From Brevinematales bacterium (GTDB taxonomy: Bacteria; Spirochaetota; Brevinematia; Brevinematales; Thermospiraceae), in assembly GCA_026417555.1 (NCBI GenBank), contig JAOADA010000001.1, positions 146,195 to 210,194 on the forward strand: a stretch of DNA of 64,000 nt, in the 5' to 3' direction. Under the pieces are notes generated by a model. It was not told the origin of the DNA. It searched no databases and saw nothing but the letters and a program-made list of their open reading frames with translations. Of this stretch, positions 1 to 64,000 are shown piece by piece. Numbering within the stretch: position 1 is the first letter of the stretch; each line of letters opens with the position of its first letter. A program made the position numbers and the translations under genes.

Positions 1-1
1 T

Positions 2-1051
2 TATATCAATGTGGAAAACCAGTTTTTTGAAAACCATCTCTATGAAACTCTGAATCCCAAAAGTTTCGTCTTTGAGTTGCTGGAAACCTGTACAGTAGAC
101 AAAAATTTTGTCGAAACCGTGGTTAATCTCCACAAAAGAGGTTTTCATTTTGCCCTCGATGATGTGATCTTGAATGACCAAGGGTATATCAAGGCATTTA
201 GTCCCCTTTTTCCCTATGTGGATGTTATCAAGATTGATGTTCGGGAGAACACAGAAAGTCAGATAAAGGCAAAAATTGCCTTTCTCCGCAAGTATACCAA
301 TGCCAAGTTTCTTGCAGAAAAAGTGGAAAATGTAGAGGAGTTTCATTTCTATCGGGACAAGATGCAATTTGATCTTTTTCAGGGATACTTCTTTTCTCGC
401 CCGACGATTATCCATGGAGAACGGGTGGATCCCAAGCGTACCGCTATTATGGAGCTTTTGCATCTCATTGAAAAAGATGCCAATATTGAGGAACTTGAGG
501 CTACCTTTAAGCGTTATCCAGATATTACTGTCAATCTGTTGAAGTTCATTAACTCCTCGGCGTTTGGGACAAGAAGTCGGGTGAACTCGATACGTCAGGC
601 TATTGCACTTTTGGGGTATAAAAAACTCTTTAACTGGTTGATGCTTCTGGCATATGTCTATCAATCGGATAATGAACTTGCCAATCCTCTCTTTGAACTT
701 GCCCTGCAGCGGGCGAAAATGATGGAAATGCTGATGCGTTATGTCAAAGGAAATGATGTAGAGCTTATGGATGCGGCCTTTTTAACGGGGCTTCTTTCAC
801 TTGTGAATGCACTTTTTCATGAACCGGCGGAAAAGATCTTGCAGGAGCTTGGGATCTCGAGTGAGATCTATGAGGCCATCATAGGCAAAACTAATCTTCT
901 TGGAAAACTTCTTTTTCTTGTGGAAACTAATGAGGCCAATGATATTGAGGAGATCAAGGCTCTTCTGGATGAGATTCGTTTGACTTTGGATACGTTAAAC
1001 AAGGCAGCTATAGAGAGTTTCTCGTGGGCGCAACTTTTCAAGAGTCTCTAA
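2..1051 (+). CDS. EAL-HDOD (YuxH-like) signalling protein, 5' end cut by window edge
   Basis: The reading frame is open from the first bases, and residues before the first internal GTG (YIN) fit the family, so the true start lies upstream of the window. The N-terminal third looks like a degenerate EAL domain: ELL replaces EAL, followed by a FALDDV segment and a VDVIKIDV strand. A HDOD domain follows, from about residue 145 of the visible part, with the typical ITVNLLKFINSSAFG and IRQAIALLGYKKL stretches. Known EAL-HDOD proteins usually act as regulators or as weak or inactive c-di-GMP phosphodiesterases. The ELL motif and lack of a clear full catalytic set suggest a binding or regulatory role. 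The next gene starts 15 bases downstream, so they are probably co-transcribed. Family call firm, activity unknown. Confidence 0.85.
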   Translation, partial: YINVENQFFENHLYETLNPKSFVFELLETCTVDKNFVETVVNLHKRGFHFALDDVILNDQGYIKAFSPLFPYVDVIKIDVRENTESQIKAKIAFLRKYTNAKFLAEKVENVEEFHFYRDKMQFDLFQGYFFSRPTIIHGERVDPKRTAIMELLHLIEKDANIEELEATFKRYPDITVNLLKFINSSAFGTRSRVNSIRQAIALLGYKKLFNWLMLLAYVYQSDNELANPLFELALQRAKMMEMLMRYVKGNDVELMDAAFLTGLLSLVNALFHEPAEKILQELGISSEIYEAIIGKTNLLGKLLFLVETNEANDIEEIKALLDEIRLTLDTLNKAAIESFSWAQLFKSL

Positions 1052-1066
1052 AACAGAGGGGTGGTG

Positions 1067-1411
1067 ATGGCGTCTCAGATCCAAATCTTTGGTGTGAAAA
1101 AGAGTTTTGATACGCAAAAAGCCGAGCGTTTCTTCAAAGAAAGAAGGGTGTCTTTTCATTTTGTTGATCTCAAAGAAAAAGGCTTCAGTCCAGGTGAACT
1201 TCGGTCTATCAGTGAAATCCTCCCGTGGGACATGCTTATTGATACCAAAAGTTCTCTCTATCAGCAAAGACAGATGCAGTATCTTGTTGTTGACTGGTTT
1301 GAAGAGGTGTTGGCTCATCCTACTCTTGTTCGTATGCCCATTGTGAGATGGGGAAAAAGAGTAACGGTTGGCTATACCCCTGAGATCTGGAAAGAGTGGC
1401 TCACAGAGTAG
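1067..1411 (+). CDS. ArsC/Spx-like small thioredoxin-fold protein lacking the cysteine
   Basis: A 114-residue protein resembling the ArsC/Spx/YffB family: it opens with a QIQIFGVKKSFDTQKAERFF stretch matching the family's IYGIKNCDTxKKA signature, and ends with RMPIVRWGKRVTVGYTPEIW, matching the usual RPIL-G--GY-PE--. The redox cysteine expected near residue 11 is absent and the protein has no cysteine at all, so arsenate-reductase or disulfide chemistry is not expected. A regulatory role like that of Spx is possible but unproven. ATG 1067 is preferred over GTG 1061 because AGAGGGG (1055-1061) lies 5 bases upstream and overlaps the GTG. It follows the EAL-HDOD gene by 15 bases. Confidence 0.7.
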   Translation: MASQIQIFGVKKSFDTQKAERFFKERRVSFHFVDLKEKGFSPGELRSISEILPWDMLIDTKSSLYQQRQMQYLVVDWFEEVLAHPTLVRMPIVRWGKRVTVGYTPEIWKEWLTE

Positions 1412-1821
1412 TTTCTTTTTTTGTGGGTATATCTTTTCTGCCAGCGGATGTGTGCTGGAAACTATCTTTTTTGTCTTTCTGTTCTTTTGTGTGAGGGGCG
1501 TGGCCTTCGAAGGGACTACCTTCTGCCAAGACAGAGAGGTTTTCGCTCAACGTGTGGAAATGATTTGCTTTTTTTTTGTTTTTTTCTTATACTATAGGCG
1601 TTGAAAATTCATTCGATATCAAAAATAATCTTTTTGCACAGTGCATTTTTGTGCTTTTCTAATGTACAATGTGCACAGGGTGTGCGAATCCTAAAAAAGA
1701 TTTTTTCTCTCAAGTTTACTTAAGAAAATATCGATATTTATGAAAGTTAGCAGGACTATACTTTTGGTATAGTTTTTGCTATTTTTTTGTGACTCTAAAG
1801 ACGAGAAGAGAAGGGGAAAGG
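1412..1821. other. Intergenic region of 410 bases with repeated TGCAC elements
   Basis: No convincing gene. The interval is rich in T tracts. It holds a cluster of TGCAC/GTGCA elements at 1635-1686 and a short inverted repeat (ACTATAC at 1755-1761 and GTATAGT at 1767-1773) before a T-rich stretch. The -10-like boxes TATACT (1757-1762) and TATAGT (1768-1773) lack a good -35 at 17 bases, so I cannot place the promoter of the downstream HD-GYP gene. An ORF of about 78 codons at 1368-1604 has T-rich composition and no ribosome site and is rejected. Confidence 0.6.
1635..1686. promoter_or_regulatory. Cluster of TGCAC/GTGCA half-sites, possible operator
   Basis: TGCACAGTGCA (1635-1645) is an 11-base inverted repeat. 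TGTGCACA (1670-1677) is a perfect 8-base palindrome, and GTGC (1651) and GTGTGC (about 1680) occur between and after. Five related elements within 52 bases, 136 to 187 bases upstream of the HD-GYP gene, look like a binding region for a dimeric regulator. No regulator is identified. Confidence 0.3.
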
Positions 1822-3702
1822 ATGAAAGACTTGCTCGCGATATGGTGGGGAGAGGAACTCAAATACCAACATCCTCTCGGCGAGGTTTTACGTTCGATGG
1901 AAGGAGCAGATGTCTTAGAGAGTCTGCGAAAAACGTTAGGGGAAGGTATCCAAAGGCTACGTACCTCTTTGGAGATGGAGTGTCGGGGGGAGTGGCGATT
2001 TCAACTTTCTCTGCCTGCCCGTTTTGCAGGCACCTATACTCTTCCCCTCTTGATTCAGAAGGTTATGAATAGGGAGGGGCTTTTTCTTGTTTGGACAGAA
2101 CTCTCTGAACCTTTGCGTCAAATCCACTCTCTGGTGAGACAGCGGGAGGTTTTGGCGTCAGAGGCTTTGCGGCTTCTTGATATGGTTTCCAAGAATATCA
2201 TTAATGAATCCTCGGCAAAGATTTCTGCCCAGCGTATTCTCCAGAAGTTTGCTGAGCTTTTGGGGGCACGGGCAGCGATTATGCGACTTTTTACTCGGGG
2301 GCGTTGGGGGCATTATGCCTCGTATGGACTCAATTCAAATTATCTTGGGGAACACCATGAGATCTATATTGAGAATATCCCATTGTATCGTCGTTTGGTT
2401 CGGGAGATGAGGCTTCAGATTACAGAAAATCCTGAGGAGGATTTAAACTCTTTGGGAAATGATCTTGCTCGTGTTGTTTCTCCCCTTTCGATGGTGGTGA
2501 GTGTGCCCCTTGTGAAAAACAAGGCTATCCGTGGATTTATCAGTCTGGCGTTTGATGAGCCTAAACCGGTCTTGTATTTTATGACTGAGGTGCTTGAAAA
2601 CTTTGCCAATGAGTTTGCTTTTATCCTGGAAAAGAACGAGTACTATCTTTATATTGTGGAGTCTAGTGAGCGACTCAAAAAGATGAACCTGGATATCGTG
2701 ACCTCTTTGGTGAATGCGACAGAAACCCGTGATAGTTATACGACAGGACATTCGATGCGGGTGGCAACCTATGCTGTGGAACTGGCTCGTCATCTCCATT
2801 GGGATGACTATGAGATAGAGAAACTCAGTATTGCAGCACTTCTCCATGATATTGGCAAGGTGGGTATTCCTGATGCTATCCTTTTGAAACCCCTTCCTCT
2901 TAACGAGATGGAGTACAATATCATGCAGCTTCACCCAGATTTTTCTGCCAATATTGTGGCCAAAGTGGAGAACCTCCAGGATATTGTTCCTTGGATACGT
3001 TTCCACCATGAATATATGGATGGAAGTGGGTATCCGTATGGCCTACGAGGTAAGGATATTCCTCTTGGGGCAAGGGTGCTGGCAGTGGCAGATGCTTTTG
3101 ATGCCATGACTTCTGATAGACCTTATCGTAAGGCATTGAACCTTGATCAAGTAGAGGAAATTCTGAGAGAGGGGGCGGGGAAACAATGGGATGCTGAGAT
3201 TGTGTCGCTTGCTATCCGTTATTTGGATGTGATCTATGAACGGGAAACGATGATCAAAGAGGGGCGGCTTGAAGATTTTCGCAATATGATGTTTCGTCTC
3301 AATCTTCTCAATGGTCTTTATCTTTTTGAGTATCTTCATGAGGAGGTGGAGGCCTTGGTCAATAACGAGGTTCCTTTTGTATTTGGTTCTTTGAAGCTTC
3401 CGGATATGATACATACCCTCCCTACCTCAGCCAAGAAAAAAATTATCCACCTTGTGACGGATATGATCAAGAAGGATCTTCACTATCCGGTATTGGTGGC
3501 TCGAAAGAGCTATCTTCAGTTTGTGTTTTTGGCTCCACAGTATGATAAACAACTTCTCCAAAGCCAATTGAAAAGCCTTTCCTATCATGTATATGAGCGC
3601 GGGGATATTATGATGGAGATGTCTTGTTATGAATATCCCCATGAAAAGTTTCAAGTCCCCGCAGTGTTTGATAATTTTTCTCACCTTCGTGAGGTGAGGT
3701 AG
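1822..3702 (+). CDS. GAF-like/HD-GYP protein, probable c-di-GMP phosphodiesterase
   Basis: A 626-residue cytoplasmic protein. The middle (about 130-285) looks like a GAF-type sensory domain. The HD-GYP domain spans about 300-480, with HSMRVATYA, the metal-binding LLHDIGK (about 339-345) and HHEYMDGSGYP (about 395-405), then DAFDAMTSDRPYRKA. The GYP motif is intact, so hydrolysis of c-di-GMP is expected from known family members. The last 140 residues form an alpha/beta region I do not recognise. ATG 1822 is chosen over an upstream TTG because AGGGGAAAGG precedes it. No membrane segment is seen, so the input is likely a cytoplasmic ligand or partner. It appears to be a single-gene unit; the following gene has its own promoter. 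Confidence 0.9.
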   Translation: MKDLLAIWWGEELKYQHPLGEVLRSMEGADVLESLRKTLGEGIQRLRTSLEMECRGEWRFQLSLPARFAGTYTLPLLIQKVMNREGLFLVWTELSEPLRQIHSLVRQREVLASEALRLLDMVSKNIINESSAKISAQRILQKFAELLGARAAIMRLFTRGRWGHYASYGLNSNYLGEHHEIYIENIPLYRRLVREMRLQITENPEEDLNSLGNDLARVVSPLSMVVSVPLVKNKAIRGFISLAFDEPKPVLYFMTEVLENFANEFAFILEKNEYYLYIVESSERLKKMNLDIVTSLVNATETRDSYTTGHSMRVATYAVELARHLHWDDYEIEKLSIAALLHDIGKVGIPDAILLKPLPLNEMEYNIMQLHPDFSANIVAKVENLQDIVPWIRFHHEYMDGSGYPYGLRGKDIPLGARVLAVADAFDAMTSDRPYRKALNLDQVEEILREGAGKQWDAEIVSLAIRYLDVIYERETMIKEGRLEDFRNMMFRLNLLNGLYLFEYLHEEVEALVNNEVPFVFGSLKLPDMIHTLPTSAKKKIIHLVTDMIKKDLHYPVLVARKSYLQFVFLAPQYDKQLLQSQLKSLSYHVYERGDIMMEMSCYEYPHEKFQVPAVFDNFSHLREVR

Positions 3703-3741
3703 TGAAACGCTCTTTTCTTGGGCAAATGGCTTGGTGAGTTT

Positions 3742-3770
3742 TTGCTTTTTTCGTCCTTTTTGCCTATACT
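3742..3770 (+). promoter_or_regulatory. Sigma70-type promoter of the cysE-rimI operon
   Basis: TTGCTT (3742-3747), 17-base spacer, TATACT (3765-3770). It is 19 bases upstream of the serine acetyltransferase ATG and its AAGGAGGG ribosome site. Confidence 0.75.
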
Positions 3771-3789
3771 AAAGAGGCAAGGAGGGAAC

Positions 3790-4707
3790 ATGTTTTCTGA
3801 CAAGGGATTTTTGCAGCGGATCGTTGATAGGCTCTGTGATGAGTCGTCGTATGCCCAGTTGTATCATTATGCGTATCGGGATGTTCCTATGCCTTCGGTA
3901 TCTGAACTCGAGGAGATTCTTGTCCTTTTGAAGAGCGTGGTGTTTCCCGGGTATTTTGGGCCTTCGGAAATGAATTCAGTGACTATGCCCTTTCTTATCG
4001 GGTCGGCTATTTCGGAGATCTATCGGCGTCTTACCGAGCAAGTGAGGCGGGGTTTTTGTTTTGATTGTACAGGAGAGCAAAAAACCTGTCCTGAGTGTGA
4101 ACAGAAGGCTATTGGGATTGTCAAGGCATTTCTTGAGATGCTTCCGGAAATACGAAGACTGTTAGCCACGGATGTCGAAGCAGCCTATGTCGGTGATCCG
4201 GCGGCTAAAAACAAGGGAGAGACTATTTTTTGTTATCCGAGTATTCTTGCCCTTTTTCATCATCGGGTCGCTCATGCCCTTCTCTCTCTTGGAGTACCAC
4301 TGATTCCGAGGATTATCTCAGAGATGGCACATTCGAAAACAGGTATCGATATCCATCCTGGGGCTACTATAGGGGAGTATTTTTTTATTGATCATGGGAC
4401 AGGAACGGTGATAGGAGAAACCTGTATCATTGGAAAAAATGTTCGGCTCTATCAGGGAGTGACGTTGGGAGCCAAAAGTTTTCCTAAGGATGAGCATGGG
4501 AATCCAATAAAGGGCATACCCCGTCACCCTATTGTAGAGGATGATGTGATCATCTATTCAGGAGCCACAGTGTTGGGAAGGATTACGATTGGACGGGGAG
4601 CGGTTATCGGTGGGAATGTCTGGGTCACTGAGGATGTTCCGCCAGGACAAAAGATTTTGCAGACGAGACCAATGGACGTCACTTTTGACCAGGGAGCAGG
4701 CATCTGA
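3790..4707 (+). CDS. cysE: Serine O-acetyltransferase (EpsC/CysE type)
   Basis: A 305-residue enzyme expected to acetylate L-serine with acetyl-CoA, the first step of cysteine synthesis. The C-terminal half is a left-handed beta helix of hexapeptide repeats, with the signature TGIDIHPGATIGEYFFIDHG and GTVIGETCIIG, GRITIGRGAVIGG. The middle has the family segment ATDVEAAYVGDPAAKN. An unusual feature is a CxxC-x6-CxxC set (FCFDCTGEQKTCPEC, about residues 98-112) in the helical N-terminal part, suggesting a metal or redox site. ATG 3790 is preceded by AAGGAGGG. An upstream in-frame ATG at 3718 has no ribosome site and precedes the promoter. The stop overlaps the next start by one base (TGATG), indicating translational coupling. 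Confidence 0.9.
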   Translation: MFSDKGFLQRIVDRLCDESSYAQLYHYAYRDVPMPSVSELEEILVLLKSVVFPGYFGPSEMNSVTMPFLIGSAISEIYRRLTEQVRRGFCFDCTGEQKTCPECEQKAIGIVKAFLEMLPEIRRLLATDVEAAYVGDPAAKNKGETIFCYPSILALFHHRVAHALLSLGVPLIPRIISEMAHSKTGIDIHPGATIGEYFFIDHGTGTVIGETCIIGKNVRLYQGVTLGAKSFPKDEHGNPIKGIPRHPIVEDDVIIYSGATVLGRITIGRGAVIGGNVWVTEDVPPGQKILQTRPMDVTFDQGAGI

Positions 4708-5579
4708 TGAAGCGGTTTGAGTGTCTGTATCCTCTCATGCTTCGTGATTTTGTGGCGGAACAGTTGGGAGTATCAAAAAAAAGAGCCAAAGCCTTGATTG
4801 ACGCGAAACGTGTATTTGTCAATAAGCAGGTAGTATGGATTGCAACTCATGAACTTCGTCGTGGAGACCGGGTAGAGGTGATGGAGGATCAGGCAGTGGT
4901 ATTTGACCCACGCCTCATCTTGTTCGAAAATGAAGAAGTGATAGGGGTAAACAAACCAGCGGGTATGGTGGTTAACGAGAGCAAGGATTCTCTCGAAGAG
5001 CACGTGAGGCGTTTTTATCATGACATGAATCTTCGTGCTCTCCATCGTCTCGACAAGGATACTTCAGGGGTGGTTCTCTTTGGTCGTCATCGAGGAGTCT
5101 ATGAGTTTTATAAGAAAGAGTGGGAGAAAGTTGTTGAGAAATATTACTTGGCTATTTGCCAGGGGGAGATCCCTTTTCGACAGAAACGGCTTCGAGATTA
5201 TCTTGAGGATAAACTTGCTGTGATGGATGTGGTGCGACTTGTCAGTGCTGATCATTATACACTCATTGGGGTTCGACTCCACACGGGGCGTAAACATCAG
5301 ATCCGGATTCAAATGGCCAAGATTGGATTTCCCCTTGTGGGGGATAGGCTATATGGGCCAAAAAAGATTGACAAACGAGAGATTCGCCTGGCCTCTCAAC
5401 AGTATCTTCACGCCTACGAAATACGAGGGAAACTCCCCTCAGGGGGAGAGTTTCGGGTGATAGCCCCGTTACCTGAGGAGATGAAGGCGTTTATGAAACG
5501 GCATGCTTTGCTTGAGGATGAGGTATGGGAAACAGAGACATGGTTTGAAGAGAAAGAGGAAAAGGAGAAGATTCCATGA
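4707..5579 (+). CDS. RluA-family RNA pseudouridine synthase
   Basis: A 290-residue protein with an S4-like RNA-binding domain (about 10-60, including SKKRAKALIDAKRVFVN) and a pseudouridine synthase domain. The catalytic motif HRLDKDTSGVVLF sits at about 113-125, with Asp116 as the predicted nucleophile. VNKPAGMVV and HTGRKHQIRIQ are further family signatures. It should isomerise specific uridines in rRNA or tRNA; the exact target (RluC, RluD or a related type) cannot be decided here. It sits in the cysE-rimI operon: start overlaps the upstream stop by one base, and the downstream start overlaps its stop by four bases (ATGA). Confidence 0.9.
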   Translation: MKRFECLYPLMLRDFVAEQLGVSKKRAKALIDAKRVFVNKQVVWIATHELRRGDRVEVMEDQAVVFDPRLILFENEEVIGVNKPAGMVVNESKDSLEEHVRRFYHDMNLRALHRLDKDTSGVVLFGRHRGVYEFYKKEWEKVVEKYYLAICQGEIPFRQKRLRDYLEDKLAVMDVVRLVSADHYTLIGVRLHTGRKHQIRIQMAKIGFPLVGDRLYGPKKIDKREIRLASQQYLHAYEIRGKLPSGGEFRVIAPLPEEMKAFMKRHALLEDEVWETETWFEEKEEKEKIP

Positions 5580-6859
5580 GAGAATACACCTGGCTGTTTT
5601 ATGCTACTATGGCTTTGACAGTTCTGCGCTTTGTGTGGAGACAAATGCTTCGGTACTTGAATTATCGTTATCTGAAATGCCACAAGGGGGAAATTCCAGA
5701 GAGGGTGAAGGATGCCTTTTCTTCTGAGGATATGGAACAGGTGGAAAACTATACCCTTGCCCGTATGCGCTATGGTACCTGGGAGAGTTTTTTTGATTTT
5801 GTGGTTTTTCTTTGGTGGGTGTTTGGGGGTGGCTTTCTCTGGTTGTATCATCTCGTCGTGGGGTGGAATCTCTCTTTTGTCTGGACAGGGATTCTCCTTG
5901 TGGGATTGTCCACGCTATTTTTTACGGTGATACAGATACCGTGGGATCTTTATGAAACCTTTGTGCTTGAAGCAAGGTTTGGGTTTACGACAACAACATT
6001 GGGGTTGTGGATTTCAGATCACATAAAGGGGCTCGTGCTCTCGATAGTGTTGGAATTTCCATTGCTGTGGGTTGCCCTTTCTGTTATCGAGAACGTGCCC
6101 AATCTCTGGTGGTTAGTGGTATGGGGGGTGTATGTTTTGTTTGAGGTTCTCATCATGTATCTTGCTCCCTATGTGATAGAACCTCTTTTCAACACGTATG
6201 AACCGCTTGACAAGGAGTATGGGGATGTCATTCGGGAGTGGGCTGAGAAGCAGGGAGTGAGTGTCAAGGCCGTGCTCACAATGGATGCCTCGCGGAGAAC
6301 AAAGCATTCTAATGCCTATTTTACAGGGATTGGGAGGGTGAAGCGTATTGTGGTGTTTGATACCCTTCTGAAGAATTTTTCTCTTGAAGAGATTTTGGCG
6401 ATTCTTTCGCATGAACTTGGGCATTGGAAACGTCGTCATATTCTGAAGCAATTGCTTGTTGGTTTTGTTCTTTCCTTTGTAGGTTCTTTTGTTGTCTTTT
6501 CTCTTCTTCACTTTCGTCTTTTTTCTCAAGCTTTTGGGATAACGAGAGAGGGGGCATTGTCGCCGTATGGTTTGTTCTCTGAGATGTTTTTCTTGGGGGT
6601 GTTTGTGTCTGGGGTAGGGACATGGATTCAGCCGGTGGTGGCCTTTTTTTCACGAAAAATGGAGAAAGAGGCCGATGCGTATGCTGTGAAAGTGATGGGA
6701 ACGGCAAAACCACTTCAGTCGGCCCTTGTCAAATTGTACAAAGAAAACCTTTCCCCCTTTCATGTTCATCCTTTTGTGGTGAGGATGACGTATAGTCACC
6801 CTCCCCTTCTCGAGAGGCTTTCTTTTCTTGCACATGAGGAGGAGAAACTGAGGGGATGA
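5576..6859 (+). CDS. M48 (Ste24/CAAX prenyl protease-like) membrane metallopeptidase
   Basis: A 427-residue integral membrane peptidase. It has several hydrophobic segments, the zinc motif HELGH (279-283, context AILSHELGHWKRRH), and a third zinc ligand in KEADAYAVK (about 363-370). The N-terminal RFGFTTTTLGLWISDHIKG and LYNTYEPL-like segments (here LFNTYEPL) are characteristic of the Ste24 group. Family members cleave membrane or prenylated proteins; in bacteria the role is probably membrane-protein quality control. It overlaps the pseudouridine synthase by four bases and the pabB gene by four bases. Catalytic residues look intact. Confidence 0.9.
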   Translation: MREYTWLFYATMALTVLRFVWRQMLRYLNYRYLKCHKGEIPERVKDAFSSEDMEQVENYTLARMRYGTWESFFDFVVFLWWVFGGGFLWLYHLVVGWNLSFVWTGILLVGLSTLFFTVIQIPWDLYETFVLEARFGFTTTTLGLWISDHIKGLVLSIVLEFPLLWVALSVIENVPNLWWLVVWGVYVLFEVLIMYLAPYVIEPLFNTYEPLDKEYGDVIREWAEKQGVSVKAVLTMDASRRTKHSNAYFTGIGRVKRIVVFDTLLKNFSLEEILAILSHELGHWKRRHILKQLLVGFVLSFVGSFVVFSLLHFRLFSQAFGITREGALSPYGLFSEMFFLGVFVSGVGTWIQPVVAFFSRKMEKEADAYAVKVMGTAKPLQSALVKLYKENLSPFHVHPFVVRMTYSHPPLLERLSFLAHEEEKLRG

Positions 6860-7821
6860 TCCGGTTACCCGGGAAGGTGAAAGATACCCTTTCGATCTGG
6901 TACGCAAAAAGAGAGCCTTTTCTCTTTGTTGTGGATTATAAGGGAGAGAGAACCTCTCTATGGCGACTTGGAGATGTTCCTCAGGAGAGAATTCTTTTCC
7001 AGGTGGGGAGTCTCACCAATAGAAAGTGCTATCAGGAAAAGGTGTCTTGGGCTGTGGTTTCCCCTGTATCCTGGGAAAGGTATAGGGAGGCTTTTGAGAG
7101 GGTGCAAGCCTATCAAAGGCAAGGAGAGAATTATCTCTTGAATCTCACATTTCCGACGGGTATTGAGCTGTCTCATGATCTTTGGACGTTGGCCCATACC
7201 GTTCAAGCCCCCTATATCCTGGCACTGAGGGGGGAATGCCTGGTTTTCTCCCCAGAAACCTTTGTGGTGATAGAAGGGGGAAAGATAGCCACTTTTCCCA
7301 TGAAAGGGACGATCAGTGCCGACAGAGAGGAAAACCTTTCCCTTCTCTATAACGATCCTAAGGAACAGGCGGAACATGTGGCCATAGTGGATCTTCTTCG
7401 CAATGATCTTGGACAGGTGTGCTCTCACGTAGAGGTAAAACGCTACCGTTATTGGGAAAGGGTTCACCGAGGAAGAGGAGAGTTGTACCAGACGAGTTCT
7501 CATATTGAGGGGGATTTGCAAAAGGATATAGGAATCGGAGAGGTATTTGAGGCAATACTTCCTGCTGGTTCTGTGACAGGTGTGCCAAAGCCACGAGCCC
7601 TTGAGATTATTGCCGAGGTTGAGAAGTATGAAAGGGGATGGTATACAGGGGTGTTTGGGATTTTTGATGGGCAGAGGATAGTGAGTGCTGTGATGATCCG
7701 GTATATAGAGCAAACACCGCAAGGGATGGTGTACAAGTCTGGAGGAGGGGTGATGGTATATAGTAACGCGGCTCGGGAGTATCAAGAACTTTTGGAGAAG
7801 GTGTATGTTCCAGTTTTTTGA
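6856..7821 (+). CDS. pabB: Aminodeoxychorismate synthase component I
   Basis: A 321-residue chorismate-binding enzyme. Family motifs are present: PMKGTI at 148-153 with the catalytic-type lysine 150, DLLRNDLGQVC, and PAGSVTGVPKPRALEIIAE followed by YTGVFG. It is short because it lacks the N-terminal extension of anthranilate synthase-like proteins, as is common for PabB of this type. With a glutamine amidotransferase (PabA) it forms 4-amino-4-deoxychorismate for folate; no pabA is in the window. It overlaps the next gene, a PabC-like enzyme, by 17 bases, which supports the p-aminobenzoate assignment. The start overlaps the protease stop (ATGA). Confidence 0.88.
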   Translation: MIRLPGKVKDTLSIWYAKREPFLFVVDYKGERTSLWRLGDVPQERILFQVGSLTNRKCYQEKVSWAVVSPVSWERYREAFERVQAYQRQGENYLLNLTFPTGIELSHDLWTLAHTVQAPYILALRGECLVFSPETFVVIEGGKIATFPMKGTISADREENLSLLYNDPKEQAEHVAIVDLLRNDLGQVCSHVEVKRYRYWERVHRGRGELYQTSSHIEGDLQKDIGIGEVFEAILPAGSVTGVPKPRALEIIAEVEKYERGWYTGVFGIFDGQRIVSAVMIRYIEQTPQGMVYKSGGGVMVYSNAAREYQELLEKVYVPVF

Positions 7822-8416
7822 GAGTATTCGGTTGGAGAAAGATGGGTTTCAGCTCTTGGAGTACCACCAGCGAAGGGTAACAGAGACATGTGCGAAATAC
7901 TACCCCGGGAAAAAGCCGTGGGAACTTCACCGTATCCTTGTTCCTGTTCCTCGCGTAGAGGGAAGAACAAAATGCCGATTGGTGTATGATGGGGAAGCGT
8001 ATCAGATTTTTTATGAACCGTATAGGATGCGAGAGATTGAGCGGGTGATTATTGTAGAAAAAGAAATAAACTATCCTTACAAGTTTTTAGAAAGAAAGGA
8101 GTTAGAGGAATATACACAAAAGGTTGGCCCAAAAGATATGGTTGTTTTCTCAAGAGAGGGGATGATTACGGATAGTGTTTTTAGTAATGTGGTTTTTTTT
8201 GACGGAAAAGAGTGGGTGACTCCATCGACGTATCTTCTCAATGGGGTAAAGAGGCAGTACTACCTTGATCAGGGAATGATCCGTGAGGAGAAGATCCATG
8301 TTCGCGATCTTGTCCGTTTTTCTTATGTGGGGTTTATGAATGCGATGGTAGATATAGGAGAGCTGGTGGTTCCTATGACAAATGTGGAGGTATGTTATGG
8401 ACTGGAGAACCTTTGA
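7805..8416 (+). CDS. pabC: Class IV PLP enzyme, probable aminodeoxychorismate lyase
   Basis: A 203-residue protein of the short class IV aminotransferase group. It starts with FFESIRLEKDGFQLLEYHQRRV, has a likely PLP lysine at residue 93 in YKFLERKELEEY, and the cofactor region SREGMITDSVFSNVVFFDG. It most likely converts aminodeoxychorismate to p-aminobenzoate and pyruvate, because it directly follows and overlaps pabB. Sequence alone does not rule out an amino acid aminotransferase role. The ribosome site lies inside pabB (CTTTTGGAGAAGG). Confidence 0.75.
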   Translation: MFQFFESIRLEKDGFQLLEYHQRRVTETCAKYYPGKKPWELHRILVPVPRVEGRTKCRLVYDGEAYQIFYEPYRMREIERVIIVEKEINYPYKFLERKELEEYTQKVGPKDMVVFSREGMITDSVFSNVVFFDGKEWVTPSTYLLNGVKRQYYLDQGMIREEKIHVRDLVRFSYVGFMNAMVDIGELVVPMTNVEVCYGLENL

Positions 8417-9200
8417 AACGAATATCCAGAACTCACGAGAGATGATGCCACAACTGAGAGAAAAACCCACCATTCTTGTGGTATTGGGGTCAGGGCTTTT
8501 TGAGGTAGTGAAGGATTGGGAAGAGGTCCAAAGGATAGGTTTTGAAGAGATACCCCATCATCCTCGGAGTGGTGTTATGGGGCATCCTGGTTGGTATGAG
8601 ATTCGGTTGGTGGGGAAAATTCCTGTGGTTTTTTCGCTTGGACGAGTTCACCTCTATGAGGGATATACTCCACGTGAGGTAGTGTATGGGCTTACCCTGT
8701 GGGCGAAACTTGGGGTGAAGGGGGTTGTGCTTACCAATGCAGCAGGCGGTATTGGGGAATATGAGGTAGGGTCCGTAGTGGCTCTCACAGATCACATCAA
8801 TCATCAGGGGACTTCTCCATTGGTGGGGTGCCCTTCTCCTCAACGTTTTGTTCCTATGGTAGGGGCGTATGACAAATCGACGTGGGAATATCTCTCTCGA
8901 CAGGGATTTCCTACGGGAGTGTACGCTGGTGTGCTTGGTCCTCAGTATGAGAGCCCAGCAGAGATCAAGGCACTCTCGTTTATGGGAGCGACAGTAGTAG
9001 GGATGTCCATGGTACAAGAGGCTATTATGGCTCGTTATCTAGGTCTTCGTCTCTGTGGGTTATCGGTTGTGACCAACAGAGCTGCTGGATTAGGTGAACA
9101 CACACCAGAGCACCACCACGTCCTGCAAACGGCAAAAAATGCAGCAAAGAGAATACGAGATGCCCTTGAGATGGTGATTCACCTGTGGGAGGAGAAATGA
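8397..9200 (+). CDS. Purine nucleoside phosphorylase (PNP/MTAP family)
   Basis: A 267-residue trimeric-type phosphorylase. Motifs include VLGSGLFEVV, the histidine-bearing GHPGWYE, GRVHLYEGYTPREV, LTNAAGGI, GVLGPQYESPAEI, GMSMVQEAIMARYLG and VVTNRAAG; the EAI glutamate and TN asparagine match purine-binding positions. It should split purine nucleosides with phosphate to free base and ribose 1-phosphate. PNP is favoured over methylthioadenosine phosphorylase by TNRAAG (Asn rather than Asp), but substrate choice is not proven. ATG 8397 is picked because GGAGG (8386-8390) lies 6 bases before it; the upstream in-frame ATG at 8382 has no such site. The start lies inside the pabC end, and its stop overlaps rimI by four bases. 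Confidence 0.88.
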   Translation: MDWRTFETNIQNSREMMPQLREKPTILVVLGSGLFEVVKDWEEVQRIGFEEIPHHPRSGVMGHPGWYEIRLVGKIPVVFSLGRVHLYEGYTPREVVYGLTLWAKLGVKGVVLTNAAGGIGEYEVGSVVALTDHINHQGTSPLVGCPSPQRFVPMVGAYDKSTWEYLSRQGFPTGVYAGVLGPQYESPAEIKALSFMGATVVGMSMVQEAIMARYLGLRLCGLSVVTNRAAGLGEHTPEHHHVLQTAKNAAKRIRDALEMVIHLWEEK

Positions 9201-9667
9201 AGGGAGTGGGCTTTCGCAAAGCGAGGGGTGAGGATGTTTCTTTGTTGGCAGAGATAGAAAGGGCATCATTTCTCCCCACAGAGGCATTTCCTAAGCGTCA
9301 TATCCGTTCTCTTCTTCGTAATGTGCATGGGACCATTCTCTCGGAGGTTATTCTTTGGGATGATGAAGTAGCAGGATGGGCATGCTGGATGTTTCGGAGA
9401 GGGAGTCGGGTGGTGAGGTTGTATTCTCTTGCCCTTTTCCCCTCTTTTCGGGGGAGAGGCATAGGAGAAGCCTATCTCAGGGAGCGATTCAAAGAATTTT
9501 CCAGAGTGTATGCCTTTTGTCATCTTGAGGTGAGGGTGTCCAACGAAAGGGCCCAGGCTCTCTATCGTCGCTTAGGGTTTGAGGTAAAAGAACGCCTTCC
9601 TCTTTACTATGGGGATGAAGATGGCTATCGGATGCGTTTGGATTTACAGAGCTATAGATCGCTGTAG
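9197..9667 (+). CDS. rimI: RimI-like GNAT N-acetyltransferase
   Basis: A 156-residue GNAT protein. The acetyl-CoA site RGRGIGEAYLRE is clear, as is the RimI-type end ERAQALYRRLGFEVKERLPLYYGDEDGYRM. RimI acetylates the N-terminal alanine of ribosomal protein S18 and some relatives act on other N-termini, so the target here is inferred. ATG 9197 follows GGAGGAGA and overlaps the phosphorylase stop (ATGA). It ends the operon and runs 16 bases into the convergent GGDEF-PilZ gene. Confidence 0.8.
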   Translation: MKGVGFRKARGEDVSLLAEIERASFLPTEAFPKRHIRSLLRNVHGTILSEVILWDDEVAGWACWMFRRGSRVVRLYSLALFPSFRGRGIGEAYLRERFKEFSRVYAFCHLEVRVSNERAQALYRRLGFEVKERLPLYYGDEDGYRMRLDLQSYRSL

Positions 9668-10833
9668 AGTTGGCTTTTGGGGAGATCAATTGAGAGTTCA
9701 GCAATATCCCTCTCTGTGAGTTCGTTGAAGGCAATTCCATACGCGTATTCGTGTTCCTCAATCTTTCTTCCCCATACGAGAGTGCCTTCAAGGGGAATGG
9801 GGTCTTTGTGGGTATGGGATTTGCGTATTTGAATGTGAATAGGCATTTCAAGAGTGAGGAGATGCCGGGAGGTAATACGAAGTCCCCCCAAAGAAACGTT
9901 TTCTGTAAAGGTATGTTCATTGACAGTTTGGTTATTCTGTCGATAGGAGAGCCATACCTCCCACTGCCTCGGATGACGAAGGTGGCGGCGTCTGTCCCTG
10001 GGAGCGATAATGACGCGATCTTTGCCCTCATATTTTGCCTGATACAAGGCCTTGTCAGCCTGGGCAAGCAGATCGGGAATCGTTCCTCCCATATCGGGGA
10101 AGGTCGCTATCCCACCACTAAAGTGAATCCCATGTTCAGTAAAAAATGGGTGATCGTGGAGACGGCGCATAAGCCGGTTGGCAAAATAGAGTGTTCTTTC
10201 ACTATCTGTTTCCGGCAAGAGAATGAGAAATTCTTCTCCGCCGTATCGGCAGAACACGTCCTCGAGACGGATATGTCCCTTGACAAATTCAGCAAATCGT
10301 CTGAGAACCTCATCCCCGAAGAGGTGTCCTTTGGTATCATTGATTCGCTTGAAGTCGTCTAAGTCCATGATAAGAAGGGAAAACTTCTTGTTATATCTTA
10401 GACTTCGATTGAGTTCCTTTTGCAAGCTCATTTCCATGTATCGACGATTAAAGGCAGAGGTGAGGCTATCTACCATGGCCATTTCTTCTGTTTGCTTAAA
10501 AAGGTGAAACTCAATCACCATAGGGTGGGAGATGAGACGGTTGTAGTTGATGAAGTAGTCTACAATAGGGAGCCTGATACCGACGGGGCGTTGAAGCTTA
10601 TGGGTGAGAAACTCGGCGTGCTCTATGATGCGGACCCAGTGGGCAAAGGCTTCTTCTTCAGCAAAATTGTAATGAACAAAAAGAGCAAGAAGAGATGAGA
10701 AAAAGTTCTCGCGTTTTGAAGTATCTTTCTGGAGTTCTTTGATCTGGTTAAGAAAATACGGCAAATTGATCTTTTCTTCATCTTCTAAAAAAGCGAGGAT
10801 CCTTTCTAGTAAAAGAGAAGATTTTTCATCCAT
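9652..10833 (-). CDS. GGDEF-PilZ protein, probable diguanylate cyclase
   Basis: A 393-residue protein. The N-terminal ~130 residues are helical and unrecognised. The GGDEF domain (about 130-275) carries MDLDDFKRINDTKGHLFGDEVL and RYGGEEF (about 195-201), the active form of the signature. The PilZ domain (about 280-380) has the c-di-GMP-binding RRRHLRHPR and NVSLGG motifs. It therefore looks able both to make and to bind c-di-GMP, possibly giving product feedback. No RxxD inhibitory site is obvious. ATG 10833 is preferred, with GGGGGTG just upstream; ATG 10845 is an in-frame alternative. It converges with rimI with a 16-base overlap and no visible terminator. Confidence 0.88.
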   Translation of the reverse strand: MDEKSSLLLERILAFLEDEEKINLPYFLNQIKELQKDTSKRENFFSSLLALFVHYNFAEEEAFAHWVRIIEHAEFLTHKLQRPVGIRLPIVDYFINYNRLISHPMVIEFHLFKQTEEMAMVDSLTSAFNRRYMEMSLQKELNRSLRYNKKFSLLIMDLDDFKRINDTKGHLFGDEVLRRFAEFVKGHIRLEDVFCRYGGEEFLILLPETDSERTLYFANRLMRRLHDHPFFTEHGIHFSGGIATFPDMGGTIPDLLAQADKALYQAKYEGKDRVIIAPRDRRRHLRHPRQWEVWLSYRQNNQTVNEHTFTENVSLGGLRITSRHLLTLEMPIHIQIRKSHTHKDPIPLEGTLVWGRKIEEHEYAYGIAFNELTERDIAELSIDLPKSQLYSDL

Positions 10834-10914
10834 AGACACCCCCATGTATTTGAGAAGTAGTGTGTTTTTTCTCCTTGTATTATAATGATATTATCGTCAA
10901 AAGGGAAGAAAGGA

Positions 10915-12234
10915 TTAACTCAGTGAGTGGTAGGCGCTCTGCACGTATCGAGAGAGCATTTCTTGAGTGATAGTCCTTGTCCGGCAGATTTCTTGGTAAA
11001 ACCTCGCAGAATTTCTCCACGTCCTGGTTTGGGTGTCGTAATTATTGGCGAAAAGTCCGAATGGAGCTGATTCCCCCTCTATCCATTCAAAATTGTCTAT
11101 AAATGTCCAGTGGTAGTAGCGTTTCACAGGAATGCCCTGGGCTATAAGTTCGGAGACTTCCTTGAGATGGTCGTAGATAAACTGTGGCCGAAAGGCATCC
11201 TCTTTGTCACAGGTGCCATTTTCTGTGATGAAAAGAGGGAGACGGTAGGTTTTCCAGAGGCGTTTTGCCAGGAGAGAGAGTCCCTTGGGATAAATCTCCC
11301 ACCCAAGATTGTTGGTGGGTGCGTTTTTGGCAACAAGGCGCTTTGCAAAGAGCTCTGGAGGATTCCAAACGAATTGGATCTTGTCCCTGGAGTAGTAGTT
11401 TATACCTACAAAGTCTTGAAAACGACCTTTTCCCATAGGGTATCCTACTCCAAGGGGAGGAAGAAATCGTCCTCGTCCCATACCTTCGAGAAAGATTCCC
11501 TGGAAAATATAATCATTCAAAAGAGAGGCCAAGTGGTCCAGAGGGCAAAACTGACAGAAAGGACTGAAAACTCGCAGATGATGCGCAACACCTACTAGGG
11601 TAGGTTCTTTTTCTTTTTTGCGGAGTTCGTGGATGAGGGTGTAGGCCTGGAGATGGGCTAGGACTAGGTGTCTGGCGGCCCGTATCATGGCCTGGCTATC
11701 TTGTTTCCCAGGAGGCCATGTTCCCAGCACGTAACCATAGGAGAGAAAAACATTAGGCTCATTGATGGTGACCCAATCGCTTACAAGATGACCAAGTTTT
11801 TCGACAACAAAGCGCACATAGCGGAGAAAATCTTGAATACTCTCTTCATTTTCCCAGCCACCTTTCTCTTCAAACCAGAGGGGATGGGAAAAATGATAGA
11901 GGGTTACAAGAGGTCGGATAGTGTGCTTACGTAGCAGAGAGATTTCCTCGAGGTAGTGCTCGATCCCTTCTTGGGAGAAGGTACCTGGTTTTGGCTCAAT
12001 ACGACTCCATTCCAACCCTAAACGATGGGTGTGGACACCAAGTTCGGCAAGAAGTTGGATGTCTTCTTTGAAACGTTTCCAATGTTCGTTGGCGCGCAAA
12101 GGAGAAGAATGGTCTTTTATGTGTCCTTGTTGAGCCCACTGATACCAGTTGTTGTTGGTATCACCACCTTCAATCTGAAGGGCAGCTGTAGCGGTACCAA
12201 AGAGAAAGTCCTTGGGAAAGACAAGAGTTTCCAT
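10915..12234 (-). CDS. GH1 beta-glycosidase
   Basis: A 439-residue glycoside hydrolase family 1 enzyme without a signal peptide, hence cytoplasmic. Family features: FLFGTATAALQIEGG at the N-terminus, HRLGLEWSRIEP, the acid/base glutamate in TINEPN (about 159), and the nucleophile glutamate in FITENGTC (about 338), then the aglycone-site WTFIDNFEW. It should hydrolyse beta-glucosides, beta-galactosides or related disaccharides; specificity cannot be read from sequence. Its ATG overlaps the stop of the upstream alpha-galactosidase (TAATG), and the ribosome site GAGGAGGAA lies inside that gene. The pair probably degrades imported oligosaccharides. Confidence 0.92.
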   Translation of the reverse strand: METLVFPKDFLFGTATAALQIEGGDTNNNWYQWAQQGHIKDHSSPLRANEHWKRFKEDIQLLAELGVHTHRLGLEWSRIEPKPGTFSQEGIEHYLEEISLLRKHTIRPLVTLYHFSHPLWFEEKGGWENEESIQDFLRYVRFVVEKLGHLVSDWVTINEPNVFLSYGYVLGTWPPGKQDSQAMIRAARHLVLAHLQAYTLIHELRKKEKEPTLVGVAHHLRVFSPFCQFCPLDHLASLLNDYIFQGIFLEGMGRGRFLPPLGVGYPMGKGRFQDFVGINYYSRDKIQFVWNPPELFAKRLVAKNAPTNNLGWEIYPKGLSLLAKRLWKTYRLPLFITENGTCDKEDAFRPQFIYDHLKEVSELIAQGIPVKRYYHWTFIDNFEWIEGESAPFGLFANNYDTQTRTWRNSARFYQEICRTRTITQEMLSRYVQSAYHSLS

Positions 12235-14297
12235 TATATTTCCTCCTCAAGGGTAAGATGAATGAAAGAAAAACCCAGGGGGTGGGTGTGAATCGGGAGA
12301 GTATGACCATTGAAAGAGAGAGGGGTGGGATGCTGACTGACCAGAAAAAGGCTTTCTTTTCTCACGGTGTGGGGATGAAGGTTAACAAAAAGCCGTTCTG
12401 GGGTTATCTCCAAATGAGAAAATCCACATCCGGGAAAGATATGCTCCGTACTCCCACCATATGACCATGTGTCGGAGGGTTGGATAGCCAAAAAAATCCG
12501 TGTGGCATAAGGTGGGATGGAGACGGTATGCGTGTGATAGGTTTTTGTGAGAGGATCAAAGAAGATACCCTCAGGGAGGGACTGCGTCAAAGAGGTATGA
12601 CCAAGGTTGATGACAAGAAAAGCCTTCGCAAAGGGGAGTTTCACCCAGCCAGTATAATGGGCTTCATACACTTTGACAGGGCCTATAGCCTGGATATAAG
12701 CAGATCTTGGACGGAAGTGGTAGGTTTCGTGGTGGTGGACAAGAGAAAGAATCTCTGGTTCAGCCAAAGGAAACTGCTTTTTGTACACATGAAGGGTGTG
12801 TGGGGTATACGAGGCAATATCATCAGAGGTAAAGATAAGCCCCCCAAGGAGATGATTGACCATAAAAAGAGTGTAGCGTTGTTCAGCGGAAAGTCTTTGG
12901 TTGTTTTCTCTTAAGATGAAAACATCCGGATCGTTGAGAAATCCTAATCTATGGAGAGGATATCTTCCAATTGTTGTGGCAAGAGCCTTGACGGTGGAAA
13001 TCCGTTCCCGGAAGTGAATACGGGCAGGACGGATGTCCTCCCAATCAAGTCCCACATCGCATCCAATCCGGCAGTAGTCTACCTTGCCAAGGGCGCTACT
13101 GATGGGGACACCACACCCAAGGATACGTTTTTCTCCGATCAGTTGGCGAAGCCAGGACATGGCTTCACTCATCTGATACGCCCGAGTCTTGCCATTATGT
13201 GGAAAGATACTTGCGGCATAGAGAAAATCCAATTTCACCATGTCGAAGTTCCACTCATGCAAAATAGTATGAAATACCCTTTCAAGGTATGTCTTCACCT
13301 CGGGATGATCAAGGTCAAGGGCATAAAAGTTCCCGTTCCAGTTTTCACTATAACCGGCGATGACAAAAGATCCATCAGGATAGCGAAGTATCCAGTCAGG
13401 ATGATTGCGAAAGAGATCGGATTTGCTTTCACAGATGAAAGGAGCGAGCCAGAGACCAGCGTTATACCCGGCGTTGTGAATCTCATCTGTGAGACTTTTC
13501 ATTCCTCTGGGAAATGAAGACGTGAGGGAGAGCCAATCACCAACCGCAGTTTGGTAGCCGTCATCGATTTGAAAAATATCAATAGGGATACGGTGTCTTT
13601 TAAACGCCTGAAGGTTGGAGAGAATGATCTCTTCAGAAATATTGGTATAATAGTTATACCAACTTGTCCAACCACTGGTCTTGGGAAGAGAGGAAAAAGA
13701 GAGCCCTGCAGCTGTGAGATAACGCCGCTGAGCTTCGAGGATTTCTCCGCTTGTAAAGAAAAGAGACAAAAGACAATGTCGTCCTGGAGCGAGAAGCCAC
13801 CCCTCGACATCCCTTACGATACGGAGAACATTCTTCTCTGGATGGTGCTCAAAGATAGTGTAGGCATGATATTCATCAAGGGAACCTACAAGATGCCATT
13901 TTTCCCCTTTGCCTGAAAGTGTCCAGCCATGGCTGTGGAGGTGTCCTCTTTTGCGACTATACACATAAAAGTGATAATCACCATAAAACTCGAGGTGATA
14001 CCTGGCATACGCAAACCGCAACCGAGGCGGAAGACCTGGGATCTTCTCTTTTTGCATAAACTCTCGTGTGTCTGACCAGCTCTGAAACCCATGGACAAAG
14101 AGACGATCATCTTTCTGATAAGTCCACGGGAGAAAAGTTTCAAAAGAAACGAGAGTGAGAGGTACCTCAGTATGGAGAACGAGAGTATTGTCTTCAGTTT
14201 CAAGAGAAAGATGTTCATTTCGAAGGGGGAGAGAACCACGTATGGTGTATGGTTTGCCTTCATGAAGATAGGTAAGAACGCTCCGCTTCCAAAGCAT
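12234..14297 (-). CDS. GH36 alpha-galactosidase
   Basis: A 687-residue family 36 enzyme with no signal peptide. The catalytic (beta/alpha)8 part contains TSWYNYYTNISEE, IFQIDDGYQ, GLWLAPF, the nucleophile Asp357 in MVKLDFLYAA and the acid/base Asp414 in RIGCDVGLDW. It is expected to remove terminal alpha-galactose from melibiose- or raffinose-type sugars, acting in the cytoplasm. AAGGAG precedes ATG 14297, and a strong promoter lies upstream. It is followed directly by a GH1 enzyme. No sugar transporter is in the operon, so uptake must be encoded elsewhere. Family call firm, substrate inferred. Confidence 0.88.
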   Translation of the reverse strand: MLWKRSVLTYLHEGKPYTIRGSLPLRNEHLSLETEDNTLVLHTEVPLTLVSFETFLPWTYQKDDRLFVHGFQSWSDTREFMQKEKIPGLPPRLRFAYARYHLEFYGDYHFYVYSRKRGHLHSHGWTLSGKGEKWHLVGSLDEYHAYTIFEHHPEKNVLRIVRDVEGWLLAPGRHCLLSLFFTSGEILEAQRRYLTAAGLSFSSLPKTSGWTSWYNYYTNISEEIILSNLQAFKRHRIPIDIFQIDDGYQTAVGDWLSLTSSFPRGMKSLTDEIHNAGYNAGLWLAPFICESKSDLFRNHPDWILRYPDGSFVIAGYSENWNGNFYALDLDHPEVKTYLERVFHTILHEWNFDMVKLDFLYAASIFPHNGKTRAYQMSEAMSWLRQLIGEKRILGCGVPISSALGKVDYCRIGCDVGLDWEDIRPARIHFRERISTVKALATTIGRYPLHRLGFLNDPDVFILRENNQRLSAEQRYTLFMVNHLLGGLIFTSDDIASYTPHTLHVYKKQFPLAEPEILSLVHHHETYHFRPRSAYIQAIGPVKVYEAHYTGWVKLPFAKAFLVINLGHTSLTQSLPEGIFFDPLTKTYHTHTVSIPPYATRIFLAIQPSDTWSYGGSTEHIFPGCGFSHLEITPERLFVNLHPHTVRKESLFLVSQHPTPLSFNGHTLPIHTHPLGFSFIHLTLEEEI

Positions 14298-14602
14298 GAG
14301 AAAACTCCTTGTAGAGGCTATGTTATTGTATCTCTGATGAAAGGTTTTGTCAATATTCTTAGGTTAAAACTCTCCAAAATCTTCTTTCGCCGCCGTAGAG
14401 AAGAGGAGAAAAGCTTGGAAAGCCTCTGGCACGAATGAGGATGGATGTACACAAGGATAGAGGAAAACAAAGGAGAATGGCTCTCGTATGGGGGTACTCC
14501 CAAGGGTACCCCATAGGCTTTTTCTTTTTCTCATCCGTAAGGGACAACAAGTCGTTTCTCACAAGAAAAAATCCCTTGGGTAGACGGGGAGAGGGCGTGT
14601 TG
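14298..14602. other. Intergenic region of 305 bases
   Basis: It holds the promoter of the GH36-GH1 operon at 14325-14353 (minus). At about 14488-14513 lies a hairpin, ATGGGGGTAC paired with GTACCCCAT, followed on the plus strand by CTTTTTCTTTTTC. It has terminator shape but no plus-strand gene precedes it, so its purpose is unclear. No coding region is supported. Confidence 0.6.
14325..14353 (-). promoter_or_regulatory. Sigma70-type promoter of the GH36-GH1 operon
   Basis: On the minus strand: TTGACA (14353-14348), 17-base spacer, TACAAT (14330-14325), 27 bases before the alpha-galactosidase ATG. The -35 matches consensus fully. Confidence 0.8.
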
Positions 14603-16186
14603 TTAGCGTGGGGAAGAATTTTGGTGGGAAGAAGCTTTGAGGAGTCGAATCTCTTCTGAGGAGATCTTTTCTTTGATTTGAGAGACTACGTGTTCGATTT
14701 GGGAGATATGAGAGAGGTAACGATTTTGGATACTCATGGACGAAAAAATGCGTCTCACATTAAACCGAAATTGGGTGAAAGTGCCATATTTTCTGATATC
14801 ATTGTACTCTTCGGCCGCAGTGGTAAAAAGAGACTGTACCTCTTCAACAAAGTGTCTTCCCTGTTCTCCCCGAACACCGGCTGAGGAGAAACTATAACGC
14901 TCTCCAATATCATGAAGCCTATCGTAAAGCCAGTGGGTAGATTTGATGACGAGATCATCTTTTTCTTGAAGCTCGAGAGGAGAAAGACCTTTGATCTTCC
15001 CCTTGAGGATGAAACGGTTTCTCTCAAGACGTCGCATGAGAGGCGGAACATCAAACTGATCAAAAAGGTGTTTACTCTCAAGGAGTTGTCCTTGGCTATT
15101 GTAACGTGGAGAAAGATCATTGACCATCATTGTGAGGAAATCTTTGAGGAGCTGACGAAGTTTTATGAAGTCTTTGGCTTCAAAGATAACATTGCTCCAA
15201 TCAAGTTCTTCTGGAGAGGGACGGTTTACGACTTCTTCAATGAGCTCTTGGAGGGGTTTTTGGGATGGTTGGGGGAGAGAAGGAGCATGAGTGAGAGTGG
15301 CTATGCGAGGTATTTCCCTTGGTGGGAAAAGCCTATCAAAGAGTCGAGAAAACCATGTAGGGGGGAGAGGAGCCAGATCATCAATCTCAATCTCATCTTT
15401 TGAGAGACGGATGGCGAGGTTCTCTTCAAAAAAAAGGGGTTGATACATATCAATCAGGAGACGGAGACGAAGTTCACGCATCTTTTCCCTCCATACCTGA
15501 AAAGCTGTATAGAGAGTCTGGTTATTTGGCATACTTGTGGCCAGGAGTCCTTCTTTGCTGAGGATATGCTCAATATTTACTCCCAGTGAATAACTTTTTT
15601 CACACCACCAGAGTATCTGGCCTGAACGAAGATACAGAGTTTTGTTTTGTGAGGCGTAGTGCCAGAGTTGAGCAAGGTACAGGGCAAGGTCATAGCAGGC
15701 ACAAAAATCAAAAAAGAGATGAGCAAGATCAGGAAGCCATGAGGGGTGTCGAGGAGCTTGTTGAAAAGCGGCAAGGATATTTTTTAGGGTTTCGTTGAGA
15801 GGACGCCAGAGAGGGGGGAGGGGAGAGGGAGGAGTTCCTATCGCAGGGGGAAATTGGGAGGAAATATCCTCGAAATACCCCAATATCTCCGTCTGGGAGA
15901 GAAGATTGCCCGGTGAATAGGCACCAGCCATTTCTATGCGGAGGTTCTCCCATGTGATGAGGGGAGGGAAATTGTCGGGACGTTTTTTTCTGGCACGCTG
16001 ATAGAAAAATGTTTTGCCCCAGGGAAAAGAGAAACGGCGTAGAAAGCGTTTGTAGTAAAACTCGTTTTCAATCTGATGACTGAGGCGGAGAAGATCCGCT
16101 GGTGGCCACTGATTTTCAAGAAGCTGGGTTTTCCATTCGATTTTTTTGTAGGCTTCGAAAAAATATTTCCACACAGAAAGTTCCAT
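14603..16186 (-). CDS. Unrecognised 527-residue protein translationally coupled to tmk
   Basis: I do not recognise this protein. It is 527 residues, largely alpha-helical, with many Trp, Phe and Leu, a proline-rich segment (PPAIGTPPSPLPPLWRP, about 115-135), and a charged helical C-terminal part with LMRRLERNRFILKGKIKG and EEVQSLFTTAAEEYNDIRKYG. There is no signal peptide, no transmembrane run and no nucleotide-binding motif. ATG 16186 overlaps the tmk stop (TGATG) and GGAGG lies 8 bases upstream inside tmk, so it must be made together with thymidylate kinase. In many bacteria holB (clamp-loader delta prime) sits here, but no AAA+ motif is visible. Possibly a lineage-specific conserved protein. 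Confidence 0.75.
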   Translation of the reverse strand: MELSVWKYFFEAYKKIEWKTQLLENQWPPADLLRLSHQIENEFYYKRFLRRFSFPWGKTFFYQRARKKRPDNFPPLITWENLRIEMAGAYSPGNLLSQTEILGYFEDISSQFPPAIGTPPSPLPPLWRPLNETLKNILAAFQQAPRHPSWLPDLAHLFFDFCACYDLALYLAQLWHYASQNKTLYLRSGQILWWCEKSYSLGVNIEHILSKEGLLATSMPNNQTLYTAFQVWREKMRELRLRLLIDMYQPLFFEENLAIRLSKDEIEIDDLAPLPPTWFSRLFDRLFPPREIPRIATLTHAPSLPQPSQKPLQELIEEVVNRPSPEELDWSNVIFEAKDFIKLRQLLKDFLTMMVNDLSPRYNSQGQLLESKHLFDQFDVPPLMRRLERNRFILKGKIKGLSPLELQEKDDLVIKSTHWLYDRLHDIGERYSFSSAGVRGEQGRHFVEEVQSLFTTAAEEYNDIRKYGTFTQFRFNVRRIFSSMSIQNRYLSHISQIEHVVSQIKEKISSEEIRLLKASSHQNSSPR

Positions 16187-16797
16187 CAGATTTGCCTCCT
16201 GTGAAGAAAAAGTGTCTGAATATCTTCCCATATGAGGTTATGGATTGTGAGGGGTGGGAGGGTGGCATCGAGGATGCGAGCAGAGGGATTGTCTTTGGCG
16301 AGTTCAAGAAAACCCTCTCGGACACGTTGGTGAAACTCATAAGATTCTTTTTCGATTCTGTCGAAAGCGTGGTGTTTTTTTCGTTGAAGGGCTTGGGAAA
16401 CATCAAGGTCCAGAAGGTATACCCTATCAGGAAAGGTGTTGTCGAGAATTTCTTGGTGGATGGTATCCACAAGGTATTTTTTGATACCTCTTCCATATAC
16501 TTGATAAGCAAGCGTAGAGTAAATATATCGATCACAAATGACGACGGTGTGCTGAGAAAGAGCTGGTTGGATGAGGTGAACAAGGTGTTCTCGTCTATCC
16601 GCAAGGAAAAGTAAAAGTTCAGTCAGGGAATCCATGGGTTCTGAGAGAAGAATTTTTCTCAGGTGTTTTCCGATGGGGCTATCCCCTGGTTCATGAGTGA
16701 AAAGAACCGAATATCCCTCCTTCTGCATTCTTTCAGAGAGGAGCCGTGCCTGGGTGGATTTCCCGCATCCTTCAATACCTTCGAAAGTGATGAACAT
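16186..16797 (-). CDS. tmk: Thymidylate kinase
   Basis: A 203-residue dTMP kinase making dTDP for DNA synthesis. The P-loop EGIEGCGKSTQ is at about 6-16, the DRY-type motif in CDRYIYSTLAYQ about 90-101, and FTHEPGDSPIG matches the family's EPGGT-like loop. ATG 16797 is chosen because AAGGAAAAG precedes it and the family starts with MFITFEG; a longer in-frame ORF runs through the promoter. A well-placed promoter lies upstream. The stop overlaps the start of the unknown partner gene by one base. Confidence 0.93.
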   Translation of the reverse strand: MFITFEGIEGCGKSTQARLLSERMQKEGYSVLFTHEPGDSPIGKHLRKILLSEPMDSLTELLLFLADRREHLVHLIQPALSQHTVVICDRYIYSTLAYQVYGRGIKKYLVDTIHQEILDNTFPDRVYLLDLDVSQALQRKKHHAFDRIEKESYEFHQRVREGFLELAKDNPSARILDATLPPLTIHNLIWEDIQTLFLHRRQI

Positions 16798-16824
16798 AGT
16801 CTTTTCCTTATTTTTTGTGCTTTT

Positions 16825-16853
16825 ATTGTATCTGAAAAGGTTTTTTTTGGCAA
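16825..16853 (-). promoter_or_regulatory. Sigma70-type promoter of tmk
   Basis: Minus strand: TTGCCA (16853-16848), 17-base spacer that includes seven A, TACAAT (16830-16825). It lies between the terminator of the ankyrin gene and tmk. Confidence 0.75.
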
Positions 16854-16887
16854 ACATTTGGAGAAGCTTGTTTATGACTGGTACAAG

Positions 16888-16919
16888 AAAAGGCTGTCCC
16901 GTGAGGGACAGCCTTTTTT
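16888..16919 (-). terminator. Terminator of the ankyrin lipoprotein gene
   Basis: A 13-bp stem AAAAGGCTGTCCC/GGGACAGCCTTTT with loop GTGA, starting 14 bases past the ankyrin stop. On the minus strand it ends in TTTTCTT; on the plus strand in a T6 run, so it could work both ways. Confidence 0.85.
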
Positions 16920-16932
16920 CATGAGGATATTT

Positions 16933-18081
16933 TTAAAACTGCTGCAGATATTTCACAATTTGGGTGTTTTTCGCTTCTCTTGCCCAATCAAGAGCCTCAA
17001 GTCCGTCTTCGTCTTTGGCATGGACATTGGCACCATTTTCCACAAGGAGCTTGACGATTTGGAGGTTGCCTCCATAGGCAGCAAGCATGAGAGGGGTAAC
17101 CTGTTCTTTGGATTTCTTGTTGATGCTAGCCCCCTTCTCAAGAAGATACTTGGCTATCTCGTAGTGTCCTTCTCGACAGGCATGAAAGAAGGGGGTCCAT
17201 CCCTTGTTGTTGACAGGATCGATTTCTGCGCCTTTTTCCACGAGATATTTCACTATGGAGAAGTTTCCATTCTTTGCGGCTATAAAGAGGGGGGTCCAGA
17301 GATCAGTATCCTTCTCGTTGATATTTAGTCCCTGGTCCACGAGGTACTGGACATTTTCAAGGTTTCCACTTGCTGCGGCATAAAAGAGGGCTGTCCAGTT
17401 ATCTTTGTCTTTGGCTTTGAGGTTGGCATTTTTCGATTGGAGGTATTTGATCATCTCCACGTCAGCCCAGCGTGCCGCTGCCATCACAGGAGTATATCCC
17501 TCTTTGTCAGCGATGTTAACCTGAGCTTTGTTGTTGATGAGTAACTGGGCAATGTCGAGATGATTGTTTCGTACGGCATAAAAGAGGGCTGTCCAGCCAT
17601 CTTTGTCTTTGGCTTCGATGTCAGCTTTTTTGCTAATGAGATAACTCACGATATCAGTGTGGCCTTGACTCGCGGCGATGGAAAGGACAGTGGCTGCATT
17701 GGAGGTGATCTTTTGTTCCAAGTTAACACCATGTTCTACCAGAGCATAGACAATATTAATATGGCCCTCATAACAGGCTTCTCCCATGGCACTCCATAGC
17801 GTGTAGGAGAGAAGATGAACATCAGCCCCCGCTTGGAGAAGTTTTTTGACCACGGCAAGTTGGTTTTTGTTGGCAGCTCCCTGAAGAGCAAAAAGGCCCT
17901 CATTCCCCACACGCGCATTTACGTCAACCCCCTCGGTGAGAAGTTTTTCGACAGTAGCAAGGTCTCCAGTGTAGCTTGCTTTGATGAGTAAGGCCTGTTT
18001 TTCTTCTGGTCTCATCGAATTACACCCGAGAACGACTGTTCCTACCACTATGGCAAGAAGAATTCTTATTGTGTGTTTCAT
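16933..18081 (-). CDS. Ankyrin-repeat lipoprotein
   Basis: A 382-residue protein with a lipoprotein signal peptide (hydrophobic core then VVLGC, Cys about 20) and about ten ankyrin repeats filling residues 30-380, many with the consensus DGWTALFYAVRNNHLDIAQLL and AKDKDNWTALFYAAASGNLE. It is likely anchored in the periplasm or outer membrane and acts by protein binding; no catalytic domain is seen. Repeats are well preserved and similar to one another, consistent with recent internal duplication. It is a single-gene unit with a strong promoter that overlaps a 28-bp perfect palindrome, and a clear terminator. GGAGGTG precedes the ATG. Confidence 0.9.
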   Translation of the reverse strand: MKHTIRILLAIVVGTVVLGCNSMRPEEKQALLIKASYTGDLATVEKLLTEGVDVNARVGNEGLFALQGAANKNQLAVVKKLLQAGADVHLLSYTLWSAMGEACYEGHINIVYALVEHGVNLEQKITSNAATVLSIAASQGHTDIVSYLISKKADIEAKDKDGWTALFYAVRNNHLDIAQLLINNKAQVNIADKEGYTPVMAAARWADVEMIKYLQSKNANLKAKDKDNWTALFYAAASGNLENVQYLVDQGLNINEKDTDLWTPLFIAAKNGNFSIVKYLVEKGAEIDPVNNKGWTPFFHACREGHYEIAKYLLEKGASINKKSKEQVTPLMLAAYGGNLQIVKLLVENGANVHAKDEDGLEALDWAREAKNTQIVKYLQQF

Positions 18082-18106
18082 AACACACCTCCATCTTTAA
18101 TAATAG

Positions 18107-18134
18107 AGAGAAGTGGAAAATTTTCCACTTCTCT
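18107..18134. promoter_or_regulatory. 28-bp perfect palindrome at the ankyrin-gene promoter, likely operator
   Basis: Arms AGAGAAGTGGAAAA (18107-18120) and TTTTCCACTTCTCT (18121-18134) are exact reverse complements with no spacer. It begins directly next to the -10 box and spans about -6 to +21 of the predicted transcript, the classical place for a repressor site. It would also form a 5' hairpin in the mRNA. Confidence 0.6.
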
Positions 18135-18163
18135 AGTATAGCAAAGAGAAACATTATTTGCAA
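18135..18163 (-). promoter_or_regulatory. Sigma70-type promoter of the ankyrin lipoprotein gene
   Basis: Minus strand: TTGCAA (18163-18158), exactly 17 bases, TATACT (18140-18135), immediately followed by the 28-bp palindrome. Confidence 0.8.
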
Positions 18164-18305
18164 TTTTCATGGAGGTGTGGTGTACTTTTTTTCTCTGGAA
18201 TGGGATCCCAGTACCGGGGCTTGAGGGAGAGAATTTTCTCTTTTCAATGACTCAGGAGGAAGAGATGGTTTGCTATTCTGATAACAGCTTGAGGAGGCCT
18301 GTTTT

Positions 18306-18334
18306 TTGAAAAAAATTTTGGGTAGTGGTATACT
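18306..18334 (+). promoter_or_regulatory. Sigma70-type promoter of the CBM48 lipoprotein/M16 operon
   Basis: TTGAAA (18306-18311), 17-base spacer, TATACT (18329-18334), 28 bases before the ATG at 18363. Confidence 0.75.
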
Positions 18335-18362
18335 CTACCATAAGCGAAAAAGGGGGGCGTAT

Positions 18363-18767
18363 ATGAAAAAGCTGATAAAAGAAGTACCTTGGTGGGTGGT
18401 GATGGGCTTTCTTTTAGTTGCCTGTGGAAGTAGTACGGTTAATTTGTTGAGAGCAAAGGGGATCCGTGGAAAGTATGCTCCCTTGGTGAGAGAAAATAGT
18501 GTGACTTTTGCTTTGGATGCACCAGAGGCAGAGATAGTTACCATTTGTGGGACGTTTAATGGTTGGAATCCCGAGAGCACTCCTCTTACGAGAGGTGAGG
18601 ATGGGGTTTGGAGGATTACTCTTACACTTACGAGGGGGAAAAAATATGTTTACAAGTTTGTGATGGATGGATACTGGCTTGCTGATCCAGAGAATCCTGA
18701 TGTAGAACCAGATGGTTCAGGAGGGTATAACTCTGTTGTTGTGGTGAAAGAAGGGGGAAAGAAATGA
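18363..18767 (+). CDS. Lipoprotein with CBM48/AMPK-type glycogen-binding-like domain
   Basis: A 134-residue lipoprotein: signal peptide ending in LLVACGSS (Cys about 20), then a single beta-sandwich domain of the CBM48/AMPK1 type with VTFALDAPEAEIVTICGTFNGWNP, GEDGVWRITLTLTRGKKYVYKFVMDG and WLADPENPDVEPDGSGGYNSVV. Such domains bind alpha-glucans or sit in glycogen enzymes; a free lipoprotein form suggests surface or periplasmic glucan binding, or a structural role. GGGGGGCG precedes ATG 18363. It overlaps the following M16 peptidase gene (ATGA). A paralogue lies at 24661-25041. Confidence 0.82.
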   Translation: MKKLIKEVPWWVVMGFLLVACGSSTVNLLRAKGIRGKYAPLVRENSVTFALDAPEAEIVTICGTFNGWNPESTPLTRGEDGVWRITLTLTRGKKYVYKFVMDGYWLADPENPDVEPDGSGGYNSVVVVKEGGKK

Positions 18768-21367
18768 AAAAAGTGTGTAGGATAGTCGGTTTTCTTGTTC
18801 TTTTTGTGAGGGTGTGGGGGCTTGATTGGGAGCATCTTCCCTTTCTCCAAAATGTTGAGACCCTTCGACTTTCGAATGGGCTCATTGTGTACCTTCAGAG
18901 GGATACGTCCACCCCCCTTGTGTTTGTGTCTGTGGTGTACAAAGTAGGTTTTCGTTCTGAGGCTACCAATCAACGGGGATATACCCATCTCTTGGAACAC
19001 ATGATGTTCAAGGGGAGTACCAACTATCCGAAAGGGGTTCTGCATCAGAGGTATGGAGAGGAAGGTATTCGTTACAATGCCTATACTGCCGAGGACATGA
19101 CACTTTACTATGCTTTTGGGCCCGTCGGAAGCCTTGAGACGATACTGTCTATAGAGGCAGACAGGATGCAGGGGCTTCTCATGGAGAAAGAAGAATTCAA
19201 ACGAGAAAGACAGGTTGTAGCCGATGAACTTTGTGGCTATGAGGCCAATCCCTCTTTTCAACTTCAGATGGCAATGTTGGAAAAGTTTGTTTCTGGGCAT
19301 CCATTAAGCTGGGGACCAGGAAAGGCTACTGATCTCTTGCAAGCTTCTTATGAGGACGTGATGAAACTCTATCGTACTTACTATGTGCCTAACAATGCCT
19401 TTCTCTTGGTTATTGGGAATGTAGAGAGAAAAACTCTTGTAGATCTGCTGGGAAAATACTTTGCCGCAATTCCTGCTCATCCTTCTCTTCCTCAAGACAT
19501 TCCTTGCCCACCCAGTTTTTCTCCAGGACAGGTGGTGTCTGTGAGTGGTCCTGCTGAAGAGAGCTTCGGGAGGCTTCTCTTTGGATCTTCTGGTTTTTCC
19601 TATACTCATCGAGATTCTCTTGTTGGGTATTTTATTGTTGAAGCGGGACTTGTGCGGGGTATTGAAGCAACTTTTACCCTGGATGCGAGTTTTTTTTCTT
19701 TGGACTACGAGAGGTCTCCCTCTTTTCCTGGCATGCAAATCGAAAGAGAGTATCTCCAGAAAGAATTGCCCCGGGCGCGTCACGCCCTTTATCAGCGATA
19801 TCGACTTCAAAAGAATGATCTTGAAGAAAGGGGGATGATGTTGAGTTCTTTGCTTCGGTATGGGGATATCTCCCAAATACAACGCTGGATGGCTTTGTTT
19901 GATACCGTGACTGTGGATGAGGTTTCTCAGTTTTTGCAGAGAGTTATGGTGGCTTCTCATGCCATATCTGGGTATTTTACAGCGACACAGTATGACCAAA
20001 ACCGTCGACCAACCCCGGTGAGTTTCCAGACGGTGGAAAATTTTGGTTTCTCAGCAGTTATGAAACGCGTGTGGAATGAAAAGGAGAGCCAGGATCTTGT
20101 GAGGCGCCATGAAAAGGTTTATAGAGATATCTCCACTCACCAACAAAATTTTTTTCAGGGAGTCAAGCGTTATGTTCTTTCCAATGGGATTGTTATTCTC
20201 ATAAAGCCTCTCACCAATTCCCCCTTGGTTTCTTTGGCCTGGGAATTCCGTGATGATGCCTTTCGTGAGGCAAAGCCCTACCAAGAGACGTTTTTGCAAT
20301 GGTATATCAGCGAGGGTGGACCACAGTACACCCTGAGAAAAAAGCTTGAAGAACGGGGAGCATGGGGATCAGCATTTTCTCTCAATGTGGATGTTTCTGA
20401 TTGGAGAGAGGCTTTGGCTTATCTTGCCAAAATGTATATGAATCGAAAGATATCGCCCCTTGTTCTTGAGGAAATGAAAGAGAAATACCTCTTGCGACAT
20501 TCCCATGAGAAAGAACACCCTAGCCCTTTCTCTCATATAAAAAGAATACTCTCTGAGAGGCTTTTTGAACCGTATGTTTTCTTAGACATAGGGGCACGAA
20601 AAGAAGATATTCTTGGCCTTCACGTTATGGATATTGAAAAGATGTACCATGCGATTTTCAGACCAGAAAACATGGTAATAGCGGTAGTAGGCAATGTGCC
20701 TGAGAAAGAGATACTTTCGGAAGTAGAAAGGTTATTTTTGGGTTGGAACCCACCTTCTTCTCCTCTCAAACCATATAAAACTGTCTTCAAGAAGGACCGG
20801 AGACAGAGTGTGTTGGAGATAACATGGCCCGGAGATCAGGCAAGGGTACTTATTGCGGGCAAATGGGGGGTCTCCTATACCAATGAGAGACAGTGGGTTC
20901 AGGGACTTCTGGCAAACCATATCTTTGGGGGCTCTGGTTTTTCCTCTTGGTTGATGCAAGATATTCGTGACAAGAGTGGATTGACGTATTCCATTGAAAG
21001 TGATCTTTCTCTTCTCTCTTATACGTTAGGAGAAACCCTTTTTCTCTGTGAATTCACTACCTTCAAACATATGGTGAAGGATATCCTTGACATGTACCAG
21101 AAAAAACTTTTGGATTTTCAAAACAATGGTCCCCATGAGTGTGAGCTTCTTCAGCATAAAATGGAGAAGTATGCTGAGGAGGTTTTTGCTCTTCGTTCCC
21201 CAGAAGACATGGCTTCTCGCTTGGCATACAATGAAGCCTATCGTGGTCGGTATGATTATACCCTTCGGTACCTTCAGTATCTCTACGATACCACAGCGGA
21301 GGATGTGAAGCGTGTTTCTCGAGAGGCATTTCCCCAGGGGGATGAAATTATTATAATAGCAAAATAA
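18764..21367 (+). CDS. Secreted M16 (insulinase/PqqL-like) zinc metallopeptidase
   Basis: An 867-residue protein with a signal peptide (MKKVCRIVGFLVLFVRVWG) and two M16 units. The first unit carries the inverted zinc motif HLLEH (75-79, in GYTHLLEHMMFKGS) and downstream acidic residues in ADELCGYEANP. The second (from about 475, starting RYVLSNGIVILIKP) lacks this motif and should be the inactive partner lobe. Such proteins degrade small peptides in a closed chamber, here in the periplasm. It is coupled by a four-base overlap to the CBM48-like lipoprotein, an unusual partner. No clear terminator follows; an AT-rich palindrome lies downstream. Confidence 0.9.
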   Translation: MKKVCRIVGFLVLFVRVWGLDWEHLPFLQNVETLRLSNGLIVYLQRDTSTPLVFVSVVYKVGFRSEATNQRGYTHLLEHMMFKGSTNYPKGVLHQRYGEEGIRYNAYTAEDMTLYYAFGPVGSLETILSIEADRMQGLLMEKEEFKRERQVVADELCGYEANPSFQLQMAMLEKFVSGHPLSWGPGKATDLLQASYEDVMKLYRTYYVPNNAFLLVIGNVERKTLVDLLGKYFAAIPAHPSLPQDIPCPPSFSPGQVVSVSGPAEESFGRLLFGSSGFSYTHRDSLVGYFIVEAGLVRGIEATFTLDASFFSLDYERSPSFPGMQIEREYLQKELPRARHALYQRYRLQKNDLEERGMMLSSLLRYGDISQIQRWMALFDTVTVDEVSQFLQRVMVASHAISGYFTATQYDQNRRPTPVSFQTVENFGFSAVMKRVWNEKESQDLVRRHEKVYRDISTHQQNFFQGVKRYVLSNGIVILIKPLTNSPLVSLAWEFRDDAFREAKPYQETFLQWYISEGGPQYTLRKKLEERGAWGSAFSLNVDVSDWREALAYLAKMYMNRKISPLVLEEMKEKYLLRHSHEKEHPSPFSHIKRILSERLFEPYVFLDIGARKEDILGLHVMDIEKMYHAIFRPENMVIAVVGNVPEKEILSEVERLFLGWNPPSSPLKPYKTVFKKDRRQSVLEITWPGDQARVLIAGKWGVSYTNERQWVQGLLANHIFGGSGFSSWLMQDIRDKSGLTYSIESDLSLLSYTLGETLFLCEFTTFKHMVKDILDMYQKKLLDFQNNGPHECELLQHKMEKYAEEVFALRSPEDMASRLAYNEAYRGRYDYTLRYLQYLYDTTAEDVKRVSREAFPQGDEIIIIAK

Positions 21368-21394
21368 AACATAATTAAAATATATTATATTCAA

Positions 21395-21416
21395 TATATT
21401 CTATATATAGAATATA
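21395..21416. repeat. 22-bp AT-rich perfect palindrome
   Basis: Centre CTATATATAG flanked by ATATT/AATAT and one more pair. It lies 28 bases after the M16 stop in a run of almost pure A/T (21361-21424). No T tract follows, so it is not a standard terminator. Confidence 0.4.
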
Positions 21417-21530
21417 ATTAAAAACTTCAGGGGGAGAAGGGTGAAAGGGTGCTGGAGAGAAAGATTTGTAGGATAGGGTGTGAGACATCGCTTTCTGAAA
21501 AAGTTTAAAAAATTATGAACCATTCTTGAC

Positions 21531-21559
21531 TTGACAAAAGGGTGAAGATACCCTATACT
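21531..21559 (+). promoter_or_regulatory. Sigma70-type promoter of the TspO-like gene
   Basis: Perfect TTGACA (21531-21536), 17-base spacer, TATACT (21554-21559), 29 bases before the ATG. Confidence 0.82.
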
Positions 21560-21588
21560 GAAGAAAAACATTTCAGGAGGTTTTTTTT

Positions 21589-22374
21589 ATGAGGAAAAAG
21601 GCTTTGGGACTCAGTATTCTTAATCTTTTCTTGGTGGTGGCTACCATTGGGGTGAATGTGTTGGCCAATGCTCTTCCCCTGAATGGGAAAAACACAGGTG
21701 TGCTTTCTGATCAATATCCGAACCTTTTTGTTCCGGCAGGACTCACTTTTTCTATCTGGGGATTGATTTATGTTCTCTTTCTTGTGTATGTGGGGTATCA
21801 TCTTGTGGTTTCTCTTCGTGATGATAGACAGGCTGAGAATTATGTTCCTTCTCAAGTGGCTTTTGCCCTGTCATGTCTTCTGAACATGGGCTGGATTTTC
21901 GCTTGGCATTATGAACAGGTTGGGCTTTCGGTTCTTATCATGATAGCGCTTTTGTTGACACTTCTTTTTATTTTTACTTTTCAGCGAAGGCAAAAGATCT
22001 ATGGGCAGATTGGTCTTGCTGCTGTGATTCCCATAGATGTGTATACAGGCTGGATCACTGTAGCCACCATTGCAAATGTCACAGCGTGGCTTGTCCACGT
22101 GGGATGGAATGGTTTTGGAATATCCCCTGATGTGTGGACAATGCTTATGATTTCTGTAGGGGCCATCGTAGGGGTGTTGGTGCTTCTTCGTTATCAAGCA
22201 CTTGCGTATGGGGCTGTGATTCTCTGGGCTTATATAGGGATTATTCTGAAGCGTTCAGCCACTATGCCTGTGTATCAAAATGTTATTGTGACAACGTGGA
22301 TAGCGATCGGAGTGATTTCTCTGATGATGTTACAAGCCACTTTTGTTCTTTGGAGAACCAAAAGAAGGACCTAA
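21589..22374 (+). CDS. Tryptophan-rich (TspO/MBR-like) membrane protein
   Basis: A 261-residue protein made almost wholly of hydrophobic helices (about seven). The N-terminal part NVLANALPLNGKNTGVLSDQYPNLFVPAGLTFSIWGLIYVLFL is the signature of the longer bacterial proteins annotated as tryptophan-rich sensory protein; LNMGWIFAWHYEQVGLSVLIM and VYTGWITVATIANVTAW follow. TspO relatives bind porphyrins or other tetrapyrroles and modulate membrane processes, but the role of the long form is not established. AGGAGG lies upstream of ATG 21589. It is a single-gene unit with a consensus promoter. Confidence 0.8.
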   Translation: MRKKALGLSILNLFLVVATIGVNVLANALPLNGKNTGVLSDQYPNLFVPAGLTFSIWGLIYVLFLVYVGYHLVVSLRDDRQAENYVPSQVAFALSCLLNMGWIFAWHYEQVGLSVLIMIALLLTLLFIFTFQRRQKIYGQIGLAAVIPIDVYTGWITVATIANVTAWLVHVGWNGFGISPDVWTMLMISVGAIVGVLVLLRYQALAYGAVILWAYIGIILKRSATMPVYQNVIVTTWIAIGVISLMMLQATFVLWRTKRRT

Positions 22375-22380
22375 AATGAC

Positions 22381-22409
22381 TTGATTTTTTTCTGATTTTG
22401 TGCTATAAT
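22381..22409 (+). promoter_or_regulatory. Promoter of tRNA-Gly
   Basis: TTGATT (22381-22386), 17-base spacer, perfect TATAAT (22404-22409), 11 bases before the tRNA. Confidence 0.8.
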
Positions 22410-22420
22410 AAAAAGGTTAT

Positions 22421-22492
<72 letters not shown>

Positions 22493-22495
22493 TTT

Positions 22496-22525
22496 CCCCG
22501 GAAGGAGTGTCTTCCGGGGTTTTTT
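22496..22525 (+). terminator. Terminator of tRNA-Gly
   Basis: 9-bp stem CCCCGGAAG/CTTCCGGGG, loop GAGTGT, then T6. It starts four bases after the tRNA. Confidence 0.9.
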
Positions 22526-22545
22526 GTTGAAAAATGGTTTTTTCG

Positions 22546-22573
22546 TTGACTTTTTTGAAAAGTTGGGTATAAT
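22546..22573 (+). promoter_or_regulatory. Sigma70-type promoter of the 7TM-SpoIIE gene
   Basis: TTGACT (22546-22551), 16-base spacer, perfect TATAAT (22568-22573), 21 bases before the ATG. Confidence 0.78.
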
Positions 22574-22594
22574 ATTAGTGAGAAGAGTGAGTGC

Positions 22595-24664
22595 ATGAAA
22601 CGAGGGTGGTTTCTTTGGCTGTGGTGGGTGGGTATAGGTGCTGTCTTGTATGCGGGTGGGGGTACTTTGGACATCAGCCAAACAGATTGGCAGAGAGGGC
22701 GTACCGTTCGTCTCTCGGGGGAGTGGCTTTTTTATCCTTTTCAACTTTTGGATCCTGCGACGACACGGTGGGAAGATCATGAGTCCTTGATTATCAAAGT
22801 GCCGGATTCGTGGCATAGGTACAGCTGGAAGGGAAAACCTCTTCCCGCGTATGGGTATGGGACATATCGTTTGGTGATCTTTTCGACGGATGAGCCACTT
22901 TTGTTGGGACTTCGTGTTCCTTTTTTGACGAGTGCCTACAGCCTGTATATCAATGGAAAGCATATGCTCTCGGAGGGGAAAGTAGGTACCAATCGAGAAT
23001 CCTACATTCCTCATATGGTGCCACGCTATGTCACCTTTTCTAATAGTGCTATTCTTGAGCTTGTGGTCCAGATTGCCAACTTTTATGACAATAAAGGGGG
23101 GATGTACAATACTATTGAACTTGGGCTCTGGGATACTATCCATGCGAGGCGCAATCTCAATATCGCTATAGATATTTTCCTGGTGGGGGCCTTGTTTATC
23201 ATGGCGGTGTATCACTTGGCTTTGTTTACCCTTCAAAGAAAAGAAAAGGGAATTCTTTATTTTTCTTTGTTGGCTTTAACGCTGGCTATACGAACTCTTA
23301 TCAATCATGAGTGTTTGTTTCATTTGTATATTTACGATCTTTCGTGGAGAACTTCTATTCGGATGGATTTTGTTTTGGTTAATCTCATCACCATATGGGT
23401 GGTAGCGTTTATGCGAACGGTGTTTTCTTCTTCTTGGTACTCTCGTCTTCTCAAATATGCTATTGGATTTTATGGAGTGCTGACGGTGATTGATCTTGTA
23501 TTTCCGGAAGAGGTTTATTTTCATACGCAAATGGTCTACATCTGGGTAACTGTTCCTTTGGGATTTTCTCTTTTGGTGGCTTTGGTGAGAGAAGTGTTTC
23601 GTCATAATGCGGAAGCCGGCTTACTTTTGATGGGGTTTTCTGCTTTCTTTCTGACAGCCTTGAATGATATCTTTTATGCTATTCAGAAATTTAATGTTTT
23701 TGAGATTTATCTGACACCGTTTGGTCAGCTTGTTTTTATCTTTTTTCAGGCTTTTGTGTTGTCACGCCGTTTTTCTGTAGCTTACCAAACCTCTGAAAGA
23801 CTCAAACACAATCTCGAAGAAGAGGTCAAGCGTCAAACCATCGAACTCCTCAGTGAGAAGAATAAACTCCTTCAGAAAAATCATATGATTCAGGAGGAAT
23901 TGGAGCTTGCTCGTCAGATCCAACTTCAGTTTATCCCCTCGATTCCACCAGCTCATAATTTTGCGTTTTACTTTCATCCGATGATTCAGGTGGGAGGGGA
24001 TTTTTTTGATATTCATCAGATTGATACCCACAAGTGGGGGATTTTTATTAGTGATGTGTCTGGGCATGGGGTTCCTGCGGCTTTTATTACTTCTCTTATT
24101 AAGAGTTATCTCTTGCAAACCCCTCATGTGCATGATCCGGAGAATCTTCTCTATGGTTTGAATGATTTTCTTTTTCCTTATCTTGCAGGGAATTTTGTTA
24201 CCTCCCTGTATCTTGTGTATGATGAGGATCAGGCTACTCTTTTGTACGCGAATGCAGGGCATTTGGATCCCCTTCTCATCATGTCGTCTGGGTCTATTTC
24301 TGCACTTCCGTGTTTGAAAAGAGGGGTGCCGCTTGGAATCCTCTCTCGCGAAGAGCTTTTTCTTATGGACAAAGGGTACAAGAATCACACCTACAAGTTC
24401 GAAGAGGGGAGATTGCTTCTTTTTACTGATGGGCTTATTGAGGCGATAAGCCAACGGCTCCATGTGCCTTTTGAAGAGATTCTCTGGGGACTCCCCTGGA
24501 AGGATCTTTCTTCTCTTTCTGCTACCGAGATCGTGATGGCCATTGTTGACAATTTCAAGACCCATATCCAACTTGAAAATGTGATGGATGATATCTGTCT
24601 TTTGTGTATAGAACCGGTGGGTTCGTCTTTAGTATCATCATCCTTTTCGGAGGTGGTGAGGTGA
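22595..24664 (+). CDS. 7TM-DISM-type sensor with SpoIIE (PP2C) phosphatase output
   Basis: A 689-residue membrane sensor. Order: signal sequence, an extracytoplasmic beta-rich domain of the 7TMR-DISMED2 kind (about 25-185, RLSGEWLFYPFQLLDP and YGTYRLVIFS), about seven membrane helices (about 190-395), a coiled coil (about 400-455), and a SpoIIE-type PP2C domain (about 455-680). The metal-binding acidic residues are present in VGGDFFD (about 465-471), DVSGHGVPAAF (about 487) and NVMDDIC near the end. Such phosphatases usually dephosphorylate a STAS anti-anti-sigma protein. A kinase/STAS pair lies at 58751-59596. It is coupled (GTGA overlap) to a CBM48-like lipoprotein that might be a sensor partner. 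Confidence 0.9.
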   Translation: MKRGWFLWLWWVGIGAVLYAGGGTLDISQTDWQRGRTVRLSGEWLFYPFQLLDPATTRWEDHESLIIKVPDSWHRYSWKGKPLPAYGYGTYRLVIFSTDEPLLLGLRVPFLTSAYSLYINGKHMLSEGKVGTNRESYIPHMVPRYVTFSNSAILELVVQIANFYDNKGGMYNTIELGLWDTIHARRNLNIAIDIFLVGALFIMAVYHLALFTLQRKEKGILYFSLLALTLAIRTLINHECLFHLYIYDLSWRTSIRMDFVLVNLITIWVVAFMRTVFSSSWYSRLLKYAIGFYGVLTVIDLVFPEEVYFHTQMVYIWVTVPLGFSLLVALVREVFRHNAEAGLLLMGFSAFFLTALNDIFYAIQKFNVFEIYLTPFGQLVFIFFQAFVLSRRFSVAYQTSERLKHNLEEEVKRQTIELLSEKNKLLQKNHMIQEELELARQIQLQFIPSIPPAHNFAFYFHPMIQVGGDFFDIHQIDTHKWGIFISDVSGHGVPAAFITSLIKSYLLQTPHVHDPENLLYGLNDFLFPYLAGNFVTSLYLVYDEDQATLLYANAGHLDPLLIMSSGSISALPCLKRGVPLGILSREELFLMDKGYKNHTYKFEEGRLLLFTDGLIEAISQRLHVPFEEILWGLPWKDLSSLSATEIVMAIVDNFKTHIQLENVMDDICLLCIEPVGSSLVSSSFSEVVR

Positions 24665-25041
24665 AAAGGAAAAGCCTCTATTGGATTTGTGTGTTCTTTC
24701 TTGTGTTTGGGTGTGAGAAAGCTCAAAAACAAGAGGCCCAAGGGCCGAAACCAGGGGTTTTTGTGTTGGGGAGTATTGTGCTTTTTGTGTATAGGGCACC
24801 CTCGAACCATATCACCAATGTGGCTCTCACAGGGGATTTTTTTGGATGGAAGAGGGAGGGGTTCCCTTTATCCTATGATCCAGCCGTAAATCTTTGGCGT
24901 ATCTCCCTTGCTCTTGAGCCGGGAATGTACCAGTACAAGTACATCCTCAATGGTAGTGTCTGGACCAATGATCCGTATAATCCATCTGTTTCTCCTGATG
25001 GAAAAGGAGGCCTCAATTCTGTCCTTCAGGTAAAACCGTAA
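24661..25041 (+). CDS. Second CBM48-like lipoprotein, coupled to the SpoIIE sensor
   Basis: A 126-residue lipoprotein with signal peptide ending VFGCEK and one CBM48/AMPK-type beta-sandwich: VALTGDFFGWKREGFPL, NLWRISLALEPGMYQYKYIL, WTNDPYNPSVSPDGKGGLNS. It is clearly homologous to the protein at 18363-18767. The GTG start at 24661 overlaps the upstream stop (GTGA) and GGAGG lies upstream; an in-frame ATG at 24604 lies inside the sensor gene without a ribosome site. Linkage to a 7TM sensor suggests glucan sensing, which is an inference. A 13-bp hairpin follows the stop. Confidence 0.8.
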   Translation: MKRKSLYWICVFFLVFGCEKAQKQEAQGPKPGVFVLGSIVLFVYRAPSNHITNVALTGDFFGWKREGFPLSYDPAVNLWRISLALEPGMYQYKYILNGSVWTNDPYNPSVSPDGKGGLNSVLQVKP

Positions 25042-25042
25042 C

Positions 25043-25076
25043 CCTTGCGTCCTTTGTTTCTCCAAAGGACGCAAGG
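25043..25076. terminator. Strong hairpin between convergent genes, no T tract
   Basis: 13-bp perfect stem CCTTGCGTCCTTT/AAAGGACGCAAGG with an 8-base loop, starting 1 base after the lipoprotein stop and 23 bases after the end of the convergent transporter gene. Neither strand has a U tract next to it, so it may act as an mRNA end stabiliser or a factor-dependent terminator. Confidence 0.5.
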
Positions 25077-25099
25077 ATGGTAGTCGTGTGGCAGGGTTT

Positions 25100-26389
25100 T
25101 TATATATGGAGAACGAAGTACCGTATATAGAGGTATGCGGAAGAAATTATCAGGCTTGTCAGTGTGTAGAGAACCCCGTATTTTGTAAACTCCCAAAAGC
25201 TTATATGGATGCCGCTCTTTTTGGCAAGGCCTACGCTCACTACGTTAGCTGAGGCACCGACGAGAGTGCCATTTCCTCCGAGACATGCTCCAAGAGCCAG
25301 TGACCACCATACAGGCATGAGGGCATCAGGTCCAATGGTTTGGCCCATTTCCTTTATCAGGGGTATCATGGTAGCGACGTAGGGGATGTTGTCTACGACA
25401 GCTGAAAGAACACCAGAGACCCAGACAAGAAAGAGTGAGGTAAGGGGGACATCTCCGTGTGTCAATTGTATCACGCGGGAGGCAAGCACCCTCATCACTC
25501 CCACCTCTACAAGTCCTCCGACGAGGATAAAAAGCCCAATAAAGAAAAGGATGGTTCCCCACTCGACCTCGTGAAGGAGATGGTCAATCTCGTGCGGGGT
25601 AGCAAGAAGCATAAGAAGAGAAGCTCCAAAAAGGGCAATCATGGAGGGTTCAAGGTTGAGAATTCCATGGAGGAAAAAACCCGCGATAACAAGACCAAGA
25701 ATAGAGAGGGATTTTGCCATCAAGAGGGGATTGGTGAGGACTTTCTTTTCGTCAAAACTCATGATACGGGCTCGTTTTTCGTTGGTGACATGCATCTGTT
25801 TGTGAAAAAGCATCCATTGGAATACAAAAAGAACAACAATCAAGAGAAGTACAACGGGAGTGAGATGGATGAGGAAGCTATTGAAAGATAACCCGCTCGC
25901 ACTGGCGATCATAATGTTGGGGGGATCACCAATCAGAGTGGCTGTACCTCCGACGTTAGATGCCATAGCTAGAGAGACAATATAGGGGACAGGAGAAATC
26001 TCAAGTTCATTCGCAATCAGGATAGCCACAGGGACCAAGATCAATACTGTGGTGACATTGTCCAAAAACGCCGAGAAGAAAGCCGTCACCAAAGACAAGA
26101 GGATCAGGATAGTCATAGGATTTCCCCGCGCTAGTTTGGCCATTTTGATCGCTACGTATTGAAAAACGCCTGTTTGTTTGGTGATAGCCACAATGATCAT
26201 CATACTCACAAGCAGAAAAATGACGTTCCAGTCTATTGAGGCAAATATCTTTTCTCCCTCAAGAAAGTGAAAGAGGGCAAAGAGCCCTGCTCCAAAAAGA
26301 GCAAGTACTGTTTTGTTGATCTTTTCTGTTGAAATTGCAACATACATCACAGCAAAAAGCCCGAGTACGGTCCACATTATCCCTGTCAT
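25100..26389 (-). CDS. ArsB/NhaD-family ion transporter
   Basis: A 429-residue protein with about 11-12 membrane helices. Signature parts of the ArsB/NhaD superfamily are present: FLDNVTTVLILVPVAI, ASNVGGTATLIGDPPNIMIA, and in the second half VDNIPYVATMIPLI and LGACLGGNGTLVGASANVV. Members exchange Na+ for H+ (NhaD) or export arsenite (ArsB), or carry organic anions; no arsenic genes are nearby, so a sodium/proton or anion role is favoured. It starts 3 bases after an EIIA-CBS protein, an arrangement suggesting regulation of transport by a nucleotide-binding CBS pair. Confidence 0.87.
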   Translation of the reverse strand: MTGIMWTVLGLFAVMYVAISTEKINKTVLALFGAGLFALFHFLEGEKIFASIDWNVIFLLVSMMIIVAITKQTGVFQYVAIKMAKLARGNPMTILILLSLVTAFFSAFLDNVTTVLILVPVAILIANELEISPVPYIVSLAMASNVGGTATLIGDPPNIMIASASGLSFNSFLIHLTPVVLLLIVVLFVFQWMLFHKQMHVTNEKRARIMSFDEKKVLTNPLLMAKSLSILGLVIAGFFLHGILNLEPSMIALFGASLLMLLATPHEIDHLLHEVEWGTILFFIGLFILVGGLVEVGVMRVLASRVIQLTHGDVPLTSLFLVWVSGVLSAVVDNIPYVATMIPLIKEMGQTIGPDALMPVWWSLALGACLGGNGTLVGASANVVSVGLAKKSGIHISFWEFTKYGVLYTLTSLIISSAYLYIRYFVLHI

Positions 26390-26392
26390 GGC

Positions 26393-27292
26393 TTATCTCC
26401 TTAGGACTTTGTTCAACATGTCCATATAACTGACTATACCTACTATCTTGTCTTTTTCTGCAACAGGAAGATGGCGTCGCCTATGGTTGGTAAACTCAAA
26501 AACAGCCTCAACAATGCTGGTATCTGGAGAAAGAACCACCTCTGGTTTGCGCATAATCTGGCGGACAAGAATGTTTTTCTCATGTTTCAGAAGTTCCTCA
26601 AAAGGCTCAAAAGAAGAGAGAAAACTCATTGTCGGAAGGGCCGAAGTGTAGGCAGGCATCCCTATACGCATGATGTCAATCATGTTGATTTCAGCGATAA
26701 ATTGGTGGTTTTTGTTTACGACAGGCGCATAGCTCAACTGATACTTGACAAACAAATCGAGAACCTCTTCGAGATTCTGGTCCTCTCGGACCGTGTGCAC
26801 CTCTGTGGACATGATGTCTCGGAGGGTGAGGTCTTTTTTGATACGGACGTTCTTTTCGTCCAAAAGACGACAAAACGTCTCAAAATCTAGACCTTCACAC
26901 ATTTTTTGAGAGCAATCTTTCTCAGAGGCTATGGAAGAGAGGGCTGAAAGGGCGTTGAGGTAGAGCGTCGAACGACTGGGACCAGTGAGGATGAGAAAAA
27001 CACCCTTGACGTCTGTATTTTCTACTCGAAGAGGTGTCTTGAGAAAGGACACCCCAATAATGAGGTCCTCGAGATCAGCGATGCGAAAATGGGGTACCCA
27101 GAAACACTCTCCCAAGAGCGTGGCCCGATCTTTTTCTCTCTGGAGGATCTTTTGGATGATCTCGTGTTCGTCAATGGAGAGAGAGAATTCATGAGAGATC
27201 CCTTTGATCATTTTTTCCAGCAAAAGACGTGTGTCAGATACTTCCATTTTTGTCCAGTACAGCTCTGGTTGAAGAAAACTCGAAAAGAGCAT
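26393..27292 (-). CDS. PTS EIIA-like domain fused to a CBS pair
   Basis: A 299-residue cytoplasmic protein. Residues about 1-150 resemble a fructose/nitrogen-type PTS EIIA domain (LLEKMI, EHEIIQKILQREKDRATLLGECFWVPHFRI), with His68 at the position phosphorylated in true EIIA proteins, and GVFLILTGPSR further on. Two CBS domains follow (about 157-212, with DIMSTEVHTVREDQNLEEVLDLF, and 243-298, with QIMRKPEVVLSPDTSIVEAV), likely an adenine-nucleotide or ion-strength sensor. It sits between a PQ-loop-like protein (1-base gap) and the transporter (3-base gap), so it probably regulates the transporter. Whether His68 is phosphorylated is unknown. Confidence 0.82.
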   Translation of the reverse strand: MLFSSFLQPELYWTKMEVSDTRLLLEKMIKGISHEFSLSIDEHEIIQKILQREKDRATLLGECFWVPHFRIADLEDLIIGVSFLKTPLRVENTDVKGVFLILTGPSRSTLYLNALSALSSIASEKDCSQKMCEGLDFETFCRLLDEKNVRIKKDLTLRDIMSTEVHTVREDQNLEEVLDLFVKYQLSYAPVVNKNHQFIAEINMIDIMRIGMPAYTSALPTMSFLSSFEPFEELLKHEKNILVRQIMRKPEVVLSPDTSIVEAVFEFTNHRRRHLPVAEKDKIVGIVSYMDMLNKVLRR

Positions 27293-27293
27293 A

Positions 27294-27557
27294 CTATTCC
27301 TCCTTCTGAAGAGATTGGTTACGGTAATACAATCCTATATCCATACTCACCATGGCCAGATTGAGGATATAAAAGGCTAACGCATAGTCAAGCCCTCGGA
27401 CAAACTTGTTGATAATACCAAAGATATAACCGAGCCATACCACCCAGAGAAAGGTTACACTCTTGCCGGCTGTAGAACGAGAGGTATAAGAGCGATAAAG
27501 GGAAAACGGCCAGGCTGCCCCAAAACAGAGAAGCATGAGCACTTCAAAGAGAGCCAT
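27294..27557 (-). CDS. Small PQ-loop/SemiSWEET-like membrane protein
   Basis: An 87-residue protein with three hydrophobic helices. The stretch CFGAAWPFSLYRSYTSRSTAGKS followed by LWVVWLGYIFGII and AFYILNLAMVSMDIGLYYRN resembles the small PQ-loop proteins, in which a proline-bearing first helix is followed by a conserved Ser/Thr loop. SemiSWEETs of similar size move sugars as dimers, but the PQ motif itself is WPF here. It is first in the operon with the EIIA-CBS protein and the NhaD/ArsB-type transporter. GAGGTAGTG precedes the ATG. Confidence 0.7.
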   Translation of the reverse strand: MALFEVLMLLCFGAAWPFSLYRSYTSRSTAGKSVTFLWVVWLGYIFGIINKFVRGLDYALAFYILNLAMVSMDIGLYYRNQSLQKEE

Positions 27558-27588
27558 GAACTACACTACCTCAGATCAGAATGCCCTC

Positions 27589-27617
27589 AGTGTAAAGCAT
27601 AGAAAAGAAAAATGCAA
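27589..27617 (-). promoter_or_regulatory. Promoter of the PQ-loop/EIIA-CBS/transporter operon
   Basis: Minus strand: TTGCAT (27617-27612), 17-base spacer, TACACT (27594-27589), about 31 bases before the ATG. Confidence 0.7.
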
Positions 27618-27792
27618 AAAATCTTGGTTATTGTTTTCATGGTCCAGAGACATTCTTTTCCCTTCTGGAGATTAGCATAATAGAGGTTTTTCTCCACTCT
27701 TCTCACAAAGGGGCCAAAGTGGGTGTATTTTTGGATTCAAAGATTGGTATTTTTTTCCGATACTATCTCAAGATATCCACAAGGAGACGGAT

Positions 27793-28743
27793 GTGATACC
27801 TGTGTATACCGAGGTAAGCAATAGAGAGCGTACCTTTCTCCGGCTTCCGAAACGCCTCTCTATTGTGTTACACCTGAAGGTGTTTGCCAATCCTGTTTCT
27901 ACTCTCAATAGTCTCTATCAACTTCTCCAACAACGAGAGGATGTAGAGCTTGTCTTGATTGCCGAAGAAAAAGACGCCTACCAATACGAAAATCTCATGG
28001 AAAGGTTTCCTGTGCTTCGGGTGATTTTCCCAGAAACCCCACTTGCCTTTCCTCAGGTGCTTCGGTTGGCATGTCAGGAAAGTTTTTCTCAAAATGTGAT
28101 GTTTCTCGATGATAGGGTAGTACTTGAGACCCTGCCTATGGAGATTTTTTCTCTCTATTTTGAGGATCCTCAGTATGGAGTGATTGTTCCTCATTGTTTT
28201 TCTGTGAAAAGAGAGGTGATCCCCTCTCAGGTGAAGCCGACTCTCCGTAATGGTTTTCTGGCCACCGTCAGTTGGGACAAACCTCAGAATGCAATTCCGG
28301 TGATGTATCCTGTCTATTTCTGTTGTATTGTCAATAAAGAGATGTTTCTTTCCCGAGAGTTTAGTCTCAAAGAATATGAAAATTCCCTGTATACCTTGGC
28401 AGAATTTGGTTGGCGTGTCTGGAAGCAAGGATTCTGGGTGATTCAGGTACGACAGTGGCGTGTGGTGCTTGATGTGTTTCCTGTGACTGAGATGACTTTT
28501 TCTGAGAAGGATGAGGAATATTTTTTGTTTCATTATCGGAATGTGACGCACAAATCTCTTGTGTTTCGGCAAAATACTGTTTTGTTTTCTCTTTTTCTTC
28601 GTTGTTTGTTTACTTTGAAGTGGCGAATGGTGGGAAAACTGTGGAGGTATCTTGCAGGGAGAAAAAGAATTCGTCAAGAATTGGCGGCTTTTCCTATTGA
28701 GGATTTGGCAATTTTTTCGATAATAAATAATGAAAAAGCATAG
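27793..28743 (+). CDS. GT-A fold (family 2-like) glycosyltransferase-like protein
   Basis: A 316-residue protein whose N-terminal half has the layout of a GT-A glycosyltransferase: a first strand RLSIVLHLKVFANPVSTLNSLYQLLQQ, a second strand VELVLIAEE, and VMFLDDRVV (about 106-114) as the DxD-like region. The later GFLATVSW and AEFGWRVWKQGFWV parts fit the acceptor side. The C-terminus is hydrophobic and basic. Sugar donor and acceptor are unknown. The start is GTG 27793 with AAGGAG 6 bases before it; ATG 27791 is out of frame. It overlaps the upstream end of the next gene's frame closely (10-base gap), and the two likely act in surface polysaccharide synthesis. Confidence 0.6.
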   Translation: MIPVYTEVSNRERTFLRLPKRLSIVLHLKVFANPVSTLNSLYQLLQQREDVELVLIAEEKDAYQYENLMERFPVLRVIFPETPLAFPQVLRLACQESFSQNVMFLDDRVVLETLPMEIFSLYFEDPQYGVIVPHCFSVKREVIPSQVKPTLRNGFLATVSWDKPQNAIPVMYPVYFCCIVNKEMFLSREFSLKEYENSLYTLAEFGWRVWKQGFWVIQVRQWRVVLDVFPVTEMTFSEKDEEYFLFHYRNVTHKSLVFRQNTVLFSLFLRCLFTLKWRMVGKLWRYLAGRKRIRQELAAFPIEDLAIFSIINNEKA

Positions 28744-28753
28744 GAGGAAGACT

Positions 28754-29473
28754 ATGCGAAAGATTGATGTGATTTTGCAAGCCAGATTAGATTCGGAAAG
28801 GTTGCCACGGAAGGTGTTGGCACTGATTGAGGGAAAACCCTTGATTGCCCATATTGTGGAGAGATTGCGGCTTTCTCGATATGCACGACGGATTATTGTG
28901 GCTACTACGTCAGATTCCTATCCTGCCCTTTCAGAGGTACTCAAGCCCTATCCTGAGGTTCAGTTCTTCATTGGGAGTAAGCCCAATGTTTTGGAGCGTT
29001 ATTATATGGCAATGACTTTTTTTGATAGTGATGTTGTGGTGAGGGCGACAGGAGACAATCCTCTGGTCTCTCCAGAGTTTATGGATATGGCTATTGAGTA
29101 TCATACGGAGAGTATGGCAGACCTTACGCACTATCTGGGGATACCCTTAGGAACAGGGGTTGAGGTTATCTCACGATCTGCTCTTGAGAGTGCCTATCAC
29201 AATGCAAAAACAGACTATGAAAAGGAGCATGTCACTCCTTTTCTTTACAAGAATAGGGATTCCTTTACTATTCTTGAACCGGTATCGACGGGACTGTATT
29301 ATGCCCCGGAGGTACGTGTGACCGTGGACACCTATGAAGACCTTCAACGAGTGAGAGGGGTATTTTCTTTTTATCGAGAGAAGCCCTTTATTTCTATGGA
29401 GGATATCATCTGTTACTTTGCCCAAAAGACAAACGAGGTGAAGGTTCTCTCATGGGCAAGGGCCAGTGTGTGA
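28754..29473 (+). CDS. SpsF-type cytidylyltransferase
   Basis: A 239-residue nucleotidyltransferase. The N-terminal signature DVILQARLDSERLPRKVLALIEGKPLI matches the CMP-sugar synthetase/SpsF group (LxSxRLPxK). VVRATGDNPLVSP (about 95-107) holds the metal-binding aspartate region, and VRVTVDTYEDLQRVR is the usual C-terminal signature. It should make a CMP-activated sugar for a spore-coat-like or surface polysaccharide; no spore genes are present, so surface glycan is more likely. AGGAGGAAG precedes ATG 28754. It follows the glycosyltransferase-like gene and ends in a strong terminator. Confidence 0.85.
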   Translation: MRKIDVILQARLDSERLPRKVLALIEGKPLIAHIVERLRLSRYARRIIVATTSDSYPALSEVLKPYPEVQFFIGSKPNVLERYYMAMTFFDSDVVVRATGDNPLVSPEFMDMAIEYHTESMADLTHYLGIPLGTGVEVISRSALESAYHNAKTDYEKEHVTPFLYKNRDSFTILEPVSTGLYYAPEVRVTVDTYEDLQRVRGVFSFYREKPFISMEDIICYFAQKTNEVKVLSWARASV

Positions 29474-29494
29474 TCAAAAAAGGAGAGGAAAAAT

Positions 29495-29533
29495 GCCCGA
29501 TGTTACTTTTTGTGGGGAGCATCGGGCTTTTTT
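29495..29533. terminator. Bidirectional terminator between the SpsF and MFS genes
   Basis: Stem GCCCGATG (29495-29502)/CATCGGGC (29520-29527), then T6 on the plus strand and ATTTTTCC on the minus strand. The stop codon of the MFS gene (29503-29505) lies inside the loop. Confidence 0.85.
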
Positions 29534-30900
29534 ATTGTCTTTTTTCTTGTTTGCAAAAGGTTCCATGAGAAACCCCGAACCGAGAGAACAGAGAACATCC
29601 AGAGAAGAGTGCGGAATCGGATGTGATGTTTACCAGAAACATGAGGGATTTTTGGTATCCAGAGAAAAGCCACAACAAAGCGCAAAAAGCCACTCGTCAA
29701 AAAGACAAGGTAATACGGAGAAAAAGAGAGATGAAGGGATTGAGCGAGGGAGAGTATTCTGTCTCCAAGGAGTGCTCCAGCAAGATAAGCAAGCGCATTG
29801 ATACTGTTGAGAATGATACTCAATCTCATCCGAGATTTTTCTGAGGTAAGGTCGTAAAGGGTATTAAAAGAACTCAGATCATAGGCAGCCCATAAAAAAC
29901 CAGAAAGAACCTGGACGAACATGAGAAAAGAGACGCTTGAAGATACTGTCCATAGGATAGGAAGGGTTCCTAAAAAGGTGGCAGAAAATGCCAGGACGTT
30001 TCTGTTTCCATAGAGGTCGCAGAGTTTTCCCCAGATGGGCATAGCCAGGGCTTTGACAAGCATGGGAATGGCCAAGATGTAGGTGAATGTCCAATATGAG
30101 AAGTGGAGTTCCTCCAGCATGTATGGGGTGAAGTATGGCCCAGACAGGTATACGGCCATGTTCATCAAAACACTCTGCATAAGAAAAGGGTAAAAAGGGC
30201 TTTGAGGAAGTTTTTTTAACGCAGATCCGACATTGGTTCCGGAGAGAAGAGGGATGGGAATGGGGACACTCACATCCTCTACCCGTGTGAGGAAATAAAA
30301 CGAGAAAATTCGTGAGACAAAAGCCAGAAAAAAAAGAATACCATATCCCCACCACACCAGATGGCTTTTGTCCATCATCTGAAGAAAAAAACCGGCCACA
30401 AGAAAAGAGAAAAGAGAAAAGAAGCCGGTGATACTATTACGAAGGCCATAATAGCGTCCTCGTAAGGTTGAGGGAACAAGGAACCCCATCCAGTCTATCC
30501 AGGCTGGAACCACCACCATGCCAAGCATGAAGTAGAGGGTAATACTGAGAACAATCAAGACCATCCCGTAGGGAGGAGGCAGCATCATTCCTGCGGTTAT
30601 CGGGAAGTACAAAAATGCCTGTATGAGGACAAGGCTGGTTACCATTTTCTTGCGGCTTTGAAACCATCGGACAATTTGGATACTGAGAAGCTGAGACAAA
30701 GACCCCATGGCTTGGGGAAGAGAGCCCACAAGCCCAATCACGAAGTGGCTCGCTTTGAGAGCGACAACGTAAGCCCCAAAAAAGGACTCACCAAAGCCGA
30801 CCATCATTGTGTAAAAACAACCGTCAAGAATAGAAGCCCGAAGTGAGGCTGAAAGCTTTTTTTTACGGGATAAGAAAGAAGGTTGCGCTGAAGAATTCAT
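29503..30900 (-). CDS. Major facilitator superfamily transporter
   Basis: A 465-residue protein with about 12 membrane helices. Helix 1 region GFGESFFGAYVVALKASHFVIGLVGSLPQ and the loop RGRYYGLRNSITG between helices 4 and 5, plus a central cytoplasmic loop, are typical MFS features. Substrate is not predictable. The C-terminal tail is basic and runs into the terminator hairpin, where the stop lies. The ATG at 30900 has no ribosome-binding site, and the predicted -10 box ends only 8 bases before it, so the mRNA may be leaderless. The next in-frame Met is near residue 32, inside the first helix, so it is not a likely start. Confidence 0.88.
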   Translation of the reverse strand: MNSSAQPSFLSRKKKLSASLRASILDGCFYTMMVGFGESFFGAYVVALKASHFVIGLVGSLPQAMGSLSQLLSIQIVRWFQSRKKMVTSLVLIQAFLYFPITAGMMLPPPYGMVLIVLSITLYFMLGMVVVPAWIDWMGFLVPSTLRGRYYGLRNSITGFFSLFSFLVAGFFLQMMDKSHLVWWGYGILFFLAFVSRIFSFYFLTRVEDVSVPIPIPLLSGTNVGSALKKLPQSPFYPFLMQSVLMNMAVYLSGPYFTPYMLEELHFSYWTFTYILAIPMLVKALAMPIWGKLCDLYGNRNVLAFSATFLGTLPILWTVSSSVSFLMFVQVLSGFLWAAYDLSSFNTLYDLTSEKSRMRLSIILNSINALAYLAGALLGDRILSLAQSLHLSFSPYYLVFLTSGFLRFVVAFLWIPKIPHVSGKHHIRFRTLLWMFSVLSVRGFSWNLLQTRKKTIKKPDAPHKK

Positions 30901-30908
30901 AGCATTCT

Positions 30909-30937
30909 ATTATAATGGAGAAAGAAAAAAAAAGCAA
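30909..30937 (-). promoter_or_regulatory. Promoter of the MFS gene, predicted leaderless start
   Basis: Minus strand: TTGCTT (30937-30932), 17-base spacer, perfect TATAAT (30914-30909), then AGAATGCT and the ATG. Transcription would begin at or within about 2 bases of the start codon. Confidence 0.7.
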
Positions 30938-30968
30938 AAAACACCTCTGACTCAGGCCCTTGTCCAAG

Positions 30969-30999
30969 AAAAAAAATCCGCCCACCATAGGGTGGGCGG
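30969..30999 (-). terminator. Terminator of the DUF4914-like gene
   Basis: 9-bp GC-rich stem CCGCCCACC/GGTGGGCGG with a 4-base loop, followed on the minus strand by ATTTTTTTT. Confidence 0.9.
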
Positions 31000-31010
31000 A
31001 GGCAGACATC

Positions 31011-32885
31011 TTAGTGGAGGATTTCCTCATAGTCCTGGACGGTTCCATTGTCAAGACAGCATTCAATAATTCGACGCCCCGTGGAGGAGAGATCTCGCGT
31101 GAGGAATTGTTTGAGTTCCTCTTTGAAGAAGCTCTGCAAGGTTTCTGCGCCTTTGTCATAGGCCTCATCCCCTACATCAGGCTGGAGATTCACTTGCAAA
31201 AGACTCTTGGGGATATAGATACCTTCGAATTTCATGTATTCTAGGGCATACCCTAAGAGTGAACACCGTGCAGGAACAAGCTGAGAGGGTTTAATACGGG
31301 CACTTCCTCGTTTCGCCAGATACTCGCGCACGACCCATTCTGGCATGAAACCAACTTTGTAGGCCCCAATATGCTGGTTTGGGATCAGGAGGTAAAGGGT
31401 ATCTGTGAAATCTTGAAACTGCTCTAACAACAGGTTGGCATGGCGTACCATCTTTCCGGTGGCAAAGGGCCAAAAAGACCCTACTCCCTCACTGGAAAGG
31501 GCTGCTACGTTTCCGGCTATACTGGGATTAGCATGTCCACGAGGACTGACCAGTCGCCAGAGCCAAGCAAGAGCAGGGGGAAGAACATGAGTGATACCGA
31601 TGATACCGTACGATGGACTATCCTCAAAGCAAGGAGGGGTTCTTACTCCAAACGATCGAACGTCAACAGCGACGGCTTGATCAATGACATCAGGGATCAG
31701 ACGTTTCGGGAGAATCACGCGGGGGTTGGGACACTTTTTCCCTGGAGTGTCTTCAATATGTTCCCATATCAGGGCAGTAGAATTCGGAACGGCATCAATG
31801 TTGAGAAAGATTAAAGGCTCAGCGGGTTGGGTACAGATGCTCTCGAGATGGGGATCTGTTCCATAGTGGGGGATATTGTCGACACGGACAAACCACCCTT
31901 GTTCGGCATCTTTGATCACCATCTTCTTGTGATTTTTTTGAAATTTCGGATGAACGAGGGTGATATCATCAGTGATGGGCATGATATCACAGGATTCATT
32001 GAGTTCAAGGTAAATTTTGTCTTGAGTTCGAAGATGGGTCGCGAGAACAATCTTGTTGTCTTTTTCTCGACGGATTTGCTGGAGGAGTTCACTCTTTCCC
32101 CCACCAGAGGCTCCTTCGTGAAGCATAACAAGTTCATTGTCATAGGGGGTGACTACTTTGACTGAAGAGGCATGGACAGAGAGCCAACCTTCTTTCTCAC
32201 CAATGTCTAAAAGAACACTGTAGACACCCTTTTTGGCACTTGGGCCAGGGTAAAGGTTATAGGAAAAGACTTCATGGATATGGTGGAGACGGTTGTGGAC
32301 AACAATTTGTTTTCCATCAAAGTGGGTATGACGGAAGGTCGGAGCAACATAGGCTATAGCCAGAGGTTTGAAATCCTTGGGAAGGGAATCAAAAGGTACA
32401 AAGCCCTGAATATCAGCCAGCATGAGGGCAAAAAATGCTGCGTTTTTAGGGGCAATGAGGAGAGAGTAATAATCCAACGACTCATCTCCACTAATGAAAG
32501 GCATCACCAGAAGTTCCTGTCGTGAGAGCCATTCCAGGGTGGCGTTCCGAAGTTCATCAAAGGGTTTGCCATATTTTTCTCGAAAGGTAGGTTTGTCGGT
32601 TTCTTCCTCATCTCCAATCACCATGCTATTGGGATCTCGACGACGCATATAAGGATCAGGATAATTCACCACAATGCCGTTTTTACAGCGGATCACGGTG
32701 GCTTCTATGATCTCTTTGGATGTATTGTCAAGGGTATATTTTACCTCATAAAAGGTATTCCCTGGTGTGCCAAGGGAGAGCTCAAGGAGCTCTTGACGGG
32801 TATTAAAGGTGGTGACTCCAGGGCAATGTTGGAGGATGTCCCCAATTTCTTTGGGAAGGTGAAGGTGGTGAAAAATGTCCTTCAT
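31011..32885 (-). CDS. DUF4914-like P-loop protein
   Basis: A 624-residue cytoplasmic protein that I place in the DUF4914 family from its general sequence (lineages such as spirochaetes carry it); function unknown. It has a P-loop GASGGGKSELL (about 258-268) resembling the kinase-1 motif of phosphoenolpyruvate carboxykinases, followed by DIMPITDDITLVHP, which may bind metal and nucleotide as in PEPCK. The N-terminal SLGTPGNTFYEVKYTL and VVNYPDPYMRRRDPNSMVIGD regions are distinctive. An ATP-dependent kinase or carboxykinase-like role is plausible, not shown. AAGGAG sits 6 bases before ATG 32885. It is a single-gene unit, divergent from a class V aminotransferase. Confidence 0.75.
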   Translation of the reverse strand: MKDIFHHLHLPKEIGDILQHCPGVTTFNTRQELLELSLGTPGNTFYEVKYTLDNTSKEIIEATVIRCKNGIVVNYPDPYMRRRDPNSMVIGDEEETDKPTFREKYGKPFDELRNATLEWLSRQELLVMPFISGDESLDYYSLLIAPKNAAFFALMLADIQGFVPFDSLPKDFKPLAIAYVAPTFRHTHFDGKQIVVHNRLHHIHEVFSYNLYPGPSAKKGVYSVLLDIGEKEGWLSVHASSVKVVTPYDNELVMLHEGASGGGKSELLQQIRREKDNKIVLATHLRTQDKIYLELNESCDIMPITDDITLVHPKFQKNHKKMVIKDAEQGWFVRVDNIPHYGTDPHLESICTQPAEPLIFLNIDAVPNSTALIWEHIEDTPGKKCPNPRVILPKRLIPDVIDQAVAVDVRSFGVRTPPCFEDSPSYGIIGITHVLPPALAWLWRLVSPRGHANPSIAGNVAALSSEGVGSFWPFATGKMVRHANLLLEQFQDFTDTLYLLIPNQHIGAYKVGFMPEWVVREYLAKRGSARIKPSQLVPARCSLLGYALEYMKFEGIYIPKSLLQVNLQPDVGDEAYDKGAETLQSFFKEELKQFLTRDLSSTGRRIIECCLDNGTVQDYEEILH

Positions 32886-32934
32886 AGACACTCCTTCTTT
32901 GAATTTTTGTTTTGGACAATGCCAAAACTTAATC

Positions 32935-32963
32935 ATTTTAAGGAGAAAAAAAATATTTATCAA
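32935..32963 (-). promoter_or_regulatory. Promoter of the DUF4914-like gene
   Basis: Minus strand: TTGATA (32963-32958), 17-base spacer with a T8 run, TAAAAT (32940-32935). Confidence 0.7.
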
Positions 32964-33071
32964 GTTTTTGCTCTTTTTTGGGGACAATAGAGGTTTTGGG
33001 TAGATTGAGGAAAGATGTTTTCACATTATCATGGGAAATGTCTTTTGTAATGCCGATCACGAAAAGAATAG

Positions 33072-33100
33072 TTGCGAAAAATCTTCTTTTGCTTCATACT
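33072..33100 (+). promoter_or_regulatory. Candidate promoter of the class V aminotransferase gene
   Basis: TTGCGA (33072-33077), 17-base spacer, CATACT (33095-33100). The -10 box is weaker than most in this window. Confidence 0.5.
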
Positions 33101-33145
33101 GTATCTCCCTTTTTGAAAGGGAAAGATACAAAAGGAGGAAAGGCT

Positions 33146-34333
33146 ATGATGAAGCGTTTTCTGTGTGCTCCTGGGCCAACAGCTGTTCCCAGTGAAGTGC
33201 TGGTAGAGATGGCTCGCCCTTTGATGCACCACAGGACCCCCCAATTTTCTGAGGTGGTGGCAGAAAACTCAGAGATGCTAAAAAAGGTTTTTAAGACCTC
33301 ATCTCCTGTGTTGACGCTTACCTCTTCTGGTACGGGTGGTATGGAAGCATCGATTACGAATTTTATGTCCCCTGGTGATACAATTCTTGTCCTCTCTGCC
33401 GGAAAGTTTGGTGAACGTTTTGCTGAAATTGGTCGAGCCTATGGACTCAATGTGATTGAACTCAAAAACGACTATGGCAAAGATATCAAACCAGAGCAGG
33501 TACGTGAGGCCCTCAAACAGCATCCTCAGATCAAGGGAGTATATACAGAGTACAGTGAAACCTCAACAGCTGTTGCCTTTGATGTGAAGGGGATTGCTGC
33601 CGTGGTTCGAGAAACACCAGCTCTTATGGTGGTGGATGGGATTACGGCTATTGGGGCTATGGAGTTTGAGATGGACAATTGGGGAATTGATGTGGCTATT
33701 GCGGGAGCTCAGAAGTCTTTTATGATTCCCCCAGGGCTTGCTTTTGTTGCCTATTCGTCAAAGGCAGAACGTCTCATGAAGGAGGCCAAACTTCCTCGCT
33801 TCTATTTTGACCTTGCCAAAGAAAAGAAGAACCTTGAGAAAAAAACTACAGCCTGGACTCCTGCGATTAGTCTTTTTATGGGGCTTAATGTGGCTCTGAA
33901 AATGATGCTTGAGGAAGGTATAGACAATGTGATTAAGCGTCATTTCCTTGTGGCAGAAACTTTTCGTCAGGCTGTTCAAGCGATTGGACTGAAGCTTTTT
34001 GCTGATGTTCCTCATGTTCGTCCCTCTGATTCGGTGACGGCTATTTGTGTGCCTGAGGGTATAGATGGGGCGAAAATTCCTGCCTATATGAGGGACAAAT
34101 ACGGAGTGACTATTGCTGGAGGACAAGGAACCATGAAGGGCAAGATCTTTCGTCTTGGGCATCTTGGGTATGTAGACAAATCTGATATCCTTGTTGAACT
34201 CCAAGCCATGGAGCTTGCTCTCAAGGAACTTGGCTATGCGTTTGAGTTGGGCAAGTCTGTGGCGGTGGCGCAGGAGTATATTCTCAAACATTTTCCTATC
34301 CCTGATGTGATTGTTTCTGAGGCTGGTGATTAA
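33146..34333 (+). CDS. Class V aminotransferase (alanine-glyoxylate/serine-pyruvate type)
   Basis: A 395-residue PLP enzyme. The start FLCAPGPTAVPSEVLVEMARPLMHHR is the typical entry of this group, and the PLP lysine is Lys190 in AGAQKSFMIPPGLAFVAYS. MVVDGITAIGAMEF contains the cofactor-binding aspartate, and GGQGTMKGKIFRLGHLGY closes the family pattern. Related proteins act as serine-glyoxylate, alanine-glyoxylate or phosphoserine-type transaminases; a role in serine or glycine metabolism is likely, exact reaction not settled. AAAGGAGG lies 8 bases before ATG 33146 (an adjacent ATG at 33149 is an alternative). It ends at a strong terminator. Confidence 0.87.
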   Translation: MMKRFLCAPGPTAVPSEVLVEMARPLMHHRTPQFSEVVAENSEMLKKVFKTSSPVLTLTSSGTGGMEASITNFMSPGDTILVLSAGKFGERFAEIGRAYGLNVIELKNDYGKDIKPEQVREALKQHPQIKGVYTEYSETSTAVAFDVKGIAAVVRETPALMVVDGITAIGAMEFEMDNWGIDVAIAGAQKSFMIPPGLAFVAYSSKAERLMKEAKLPRFYFDLAKEKKNLEKKTTAWTPAISLFMGLNVALKMMLEEGIDNVIKRHFLVAETFRQAVQAIGLKLFADVPHVRPSDSVTAICVPEGIDGAKIPAYMRDKYGVTIAGGQGTMKGKIFRLGHLGYVDKSDILVELQAMELALKELGYAFELGKSVAVAQEYILKHFPIPDVIVSEAGD

Positions 34334-34349
34334 AAAAGGATTTCTCCAA

Positions 34350-34377
34350 GCCCCTCTCCCAAGAGAGGGGCTTTTTT
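34350..34377 (+). terminator. Terminator of the class V aminotransferase gene
   Basis: 9-bp stem GCCCCTCTC/GAGAGGGGC, loop CCAA, then T6. Confidence 0.92.
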
Positions 34378-34512
34378 GTGAGGGGAAAAATCTCTCTTCG
34401 TACGAGAGGGGTGTTTTTGTTGAGAGAGAGAGGCGTTGTTTTCCATTTTCCAGAACAATGAGAAGTTGAGTTTCTTTTTGGTAAGACCGATAAGCAAGTA
34501 AAGGAAATCATC

Positions 34513-35214
34513 ATGTGGCGTATTTTTCAGGGCATGTTTCGTTTTTTTCTGCCGAAGGTGGTGATTGAAGGTGATCCTCTCCCTAGGGAAGGGCCTTATC
34601 TGGTGGTTTCTAATCATGTAGGACCGGTGGGTCCTGTGTGGCTTCTCTCTTTCTGGCCTTCACGGTTGTATCCGTGGATTGTATCGGAGATGCTCTCATT
34701 TAAACAGGCACCGAGGTATCTTTTTGAGGATTTTGTTGGAAAGCATCTCAGGTTGTCTTCCTGGGTAGGGAGAGGTGTGGCCTTTTTGCTTGCGTTGGTC
34801 GTTGTGCCTTTTCTGAAGGGTTTGGGGTGTATTCCTGTGTATCGTCAGAGTCGTCATATTCAAAAAACCTTTGAAAAAAGTCTTGAGCTTTTAGTACGTG
34901 GGGAGAGGGTTGTGGTTTTTGCTGAAGATGCCAGCCAGGAGGCTGAAGATGGGATAGCCCCTTTTCGGCATGGTTTTTTAAAACTGGTAGCCCTTTATGG
35001 AAAAAAAACAGGAAAACCCCTTCAGATCATACCAGTGGCTGTATGTGAAAAGACAAAAAAAATCCGTGTTGGAAATCCTGTGTTTGTTTGTGAAGAAGCT
35101 TTTTCTCTTGAAAAGAGAAAGGCATGCGGTTACCAATTGGAAAAAGCAGTGAGGATATTATATTGTCCGGGGAATGGAGATTCCACTCCCCGGCGAGGAT
35201 TTAGGGTAGGGTAG
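34513..35214 (+). CDS. PlsC-like lysophospholipid acyltransferase, variant active site
   Basis: A 233-residue protein of the acylglycerophosphate acyltransferase fold. The region VVSNHVGPVGPVWLL (about 31-45) corresponds to the HX4D motif but has no aspartate after the histidine. VVFAEDASQEAEDGIAPFRHGFLKLV corresponds to the FPEGTRS block in altered form. A hydrophobic stretch FLLALVVVPFLKGLGCIPVYRQ precedes it. Divergent families of this kind exist, so it may still act on lipids, but activity cannot be assumed. AAGGA lies 8 bases before ATG 34513. Its last codons overlap the convergent metE gene by 14 bases, and a strong hairpin lies inside its 3' end. Confidence 0.72.
   Translation: MWRIFQGMFRFFLPKVVIEGDPLPREGPYLVVSNHVGPVGPVWLLSFWPSRLYPWIVSEMLSFKQAPRYLFEDFVGKHLRLSSWVGRGVAFLLALVVVPFLKGLGCIPVYRQSRHIQKTFEKSLELLVRGERVVVFAEDASQEAEDGIAPFRHGFLKLVALYGKKTGKPLQIIPVAVCEKTKKIRVGNPVFVCEEAFSLEKRKACGYQLEKAVRILYCPGNGDSTPRRGFRVG
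35167..35193. terminator. Hairpin downstream of metE, inside the acyltransferase 3' end
   Basis: 12-bp stem CCGGGGAATGGA/TCCACTCCCCGG (one G-T pair) with a 3-base loop, 8 bases past the metE stop on the minus strand. No U tract on either side, so termination by this alone is uncertain. Confidence 0.5.
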
Positions 35215-37450
35215 AACGTATCTTTTTGACGGCTTTGACCATGTTGGCAAGGCTCTGGTAAGCCTCTTGTTCTTGTCGTGTTTTGAGTCCGCAGTCTGGG
35301 TTGATCCAAAGGTGATGAAGAGGAATGAGGGTGAGAAATTTTTTGATAGTGGAAAAGATCTCTTCTTCTGAGGGTATTCGTGGAGAATGGATGTCATATA
35401 CTCCTGGACCTATGTCTCGATGATGGCTATACTCTCGAAGAGGTTCCAAGATATCAAGATCAGAACGAGAAGCCTCAATGGTGAGGACATCAGCATCCAT
35501 AGCTTCAATGGCGTCTGCAATGTCAGAAAATTCACTATAGCACATGTGGGTATGGAGTTGGGTCTGTGGTTTTATGCCACTGGTTGCCAGACGAAAAGCG
35601 GATATGGCTATGTCAAGGTATTCTTTCCAATCCTGTTTTCGTAAGGGGAGTTTCTCTCTCAGGGCGGCTTCATCTACCTGAATGATGGAGAGGGATTCTT
35701 TTTCAAGATCATTGATTTCTTCGCGCAGGGCAAGGGCTATCTGGTAGGCCACTTCCCGGAGAGAAATATCCTCTCGACAAAATGACCAATTGATGATGGT
35801 AATAGGGCCAGTAAGAATAGCCTTTACTGGTTTTTTTGTGAGGGACTGAGCATAGGTTATCCAGGACACGGTCATTGGTTGAAGGCGTGTGATATCCCCA
35901 TAGATGAGAGGAGGCTTGGTGGCGCGAGAGCCATAGGATTGTACCCATCCGTTTTTTGTGGTAAGAAAACCACTGAGAAAAGAGGCGAAGTACTCTACCA
36001 TATCATTCCGTTCAAACTCCCCATGAACAAGAACATCAAGCCCTATGTCTTCTTGTTTTTGGATACTCTGTCGAATCATTTCTCGGAGATGATCTTCATA
36101 CGCTTCCTGGGAGAGAATACCTTTTTGGAAGGCTTGGCGAAGTTTTCTGAGTTCAGCGGTCTGGGGAAAAGAACCGATTGTGGTAGTGGGAAGAGGGGGG
36201 AGTTTGAGGGAGGCTTTCTGAAGGGCAAGCCTTTCTTCTACGGGCATACCTCTCTGAAAAGCACGTTCTCCTAGAGCCTGAATACTCTTTGTGAGATCTT
36301 GTCGAAGAGAGGTGTTTTGCTGAGGCTGGGAAAATGGTGCCAAGGATGGTTCTTGGGTTTGATCAAGGAGGTGAGGAAGAAGCGTATGAGAAAAATTTTT
36401 GAGTTCTTCTATTTTCTCAATACCGAAGGAGAGTTTTTCACGTATTTCAAGGGGGAGGTCTTCACCTTCGAGGGTGTATGGTACATGAAGTAGAGAGCAA
36501 GAAGAAGAAAGGAAAAGGTTTTCTAAACGAATATGACGAGTCAAATGAGAAAGGAGTAGTGAAGAAGAGTGAAGAGGGGTTTTCCAGATATTTCGACCAG
36601 AAACAATACCGGCATAGAGAAGAGTATTTTCTGGAAAACCGTAACGGGCAAGAAGAGAGAGATTTTCCCTCCCATCAACGAAATCCAACCCAAGGCTTCG
36701 AAAGGGGAGAGAAAGTATCTTTTGGTACACATCACGGATGTCTCCAAAGTAGGTTTGAAGATGAAGATTTTTGCCGTAGAGGGAAGCGAGATGCTGGTAG
36801 AAAAAGAGAAAGACCTTTGTATCCTCCTCGCTCATATCTGTGACAAGGGAGGGCTCATCTATTTGCCAGAGGAGAGAGGGATACGAAGAGAAGAGCGTCA
36901 TATAGGCATGGAGAAGCTTCTCTTTGAGACTCTCTGCGGGGATATGGTGCTTTCTACTGAGTTTGAAAAAGGTGTAGGGGCCTACGATGGTTATCCGGAC
37001 GGGTTTCTGCGTTTCAGAAGCGAGGGAAATCTTTTGAGAAAGAAAGAAGAAATCTGGTTTCCAGATGGTTTCCTGATCTATGGTAGGGACAACATAGTGA
37101 TAGTTGGTGAAAAACCATTTTTTCATAGGCCAGGCTTTTCTCTCCATAGTGGAAGACTGATATCCTCTTGCTAAGGCAAAGTACTGATCAAGAGACGAGA
37201 GAGGGGAAGTAGCGAGTGATTCCGGTATAATCCCCAGGAGAAAGCTTGTCTCGAGCATGTGATCGTAGAAGGCAAAGTCGAGGGGTATCTCGTCGAGGCA
37301 AGACATCATCCGAATATGTTCTTTTTGGAGAGAGTAGGCTTGAGAAAGGAGATCTTTTTGAGATATGTGCTGTGCCCAGTAGTTTTCAAGGGACTTTTTC
37401 CATTCTCTGTTTTTTCCAAGACGTGGGAATCCCACGAGAGTTATGCGCAT
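35201..37450 (-). CDS. metE: Cobalamin-independent methionine synthase
   Basis: A 749-residue enzyme transferring a methyl group from 5-methyltetrahydropteroyltri-L-glutamate to homocysteine. Both halves are present: the N-terminal half has GFPRLGKNREWKK and MKKWFFTNYHYVVP; the catalytic half begins PTTTIGSFPQTAELRKLRQ and has the zinc ligands in HTHMCYSEF and INPDCGLKTR. It is full length and looks active. AAGGAGG precedes ATG 37450. It is expressed behind a cobalamin riboswitch, so it should be shut off when B12 is available; this implies that the organism also has a B12-dependent methionine synthase or takes up B12. Confidence 0.95.
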   Translation of the reverse strand: MRITLVGFPRLGKNREWKKSLENYWAQHISQKDLLSQAYSLQKEHIRMMSCLDEIPLDFAFYDHMLETSFLLGIIPESLATSPLSSLDQYFALARGYQSSTMERKAWPMKKWFFTNYHYVVPTIDQETIWKPDFFFLSQKISLASETQKPVRITIVGPYTFFKLSRKHHIPAESLKEKLLHAYMTLFSSYPSLLWQIDEPSLVTDMSEEDTKVFLFFYQHLASLYGKNLHLQTYFGDIRDVYQKILSLPFRSLGLDFVDGRENLSLLARYGFPENTLLYAGIVSGRNIWKTPLHSSSLLLSHLTRHIRLENLFLSSSCSLLHVPYTLEGEDLPLEIREKLSFGIEKIEELKNFSHTLLPHLLDQTQEPSLAPFSQPQQNTSLRQDLTKSIQALGERAFQRGMPVEERLALQKASLKLPPLPTTTIGSFPQTAELRKLRQAFQKGILSQEAYEDHLREMIRQSIQKQEDIGLDVLVHGEFERNDMVEYFASFLSGFLTTKNGWVQSYGSRATKPPLIYGDITRLQPMTVSWITYAQSLTKKPVKAILTGPITIINWSFCREDISLREVAYQIALALREEINDLEKESLSIIQVDEAALREKLPLRKQDWKEYLDIAISAFRLATSGIKPQTQLHTHMCYSEFSDIADAIEAMDADVLTIEASRSDLDILEPLREYSHHRDIGPGVYDIHSPRIPSEEEIFSTIKKFLTLIPLHHLWINPDCGLKTRQEQEAYQSLANMVKAVKKIRSTLP

Positions 37451-37542
37451 ATATGGTCCTCCTTAATACCAACCGCTTGTGTGAAAAAGACAACACCGCC
37501 AAAATCGAGAGAAAAAAATTGAGAAAAAAGAAAAAGAAGAAT

Positions 37543-37569
37543 TTAAGAAGGAGAAAAAAGATGTGACAT
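37543..37569 (-). CDS. Possible 8-codon leader ORF between riboswitch and metE
   Basis: ATG at 37569-37567 followed by seven codons (MSHLFSPS) and TAA. GGAGG lies 8 bases before the ATG, within the loop of a small hairpin (37573-37587). It is too short to be recognised by homology. It may be a translated leader or a coincidence. Confidence 0.3.
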   Translation of the reverse strand: MSHLFSPS

Positions 37570-37572
37570 AAC

Positions 37573-37587
37573 TGAACCCTCCGTTCA
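37573..37587 (-). promoter_or_regulatory. Hairpin with GGAGG in its loop, riboswitch expression platform candidate
   Basis: Stem TGAAC/GTTCA with loop GGAGG, just past the aptamer. It presents a ribosome-binding sequence in the loop upstream of the small leader ORF. It could be the hairpin whose loop contacts the aptamer in cobalamin riboswitches. Confidence 0.4.
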
Positions 37588-37593
37588 TGGATT

Positions 37594-37742
37594 TTCAGGC
37601 AAGTCTCCTGGCTTGGCTTCGTCCTACTCTCCACGCCTTCCCAGTTTCCCAGTGGCCTTTGTGGATTTCGTCTGCCTTACAGTAGCGGGGGCTGCGCCGG
37701 ATTTACACCGGACTTCCTTTTTGAGGCTTTTGCCACCTGAAG
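37594..37742 (-). ncRNA. Cobalamin riboswitch
   Basis: Read on the minus strand, all classical blocks appear in order: GGTGGCAAAAGCC near 37738, the core GTGTAAATCCGGCGCAGCCC then CCGCTACTGT (37708-37679), GGCAGACGAAATCC, GCCACTGGGAAACTGGGAAGG, and the B12 box AAGCCAGGAGACTTGCCTG (37614-37596). It lies between a promoter and metE and should reduce metE expression when adenosylcobalamin or a relative binds. The downstream 140 bases are T-rich and hold a small hairpin and leader ORF. Confidence 0.95.
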
Positions 37743-37748
37743 GCCTGT

Positions 37749-37777
37749 ATTGTAACAGAAAAGAAAGAAAAAATCAA
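37749..37777 (-). promoter_or_regulatory. Promoter of the riboswitch-metE transcript
   Basis: Minus strand: TTGATT (37777-37772), 17-base spacer, TACAAT (37754-37749). Transcription would start at about 37742, at the 5' edge of the aptamer. Confidence 0.78.
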
Positions 37778-37996
37778 ATGAGTAGCTTTGTCTGTTGTTT
37801 TGGATCTTTTCCTTTTCTTTTTGTGGTATTGAAAAATTTTTTGAAAAAAAGAGAGATGTTTTTTGTTTTCTATGAGCAGAGAAAAGAGCACCCCAAGAGT
37901 ATCATGAAAAAAGGAATTTTTCTTTTTTGAGGTGATATTTTTCTTCTCAGAGAGCGGTTCATTTTCATTGATAAGCAAAAAAGAAAAAGAAAAAAC

Positions 37997-38025
37997 TTGA
38001 CAAACCGTCAGGGCTTCGCTAAAAT
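37997..38025 (+). promoter_or_regulatory. Promoter of acpP
   Basis: Perfect TTGACA (37997-38002), 17-base spacer, TAAAAT (38020-38025), 65 bases before the ATG. Confidence 0.78.
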
Positions 38026-38090
38026 AATGACACCCCTCAGAAAGGGATCCAGGAATATCTCTAAATCGACATAGAAAAGTGGAGGTAGTT

Positions 38091-38324
38091 ATGGCTGATG
38101 TTTTTGACAAGGTGAAGGAGATCATCGTCGATAAGCTCGGCGTTGATGAGTCCGCTGTGAAGATGGAGGCTTCTTTTGTAGAGGATCTCGGTGCAGACTC
38201 TCTTGATACGGTGGATCTTGTGATGGCCCTTGAAGAGGAGTTTGGCATTGATATTCCTGATGAAGAGGCAGCCAAGATCAAGACGGTTGGTGATGCGGTG
38301 AATTATATCAAGTCTCACCAGTAA
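38091..38324 (+). CDS. acpP: Acyl carrier protein
   Basis: A 77-residue acidic helical protein, the standard length. The phosphopantetheine serine lies in the conserved [27 protein letters not shown] block (Ser about 37). It carries growing acyl chains in fatty acid synthesis. The gene stands alone with its own promoter and terminator rather than in a fab cluster, unlike many bacteria. ATG 38091 follows GGAGGTAG; the in-frame GTG at 38079 is less likely. Confidence 0.95.
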
Positions 38325-38344
38325 ATTACCGTGCCATCATTGAA

Positions 38345-38374
38345 GGGGCTATCCGCGTCGATAGCCCCTTTTTT
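38345..38374 (+). terminator. Terminator of acpP
   Basis: 8-bp stem GGGGCTAT/ATAGCCCC, 8-base loop, then T6. Confidence 0.9.
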
Positions 38375-38375
38375 A

Positions 38376-38405
38376 TTGCAGGAAGGGAGAAGCGAGCGTT
38401 ATTAT
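38376..38405 (+). promoter_or_regulatory. Candidate promoter of the OmpA-family gene
   Basis: TTGCAG (38376-38381), 18-base spacer, TATTAT (38400-38405), 41 bases before the ATG. Confidence 0.45.
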
Positions 38406-38446
38406 AAGCGTTTTTTTGTCGATAATAAGAGAAAAGGAGTTGTTGT

Positions 38447-39607
38447 ATGAAAAGATGGTGGTTGGTGATCTTTTTTCTCCCGTGGTGGTTGTATGCTGAG
38501 GAATTTCGTTTTAATCAAGAAGTAGGGACGAAGTATCGTTTCAAAAATTTTGTGAAACAGACGGTGTATATCAATGACAGAGTGGCTGCCAATTTAGAGC
38601 AGCTTCATAAAGCGGTTATTGAGGTACTCAGTAATGATGGGGTATGGGCGTATTGTCGTGGAAAGTATGAGTATTATTTAAAAGATGTAGATAGGTATGA
38701 GGCTTTTCAGCTGAAAAATATTTATGAGAGCCGTTTTCAGAGAGATGAGTATGGGCGAATGATCGTTCCCTCAGATGTAGTGATGCCCGTTGTGAGGGGG
38801 GTACCAACATTTCCTGCGACGAATGTGATGCCGGGTATGTCATGGGTAGCTCCAGGGGAAGAGGCTCAGGAATTGATAGAGGGCAGGCTCTATCGAATTC
38901 CTTTTGAGGCAAAATATATTTATCTTGGGGAGGAAACCCTTGACAATGTTTCCTATCCTGTTTTTCAGGTGATGTATCAGATTCGGTATTATCCGGCAGG
39001 GGATAGGTATGTCCGTTCGTATACAGGGATGACCACGATCAAACTCTATTGGGATAAACAAGTCCAGGGAATTCGTTATTATACGGAAGAGTATAATTTC
39101 ATGATCACCCTTGCGAATGGTCAGAGCCAGAGTTTTGTGGGAACATCAGAGGGTATTGTAGATGTCCTTCGTGAAGAAGGAGTGAAAACAAATCTGATAG
39201 GAGATCTTCAGCAAGCAGTGAAAACGAATGATGCGCTTTCTCTTCGAGAGGATATTGATGGGGTTATTGTGAGTTTGGGAAATATTCTCTTTGAGTTTGA
39301 CAAAGCCACTATTCGGAAAGAATTTGAAAAGGGTTTAGATCAACTTGCCGAGGTATTGAAGAAATATCCCAAACTGGACATTGTAGTGTCTGGCCATACA
39401 GACTCTGTTGGGAATGCTACCTATAACCAAAAACTCTCCGAACTTCGGGCCAAAGCAATTGCGGATTATCTTTTGCAGCGAGGGGTGAGTCAGGATAGGA
39501 TTTCCTATATTGGCTATGGGGATACAAAGCCAGTAGCAACTAATGCAACGGCAGAGGGAAGAGCAAAAAATCGGCGTGTAGAGATTAAGATTATCACAAA
39601 GGAGTAA
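38447..39607 (+). CDS. OmpA-family envelope protein
   Basis: A 386-residue protein with a signal peptide (cleavage after WWLYA). Residues about 20-265 form a beta-rich domain of unknown type. The C-terminal OmpA peptidoglycan-binding domain (about 280-386) is clear: ILFEFDKATIRKEFEKGLDQLAEVLKKYP, VVSGHTDSVGNATYNQKLSELRAKAIADYLLQRGV and GRAKNRRVEI, with the diaminopimelate-binding Asp and Arg present. It should tie the outer membrane or periplasm to the cell wall. AAAGGAG lies upstream of the ATG. Confidence 0.88.
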   Translation: MKRWWLVIFFLPWWLYAEEFRFNQEVGTKYRFKNFVKQTVYINDRVAANLEQLHKAVIEVLSNDGVWAYCRGKYEYYLKDVDRYEAFQLKNIYESRFQRDEYGRMIVPSDVVMPVVRGVPTFPATNVMPGMSWVAPGEEAQELIEGRLYRIPFEAKYIYLGEETLDNVSYPVFQVMYQIRYYPAGDRYVRSYTGMTTIKLYWDKQVQGIRYYTEEYNFMITLANGQSQSFVGTSEGIVDVLREEGVKTNLIGDLQQAVKTNDALSLREDIDGVIVSLGNILFEFDKATIRKEFEKGLDQLAEVLKKYPKLDIVVSGHTDSVGNATYNQKLSELRAKAIADYLLQRGVSQDRISYIGYGDTKPVATNATAEGRAKNRRVEIKIITKE

Positions 39608-39700
39608 GGCTTTGCCTTGATTCCTGAGAAAGGTGGGCGACCTTTGGGGATTTTCAAGGGAAGGGGCTCTTCACCGTGTTTCCCACAGGTTTTTCTCAGG

Positions 39701-39729
39701 CTTTTCTCTTTGAGAAAAAAGAGAAAAGA
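39701..39729. other. Hairpin in the OmpA-thermonuclease convergent gap
   Basis: CTTTTCTCTTT pairs with AAAGAGAAAAG around a short loop. There is no clean T tract after it on either strand. The rest of 39608-39781 has no gene or recognised element. Confidence 0.3.
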
Positions 39730-39781
39730 GCGAGAGGCGGTGTCTCTTTGTGTGTTTCTCTCTTGCTCTTTTCTTCAGCCG

Positions 39782-40312
39782 TTAAGGGGAAAAGGTTGCC
39801 CATATGCCTTTTTTGTTTCTTTTCGCTCGTTGTTCTGCGTCGAGAAGTCTTCTTTTTTCTTGGGGATGGAGTTCTTGAGAGGGGAGATACACCATAGCCC
39901 AGCCACTTTCTACCATTTTTTCATTGATCCACTCACCAGAAACGTACAGACTCCCAAGAAAACGTCCGTAGAGATCTCTTCCCACAATGTGAAGTTCCCC
40001 TCCACTTCCTTCGGGGATGAGGGTTTGTAAAAGTTTCCGACCATTGGTTCCCCATTCACAGGCTGTCGTATAAAGGACACCGTACCCTTGACGTTTCCAT
40101 AGGAGTACCTGACGTATGAGACGAGGGCTATAGGAGAGTTCCCACGCATCAATACCTACCAGACGAATGACAAGCTGGTTTCCTTCCTGCTCTACGATAC
40201 AGGTGTCTCCATCGATGATTTCTCTACAGACAACATGAACAACTGGTTTTTGCTGAGAGGCACAACCTATTAGTAAGAAACAGAAGACAAACCATGAGAT
40301 TTGACGAGACAT
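39782..40312 (-). CDS. Thermonuclease (SNase-like) lipoprotein
   Basis: A 176-residue protein with a lipoprotein signal peptide (FCFLLIGCASQ). The SNase fold motifs are present: REIIDGDTCIV with calcium-binding Asp, IRLVGIDAWELSYS with catalytic-type Arg and Glu, GRKLLQTLI, and DLYGRFLGSLYVSG with the second Arg. It should cut DNA or RNA at the cell surface or in the periplasm, perhaps for nutrient scavenging. Its start lies 43 bases inside the end of the ABC ATPase gene, so translation is probably coupled. It closes the operon begun by the HD-GYP sensor. Confidence 0.88.
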   Translation of the reverse strand: MSRQISWFVFCFLLIGCASQQKPVVHVVCREIIDGDTCIVEQEGNQLVIRLVGIDAWELSYSPRLIRQVLLWKRQGYGVLYTTACEWGTNGRKLLQTLIPEGSGGELHIVGRDLYGRFLGSLYVSGEWINEKMVESGWAMVYLPSQELHPQEKRRLLDAEQRAKRNKKGIWATFSP

Positions 40313-41073
40313 ACGTATCTTCCATAAGGGGTGATAACCTCTACATCTACACCGAGTGCCTCAGAGAGTATTTTGGGAGACATTCCCTCGGCAAGCTTGC
40401 CCTGATAGAGAGTTTTTCCTCCCTTGAGAATATGGAGAAACTCAAAGAAGGGAAGGATCTCCTCAGTGTGATGGGTCACCATAATCATACCTACCTCAGG
40501 GTGACGTTGGGCAATGGTTTCGAGACTGAAAAGAAAGAGTTCTCTTGAGAGAATATCAAGATGGGTACACGCCTCATCGAGAATGAGAACCCTTGGGTGA
40601 GCCATCATGGCTCTGGCAATGAGAATACGCATTTTTTCCCCATCGGAGAGGTGACCAAAATATCTGTTGGCACATTCCTGCATGTGCAAAAGGGTAAGCC
40701 AAGAGAAAGCCTCCTCTTTCTCTTCTTTGGTTGGGGTGGCATACATTCCTACCCACCCATATCGTCCACTGATGATGGCATCGAGGACGGTTTCTCCTGG
40801 GTGCATTGATTCCTTGACCCAGGTGTTAATAAGGCCTATCTGGGAACGTAAGTCTCGGATATCGCTTTTTCCATCCTCTTGGCCAAATCGCCAGATTTTT
40901 CCTTTGGTTGCCATTTGGTAACCGGTCAGGACGTGCAAAAGGCTACTCTTTCCACTTCCGTTTGGTCCAAACAGGACCCATTTTTCTCCTTCCTTCACGT
41001 GCCAAGAAATGCGAGAAAGAATGTGTTGCCCCTCTAATACAAGGGAGACATCCTCAAGATGAAACAGTTCCAT
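40270..41073 (-). CDS. ABC transporter ATP-binding protein (ModF/YlmA-like single ATPase)
   Basis: A 267-residue ATPase with Walker A GPNGSGKSSLLHVLTG (about 37-52), signature LSDGEKMRILIARAM, Walker B VLILDEACTHLD and the switch histidine in MVTHHTEEI. No membrane partner is encoded beside it, and its layout resembles free-standing ATPases of the YlmA type. Role unknown. ATG 41073 is preferred, with AAGGAG 7 bases before it; it starts 20 bases inside the HD-GYP gene. Its end overlaps the thermonuclease gene. Confidence 0.85.
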   Translation of the reverse strand: MELFHLEDVSLVLEGQHILSRISWHVKEGEKWVLFGPNGSGKSSLLHVLTGYQMATKGKIWRFGQEDGKSDIRDLRSQIGLINTWVKESMHPGETVLDAIISGRYGWVGMYATPTKEEKEEAFSWLTLLHMQECANRYFGHLSDGEKMRILIARAMMAHPRVLILDEACTHLDILSRELFLFSLETIAQRHPEVGMIMVTHHTEEILPFFEFLHILKGGKTLYQGKLAEGMSPKILSEALGVDVEVITPYGRYVCLVKSHGLSSVSY

Positions 41074-42826
41074 TAGTATCTCCTTGAAAATCATCAAAAT
41101 AGGTATGTTGGATACGATGGACCTCTTCTTCTTCAGAAAGGAGATATTCAACAAGCCTGTGCTCAAACTGGGTGCCACTGTTTTTTCTCAAATAGGCAAC
41201 AACCTCATCCCATGGCCAAGCTTTTTTGTAGCATCTATTCGAGGAGAGGGAGTCGAAAACATCTGCGACGGTAGTGATACGAGCGTAGAGATGGATCTCC
41301 TCACCTTTTTTCCCATAGGGATACCCTTGTCCGTCGATTCTCTCATGGTGTTCGAGGGCAATAATAGAGGCCATCTTGAAGATAGGACGGGAGGATTTGC
41401 AAAGCATCTCATACCCAAAAATCGTGTGCTTTTTCATAAAGGCAAACTCTTCTTCGGTAAGTTTGCTTGGCTTGTGAAGGATGTCATCGGGAACAGCAAG
41501 TTTTCCGAGGTCATGCATGGGCACAGCAAGTCTTAAGAGGTCAATCTCTTCTAAAGAGAGACCGCATTTTCTTCCAATGAGGGCAGCATATTCGCTCACC
41601 CGACGAACATGGTTTCCTGTTTCTCGAGAACGGGCTTCAGCTATTTCACTGAGGCGGAGAATCACCTCTTTTTGGGTAGAAAGGATCTCTATGTTGAGAC
41701 TCTGAATTTCTTTCACCATCTTTTGATTCTCTTTTGCCATACTTCGCATTCGCCGTGTTTCTACGACAAGGAAGTTGACAAATACCGCTACCCATCCGTA
41801 TGCTGTGAAGATGTGTTCACTGAGGATGAGGCCCTGTTCTCGAAGGATGTCCAAAACGGCTGTTATCCCCAGGATAAAAAATCCGGCAAATACCTCTCTG
41901 GCCCACGGGTTCTTTCTTCCGTGATAGGCGAGAATGCCCAAAAGCAGAGGCAAAAACCCCAGAAGAAAAAGTTCAAAAGGATAGAGAAGTGTCACTAAAA
42001 AGTGAAAGGAGACTAAAGAACCAAGGACTGCTACAAGACCAAAGCCAAATAAACCATATGCCAACACACTGTGCCAGCGTTTTGAGAGGGAGAGCATCCC
42101 ACGTACCATCTGCCACACGAAAAAGGGGAGAAAAAAGAGACTCCACAGTTCCAGAGATCCGTAAAATCGTGGATAAAGTCCAAATATCCACCATTTCGCA
42201 AGGGAACGGCTTGCCAAGTACACAGCAATAGTGACAGCAAAAGCAAAAAGCCAGCCGACAAACTGTCGGCTATACCAGTAAAATACAGCGAGGGAGGCGA
42301 GTGCGGAAAAGAGAATCATGGCCACCATTACCCAGAGAACAACATCCCGACGAACAAGAGCCTGGAAAATTTCACTTGTATTTCCCACGAGGAGAGGGAG
42401 TCGTGGGAGGCCAAGAAACCCTGTCTCAGAGCGGATACGCCAGAGAATTTCTTGCTCTTTGTCTTTTTCGTCAGATTCTTGGCTACCGAGAGGGATAAGA
42501 AGGGGAACAAATGAAGAGAGAAAGTCCCTGGGAGAACCAAAAGAGTACATACGCTGAGAGTTGGTGTACACAGTGATCTCATGGTCGATCGAGGGGATAT
42601 ACAGAAACGTAGAGGGTGATACCTTTACCTTTGCTCGGAACCACACCTCTCGAAGGGAGGTTCCTACCCAATGAATTCGTGTTGGGGGTTGCCAAGAAAG
42701 GGGAAAATGTCCCTCTGGCAGTTCACCGAGAAATATTCCTTCTATCTGAAGGGAAGACACGTGCGCCCACCCCGCCTCCAGTCCCATGAAGAGAAGAAGA
42801 AAGGCTACCCCCAACCTTTGAGGCAA
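41054..42826 (-). CDS. Membrane sensor with HD-GYP output
   Basis: A 590-residue protein: signal sequence, an extracytoplasmic domain of about 150 residues, about seven membrane helices (about 165-350), a short coiled coil, and a HD-GYP domain (about 385-575). The HD motif is MHDLGKLAVPDD (about 437) and the second motif is HHERIDGQGYP, so c-di-GMP hydrolysis is plausible. The layout resembles the 7TM-SpoIIE sensor at 22595 with a different output. It starts with TTG at 42826; AAAGGAGG lies 5 bases before it and no suitable ATG exists nearby. It heads an operon with the ABC ATPase and thermonuclease. Confidence 0.87.
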   Translation of the reverse strand: MPQRLGVAFLLLFMGLEAGWAHVSSLQIEGIFLGELPEGHFPLSWQPPTRIHWVGTSLREVWFRAKVKVSPSTFLYIPSIDHEITVYTNSQRMYSFGSPRDFLSSFVPLLIPLGSQESDEKDKEQEILWRIRSETGFLGLPRLPLLVGNTSEIFQALVRRDVVLWVMVAMILFSALASLAVFYWYSRQFVGWLFAFAVTIAVYLASRSLAKWWIFGLYPRFYGSLELWSLFFLPFFVWQMVRGMLSLSKRWHSVLAYGLFGFGLVAVLGSLVSFHFLVTLLYPFELFLLGFLPLLLGILAYHGRKNPWAREVFAGFFILGITAVLDILREQGLILSEHIFTAYGWVAVFVNFLVVETRRMRSMAKENQKMVKEIQSLNIEILSTQKEVILRLSEIAEARSRETGNHVRRVSEYAALIGRKCGLSLEEIDLLRLAVPMHDLGKLAVPDDILHKPSKLTEEEFAFMKKHTIFGYEMLCKSSRPIFKMASIIALEHHERIDGQGYPYGKKGEEIHLYARITTVADVFDSLSSNRCYKKAWPWDEVVAYLRKNSGTQFEHRLVEYLLSEEEEVHRIQHTYFDDFQGDTNGTVSS

Positions 42827-42938
42827 TTCTTCCTCCTTTGTACGACGGATTTCTCTAGAGGGAGCATGTCTTTTTTCTCTCTCGTTTGAGAGCTACCGAG
42901 AGAAGAACACGTCCCTTGAGAGACACATCGGTTTTGTC

Positions 42939-42957
42939 CCATCCCACGGGGGGATGG
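42939..42957 (-). terminator. Hairpin after glyS, weak terminator candidate
   Basis: 7-bp stem CCATCCC/GGGATGG with a 5-base loop, 5 bases past the glyS stop. GACAAAAC follows on the minus strand, not a U tract. Confidence 0.35.
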
Positions 42958-42962
42958 AGGGG

Positions 42963-45029
42963 TTATTCTATGACGATTTTCTCCATGTCTACAAGATGCA
43001 TAAACATCCTATCTACATGCTGAAGAAGAGCAATGCGGTTTTTCTTTTTCTGTTCATTGGGATCCATCACCAGAATCTCATCAAAAAAACGGTCTACAAC
43101 AGGTCGAAAACTGGTGAGGATACCAATAGCCAGTCCGTAGTCTCTTTCTTGGAGAGCCTTTTCGTAGTCAGGAAGACTTTTGGTATAGGTGTCATACAAG
43201 GCCTTTTCCGCTGGTTCCTCGAGTGTATCGGTATCGAGGGGCAACATCTCAATACCTTTGATGATATTTTTTATTCTTCGGAAGGCTATAGCAAGATTCT
43301 GGAAGTTTTCTCCTTGGCGGGCAGTGTGGATGGCACTCACCCTACAGAAAACATCATAGATATCCTCAACAGCCATAGCGATACCAGCCTCAATTTCATC
43401 ATGGGCGAATCCATATTCTCGAAAAACGGTTTTGACCCGTGTAGTTATAAAGTCAAAGATCCGTCTCTCGTACTCTTGAATTTCCAGGGCAAGGTAGGGT
43501 GTGTAGAGATGGGATACCTCACGGTAAAGATCTCGCAAAGGAAGGTGAAGTTGTTTCTCGATCAGAATCCGGAGAATACCCAATGTCTGCCGTCGAAGGG
43601 CAAGAGGATCTCGAGATCCTGTCACTTCATACCCTTGGGCATAGAGGGCAAAAAGATTGTCAAACCTATCAGCAAGAGAGACAATGATTCCCTCATTGAG
43701 GGATGGCAAACTATCACCACTAAACTTTGGCCAGTAGTGTTCTTTTATGGAAATAGCTACGTTGATAGGGAGTCCATCGTGAAGGGCATAATAGTAGCCC
43801 ACGATTCCCTGGAGCTCTGGAAATTCATACACCATATGAGTAACCAGATCTGTTTTGCAAAGTTTGGCAGTGAGTGTAGCGAGGGGAATATCCTTGTGCA
43901 TACCAAGGTAGGCGGCAAGAATTTCTGTCAGTTTTTGAAGACGTTCTGTTTTATCTCGGAGGCTTCCTAGATTCTTGGCAAAAGAAACCTGAGCGAGATC
44001 CTCAAGCCGACTCTCAAGAGAGCGTTTTCTATCCTCGTCAAAGAAAAATTTTCCATCATTGAAACGTGCACGGATCACGCGTTCATTTCCGGCCACAATG
44101 GTTTCATTTGGATGCGTATTGGTGACAATAAGAAAACGGTTCAAAAGATTCTTGTCTTTTGTTTGGAGAGGGATAAACTTTTGGTGTTCAATCATTTCTG
44201 AAATGAGAACCTCCTTGGGAAGTTTGAGAAAGTCCTCTTCAAAACTTCCCACTGCCATTTCAGGATATTCTGTGAGGCTTACTAACGTGTCTAACAAAGT
44301 GTCATCACATACCGCTTCTGCACCAAGGGTCTTGGTAGCTGCTTCAATCTCTCGCTGGATAATCTGTCGACGGGCTGTATGATCAACAATCACAAAGTGT
44401 TTTTGAAGTGTGTTTTCATAGTCTTGCGCAGAGGGGATAATCAGAGGATCTCGTCCCGAGAGGATGCGATGGCCATAACTTGTGTTCTCGGCTTTGAGGT
44501 GTCCCCACGTGACAGGGATAACCTTGTCATCGAGAAGAGCACATAACCACCTTACAGGTCTTACAAAACTCATCTCATAGGTACTCCATCGCATGGCCTT
44601 AGGGAATCGGAGGGAAGAGATGAGTTTTGGGAGGAGACGGGAGAGGACTTCTTCAACTGGTTGTCCCCCTTCTTCTTTTTCGTAAAAGAGGTAGATGGCT
44701 CCAGCTACCTCACGGCGGAGAATATCTTTTTCTGTGATGCCATTGGCACGGAGAAAACCCTCGAGGGCTTTGGTAGGTTTTCCTTGCTCATCGTAGGCAG
44801 CCTTGAGGGCAGGGCCTTTTTTCTCGACTTTACGGGTGGTGGTCCTGGATTCCATCCCTTCAGCGATCAACACGAGACGCCTAGGAGTACCCGTGGCTTT
44901 GATGTCCTTTACGACAACCCCGTTCTCTTCAAAGAGACGGTGTGCCTCGGTATGGAGTTGCATGAAGGTATCCAAGAGTATTTCGTGAGGGATTTCTTCT
45001 ACCCCAATCTCAAAGACAAGACGAGCCAT
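42963..45029 (-). CDS. glyS: Glycyl-tRNA synthetase beta subunit
   Basis: A 688-residue subunit of the bacterial alpha2beta2 enzyme that charges tRNA-Gly. It begins with FEIGVEEIPHEIL, has ATGTPRRLVLIAEG and KKGPALKAAYDEQGKPTKALEGFLR, a RWLCALLDDKVIPVTWGHL segment and the HD-like and C-terminal anticodon-binding parts (DRFFDEILVMDPN). The alpha subunit gene (glyQ) is not in this window, so the usual glyQS pair is split. It starts 11 bases after pyrF in the same operon. Confidence 0.95.
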   Translation of the reverse strand: MARLVFEIGVEEIPHEILLDTFMQLHTEAHRLFEENGVVVKDIKATGTPRRLVLIAEGMESRTTTRKVEKKGPALKAAYDEQGKPTKALEGFLRANGITEKDILRREVAGAIYLFYEKEEGGQPVEEVLSRLLPKLISSLRFPKAMRWSTYEMSFVRPVRWLCALLDDKVIPVTWGHLKAENTSYGHRILSGRDPLIIPSAQDYENTLQKHFVIVDHTARRQIIQREIEAATKTLGAEAVCDDTLLDTLVSLTEYPEMAVGSFEEDFLKLPKEVLISEMIEHQKFIPLQTKDKNLLNRFLIVTNTHPNETIVAGNERVIRARFNDGKFFFDEDRKRSLESRLEDLAQVSFAKNLGSLRDKTERLQKLTEILAAYLGMHKDIPLATLTAKLCKTDLVTHMVYEFPELQGIVGYYYALHDGLPINVAISIKEHYWPKFSGDSLPSLNEGIIVSLADRFDNLFALYAQGYEVTGSRDPLALRRQTLGILRILIEKQLHLPLRDLYREVSHLYTPYLALEIQEYERRIFDFITTRVKTVFREYGFAHDEIEAGIAMAVEDIYDVFCRVSAIHTARQGENFQNLAIAFRRIKNIIKGIEMLPLDTDTLEEPAEKALYDTYTKSLPDYEKALQERDYGLAIGILTSFRPVVDRFFDEILVMDPNEQKKKNRIALLQHVDRMFMHLVDMEKIVIE

Positions 45030-45040
45030 AGTCTCTCCTT

Positions 45041-45733
45041 TTATGCTATCTCAGTGAGGATACGTTTTACGACATCTATGGGGTTTGGAGCCCCATACAC
45101 CGATCTCCCCATCACAATATAGTTGGCCCCATACTGATGGGCCTCCTTTGGTGTCATGACACGCTTCTGGTCACCGCTTGCTTCACCGGCAAGTCTGATA
45201 CCGGGGGTAACCAGGATAGTGTCTTCTGGAATCCAGGATCGGAGGGAGCACAGTTCGTGAGGGGAGCACACGAAACCTTTAATTCCTACCTCAAGCCCTT
45301 GTCGGACAAGGTGAGTCACAGTGTTTTCTACACTCTCTTGTATGTGAAGTTCATTCTTGAGGATGTCTTCATTCATACTCGTGAGGATGGTAACCCCAAG
45401 AGCCAGCGGGCGATGAGAAGCGAGAGATACACCTTCAAGAGCGGCATGGCTCATCTCTTTTCCACCGAGAAGATGGAGGGTAAACATATCCACCCCCAGA
45501 TGAGCAACTCCCTCACACACCCCTTTTACGGTGTTGGGTATATCGAAAAACTTAAGATCAAGGAATACCTTGCACCCCCTATCTTTGAGAGCTTTGATAA
45601 GGGAAGGACCCTCTCTGGTAAACAAAATACTCCCTACCTTATACCAGGTAACATAACCAGAGAGTGTTTCTACAATGTGGAGAGCCTCCTCTCCAGAGGA
45701 GACATCAAGGGCAACAATGAGTTCAGTTTTCAT
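45041..45733 (-). CDS. pyrF: Orotidine 5'-phosphate decarboxylase
   Basis: A 230-residue enzyme converting OMP to UMP. Motifs: LIVALDVSSGEEAL, the catalytic DLKFFDIPNTV (DxKxxD with Lys as proton donor), and VTPGIRLAGEASGDQKRVMTPKEA followed by YIVMGRSVYGA for phosphate binding. ATG 45733 overlaps the pyrE stop by four bases (ATGA), so longer in-frame starts inside pyrE are rejected. It is coupled to pyrE, the preceding step. Confidence 0.95.
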   Translation of the reverse strand: MKTELIVALDVSSGEEALHIVETLSGYVTWYKVGSILFTREGPSLIKALKDRGCKVFLDLKFFDIPNTVKGVCEGVAHLGVDMFTLHLLGGKEMSHAALEGVSLASHRPLALGVTILTSMNEDILKNELHIQESVENTVTHLVRQGLEVGIKGFVCSPHELCSLRSWIPEDTILVTPGIRLAGEASGDQKRVMTPKEAHQYGANYIVMGRSVYGAPNPIDVVKRILTEIA

Positions 45734-46323
45734 TGGATGCCTCGACTTCCTGGTTTTATAGGTGGTTCTTTTCCTTCTCGACAGAGTGGACAATCACTGG
45801 GGTCATAGGCTTCTGCTTGGACAGAATGAAGCCACTCAAAACGGTAGGGAAGTTTTTCAGGATCTGGCATGTGTCTGTCGATGAGACTTGCCACCCCAAC
45901 AATATTTCCCCCATAGTGTTTGACCAGTTGAGCCACTTCATCGATTGACTTGCCCGTGGTTACAACGTCCTCAGCAATGAGGACTTTTTCCTGAGGGAGA
46001 ATTTCAAACCCTCTCCGGAGAAGAAAGATACCTTCCACACGTTCACAGAAAATCCCGCGCACTCCCAAAACCCTTGCAAGTTCATAAGCAAGCGTAATTC
46101 CTCCAAATGCTCCTCCTATAACGACATCAATGTGGGCATCCTTGTAAAGTGTTGCCAATTTTCGAGCGGCTAATTCAGCATATGATGGATATTGAAGAAA
46201 TCTGGCGCATTGCACATACTGGTTACTATGGAGTCCTGAGGAGAGGATAAAATGGCCTTTTAAAAGGGCTTGAGAGGTAAGAAGAAGTTTTTCTATCTCT
46301 TTATCTTCACGAAGAGAAAGCAT
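45730..46323 (-). CDS. pyrE: Orotate phosphoribosyltransferase
   Basis: A 197-residue enzyme adding PRPP to orotate. The PRPP loop VLIAEDVVTTGKS (about 115-127) and the substrate segment GHFILSSGLHSNQYVQ are clear. The C-terminal part has a CPLC motif (SDCPLCREGKEPP), seen in some PyrE groups. Its ATG overlaps the stop of the upstream nucleotidyltransferase by one base (TAATG), and its stop overlaps pyrF. Confidence 0.94.
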   Translation of the reverse strand: MLSLREDKEIEKLLLTSQALLKGHFILSSGLHSNQYVQCARFLQYPSYAELAARKLATLYKDAHIDVVIGGAFGGITLAYELARVLGVRGIFCERVEGIFLLRRGFEILPQEKVLIAEDVVTTGKSIDEVAQLVKHYGGNIVGVASLIDRHMPDPEKLPYRFEWLHSVQAEAYDPSDCPLCREGKEPPIKPGSRGIQ

Positions 46324-47042
46324 TATCGTGCCTCCTTGGTGGCAATGAGTTCTTTGAGTTTTTCTTTTACCTGGGAGAAATTTTCTGGAACCTCAATATC
46401 CAGAAACACCCCCTCACAGATGTACCCATAGAGTTTTCCCAGCTTGGTGAGCAGAGGAAAGATATCCTTTTCCAGCGAGATATTCTCATTTGGTTGGATG
46501 AACTGCAATACTTCTTTGCTAAAAACATAGATGCCTGTATTCACGAGTTTGAAAAAATCTTTGTGACCACGACCGACAAACCGAACAATTTGGTTATTTT
46601 CTCCAAGCTCTACCACCCCATACCGTTCCGGGTGTTCACTCTCTTTCAGGGCAAGGGTAATCCATGCTTCGTGGGTGAGGTGAAATTCAATGAGTTCGTA
46701 AATCGGGACATCATGAAACGTGTCTCCATTTACCACTACAAACTGGTTATTCTTGATAAGCGATTCAGCAAGTTTCACACTTCCGGCGGTACCGCGGAGA
46801 AAATCCTCATCAGTATAGGAGATAGAGAGACCCCATTTTTTCCCGTTGCCAAAATAGCTTTCTATGACAGAACGCATGTATCCACAAGAGAGGATAATTT
46901 CATCAATGCCATTATTTCGCAGGTAGAGCAAGACATATTCAAGAAAGGGATAGCCGTTCACAATTGCCATAGGTTTTGGGGCCTGACCGAGCTCTGACTT
47001 AATATGCCGGCCCATCCCACCGGCGAGGACAACTGCCTGCAT
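46323..47042 (-). CDS. Sugar-1-phosphate nucleotidyltransferase (HddC-like)
   Basis: A 239-residue nucleotidyltransferase. MQAVVLAGGMGRHIKSELGQAPKPMAIVNGYPFLEYVL matches the GlmU/HddC type entry, with VVNGDTFHD as the metal-binding strand and FLDIEVPENFSQV near the end. Closest by pattern are guanylyltransferases for heptose or mannose 1-phosphate, but the sugar and nucleotide are not settled. ATG 47042 has AAGGAG 7 bases upstream. It heads an operon with pyrE, pyrF and glyS, a mix of envelope sugar, pyrimidine and translation genes. A well-formed promoter precedes it. Confidence 0.82.
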   Translation of the reverse strand: MQAVVLAGGMGRHIKSELGQAPKPMAIVNGYPFLEYVLLYLRNNGIDEIILSCGYMRSVIESYFGNGKKWGLSISYTDEDFLRGTAGSVKLAESLIKNNQFVVVNGDTFHDVPIYELIEFHLTHEAWITLALKESEHPERYGVVELGENNQIVRFVGRGHKDFFKLVNTGIYVFSKEVLQFIQPNENISLEKDIFPLLTKLGKLYGYICEGVFLDIEVPENFSQVKEKLKELIATKEAR

Positions 47043-47076
47043 GAGTAACTCCTTAGCCAAAACATTGGGGAGCCAT

Positions 47077-47105
47077 ATTGTACCAGAAAGAAGAGAAAAA
47101 AGCAA
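47077..47105 (-). promoter_or_regulatory. Promoter of the hddC-like/pyrE/pyrF/glyS operon
   Basis: Minus strand: TTGCTT (47105-47100), 17-base spacer, TACAAT (47082-47077), 34 bases before the ATG. Confidence 0.78.
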
Positions 47106-47167
47106 ATTTTTCCCCTTTTGGAGGGATGTGGAGGGGGAAAAGGAAAGAGAAGAAGCAGAGGTTCTAT

Positions 47168-47196
47168 TTGACTTTTTTTGTATTCCGTGGTATAGT
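47168..47196 (+). promoter_or_regulatory. Promoter of the GH13 gene
   Basis: TTGACT (47168-47173), 17-base spacer, TATAGT (47191-47196), 30 bases before the ATG. Confidence 0.78.
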
Positions 47197-47226
47197 GTAA
47201 GAGAAAAATACAATGAGGAGGAAAAT

Positions 47227-48897
47227 ATGAAACACCTGCTCTGGGCTTTGTGTATTCCTATGGCTCTGTATGGGGCAAGCTGGGTGGCGGGAGCCACGTT
47301 TTATCAGATTTTTCCTTTGAGTTTTTATGATGCGGATGGTGATGGGCGCGGGGATCTGAAAGGGATTACGGCCAAGTTGGATTATCTTACCAATCTTGGG
47401 ATTACAGCTATTTGGCTCAACCCTATTTTTCTTGCCAAGGATTATCATGGGTACAATACCATTGATTATTATCAGATTGATCCCAGACTTGGGACAATGG
47501 AGGATTTTGACCTCATGATCAAAGAGGCTCATAAGCGAGGGGTAAAGGTGATTCTTGATTTGGTGGTGAACCACACGGCTATTCAACATCCCTGGTTTGT
47601 TGATGGGGCTACCAATAAAAAATCTCCCTACACCAACTACTACATCTGGTCTCAGACCAAGCTTTCCTGGCCAAATCCTACCGGGAGTACAGCGCAACCG
47701 GCATGGAATCTTTACAACGATACAAATTCCTGGAGAAATGGGCAGTATTATTATGCTGCCTTTAATCTCAATGTTCCTGACCTCAATCTGACCAATCCTC
47801 GAGTTGTGGAAGAGGTGAAAAAGATTGTGAAGTTCTGGCTTGATAAGGGAGCTGATGGCTTCCGTCTGGATGCAGCTCGGTATTACATTGAGAAAGGGGA
47901 GGGAGAACAAACTGATACGCCTGAGACCATTGCCTTTGTGGATATGCTTGTCAGGTATATCAAGACAATTAATCCCGAGGCATATGTAGTCGCCGAGGTG
48001 TTTGCTCCGATGGAGATTGCAGCTAACTACTACAAGGGAGAAGGCGGTCTTGATGCGGTGTTTAATTTTGACTTTGGTGGAACGGGGGATAGGGCTATTT
48101 ATCCCTTCCTTCTCACAGGGAGATCGGGGAGTCTGAGAACAGCTTTGGAAAAATACGCTTTGGTGGCCAAGAAAGGGGTACCAGCAGTCTTTTTTGCTCT
48201 CTTCCTGTCTAACCATGATACGGGTCGTCTCTCGGAGAAGGTCAAACAGGTCTCAAAACAAAAACTGGCAGCTGTGCTTCAATTTACGCTTCCGGGTGGG
48301 GCTCCTTATGTGTATTATGGGGATGAAATAGGGCAGCTTCACGGGAGTAAAAAGAGTCGGGGTGGGGGAGATTCAGAGAAACGTTATCCTCTCTGGTGGA
48401 GTGATGAAGAAAAGACAGGAGGGTTTAGTACGGGTGGGAGATCATGGGTAGTGGTGATGCAGCCAGAGTACTATGTCTCTAACAAGATCAATGTGAAGGC
48501 TTATCAAGAAGATAGACAATCTCTGTGGTATGTTTATCAGAAACTGATCACCCTTCGGAAAAAGTATCCAGCGTTGCAAACAGGGCAATTTGTGGATATG
48601 CCTTTTGAGCAGGCAAAAGAGAAGGGTTTGGATGCTATTTTGACATATGCACGAGTGAAGGACAATCACGTTGTGGTTGTTGTTCTCAATGGAAGTGCCT
48701 CTGAGACAGAACTTAAGGAACCTGTTACTCTCTCTGTGATGAAAAGTGGTCAATGGAGATATGTTGATGGTGTGGCTTCTGGTGATCTCACCAAGCCTGT
48801 GCCTCAGGAGATGACAGAAAGTGTGCTCAAGGGGCAATGGAACGTCAAGCTGAAAGGGAATGACTTTGCGGTGATGGTATTTGAAAAGGTGAAATAA
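47227..48897 (+). CDS. Secreted alpha-amylase family (GH13) protein
   Basis: A 556-residue GH13 enzyme with a signal peptide (MKHLLWALCIPMALYG), so it works outside the cytoplasm. The catalytic triad is intact: Asp215 in GFRLDAARYY, Glu257 in VVAEVF, Asp331 in LSNHDTG. FYQIFPLSFYDADGDGRGDLKGI and LVVNHT are also standard. It should degrade alpha-glucans such as starch or maltodextrins, linking to the CBM48 lipoproteins elsewhere in the window. ATG 47227 follows GAGGAGG; earlier in-frame codons precede the promoter. The next gene starts 12 bases after the stop. Confidence 0.92.
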   Translation: MKHLLWALCIPMALYGASWVAGATFYQIFPLSFYDADGDGRGDLKGITAKLDYLTNLGITAIWLNPIFLAKDYHGYNTIDYYQIDPRLGTMEDFDLMIKEAHKRGVKVILDLVVNHTAIQHPWFVDGATNKKSPYTNYYIWSQTKLSWPNPTGSTAQPAWNLYNDTNSWRNGQYYYAAFNLNVPDLNLTNPRVVEEVKKIVKFWLDKGADGFRLDAARYYIEKGEGEQTDTPETIAFVDMLVRYIKTINPEAYVVAEVFAPMEIAANYYKGEGGLDAVFNFDFGGTGDRAIYPFLLTGRSGSLRTALEKYALVAKKGVPAVFFALFLSNHDTGRLSEKVKQVSKQKLAAVLQFTLPGGAPYVYYGDEIGQLHGSKKSRGGGDSEKRYPLWWSDEEKTGGFSTGGRSWVVVMQPEYYVSNKINVKAYQEDRQSLWYVYQKLITLRKKYPALQTGQFVDMPFEQAKEKGLDAILTYARVKDNHVVVVVLNGSASETELKEPVTLSVMKSGQWRYVDGVASGDLTKPVPQEMTESVLKGQWNVKLKGNDFAVMVFEKVK

Positions 48898-48909
48898 GGA
48901 GGCATGGGT

Positions 48910-49353
48910 ATGGTTGCGGTATTTTTGGTGTTTCTTCTTTTGTTGTGGTATAGTTTCTTTATGACACTTTCTCAGCAGAAGGTCCTCATCAATGTAGAAA
49001 CAAACCCTTCGCTGAAGAATTTCTATGAAAAGTGTGAAGCCCTGGCGGAGAATGGAAGTTTTCAGTTTTTTATGGGGATTGGTGGGCTTGTCTTTGGAGT
49101 GTGGAACTTCTTTGCTCCCGATTTTGGACATCCTGAGTATGGACCATCTATTTTGGGAGGGATCATTCCCGCGGCAGTGTTGATTCTCAATGGCTTGGTC
49201 TGGTACGAGAATGTGATTGAGCTTTTCAATATCCCTGAGGACAAGAAAGCCTCGTATCACAAGTTTATGGACAATTATAAGCCTTGGGGTGGGTTGATCA
49301 CCTTCATTGTGGCTTGGCTCCATCTTGCGTTGGCAAAGGCTATTTTCTTTTAG
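48910..49353 (+). CDS. Small four-helix membrane protein of unknown function
   Basis: Not recognised. A 147-residue protein with about four hydrophobic helices: an N-terminal one (VAVFLVFLLLLWYSFFMTL), two central ones (FQFFMGIGGLVFGVWNFFAP, IIPAAVLILNGLVWY) and a C-terminal one (ITFIVAWLHLALAKAIFF), with short loops. ATG 48910 is chosen because GGAGG lies 7 bases upstream; ATG 48904 would be one base from the site. It is co-transcribed with the secreted amylase and ends at a strong terminator. Confidence 0.7.
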   Translation: MVAVFLVFLLLLWYSFFMTLSQQKVLINVETNPSLKNFYEKCEALAENGSFQFFMGIGGLVFGVWNFFAPDFGHPEYGPSILGGIIPAAVLILNGLVWYENVIELFNIPEDKKASYHKFMDNYKPWGGLITFIVAWLHLALAKAIFF

Positions 49354-49376
49354 TTAGGGAGAGGTATATCAAAAAA

Positions 49377-49405
49377 GGCGTCCTGGAAGAGGACGCCTTT
49401 TTTTT
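49377..49405 (+). terminator. Terminator of the GH13 operon
   Basis: 8-bp stem GGCGTCCT/AGGACGCC, loop GGAAG, then T8. Confidence 0.92.
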
Positions 49406-49414
49406 CTTGAAAGG

Positions 49415-49443
49415 TTGAGATATTTTCTTTTTTTCCTTACACT
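49415..49443 (+). promoter_or_regulatory. Promoter of the purF operon
   Basis: TTGAGA (49415-49420), 17-base spacer, TACACT (49438-49443). It starts 9 bases after the previous terminator. Confidence 0.68.
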
Positions 49444-49469
49444 ATAGTATCTTGTTTGAAGGGGTAGGT

Positions 49470-50900
49470 ATGATACGAGAGGAGTGTGGCATCTTTGGTA
49501 TCTATGGTCAGCAAGAGGCGGCAAGGTATGTCTATCTGGGTCTTCATTTCCTTCAGCATCGAGGTCAGGAGTCTTGTGGGATTATCAGCTCTGATCACAC
49601 CTCTTTGTATAAACAGATAGGACTTGGAAAGGTCTCAGAGTTTTTTGACGAGGTGAAACTGGACTATCTTCGGGGAAGTCAAGCCATAGGGCATGTTCGC
49701 TATTCTACAACAGGTTCTCCTACGTTGGTCAATACTCAACCGCTCTCTGCTATGACAAGCAAAGGGCCTATTGCCCTCGCTCACAATGGCAATCTCACGA
49801 ATGCCATGGAGATTCGTCGTCGTCTTATGGAGGAGGGGCAGACTTTTTCTACTACAAGTGATAGTGAGGTGATTCTTCATCTGATTGCAAGGGCACCTTT
49901 TCAGGACATTGTTCAATCAACGCGTTGGGCACTTGCCCAGCTTGAAGGGGCGTTTTCTGTTTTGGTGATGAATCGAGATACCCTGATTGCGGCGCGTGAT
50001 CCGAGGGGGTTTCGTCCGTTAGCCATGGCTACCATAGGGCAGGCTATCACCTCTTCGGCAGAGACCTATGTATTTTCATCAGAGGATACGGCCTTTGGGA
50101 TTGTGGGAGCGACAAGACAGCGAGAGATCTCCCCTAACGAAATGGTAGTGGTGAACCATGGAGGGGTTCAGTCTTTCTCTATTCTTGAAACATCTCCGCA
50201 GCCTCGACAATGTATTTTTGAGTTGATCTACTTTGCCAAGCCCTCTTCTCGGGTATTTGACACAAGTGTGTATCAGTATCGCTATGAAATAGGCAGACAA
50301 CTAGCAAAGGAATTTCCTGTTGAGGCAGACTACGTGGTTCCTGTGCCGGATTCTGGCATAGTAGCAGCTATAGGTTATTCAAATGAGTCGGGAATTCCTT
50401 TGTCACTTGGGCTTATACGAAGCCATTATGTGGGGAGAACCTTTATTGAGCCAAGCCAGGGAATACGAGACTTTGGAGTGCGGATGAAGTTTATGCCTGT
50501 GCCGGAGGTTATACGAGGCAAACGTATTGTCTTGATTGATGATTCTATTGTTCGTGGGACCACCTCACGAAAGATTGTTCAGGTTATCAAGGAGATGCAG
50601 CCAAAAGAGATCCATTTTCGGGTGGCTTCTCCACCTGTCAAATATCCTTGTTTTTATGGGATTGATTTTTCGAGACCAGAAGAGCTTTTGGCCAACAAAC
50701 TCAAAACCCTCGAGGAGATTGCTCATTTTATCGGGGTGAATTCTGTAGGCTACGTGAGTGTTGAGGGGCTTTTTCCTTCGTTTTTGCTTGATGGAAAGAG
50801 GTTTTGTCGTGCCTGTTTTGATGGGGAGTATCCTACCCGGGTGAGTGATGTTCGCAAGGAGAGTTTTGATCATGAAATCCAGCAAGCCTCTCTTCGCTAA
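49470..50900 (+). CDS. purF: Amidophosphoribosyltransferase
   Basis: A 476-residue enzyme for the first step of purine synthesis (PRPP plus glutamine). The N-terminal Ntn-glutaminase starts MIREECGIFGIYG, so Cys6 is the nucleophile after removal of a 5-residue propeptide, as in the Bacillus-type enzyme. HLQHRGQES-like (FLQHRGQESCG), HVRYSTTG, and the PRPP loop IVLIDDSIVRGTTSRKI follow. The C-terminal cysteines (YPCFYGIDF, FCRACFDG) fit the iron-sulphur type. ATG 49470 is chosen over 49452 because the peptide length then matches the family. It leads an operon with Nudix, queD and aroC genes. Confidence 0.95.
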   Translation: MIREECGIFGIYGQQEAARYVYLGLHFLQHRGQESCGIISSDHTSLYKQIGLGKVSEFFDEVKLDYLRGSQAIGHVRYSTTGSPTLVNTQPLSAMTSKGPIALAHNGNLTNAMEIRRRLMEEGQTFSTTSDSEVILHLIARAPFQDIVQSTRWALAQLEGAFSVLVMNRDTLIAARDPRGFRPLAMATIGQAITSSAETYVFSSEDTAFGIVGATRQREISPNEMVVVNHGGVQSFSILETSPQPRQCIFELIYFAKPSSRVFDTSVYQYRYEIGRQLAKEFPVEADYVVPVPDSGIVAAIGYSNESGIPLSLGLIRSHYVGRTFIEPSQGIRDFGVRMKFMPVPEVIRGKRIVLIDDSIVRGTTSRKIVQVIKEMQPKEIHFRVASPPVKYPCFYGIDFSRPEELLANKLKTLEEIAHFIGVNSVGYVSVEGLFPSFLLDGKRFCRACFDGEYPTRVSDVRKESFDHEIQQASLR

Positions 50901-51438
50901 TCTTGAAGAAAAAACCCTCACCACTCGTCTTCTCCATCAAGGAAGATCCTTTTCTTTTTATAGTGACGAGGTTCTTTTGCCCAATGGACAGAAAGGCACG
51001 AGGGAGTACGTACGCTATCCAGAAGCGGTAGTGATTCTTCCTCTCCTTGAACAAAGTCTTGTCTTTGTGAGACAGTATCGGTATGCCCCTGGAAAGGTAC
51101 TCCTTGAACTCCCGGCTGGCAAGATATCCCCTGGAGAAGATTTTCGTGCTACGGTACGGCGTGAGCTTCGAGAAGAGGCTGGCTATGATAGCCATGATAT
51201 TGAGTATCTTTTTTCCTACTATCCATGTCCTGGATACAGTACAGAGAAGATCCATGTCGCTGTGGCAAGAAACCTTTGTGTTTCTCCACTCCAGGCAGAT
51301 GAAGATGAATTCATCGTCACAGAGTTTTTGACGCTCGAAGAAGCCAAACAAGCTATACGAAAAGGCCTCATAGAGGATGGAAAAACTATTCTCACTCTTT
51401 TAGCCTATGAGAGTGGTCTCAAACGGGAGGATGTATGA
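50872..51438 (+). CDS. Nudix hydrolase, ADP-ribose pyrophosphatase-like
   Basis: A 188-residue protein. The Nudix box is complete in AGKISPGEDFRATVRRELREEAGYD (about 80-104). The preceding VRQYRYAPGKVLLELPAGKI is typical of ADP-ribose pyrophosphatases, which clear ADP-ribose to AMP and ribose 5-phosphate. ATG 50872 lies inside the purF end, after AAGGAGAG. The stop overlaps the next start. Confidence 0.85.
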   Translation: MKSSKPLFANLEEKTLTTRLLHQGRSFSFYSDEVLLPNGQKGTREYVRYPEAVVILPLLEQSLVFVRQYRYAPGKVLLELPAGKISPGEDFRATVRRELREEAGYDSHDIEYLFSYYPCPGYSTEKIHVAVARNLCVSPLQADEDEFIVTEFLTLEEAKQAIRKGLIEDGKTILTLLAYESGLKREDV

Positions 51439-51800
51439 TGTATCGTCTGATCAAAGAGTTTACTTTTGATGCGGCTCACAATCTCATAAACTACAAAGGA
51501 AAGTGTGAACATCTCCATGGTCATACCTACAGACTCCAGGTTACCGTTGAGGGCGAGAAGGATGAAGCTACTGGCATGGTGTGTGATTTCCAGGAACTAA
51601 AAGATCTTGTTCATACTCATGTCATCGAAAAAGTAGACCATGCGTATCTTAATGATATAGTGACACTGTCCACGGCGGAGAACCTTGTGCAATGGATGGC
51701 CTCTAGACTTATTCCCCCCTTGCAAGAGAAAAAACTTCGTCTGGTACGGCTTGTGTTGTGGGAAACGCCAGGGAGTGCCGTGGAACTTGTGTTGCCATAA
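51438..51800 (+). CDS. queD: 6-carboxytetrahydropterin synthase (QueD family)
   Basis: A 120-residue enzyme of the 6-pyruvoyltetrahydropterin synthase family. Zinc histidines are in FDAAHNL and HLHGHTYRLQV; the catalytic cysteine lies in GKCEHLHGH (C-E-x-L-H-G-H), and MVCDFQELK and DHAYLND complete the pattern. It should act in queuosine precursor synthesis; no other queuosine genes are nearby, so a pterin role is possible. ATG 51438 (7 bases from GGGAGG) is preferred over the ATG at 51435, which overlaps the Nudix stop. Confidence 0.88.
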   Translation: MYRLIKEFTFDAAHNLINYKGKCEHLHGHTYRLQVTVEGEKDEATGMVCDFQELKDLVHTHVIEKVDHAYLNDIVTLSTAENLVQWMASRLIPPLQEKKLRLVRLVLWETPGSAVELVLP

Positions 51801-51823
51801 ATATCAAAAAAAGAGGAAAAGAC

Positions 51824-52984
51824 ATGATAACCGTTACGACTGCTGGAGAATCTCATGGTCGGGGCATGATTGCTACCATTACCGGTATGCCTGCAGGGCT
51901 TGAAGTGGATACTTCGTTTATCAACGAAGAACTCAGACTGAGACAAAGTGGTTTTGGTCGTGGGGGGAGGATGAAGATAGAAACCGATACTGTTGATATT
52001 CTCTCCGGGGTTATGGGTGGAAAAACGACAGGAGCCCCTGTGGTTCTTGTAGTTTGGAACAAAGATTGGGAGAATTGGAAAGACAAAACGCCCCAACCCA
52101 TCCATACCCCTAGACCTGGGCATGCTGATCTCATTGGGATGTACAAATATGGGCACTTGGATGATGCTCGAAAGGTACTTGAACGGGCGAGTGCCAGGGA
52201 GACAGCAGCCCGAGTGGCAGCCGGGGCCCTGGTGAAGCTTTTTCTGAGGCAATTTGGTGTGGGGATGTTCTCCCATGTGGTGAATTGGGGAGGGATCGTT
52301 CCTTCTGGCAAGGCAGAAGACCTTGAAGAATTAAAAACAAAAACGGCCGTGTCACCTTTTCGTTGGTTGGGCACTCAGGAAGACGATGTTCAGTTGACGG
52401 CGCTTATTGAAAAGGCGATGAGGGAAGGTTTTACTCTTGGGGGAATTATTGAGACTATTGTGCATCCTATTCCTCCCATGCTTGGATCTTACCAGACCCA
52501 GGAACAAAAACTGGATGCTCGCTTGGCATGTGCTGTTCTGAGTGTGCAAGCTATCAAGGGTATTGAGTTTGGGTTAGGTTTTGAATATGCCAATCGACCA
52601 GGGAAAGAAGCTATGGATGCCATCTATTATGGAGAAAAAGGCTACTATCGGAAGACAAATTATGCTGGAGGGATTGAGGGCGGCATGACAAATGGGAATC
52701 CCATTGTGTTCCGGAGTGTCATGAAACCTATTCCTACCCAGATGTCTCCTCTTGAAACTGTCCATATCCATACCAAAGAAAAAGCTCTCTCTGTCAAGGA
52801 ACGCTCAGATGTTACAGCGGTGTATGCCGCAAGTGTAGTTATTGAGGCAGCCATCAGCCCTGTATTGGCAAATGCCCTTCTTGAACGGTATGGAGGAGAC
52901 CATATTGACCGTATTTTGGAAAACTTTCAGAGGGATCCAGCGTTAGGGGAACTGGGGTATCCCGGGCTTTCTCATTTTCGGTAG
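51824..52984 (+). CDS. aroC: Chorismate synthase
   Basis: A 386-residue enzyme making chorismate from EPSP with reduced flavin. Motifs: TTAGESHGRGMIATITGMPAGL, LRLRQSGFGRGGRMKIETD, RPGHADLIGMYKYGHLDDAR, RASARETAARVAAGA and GIEGGMTNGNPIVFR. It is full length. It links to the pabB/pabC genes at 6856-8416 as their chorismate source, although they are far away. GAGGAAAAG precedes ATG 51824, 23 bases after queD. Confidence 0.95.
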   Translation: MITVTTAGESHGRGMIATITGMPAGLEVDTSFINEELRLRQSGFGRGGRMKIETDTVDILSGVMGGKTTGAPVVLVVWNKDWENWKDKTPQPIHTPRPGHADLIGMYKYGHLDDARKVLERASARETAARVAAGALVKLFLRQFGVGMFSHVVNWGGIVPSGKAEDLEELKTKTAVSPFRWLGTQEDDVQLTALIEKAMREGFTLGGIIETIVHPIPPMLGSYQTQEQKLDARLACAVLSVQAIKGIEFGLGFEYANRPGKEAMDAIYYGEKGYYRKTNYAGGIEGGMTNGNPIVFRSVMKPIPTQMSPLETVHIHTKEKALSVKERSDVTAVYAASVVIEAAISPVLANALLERYGGDHIDRILENFQRDPALGELGYPGLSHFR

Positions 52985-53059
52985 GGTATCCCTCTTCCAA
53001 AACACTCAAGACTTGCACCTAAAGAGCCGACAATATGAAAGATAAGGGGTGTGCCGGAT

Positions 53060-54310
53060 ATGGCCGAGAGTGTTGCTTTTCAAATATCCAGCTTCAAGCG
53101 GGGTGGCTATATTATTGTCGAGGACGAGGAGAATAGTGAGGATTTTTACATCATCCGTCAGGGCAAGGTAGTAGAATATCGCTCGGTCTCTATTGTTCAA
53201 GAGGAGGAGCAGGGAACAGTACTAGGAGTAGGAGACTTCTTTGGCGTTCTCTCGTGTATGGCAAAACGTCCTCGTATTGAGACGGTGCAGGTTCTCGAGG
53301 ATGTTTCTTGTATTGTAGTGAAACGGCATCAGTTTGGTGATCTCATCCAGAAAAATACGGCCATTGCCATGAAAATTCTCCGCTACTTTGGCAAGCAACT
53401 CCGGTACTATGATTCTCAACTCACACAGTTACATTTTAAGAACTCTCTTGAAGAGGATCCAGCCCATCTTTTTGCAATTGGTGAATACTTTTTTGCCAAT
53501 CAGCTTTTGATTCAGGCGGCGTATGCGTATTTGCGTTATATCAAATACTGTCCTGATGGGGGGTATGTTAACCAGGCCAAAATCAAGCTTGCCAAAATCA
53601 ATCCCTCGCCAGAAAAACTCCAGCCAAAAAAGGAGAATTTCTACTCTCTCTATGAGGATGGGCAGATTATTTTTCTTGAGCATGAGCCAGGCAATGAACT
53701 CTATATCATTCAAGAGGGAAAGGTAAAGATTACCAAGCTTGTGGGAAATAACGAGGTGCTCCTTGCTGTTTTAAAAAAGGGGGATATCTTTGGAGAGATG
53801 GCTTTGCTTGATAACAAACCTCGAAGTGCGAGCGCTATAGCCTTTGGTCCAACCAAGCTTATGGCTATCAACCGCGCAAACTTTGAACCGACTGTCCAGG
53901 CTCATCCGGAGATAGCTACCAAGATCATTGAACTCTTAAGTGAACGTATCTGGATTATCTACAAGCAACTCTCCAATAGTCTTATCCCTGATCCGGTGGG
54001 CAAACTTTACGATGCTCTCTATACCCAACTTCAAAAAGCACGGGTGCCTATCCGGCCGGGAACGTCGTATACGTTTGACTTTGGGCCAGAAGAGATTATC
54101 AAGTTTGTGGGGTTTTCTTCTGGGGAGGGAAAACTTCATCTGAAGCGTCTCATGGACCAGGACAAGACGATCCAGATCATGGACAACAAGATCGTGTGCA
54201 AAGATATAGCCTCTCTTGAAAACAGTCTCAAAGTGATCAAGCGTCAGCTGGAGATTGAGAGAAAGAAACGTTCTGGTAGTGGATCGGGTGGGATGCCCCC
54301 TGTCATTTAG
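53060..54310 (+). CDS. Protein with two cyclic-nucleotide-binding domains
   Basis: A 416-residue protein with two CNB domains: about 10-125 (FKRGGYIIVEDEENSEDFYIIRQGKVVEYR, LGVGDFFGVLSCMAKRPRIETVQVLED) and about 195-310 (YEDGQIIFLEHEPGNELYIIQEGKVKITK, KKGDIFGEMALLDNKPRSASAIA). The second has the phosphate-cassette-like GEMALLDNKPRSAS. A middle helical linker joins them. A C-terminal 110 residues (from about 310) could be a winged-helix-like region, ending in a low-complexity Ser-Gly tail (SGSGSGGMPP). It may be a cAMP-type regulator; no cyclase or promoter linkage is visible. Start ATG 53060; GTG 53051 is an alternative. Confidence 0.8.
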   Translation: MAESVAFQISSFKRGGYIIVEDEENSEDFYIIRQGKVVEYRSVSIVQEEEQGTVLGVGDFFGVLSCMAKRPRIETVQVLEDVSCIVVKRHQFGDLIQKNTAIAMKILRYFGKQLRYYDSQLTQLHFKNSLEEDPAHLFAIGEYFFANQLLIQAAYAYLRYIKYCPDGGYVNQAKIKLAKINPSPEKLQPKKENFYSLYEDGQIIFLEHEPGNELYIIQEGKVKITKLVGNNEVLLAVLKKGDIFGEMALLDNKPRSASAIAFGPTKLMAINRANFEPTVQAHPEIATKIIELLSERIWIIYKQLSNSLIPDPVGKLYDALYTQLQKARVPIRPGTSYTFDFGPEEIIKFVGFSSGEGKLHLKRLMDQDKTIQIMDNKIVCKDIASLENSLKVIKRQLEIERKKRSGSGSGGMPPVI

Positions 54311-54318
54311 GAGAAAGT

Positions 54319-54693
54319 ATGCTTCTGTTTGTGTACGGAACCCTTCGACGAGGAAAGAAAGAGCATTCTCTTTTGGCAAACTCTCCCTTCGTTGCCTCTG
54401 GGTATGTGGAAGGAACCCTTTATGATCTTGGGGTTGGTTTTCCTGCCCTTGGTCTTGATGAGGTGCAGGGACGAGTGTATGGGGAGGTCTATGAGGTGTC
54501 TGAGGATCTTCTCCAGACACTGGATCACTATGAGGGGTGTTCTCCTGAGAATGAAGAAGAATCTCTCTACATCCGGCAGGAGATCACTTTTTATCCAGAG
54601 AAAGGCAAACCCTTTCCTGTGGTTGCCTATGTGATGCCTGTTTCCCAACGTCAGAGGTTTCTTGCCACCGTGATTCCTTCGGGAAGGTGGTAG
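54319..54693 (+). CDS. GGCT/AIG2-like protein (gamma-glutamylcyclotransferase fold)
   Basis: A 124-residue protein with the start motif LLFVYGTLRRGKKEH, typical of the AIG2/GGCT fold, and DHYEGC with the following acidic residues near the predicted catalytic glutamate. Members include gamma-glutamylcyclotransferases and amine cyclotransferases; the substrate is unknown. It lies 8 bases after the CNB protein with AGGAGAAAG upstream of the ATG, and ends at a strong bidirectional terminator. Confidence 0.78.
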   Translation: MLLFVYGTLRRGKKEHSLLANSPFVASGYVEGTLYDLGVGFPALGLDEVQGRVYGEVYEVSEDLLQTLDHYEGCSPENEEESLYIRQEITFYPEKGKPFPVVAYVMPVSQRQRFLATVIPSGRW

Positions 54694-54728
54694 TCTTAGG
54701 ATTTTTATGAGGTATGTCAAAAACAAAA

Positions 54729-54759
54729 ACAGCCCCATGTCCAATGGGGCTGTTTTTTT
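54729..54759. terminator. Bidirectional terminator between GGCT-like and OMP genes
   Basis: 10-bp stem ACAGCCCCAT/ATGGGGCTGT, loop GTCCA, with A5 before and T7 after, so it works for both converging operons. Confidence 0.92.
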
Positions 54760-54782
54760 CTCCTGACCAGGGGTGGGGATTT

Positions 54783-55550
54783 TTAGAGTGTAAAGTTGAG
54801 AGTTACTGCAAGGTTGAAACCACTATACTCGAAGGGCAGAGCATTTCCATTACTATCTTTCAATACCTCTCCTTTTGTGACGACTTGTGCGCCTTGCTCG
54901 GAAGTTACATCCTTGGATGCTTTCATTTCCTTGACTTCGGCTATTCGGTAGGATGCTCCCACCCCAAGGGAGAGCGCAGAGGAAAGTTTGTATTCTCCAT
55001 TAGCTCCAATCTCGAAAACTATTCCATTACCCTCCAAAGGAACAATAGCAGAATCAGAGGTGGTATTTCCCAAGAATGTCATTTTCATACTTTGTTCCAA
55101 TGAGGCAAACGCCAAGGCATATCCACCATACCCCTCGAGTCCAAGCGAGAAAGCCTCCCCAATGGGAATATTGTAGGTTATTCCTACCATAAGGGGGAGA
55201 AGAGAGGGGCTTAGTTTTGTATTTATTTCAGCCCCATCACCGCCGCCAGCATCGTAAGAGCTCTTATATACGAGGGGAAAACAGGAGAGATAGCCTACTT
55301 TTATCCCTGCTGTGAGGTTGGGGAGAATACCAAAGCCAATTGTACCACCAAAAGTAAGTCCACCACCAAGTTTGTTGAGTGTTACTTCATATCCCAGGCT
55401 TTTAAAGTCGTCAGCCATTTTCTGGAATTCTTCATTTACCTTAGCCATACTGACAGTTGTATATCCTACCCAACCACCAAGTTTTATTCCCTCGGCATAC
55501 ACCATGCTCCCGAGGGAGAGACATACCATCCCGAGTAAAATTCTTCGCAT
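54783..55550 (-). CDS. Outer-membrane beta-barrel-like protein
   Basis: Not assigned to a named family. 255 residues with a signal peptide (SLGSMVYAEG) and alternating beta-strand pattern throughout: GIKLGGWVGYTTVS, GLTFGGTIGFGI, AGIKVGYLS, SLGLEGYGGYALA, FEIGANGEYKLS and the terminal FNLAVTLNFTL, ending in a hydrophobic residue as barrels do. Probably an 8-stranded barrel, function unknown. AAGGAGG precedes the ATG. Confidence 0.7.
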   Translation of the reverse strand: MRRILLGMVCLSLGSMVYAEGIKLGGWVGYTTVSMAKVNEEFQKMADDFKSLGYEVTLNKLGGGLTFGGTIGFGILPNLTAGIKVGYLSCFPLVYKSSYDAGGGDGAEINTKLSPSLLPLMVGITYNIPIGEAFSLGLEGYGGYALAFASLEQSMKMTFLGNTTSDSAIVPLEGNGIVFEIGANGEYKLSSALSLGVGASYRIAEVKEMKASKDVTSEQGAQVVTKGEVLKDSNGNALPFEYSGFNLAVTLNFTL

Positions 55551-55601
55551 TTTTTTCCTCCTTCATACATTCTTTTTCCCTGGTCAGGGTCTTTTTGTAT
55601 T

Positions 55602-55630
55602 ACTGTACACACATTTTCTTTTTTTTTCAA
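55602..55630 (-). promoter_or_regulatory. Promoter of the beta-barrel gene at 54783-55550
   Basis: Minus strand: TTGAAA (55630-55625), 17-base spacer, TACAGT (55607-55602). A near-palindrome CCCTGGTCAGGG (55578-55589) lies downstream of the start. Confidence 0.6.
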
Positions 55631-55647
55631 GAAAATTTTTTATTTTT

Positions 55648-56409
55648 TTATAAAGGAGTGGTTCCCCCCTGGAAGTTTTCAATGGTGACCTTGAGGTCTA
55701 CAAAGCGAAAGCCTACGATATAAAACGCACCGATACGTATCTCATAGGGGGTACGGTATTCATCGTCTATCATGGTAAAGAAGATCCCGAGTCCACCCTT
55801 TTCTTTGACTTGGATGGCAGGAACTTTTTGTTTTTTGTAGGTAACCTCCAAACGACGGTAGGTGAAACTACTCTCATAGGCCGTATCTCGATGCTTGTAG
55901 CTTACCGGGATCTCCTCGTTTTCTTTGATGTGGGTATAATCAAGGCTACGAAAATAAAGCATAAGGGTATTGTAGTCCATAATGGGATATTTGGCCCGAA
56001 GCTCATTCCGCTGGTAGTTTCGTGTCCTGTGATAGTAGTAGCAAGCCTTTTCTGAGGGTACAAACTCTTGTTTCAGAAAATCTTCCCATTTTCCTTCTTT
56101 GACTGAACGTTCATTATAGAGGGGAAAGAGGGTGGTTCTGTCAAAGATGGTCCAATCCCTATCATCCATGTCATAAAGATGGCGAAGATCCTCACGGGTA
56201 ATGGTTTGGCCATACACAATGGGGTACACGGTACCGTTGATATTGGTTTTCCCAGTGATCCGCATAAAGTGGTTGCCGACGTATTGTCCCAGGATATAGA
56301 TCCGAAACGAGAGCCTTTCTCCGTATTTTAAAGGAAGGGGGGAGAGAAGAGGAGGAGAGGCATACCCAAGGGATACCATGAAAAGAAAGAAAAGAATTTT
56401 GGTTTTCAT
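55648..56409 (-). CDS. DUF3108-like secreted protein
   Basis: A 253-residue protein with a signal peptide (FFLFMVSLGYASPP). It resembles DUF3108 proteins: LPLKYGERLSFRIYILGQYVGNHFMRITG at the start, and YGQTITREDLRHLYDMDDRDWTIFDRTTL, PIMDYNTLMLYFRSLDY and YKHRDTAYES later. The family is predicted envelope proteins of unknown role. ATG 56409 has AAAGGAGGAG upstream; an earlier in-frame ATG lies beyond the promoter. It is in a run of envelope proteins. Confidence 0.7.
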   Translation of the reverse strand: MKTKILFFLFMVSLGYASPPLLSPLPLKYGERLSFRIYILGQYVGNHFMRITGKTNINGTVYPIVYGQTITREDLRHLYDMDDRDWTIFDRTTLFPLYNERSVKEGKWEDFLKQEFVPSEKACYYYHRTRNYQRNELRAKYPIMDYNTLMLYFRSLDYTHIKENEEIPVSYKHRDTAYESSFTYRRLEVTYKKQKVPAIQVKEKGGLGIFFTMIDDEYRTPYEIRIGAFYIVGFRFVDLKVTIENFQGGTTPL

Positions 56410-56438
56410 ATTCTCCTCCTTTGATGAGATACTATGGT

Positions 56439-56467
56439 ATACTATCCTCATTTTTGCTAAAAATCAA
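56439..56467 (-). promoter_or_regulatory. Promoter of the DUF3108-like gene
   Basis: Minus strand: TTGATT (56467-56462), 17-base spacer, TAGTAT (56444-56439). The -35 box lies within the last codons of the upstream gene, so this gene has its own transcript. Confidence 0.65.
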
Positions 56468-57368
56468 CTTTTGCGCCAAAGTAACTTCTCCCTTCTGTAG
56501 AGAATTGAAAACCAAGTGAGAGGGTATCTTTGCCTATCCATACGAGTACCCCTGTTTCTATGTTCCACCCGAGATTTTCCCACCAGATCTGACGGCATCC
56601 TATCTGGAAATTCTTCCATCGAAGGGCCTGCTCCAGACGAATACCTATGCGTTGAGATCTTTGCTGATAGGTCCCTTCTCCGAGAAGAAGTACTCGTATG
56701 GGGGTGAGATCCATGCTTGAGGAAAGGCTGGTTTGCCCCTGGAAATGATAATCACTCAATGCATACGTTTCGGGTTCTCCGTTGTAAATAATGAGCGTGT
56801 TTCTCCATTGAATCCATGGAAGGAAGAGATGGGCTGTAATCCCCATGGGAATAAGATGCCGGTAATCTCCTTGTGAGTACGAAAAGTATCCCCATGTTGA
56901 TTTCCACCCTAGTCGGATACCACTGGCGTTGACTGGTTCCTCGAGATACCAGGCCGACCTATCAAATTCCCCTGGATTGTCCTTGCGAACAGCGAAAGGA
57001 ACAAGAAGAAAACTCTGGGTATTCCATCTGGGAATAGCTGCCCCACGAAAACTCACAAAGAATCCCCATTTTTCTTTTTCGATACCATAATCATACAATG
57101 AGAGGTTGTTGAGAATGTAACCGTAATTGGTCTCGGGAATATGGGTATCGGCATACCCCCGCAAGGTTATCCACCACTGCCAGGATGGCATCTGGTGTTC
57201 CACTTTCAGATAAGCATATCGAAGGTGAAAGGTATTGGTATGGGCTCCATAGGTAAAAAGACCAGAAGAATGAAGCATAGGGAGGGAGTTTGTGGTTTCT
57301 GAGACATTGTGGATGGTATCTTGGGGGAGATACGAAGTAGTGAAAAGGGAGAGAAGGAGAAAAAACAT
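56457..57368 (-). CDS. Beta-rich envelope protein of unknown function
   Basis: Not recognised. 303 residues with a hydrophobic N-terminus (FFLLLSLFTTSYLPQ), then repeated amphipathic beta strands rich in aromatics: FHLRYAYLKVEHQ, WGFFVSFRGAA, GIRLGWKSTWGYFSYSQG, IGIRLEQALRWKNFQIGCRQ, and the closing YFGAKVDF, which ends in Phe. The pattern suggests an outer-membrane barrel. AAGGAGTC precedes ATG 57368. It lies 36 bases after the larger envelope gene, so likely the same transcript. Confidence 0.6.
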   Translation of the reverse strand: MFFLLLSLFTTSYLPQDTIHNVSETTNSLPMLHSSGLFTYGAHTNTFHLRYAYLKVEHQMPSWQWWITLRGYADTHIPETNYGYILNNLSLYDYGIEKEKWGFFVSFRGAAIPRWNTQSFLLVPFAVRKDNPGEFDRSAWYLEEPVNASGIRLGWKSTWGYFSYSQGDYRHLIPMGITAHLFLPWIQWRNTLIIYNGEPETYALSDYHFQGQTSLSSSMDLTPIRVLLLGEGTYQQRSQRIGIRLEQALRWKNFQIGCRQIWWENLGWNIETGVLVWIGKDTLSLGFQFSTEGRSYFGAKVDF

Positions 57369-57404
57369 AACGACTCCTTAACACACTATGATAAAAGAGA
57401 CTAT

Positions 57405-58499
57405 TTACTTTTCTCTACTATGAAAAACGTAGCGAAACTCTACCCTGAGAAGCTGGTCATACCGGATCATCTTCCAGTCATAGGGGGCACGGGTAGAGGG
57501 AAGAAAGGCCCCATTCACAAAACCAAGCTGCAACGATGTTCCTGGAAAGATCTCTTTCTTATAGGAGATGGTGATACCTCCATACAAGGGAACACGATAG
57601 AAAGGATCTCCCTCTATAGAGATGTAGGATTGTCGTTCATCCACCCATGTACTGGAAAGAAAAAGGTGAGGAATAAAATGCCAGTTCCCCAGAGAAAAAT
57701 CCCATCGGGTGTAGAGGGCCTGTCCAAATTGGTTGAGTTCAGGGCGACTGTCTCTGTCAGGGAGGTAGTAGGAAACAAGATAATATATACCACTTCGTTT
57801 TCCCACGGAAGGAAATTCCCATCCGATGGCTCCCACATAATTTTCTGTGATGCCGATAACATGTTCGTGCTCATGTCCACCATTGTGCCAATAGTGGATG
57901 GCTCCATAGAGAGGAATCTCCCCGATGCCTTCCTGAATGAACCCCACATCAAAACGTTCTCTGTGGTTGGTGGTATCGGCCAATTGCCAGTTCATGTAGA
58001 GTTCTCCCTTGGTCCATCGGTCTTGCCAGCGAAGTTGAGCCCCATACTCATAAAATCCGTGAGAAAAACGCCCCTTGGGAAAATTCTCATAATCTATAGG
58101 CACCTGGGAGAGAGAAATCAGTCGGATTCGGGGGATAAATTCTGTTAGCGGATCCATCATCGGCTCAAGAAAAGCGTGTTCTTTCTCAAGGGAACCAAGA
58201 AAAAGCCAAAGATAAGGTGTTAGCATAAGACGTGTCTGAATACGGAAAAACACATCAGAGATGGGGTACTCTTGTTGAAAAGGAACGACAAAACCTATTC
58301 CCAAAACGAACCGAATCCTTTCATCTGGTTCTATCACAAGATAGGGTTCACAGAGGTTTTCAAAATAGGTAAGGGTAGTTCGTGTTTCTTCCCAGGCTGT
58401 CCCACTCTCACCATTGTAGGCATACGCCTGATTGTAGATTCCTATGTCAACACGAGCAAACAAAAGCGTAGGGAAAAGAATCAGAAGAAAAAAAGGCAT
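57405..58499 (-). CDS. Large beta-rich envelope protein of unknown function
   Basis: Not recognised. 364 residues, signal peptide (MPFFLLILFPTLLFA), then many aromatic beta strands with short turns, such as FRYVFHSREK at the end, and a charged His-rich turn (HNGGHEHEHVIG, about 215-225). The layout matches a porin-like or alginate-export-like barrel, but I see no family signature. ATG 58499 follows GAGGAG and sits after the promoter; longer in-frame starts are rejected. Confidence 0.6.
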   Translation of the reverse strand: MPFFLLILFPTLLFARVDIGIYNQAYAYNGESGTAWEETRTTLTYFENLCEPYLVIEPDERIRFVLGIGFVVPFQQEYPISDVFFRIQTRLMLTPYLWLFLGSLEKEHAFLEPMMDPLTEFIPRIRLISLSQVPIDYENFPKGRFSHGFYEYGAQLRWQDRWTKGELYMNWQLADTTNHRERFDVGFIQEGIGEIPLYGAIHYWHNGGHEHEHVIGITENYVGAIGWEFPSVGKRSGIYYLVSYYLPDRDSRPELNQFGQALYTRWDFSLGNWHFIPHLFLSSTWVDERQSYISIEGDPFYRVPLYGGITISYKKEIFPGTSLQLGFVNGAFLPSTRAPYDWKMIRYDQLLRVEFRYVFHSREK

Positions 58500-58533
58500 A
58501 CCAGGCTCCTCATATAGTATAAAGATATTGTGT

Positions 58534-58562
58534 ATTGTAACGACAAAGAGAAAAAATCTCAA
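58534..58562 (-). promoter_or_regulatory. Promoter of the large envelope protein gene
   Basis: Minus strand: TTGAGA (58562-58557), 17-base spacer, TACAAT (58539-58534), 34 bases before the ATG. Confidence 0.72.
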
Positions 58563-58694
58563 ACAATGCAAAAAAGACAATGAGTGCTTCCAAAAAGAGA
58601 AAAAAATCCCTCTCACGGCTTTTTCTGAAAAAAAGAGTATGAAAGAATGGGAAAAGAAGCGTTTTTAGAAAGCTTTTGCCATAAGGTCAAAAAT

Positions 58695-58722
58695 TTGCTT
58701 TTTTTTTACTTTGTGGTATAAT
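58695..58722 (+). promoter_or_regulatory. Promoter of the RsbW/STAS operon
   Basis: TTGCTT (58695-58700), 16-base spacer, perfect TATAAT (58717-58722), 28 bases before the ATG. Confidence 0.7.
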
Positions 58723-58750
58723 ACTATGAAGTAGAAAACAGGAGAGGGTC

Positions 58751-59194
58751 ATGATTTTTCAGTTTACTGTTCAGTGCACAGAGAGTGAAATCCTTGCTTT
58801 TGAGAAAGAGGTGATGGATATTCTCTCTCGTGTTTTGGGGGACTCTTCTGACATGCTTATGCGTATTCATGAGTTTCACTTCTGTATTCATGAATCTATC
58901 CTCAATATTCTGCAGCATACGTACAAATGGGACATGTCGCAGAAACTGGAGGTCCGGCTTCAGATTACCGAAGAGAGAGAGAAACGTATATGTGAGGTTT
59001 TTATCCGTGATTTTGGGCAACCTGTTCCGAAGAAATTGGTTCCTCCAGAGTCTGTGGATCGTTTTCAGATGCGGAAGCGGGGGCTTTATATGATGAGTAA
59101 GATTTTGGATGAGTTTTATCTTGCTCCGCAATCAGATGGGAACCTTACCTATCTTAAGAAGGTTTTCACTGAGGGAGTGAATAATGCTGAATAA
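58751..59194 (+). CDS. RsbW-like serine kinase/anti-sigma factor
   Basis: A 147-residue GHKL ATPase of the RsbW/SpoIIAB type. The N-box is IHESILNILQHTYK (Glu/Asn at the metal and ATP site), then FIRDFGQPVP (G1-like) and RKRGLYMMSKILDEFYLAP (G2-like). It should phosphorylate a STAS protein and may bind a sigma factor. AGGAGAGGG precedes ATG 58751. It is followed 36 bases later by a STAS protein, forming the minimal partner-switch pair. Confidence 0.83.
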   Translation: MIFQFTVQCTESEILAFEKEVMDILSRVLGDSSDMLMRIHEFHFCIHESILNILQHTYKWDMSQKLEVRLQITEEREKRICEVFIRDFGQPVPKKLVPPESVDRFQMRKRGLYMMSKILDEFYLAPQSDGNLTYLKKVFTEGVNNAE

Positions 59195-59230
59195 CACACA
59201 ATCAAAAAAAGAAGAAAAGCGAGGTGCAAT

Positions 59231-59596
59231 GTGGCTTCCGGGGCACTCCGAGTCAAGGTGAGTATCTCAGAGGACGAGATTGTCCTCATCAAGGTGGATG
59301 GAGAACTCACCATCTTTACTGAAGAGTATGACATGCTTCACAAAGAGATTTCAGCCTACATCAAGATGGGTCTCTACAGATTTATTGTGGATCTTCGGGG
59401 GGTGACCTACCTTGATTCCTCAGGGTTAGGGATTATTATTCGATTGGCTACCCATGCGTTTAAGCAAAACTCCAAGGTGTGTTTGCTCTATGATGGTCCC
59501 CAGGTGGAAAGGCTTCTTTATGTCTCCAATATTGATAAGATTGTGCATGTGGTTTCTTCTCTCGAAGAGGCATATGCTTTTCTGCGCCCTGCTTAA
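59231..59596 (+). CDS. STAS-domain anti-anti-sigma factor-like protein
   Basis: A 121-residue STAS protein. The phosphoacceptor serine is in YLDSSGLGIIIRLA (the DSSGLG signature), with IVDLRGVTY before it. It is expected to be phosphorylated by the RsbW-like kinase next door and dephosphorylated by a SpoIIE-type phosphatase such as that at 22595. The start is GTG 59231 after GAGGTG; ATG 59229 is out of frame. It overlaps the convergent M15 gene by four bases. Confidence 0.85.
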   Translation: MASGALRVKVSISEDEIVLIKVDGELTIFTEEYDMLHKEISAYIKMGLYRFIVDLRGVTYLDSSGLGIIIRLATHAFKQNSKVCLLYDGPQVERLLYVSNIDKIVHVVSSLEEAYAFLRPA

Positions 59597-60291
59597 GGGA
59601 GAAGAGAGGGGGCAATTCCTGTGATATATTCCCAGAGATCGATTTCTTTCAGGGTCTCAGCACCCTCAAATCCCGTGATATCTGTCAGAGAGACAGTGGT
59701 GAGGTAAAGAGCCAAAAAATTGGTAGCCAGTGGTCGGTATGACCAGTGCCACGGTTCTTCTTCGTACCCACCACGGCGGTTTGAAAGGTGGGTATAGGGT
59801 CTTTCAAATCCATAGTGGGGGGCATGGGTTTCTAACCAGGCAAGAATTTTTTTCCCTTTTTTTGTTTGGAAAAAGGCAGGGTCAACTGAGACAAGGTCAA
59901 CATCTGTACCCCAGTGATGGCGAGAGGTTCCTGGAGCAGAGGAGTAGCGGAGAATGGTACGACATCGGGTGTGGGGATTGGGGTAAAAAGAAGCCAAACG
60001 TCTCCATTTAGATTCCCAGATGTGTTTTTGGTCCTCAAAACTTCGGAAGGCTGAGATGACAGAGAGAGAAAGACCATCTCTGTGAGCAGCCTCTCTCATG
60101 AGAGAGAGGGCTTCATACGCTTCCTTTCGAAGGTAGAGGATCTTTTCTCCGGAAACGAATCGCACAAAATTGGGGTGGTTCTGGACAGAGATCTTTCCGA
60201 GAAGCTCCTCTTTGGTGAGGGAGAAACTCAAGGGGAGTTTTGGGAGAGCCATGGAGAAGCCAAAAAGAAAAAACAAAAAGAAGTGTTTCAC
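59593..60291 (-). CDS. M15 (VanY-like) D-alanyl-D-alanine carboxypeptidase
   Basis: A 232-residue secreted peptidase with a signal peptide (MKHFFLFFLFGFSMA). The zinc site is SRHHWGTDVDL (H and D ligands) plus EPWHWSYRPL (third His); SAFRSFEDQKHIWE precedes them. It should trim peptidoglycan stem peptides in the periplasm. The GTG start overlaps the MarC stop (GTGA). It is the last gene of an operon with MarC and a secreted unknown protein. Confidence 0.87.
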   Translation of the reverse strand: MKHFFLFFLFGFSMALPKLPLSFSLTKEELLGKISVQNHPNFVRFVSGEKILYLRKEAYEALSLMREAAHRDGLSLSVISAFRSFEDQKHIWESKWRRLASFYPNPHTRCRTILRYSSAPGTSRHHWGTDVDLVSVDPAFFQTKKGKKILAWLETHAPHYGFERPYTHLSNRRGGYEEEPWHWSYRPLATNFLALYLTTVSLTDITGFEGAETLKEIDLWEYITGIAPSLLP

Positions 60292-60875
60292 GATCCCTTT
60301 CCTACCAGAAGAAGGAGGCCTTCTCGAATGAGCATCACGGCAATAGCCGCCAAAAGGAGATTGGCAATCTTTGAGATAATATGAGCCCCATTTTTTCCAA
60401 TTCTGTCAAAGATGTGTTGCGAGAAAAAGAAGAAAACCCATGTGAGAAACAAGGCAAGGGAAAGAGCCCCTATCGTCATGAAAGCCCCGTACTTTTCTCT
60501 GGTGAGAAGGACAGTGGTGAGGAGGGCAGGACCAGCCACCAACGGCACGCCGAGGGGAAAAGCACCGAGGCTCTCTTCATCCAACACTTGTCCCTGAGTA
60601 GAAGAAGAAAGCAAGTCCTTGAGAGAGATGACAAAGAGCACGCTTCCCCCTGCGATCATAAAATCCCCCACCCCTACTCCAAGGTAACGAAGAAGAGGCT
60701 TGCCAAGGAAGAGAAAGACTCCTGTGACTACAAAAGCTGTGGAGACTGATTGCCACGCGATTGCACGCTTTTTTTTTGTTGAAAAGGGATGGGTGAAACT
60801 GTGATAAAAAGGGAGGATTCCTATGGGATCAATAGCCACAAAGATAGGGATGAAACAAAACCAAAAATTTTCCAT
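60288..60875 (-). CDS. MarC-family integral membrane protein
   Basis: A 195-residue protein with about six helices. Signature parts are FIPIFVAIDPIGILPFYHSF near the start, PLGVPLVAGPALLTTVLL, and ISKIANLLLAAIAVMLIREG at the end. MarC proteins are conserved but not functionally defined. ATG 60875 has GAGGAAGG just upstream; the GTG at 60887 overlaps the upstream gene. Its stop overlaps the M15 start by four bases. Confidence 0.87.
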   Translation of the reverse strand: MENFWFCFIPIFVAIDPIGILPFYHSFTHPFSTKKKRAIAWQSVSTAFVVTGVFLFLGKPLLRYLGVGVGDFMIAGGSVLFVISLKDLLSSSTQGQVLDEESLGAFPLGVPLVAGPALLTTVLLTREKYGAFMTIGALSLALFLTWVFFFFSQHIFDRIGKNGAHIISKIANLLLAAIAVMLIREGLLLLVGKGS

Positions 60876-60883
60876 AACCTTCC

Positions 60884-61804
60884 TCACTGATAGATGATAA
60901 GGAAAGGGATAGGCTTCAGAGAGATCACCTCTTCAGGCTTCATGAGGGGTTCATCATATCCAGCCCCCTTGAATCCTGAGTAGAAGAAGAGTTTGAATCC
61001 CTTGTAGGGCATGTTGGTAGCCTGGGCATTGTAGGCATAGGTATTTCGTTTTAGTTGTGGGGAACCAAAACCGTCAGCGGTATGGATGAGATAAACATAA
61101 GGATACCCTGTCCTGACAAGATGACGCTGACGTATCATTTTCCAGTTAAACTGATGGATGACAAGAATTTTTGGCAGACGAATATTTTCCTTGATGAGAT
61201 AATCACTCAGAATTTTCTGGACGTTGTTGACTTCTTCGGCGGTGACACTCCCAATCTCTTTCATGGGACGCAGGGTACGCCATTCTGGATCAAGGGCAGG
61301 ATGCACATGAGGATACTTCATAAAAGGCAAAAGCTTGCTCATAGCCTGTTCTACAGTATATTTGCCAATCTGGTGATCCAGAAAAAGGAGAAACCCATTC
61401 GTTTCGGTAAAGGTGATATATTCTTGTACAAGATTGGAAGACATGATACCGATGTCTCCCCCGGGGTGACATGTACCATAGATGAGATACACAGCAGGGA
61501 GGGTGGGTTTACCACTCGCTTTTTCATAGTCAGCTGCATACCGACGAAGTTCACGAGCAAGTTCATCTTTAGAAAGACGCCCGACGATCCCCATGATACG
61601 GGATTTTGGATGGCCATAGAATGCGACAACATGAGCATTGGTGATATCCCATTCAATCACAGAGGGACGCATGACGTCGACAAAAGGGTTGATAACCTCT
61701 TCCCGAAAATCTCTCGGAAAAGAGGGAGACTGGCTCTCTTCTCCTTCGGAGAAAAGGCTATTGGTTGCAAGAAGGGCAAAAAGAAAGAAGGTATCCACAC
61801 GCAT
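60884..61804 (-). CDS. Secreted TIM-barrel-like protein of unknown function
   Basis: A 306-residue secreted protein (signal peptide MRVDTFFLFALLATNSLFS). Features such as AHVVAFYGHPKSRIMGIVGR, KPTLPAVYLIYGTCHPGGDIG, FLLFLDHQIGKYTVEQAMSKLLPFM, HPALDPEWRT and LVIHQFNWKMIRQRH resemble secreted TIM-barrel-like proteins with an ALDPEW motif seen in other bacteria, but I cannot give a family name with confidence. An acidic residue in ALDPEW suggests hydrolase function. GGAG lies 7 bases before ATG 61804; the ATG at 61816 is also in frame. It heads the operon with MarC and M15. Confidence 0.55.
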   Translation of the reverse strand: MRVDTFFLFALLATNSLFSEGEESQSPSFPRDFREEVINPFVDVMRPSVIEWDITNAHVVAFYGHPKSRIMGIVGRLSKDELARELRRYAADYEKASGKPTLPAVYLIYGTCHPGGDIGIMSSNLVQEYITFTETNGFLLFLDHQIGKYTVEQAMSKLLPFMKYPHVHPALDPEWRTLRPMKEIGSVTAEEVNNVQKILSDYLIKENIRLPKILVIHQFNWKMIRQRHLVRTGYPYVYLIHTADGFGSPQLKRNTYAYNAQATNMPYKGFKLFFYSGFKGAGYDEPLMKPEEVISLKPIPFLIIYQ

Positions 61805-61871
61805 GAGATACTCCATGACATAGATATAGCACTTGGATATAACGGAATTTCTTGAAAAAAGTTAAGCAAAA

Positions 61872-61964
61872 CGGAGAGGGCGGGATTCGAACCCGCGGTA
61901 CGGGATTTAGTCCCGTACAACTCCTTAGCAGGGAGCCGCCTTCGACCTACTCGGCCACCTCTCC
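61872..61964 (-). tRNA. tRNA-Ser (anticodon GCT)
   Basis: A 93-base class II tRNA on the minus strand. Acceptor GGAGAGG/CCTCTCC, anticodon stem GCTCC/GGAGT around CTGCTAA (anticodon GCT, reading AGC/AGU), a long variable arm GTACGGGA-CTAAA-TCCCGTAC, T arm GCGGG TTCGAAT CCCGC, G discriminator. CCA is not encoded. Confidence 0.95.
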
Positions 61965-61981
61965 ATCTGTCAAGATAGAGT

Positions 61982-62010
61982 ATTATAAGGCAAGGTAGGA
62001 AAAAAGTCAA
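61982..62010 (-). promoter_or_regulatory. Promoter of tRNA-Ser
   Basis: Minus strand: TTGACT (62010-62005), 17-base spacer, perfect TATAAT (61987-61982). The -35 box overlaps the end of the upstream gene. Confidence 0.8.
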
Positions 62011-63722
62011 TGCTCGGGGGTCTTTTCGGGGGAGAGAAGCTCAAAATCTTTTTTGGAAAGCAGGCGTACTTTGAGAATATCCTGGCGAGGCAAAAACATA
62101 CTCTCACTCTCAAGGTTATCAAGGAAGCGTTTGAGGTGCTTGATATGGTGTTCAAGAGAACTGGAGTAGGGTACGATCGTTTGGTGAAGGAAATTGATGT
62201 TTTCTTTGAAAGAAAGGCCTTCTTTGTTACAGAAACTTTTTACTTCCTCGTAACTCTTCTCGTCAAAAAAGATGAAAGTGTGTGGCTCAATCTCAATACT
62301 TTCTTGAGAGAAATGATCAGCGATGAGGGAAGAGATATGGGAGGGGAACTGAAGGATGTGGTAACTGTCGGGAGTAGGATGGGTGTAGTGTTCTCCATAG
62401 TGCTTGATATTTTGTATGAGTTGAAAAGAGAGAGGATGACGAGAATGCTTCTCGAGAAAAGCCACAATACTCTCAATAGTATATCCATAGGCAAGGGCTT
62501 TGTAGATAGACTTTTTGGTGATCTGATAAATGGAAAGGGGGTGGATCTCTTTGGGTTCTGCGATAAAGATAAGTTCAAGGTGAATGGAGGGGTTGAGGTC
62601 TGGCTCAACAATAACCTCACCGTTAGCCTCAACGATGAAAGACTCATTCCTGAAGAAGGAAGAGATGTCCTCGTGACGGAGCAAAGCCCGATAGAAGGGA
62701 TGAAGTGTGAGACTGTCCTGTCTGGAAATCTGGAGTGGGTTATTTCTCAGGATGGTGAGAATATGGTGTTTTTCTAGCTGTTTGATGAAGAGAAGGAAGT
62801 TTTGTTCTTCTTTTTGAAGGAAGAGTTTCATGGACTTAAGACTCTGGCGGGGAAGAGTGGTAAGCACATGCTGACAGTAATAAAAAAACACCTCTCGAAG
62901 GGGAAGAGCTTCATGACGGCTATAGGCAAGCCACTGGAGAGTGAGAAAAGCACTCTTTTGAAACTCAAGTTTCTCTAACGTTTCATAAAAAAAACTCAAG
63001 CTAAACAGAGAAGAGAGAGGAAGTTTTCGTATCTGATCGACAATATTTTTTTGAATAACGATGCGATTGTTGTACTTTTGGATGAGGCCGATGTGGGCAA
63101 GATTCTTGAGGTAGGTTTCGATGTGTGGACTGGCTGGGGAGTGTTCAAAAAAACACTGAAGTTTTTGGAAATCAATTCGATGGATTTCATTGGCTTCGGA
63201 ACTGCGCGGCGTATGGGCAATGAGATACGCAAGCAACCCAATAATAGGGGGAAGAAGTTCATACAGGTGATGGGCAAGGTTTGGATCAAGGGGCTCTTGA
63301 AGGGTTTGAAGGGGAATGAAGGGAGAAAGAAAGAGAAAAGAATAATGGGTGAGGGGTTCATAACTATAGATGAATCGTTTGCTACAGAGGCTTTCAAGAC
63401 CCTGTTGAAGTTCCTGTTTCTCAATGGAAAACACAGAACTCAAAAAGCGGAGGAGATTCTCGAGAGAGTCATATACCAGCCAACCAAAGTTTTTGATGAT
63501 GATATCAAGCACCAGTCGTTCTTTGTCAGAGAGGTTCTCAAGGAGTTCTGGAAGATGTTCGTTCCACCATGCTTGAATAGTAGCGAGGCGTTGTTGATTG
63601 GTAGGGGTGTCAAACGATGGAGAGACATCCTCCCCCGTCACCTCACGATAGAGCGTGGCGATGAGCTCTGGTTCTTTTTCAAACCACTTGAGGGCAAAGG
63701 TGCGAGAAATGCTGCGCATCAT
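62007..63722 (-). CDS. Separately encoded XPB/Ssl2-type domain protein
   Basis: A 571-residue protein downstream of an XPB helicase. The segment about residues 365-450 (SFIVEANGEVIVEPDLNPSIHLELIFIAEPKEIH, YQITKKSIYKALAYGYTIESIVAFLEKHSRHPL) matches the helicase-associated XPB/Ssl2 N-terminal-type domain (Helicase_C_3). The N-terminal 350 residues are helical and include LSDKERLVLDIIIKNFGWLVYDSLENLL, like a winged-helix region. No ATPase motifs are present, so it should be an accessory partner. Its ATG overlaps the XPB stop (ATGA), so the two products are made together. Confidence 0.75.
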   Translation of the reverse strand: MMRSISRTFALKWFEKEPELIATLYREVTGEDVSPSFDTPTNQQRLATIQAWWNEHLPELLENLSDKERLVLDIIIKNFGWLVYDSLENLLRFLSSVFSIEKQELQQGLESLCSKRFIYSYEPLTHYSFLFLSPFIPLQTLQEPLDPNLAHHLYELLPPIIGLLAYLIAHTPRSSEANEIHRIDFQKLQCFFEHSPASPHIETYLKNLAHIGLIQKYNNRIVIQKNIVDQIRKLPLSSLFSLSFFYETLEKLEFQKSAFLTLQWLAYSRHEALPLREVFFYYCQHVLTTLPRQSLKSMKLFLQKEEQNFLLFIKQLEKHHILTILRNNPLQISRQDSLTLHPFYRALLRHEDISSFFRNESFIVEANGEVIVEPDLNPSIHLELIFIAEPKEIHPLSIYQITKKSIYKALAYGYTIESIVAFLEKHSRHPLSFQLIQNIKHYGEHYTHPTPDSYHILQFPSHISSLIADHFSQESIEIEPHTFIFFDEKSYEEVKSFCNKEGLSFKENINFLHQTIVPYSSSLEHHIKHLKRFLDNLESESMFLPRQDILKVRLLSKKDFELLSPEKTPEH

Positions 63723-64000
63723 GGGATATTGACCTCTTGGACCATGGTTTTGGATTTTGGTGTGAAGTAGAGTACCTCATAGGTGTAACCTTTTTCGATA
63801 AGAAACATTTGGCGTCTTTTGGCGAATTCCTCTTCAATAGTGTTTTGCGAAACAATCGTAAAAAAGTGAGCATCCTGGCTTTGTGGGCGAAGAATGCGAC
63901 CAAGGCGTTGTGCCTCTTCTTGCCTGGAACCGAAAATGCCTGATACCTGAATGGCAACATTGGCACTCGGAAGATCGATGGAGAAATTTCCTACTCGAGA
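63719..64000 (-). CDS. XPB-type DNA repair helicase, C-terminal end only (partial)
   Basis: The visible 93 residues at the window edge read SRVGNFSIDLPSANVAIQVS and GIFGSRQEEAQRLGRILRPQ, the motif V-VI region of XPB/Ssl2 helicases (QRxGRxxRP), with a short tail. The gene continues beyond base 64000, so its start is not seen. Bacterial XPB homologues unwind DNA and may act in repair with a nuclease; no partner nuclease is visible here. It is co-translated with the downstream domain protein. Confidence 0.88.
   Translation of the reverse strand, partial: SRVGNFSIDLPSANVAIQVSGIFGSRQEEAQRLGRILRPQSQDAHFFTIVSQNTIEEEFAKRRQMFLIEKGYTYEVLYFTPKSKTMVQEVNIP

Follow-up and report, generated by a model that had tools for sequence, protein, structure and literature searches.

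A protein that joins a PTS EIIA domain to a pair of CBS domains is encoded directly upstream of an ion-type transporter in a genome of the Brevinematales, and these two genes are kept together in many spirochaete families as well as in some other phyla. Rather probably, the EIIA-CBS protein regulates a single ion or anion transporter and is itself controlled by both PTS phosphorylation and adenine nucleotides. The initial annotation of this DNA had proposed an EIIA-CBS regulator tied to an ion-type transporter; that proposal is supported by the conservation of the pair, by an invariant histidine (His68) in the EIIA domain, and by the presence of genes for EI, HPr, and HprK in the genome.

The window (the whole stretch of 64,000 nucleotides that was analysed) belongs to a genome of 2.0 Mb; of the named relatives in the collection, the nearest is L060, a Brevinematales MAG with 78% identity. 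On its minus strand, three co-directional open reading frames lie between 25100 and 27557 in the order PQ-loop-like protein, EIIA-CBS protein, and transporter, separated by gaps of 1 and 3 bases (Table 1), which is the arrangement that had been described for them. The 'one good promoter' of that description was not recovered: at a threshold of at least 9/12, no sigma-70-like site is present between the start codon and position 27617, and none that is convincing is present in the entire divergent intergenic region. The closest sigma-70-like site on the operon strand (27706-27677) is a match of a kind expected to arise by chance alone. No Rfam element was matched near the operon; thus, a riboswitch clue to the substrate was not obtained.

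Table 1. Features of the operon in the window and EIIA-transporter fusions in other spirochaetes
Feature	Position	Strand	Evidence
SemiSWEET/PQ-loop-fold three-helix protein, 87 aa	27294..27557	-	Fold search; distribution and neighbours
EIIA-CBS-CBS regulatory protein (predicted role), 299 aa	26393..27292	-	Pfam; PDB sequence matches; AlphaFold model
His68 codon (CAT on minus strand), predicted phosphorylation site, PHxR motif	27089..27091	-	Invariant in 37 homologues
CitMHS/ion-transporter superfamily carrier, 429 aa	25100..26389	-	Pfam, NCBIfam, alignment
Divergent intergenic region, expected promoter site of operon	27558..27792	.	Sigma-70-like scan, Rfam
EIIA-CitMHS fusion, 647 aa, genome G045	L097:755-2695	-	
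Amino-acid permease-EIIA fusion	L099:1894-3726	-	
Amino-acid permease-EIIA fusion	L102:1655-3481	-	
Na+/H+ exchanger-EIIA fusion	L101:1018-2712	-	
Na+/H+ exchanger-EIIA fusion	L104:1856-3682	-	
CNNM-CBS-EIIA fusion	L105:1539-3074	-	

The domain composition of the middle protein, which had been read as an EIIA-like domain with His68 fused to two CBS domains, was recovered by Pfam as a PTS_EIIA_2 domain at residues 6-146 (48.7 bits against a cut-off of 27; 1e-12) followed by two CBS stretches. Sequence searches of the PDB returned both PtsN and CBS proteins, with the PtsN structures covering the N-terminal half, and the AlphaFold model has a pLDDT of 90.9. The score against the NCBIfam PtsN equivalog TIGR01419 (36.5 bits) falls under the cut-off of 138.7. 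In an alignment of 37 homologues, His68 and Pro67 are present in all, Arg52 in 36, and Arg70 in 35. His68 lies 16 residues past Arg52, as in PtsN/EIIAMtl, and we take it to be the EIIA phosphorylation position; the initial annotation had asked for exactly this comparison. In the host genus, the loop preceding His68 reads CFWVPHFR, whereas most such loops are of the GIAIPH type, and acceptance of phosphate from HPr could therefore be altered.

The CBS pair spans approximately residues 152-298, and its two stretches together score 84.7 bits (5.4e-24). In Foldseek comparisons, the model matched many CBS-pair structures (best E 2.7e-12), several of which are bound to AMP, ADP, or ATP. In particular, CBS2 of the window protein carries the ribose-binding S/T-x-x-D motif as SYMD, whereas CBS1 is without it. 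Among the homologues, the motif in CBS2 is retained at S/T288 in 30/37 and at D291 in 28/37, being degenerate in about a quarter, and that of CBS1 is poor. As a c-di-AMP cyclase is encoded in the host genome, c-di-AMP is one candidate ligand of the CBS pair beside AMP, ADP, and ATP.

Searches of the genome also identified the enzymes from which His68 would receive its phosphate. EI (76.7 bits) and HPr (99.2 bits, with the GIHARPA and KSVM sites) are both encoded in the genome, which answers a question raised by the initial annotation, and so is the HPr kinase HprK. A second, PtsN-like EIIA, separate from the EIIA-CBS protein, is found at G000:C22:137354-137818. Since a domain search that covered PTS_EIIC and PTS_IIB detected neither in the host genome, the PTS of this organism looks, from its gene content, like a purely regulatory phosphorelay, and a sugar-PTS role for the EIIA domain was rejected within the same scope.

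The transporter belongs, by sequence, to the CitMHS/ion-transporter superfamily (ArsB/NhaD/MamN-type), as it matches the Pfam CitMHS profile over all of its 336 positions (315 bits, 6.5e-94). It also exceeds the Pfam cut-off for ArsB (66.7 versus 22.2) and matches further Pfam families. The earlier label of an 'ArsB/NhaD-type' carrier is appropriate at the superfamily level only, given that the cut-offs of the curated NCBIfam models are all missed: MamN, the best of them, scores 199 bits (cut-off 500), the ArsB models 116 and 95 bits (cut-offs 457/415), and the NhaD models 66 and 52 bits (cut-offs 577 and 80). An assignment of the substrate from these family cut-offs was consequently rejected. 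In the alignment, most of the transporter subfamily retains two hairpin motifs, SNVGGTATLIGDPPN and GGNGTLVGASAN, together with DN motifs. The relatives whose structures have been solved comprise DASS anion symporters and an ArsB.

The association between the two genes was followed in a main sample of 100 genomes (the host genome and 99 relatives). Full-length EIIA-CBS proteins, which stand clearly apart over 393 genomes in that scores drop from 205 straight to 89 bits, occur in 13 of the 100, and an independent search for the transporter found its close subfamily (at least 286 bits; next best 200 bits) in exactly the same 13. In each of these, representing eight family-level groups, the transporter gene lies directly downstream of the EIIA-CBS gene on the same strand. 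A wider sample of the phylum gave the same picture with further adjacent pairs, and outside the phylum the pair was found on one contig each from Planctomycetota, Victivallaceae, and Lentisphaeria; the neighbourhood is therefore not peculiar to one strain, a possibility that the initial annotation had raised against itself. Two loci (L048 and L049) are without an adjacent transporter gene, which is encoded elsewhere in those genomes (G101 and G285), and at L054 the transporter beside EIIA-CBS is diverged (83 bits to CitMHS). Seventeen loci with different EIIA_2 or CBS matches (L016-L032) served as a control, and the transporter was near none of them. A mirror-tree correlation of r = 0.78 over 28 pairs, uncorrected for species phylogeny, fits joint inheritance. 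In genome G075, EIIA-CBS and the transporter are immediately preceded by the gene of a separate two-CBS protein (L015:943-1392, plus strand).

The association of EIIA-CBS with this transporter is not an exclusive one, as homologues with the same EPFEELLK segment occur in Calditrichaeota and Zixibacteria, for which no close relative of the transporter was found. There, the gene (L070:5261-6804 and L071:3976-5530) follows nuo-like genes and a gene for a DUF502 membrane protein, which possibly reflects a second role of the same regulator; a PhoU-like/phosphate-transporter-like gene pair lies nearby. The FEPFEELLK segment was considered as a site of contact with the transporter, a reading that is unsupported because the segment is also kept where the transporter is absent.

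In other spirochaetes, EIIA_2 domains are fused to four types of non-PTS transporter (Table 1), with further amino-acid permease-EIIA (L103, L107) and Na+/H+ exchanger-EIIA (L106) fusions identified by alignment; the histidine is kept in all nine fused domains aligned. The CitMHS carrier fused to EIIA in G045 shares only about 30% identity with the window transporter. In the CNNM fusion, both types of regulatory domain that are combined in the window protein, EIIA and CBS, are joined to a transporter. A 973-aa CitMHS frame (G074:C16) was examined as another fusion and rejected, as it contains neither EIIA nor CBS.

These associations suggest that the EIIA-CBS protein would be a soluble regulator dedicated to the transporter whose gene directly follows its own. 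A chain from PEP through EI and HPr would set the phosphorylation of His68, and HprK, which phosphorylates HPr on its serine, could draw HPr away from this chain. An adenine nucleotide would bind to the CBS pair (ATP, ADP, or AMP, or c-di-AMP), and both inputs together would decide whether EIIA-CBS contacts the transporter, inhibiting or activating it. By analogy with PtsN and YcgO, we infer that the unphosphorylated protein may be the binding, inhibiting form. Through EIIA-CBS, the cell probably turns the transporter on or off in line with its own energy status.

An alternative is that the CBS pair regulates the transporter alone, in response to a nucleotide or c-di-AMP, and that EIIA is a docking domain in which phosphorylation of His68 is not the signal. 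Many transporters are indeed under tandem CBS control (reviewed in PMC10710835), and both the c-di-AMP cyclase and the unusual active-site loop of the host genus agree with such a view. However, the conservation of His68, Pro67, and Arg52 extends to diverged members, whereas the CBS motif is less conserved, and all enzymes of the phosphorelay are present even though no PTS permease domain was found; regulation by CBS alone therefore appears unlikely. The exact tracking of EIIA-CBS by the transporter subfamily in spirochaetes, also when the genes are apart, and the existence of a direct EIIA-transporter fusion argue against another possibility, namely that EIIA-CBS acts on a different target, a regulator of transcription or metabolism (compare PtsN acting on KdpD or on (p)ppGpp control), and lies next to the transporter because the two are used under the same condition. 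Despite the Calditrichaeota and Zixibacteria proteins that lack the transporter, and the several non-transporter targets described for PtsN (PMC13104625; PMC4848567), we regard such a target as distinctly unlikely.

It could also be supposed that all three genes form one three-component system, with the SemiSWEET-like protein as a subunit or as another permease that carries the same solute. The 87-aa protein has no NCBIfam match and no Pfam match over cut-off (its genus orthologue scores 14.5 bits against PQ-loop, versus 22), but its predicted structure (pLDDT 90) resembles SemiSWEET crystal structures with TM scores of 0.7-0.8 (Foldseek probability 1.00, E about 0.06-0.5). On the basis of this match, the label 'PQ-loop-like' given initially stands; the protein shares the three-helix bundle of the SemiSWEET/PQ-loop group, although sugar transport is not indicated. 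The small gaps and the gene order shared by all three genus members would agree with a three-part system. However, the PQ-loop gene is present in 57 of 198 genomes of the phylum and, among the loci examined, lies beside EIIA-CBS only in those three; 17 other PQ-loop loci have neither EIIA-CBS nor the transporter gene adjoining, and the pair exists elsewhere without a PQ-loop gene. The three-part set of the initial annotation is thereby reduced to two, the conserved EIIA-CBS/transporter pair. A three-component system is very improbable and was rejected; the PQ-loop gene is probably co-transcribed with the pair in the host and is not part of the conserved system.

The regulation favoured here, in which EIIA-CBS controls the adjacent transporter, has a working precedent. 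In E. coli, the K+/H+ antiporter YcgO is bound at its C-terminal region, and inhibited, by unphosphorylated PtsN, a contact that becomes weaker on phosphorylation (PMC11808508); TrkA and KdpD are further targets of PtsN (PMC13104625). Both PtsN (EIIANtr) and the window protein are EIIA_2-type proteins, the latter, too, being predicted to lie on a permease-less regulatory phosphorelay, and a likely mechanism, judged by this analogy, resembles that of PtsN and YcgO/CvrA, although EIIA-CBS is not a PtsN equivalog. In E. coli the relay controls a cation/proton antiporter (PMC11808508), whereas here the association is drawn from genes and fusions; moreover, YcgO belongs to the CPA1 antiporters and has its regulatory region at the C-terminus, while in the window EIIA is fused to a CBS pair and the neighbouring gene encodes its proposed partner, a CitMHS-superfamily carrier. 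In LacS lactose carriers, an HPr-phosphorylated PTS IIA domain likewise regulates a non-PTS secondary transporter (PMC10710835), but that domain is of the Glc family instead of the Fru/Ntr type and is covalently fused to a sugar carrier without CBS. Similarly, CBS pairs serve as nucleotide- or ion-dependent transport switches in MgtE, CNNM/CorC, and OpuA (PMC10710835), where they lie within the transporter and not, as here, on a separate soluble protein with EIIA. The carrier itself shares paired hairpin motifs with the MamN/ArsB/NhaD/CitMHS group and differs from MamN, ArsB, and NhaD in its position under their curated cut-offs. In the open literature searched, no description of an EIIA-CBS protein or of an EIIA-antiporter fusion was found. 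The earlier statement that no system with this exact set has been described agrees with that search, but its working principle is already known from PtsN and YcgO.

If the proposed regulation is correct, a phosphorylation signal and a nucleotide signal would meet in a single regulator of a secondary transporter. Some spirochaetes (Treponema denticola) keep EI, HPr, and HPr kinase though they are without PTS permeases (Gonzalez et al. 2005, as cited in PMC2937029). As for what this phosphorelay controls, the conserved EIIA-CBS/transporter pair, along with the EIIA domains joined to transporters of four kinds, offers a concrete, testable answer, namely that the relay sets ion and solute transport. 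More tentatively, a two-input soluble switch, combining histidine phosphorylation by a permease-less PTS with adenine-nucleotide binding by CBS domains, may gate one specific subfamily of ion transporters, both in spirochaetes and in some other phyla, and the regulatory PTS of spirochaetes may mainly control several kinds of non-PTS transporter via separate or fused EIIA domains; this generalization is conceivable, with the odds somewhat against it.

The surroundings of the operon in the window include three further genes on the plus strand. A membrane signalling protein, in which a 7TMR-DISM receptor is fused to a SpoIIE-type phosphatase, is encoded near the operon at 22595-24664. A predicted multi-helix membrane protein of 261 aa at 21589-22374 has no Pfam or NCBIfam match and, judged by eye, resembles a TspO-type protein. 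Convergent with the transporter gene, the reading frame at 24604-25041 encodes a small protein, possibly a lipoprotein, with an AMPK1_CBM glycogen-recognition domain (38 bits).
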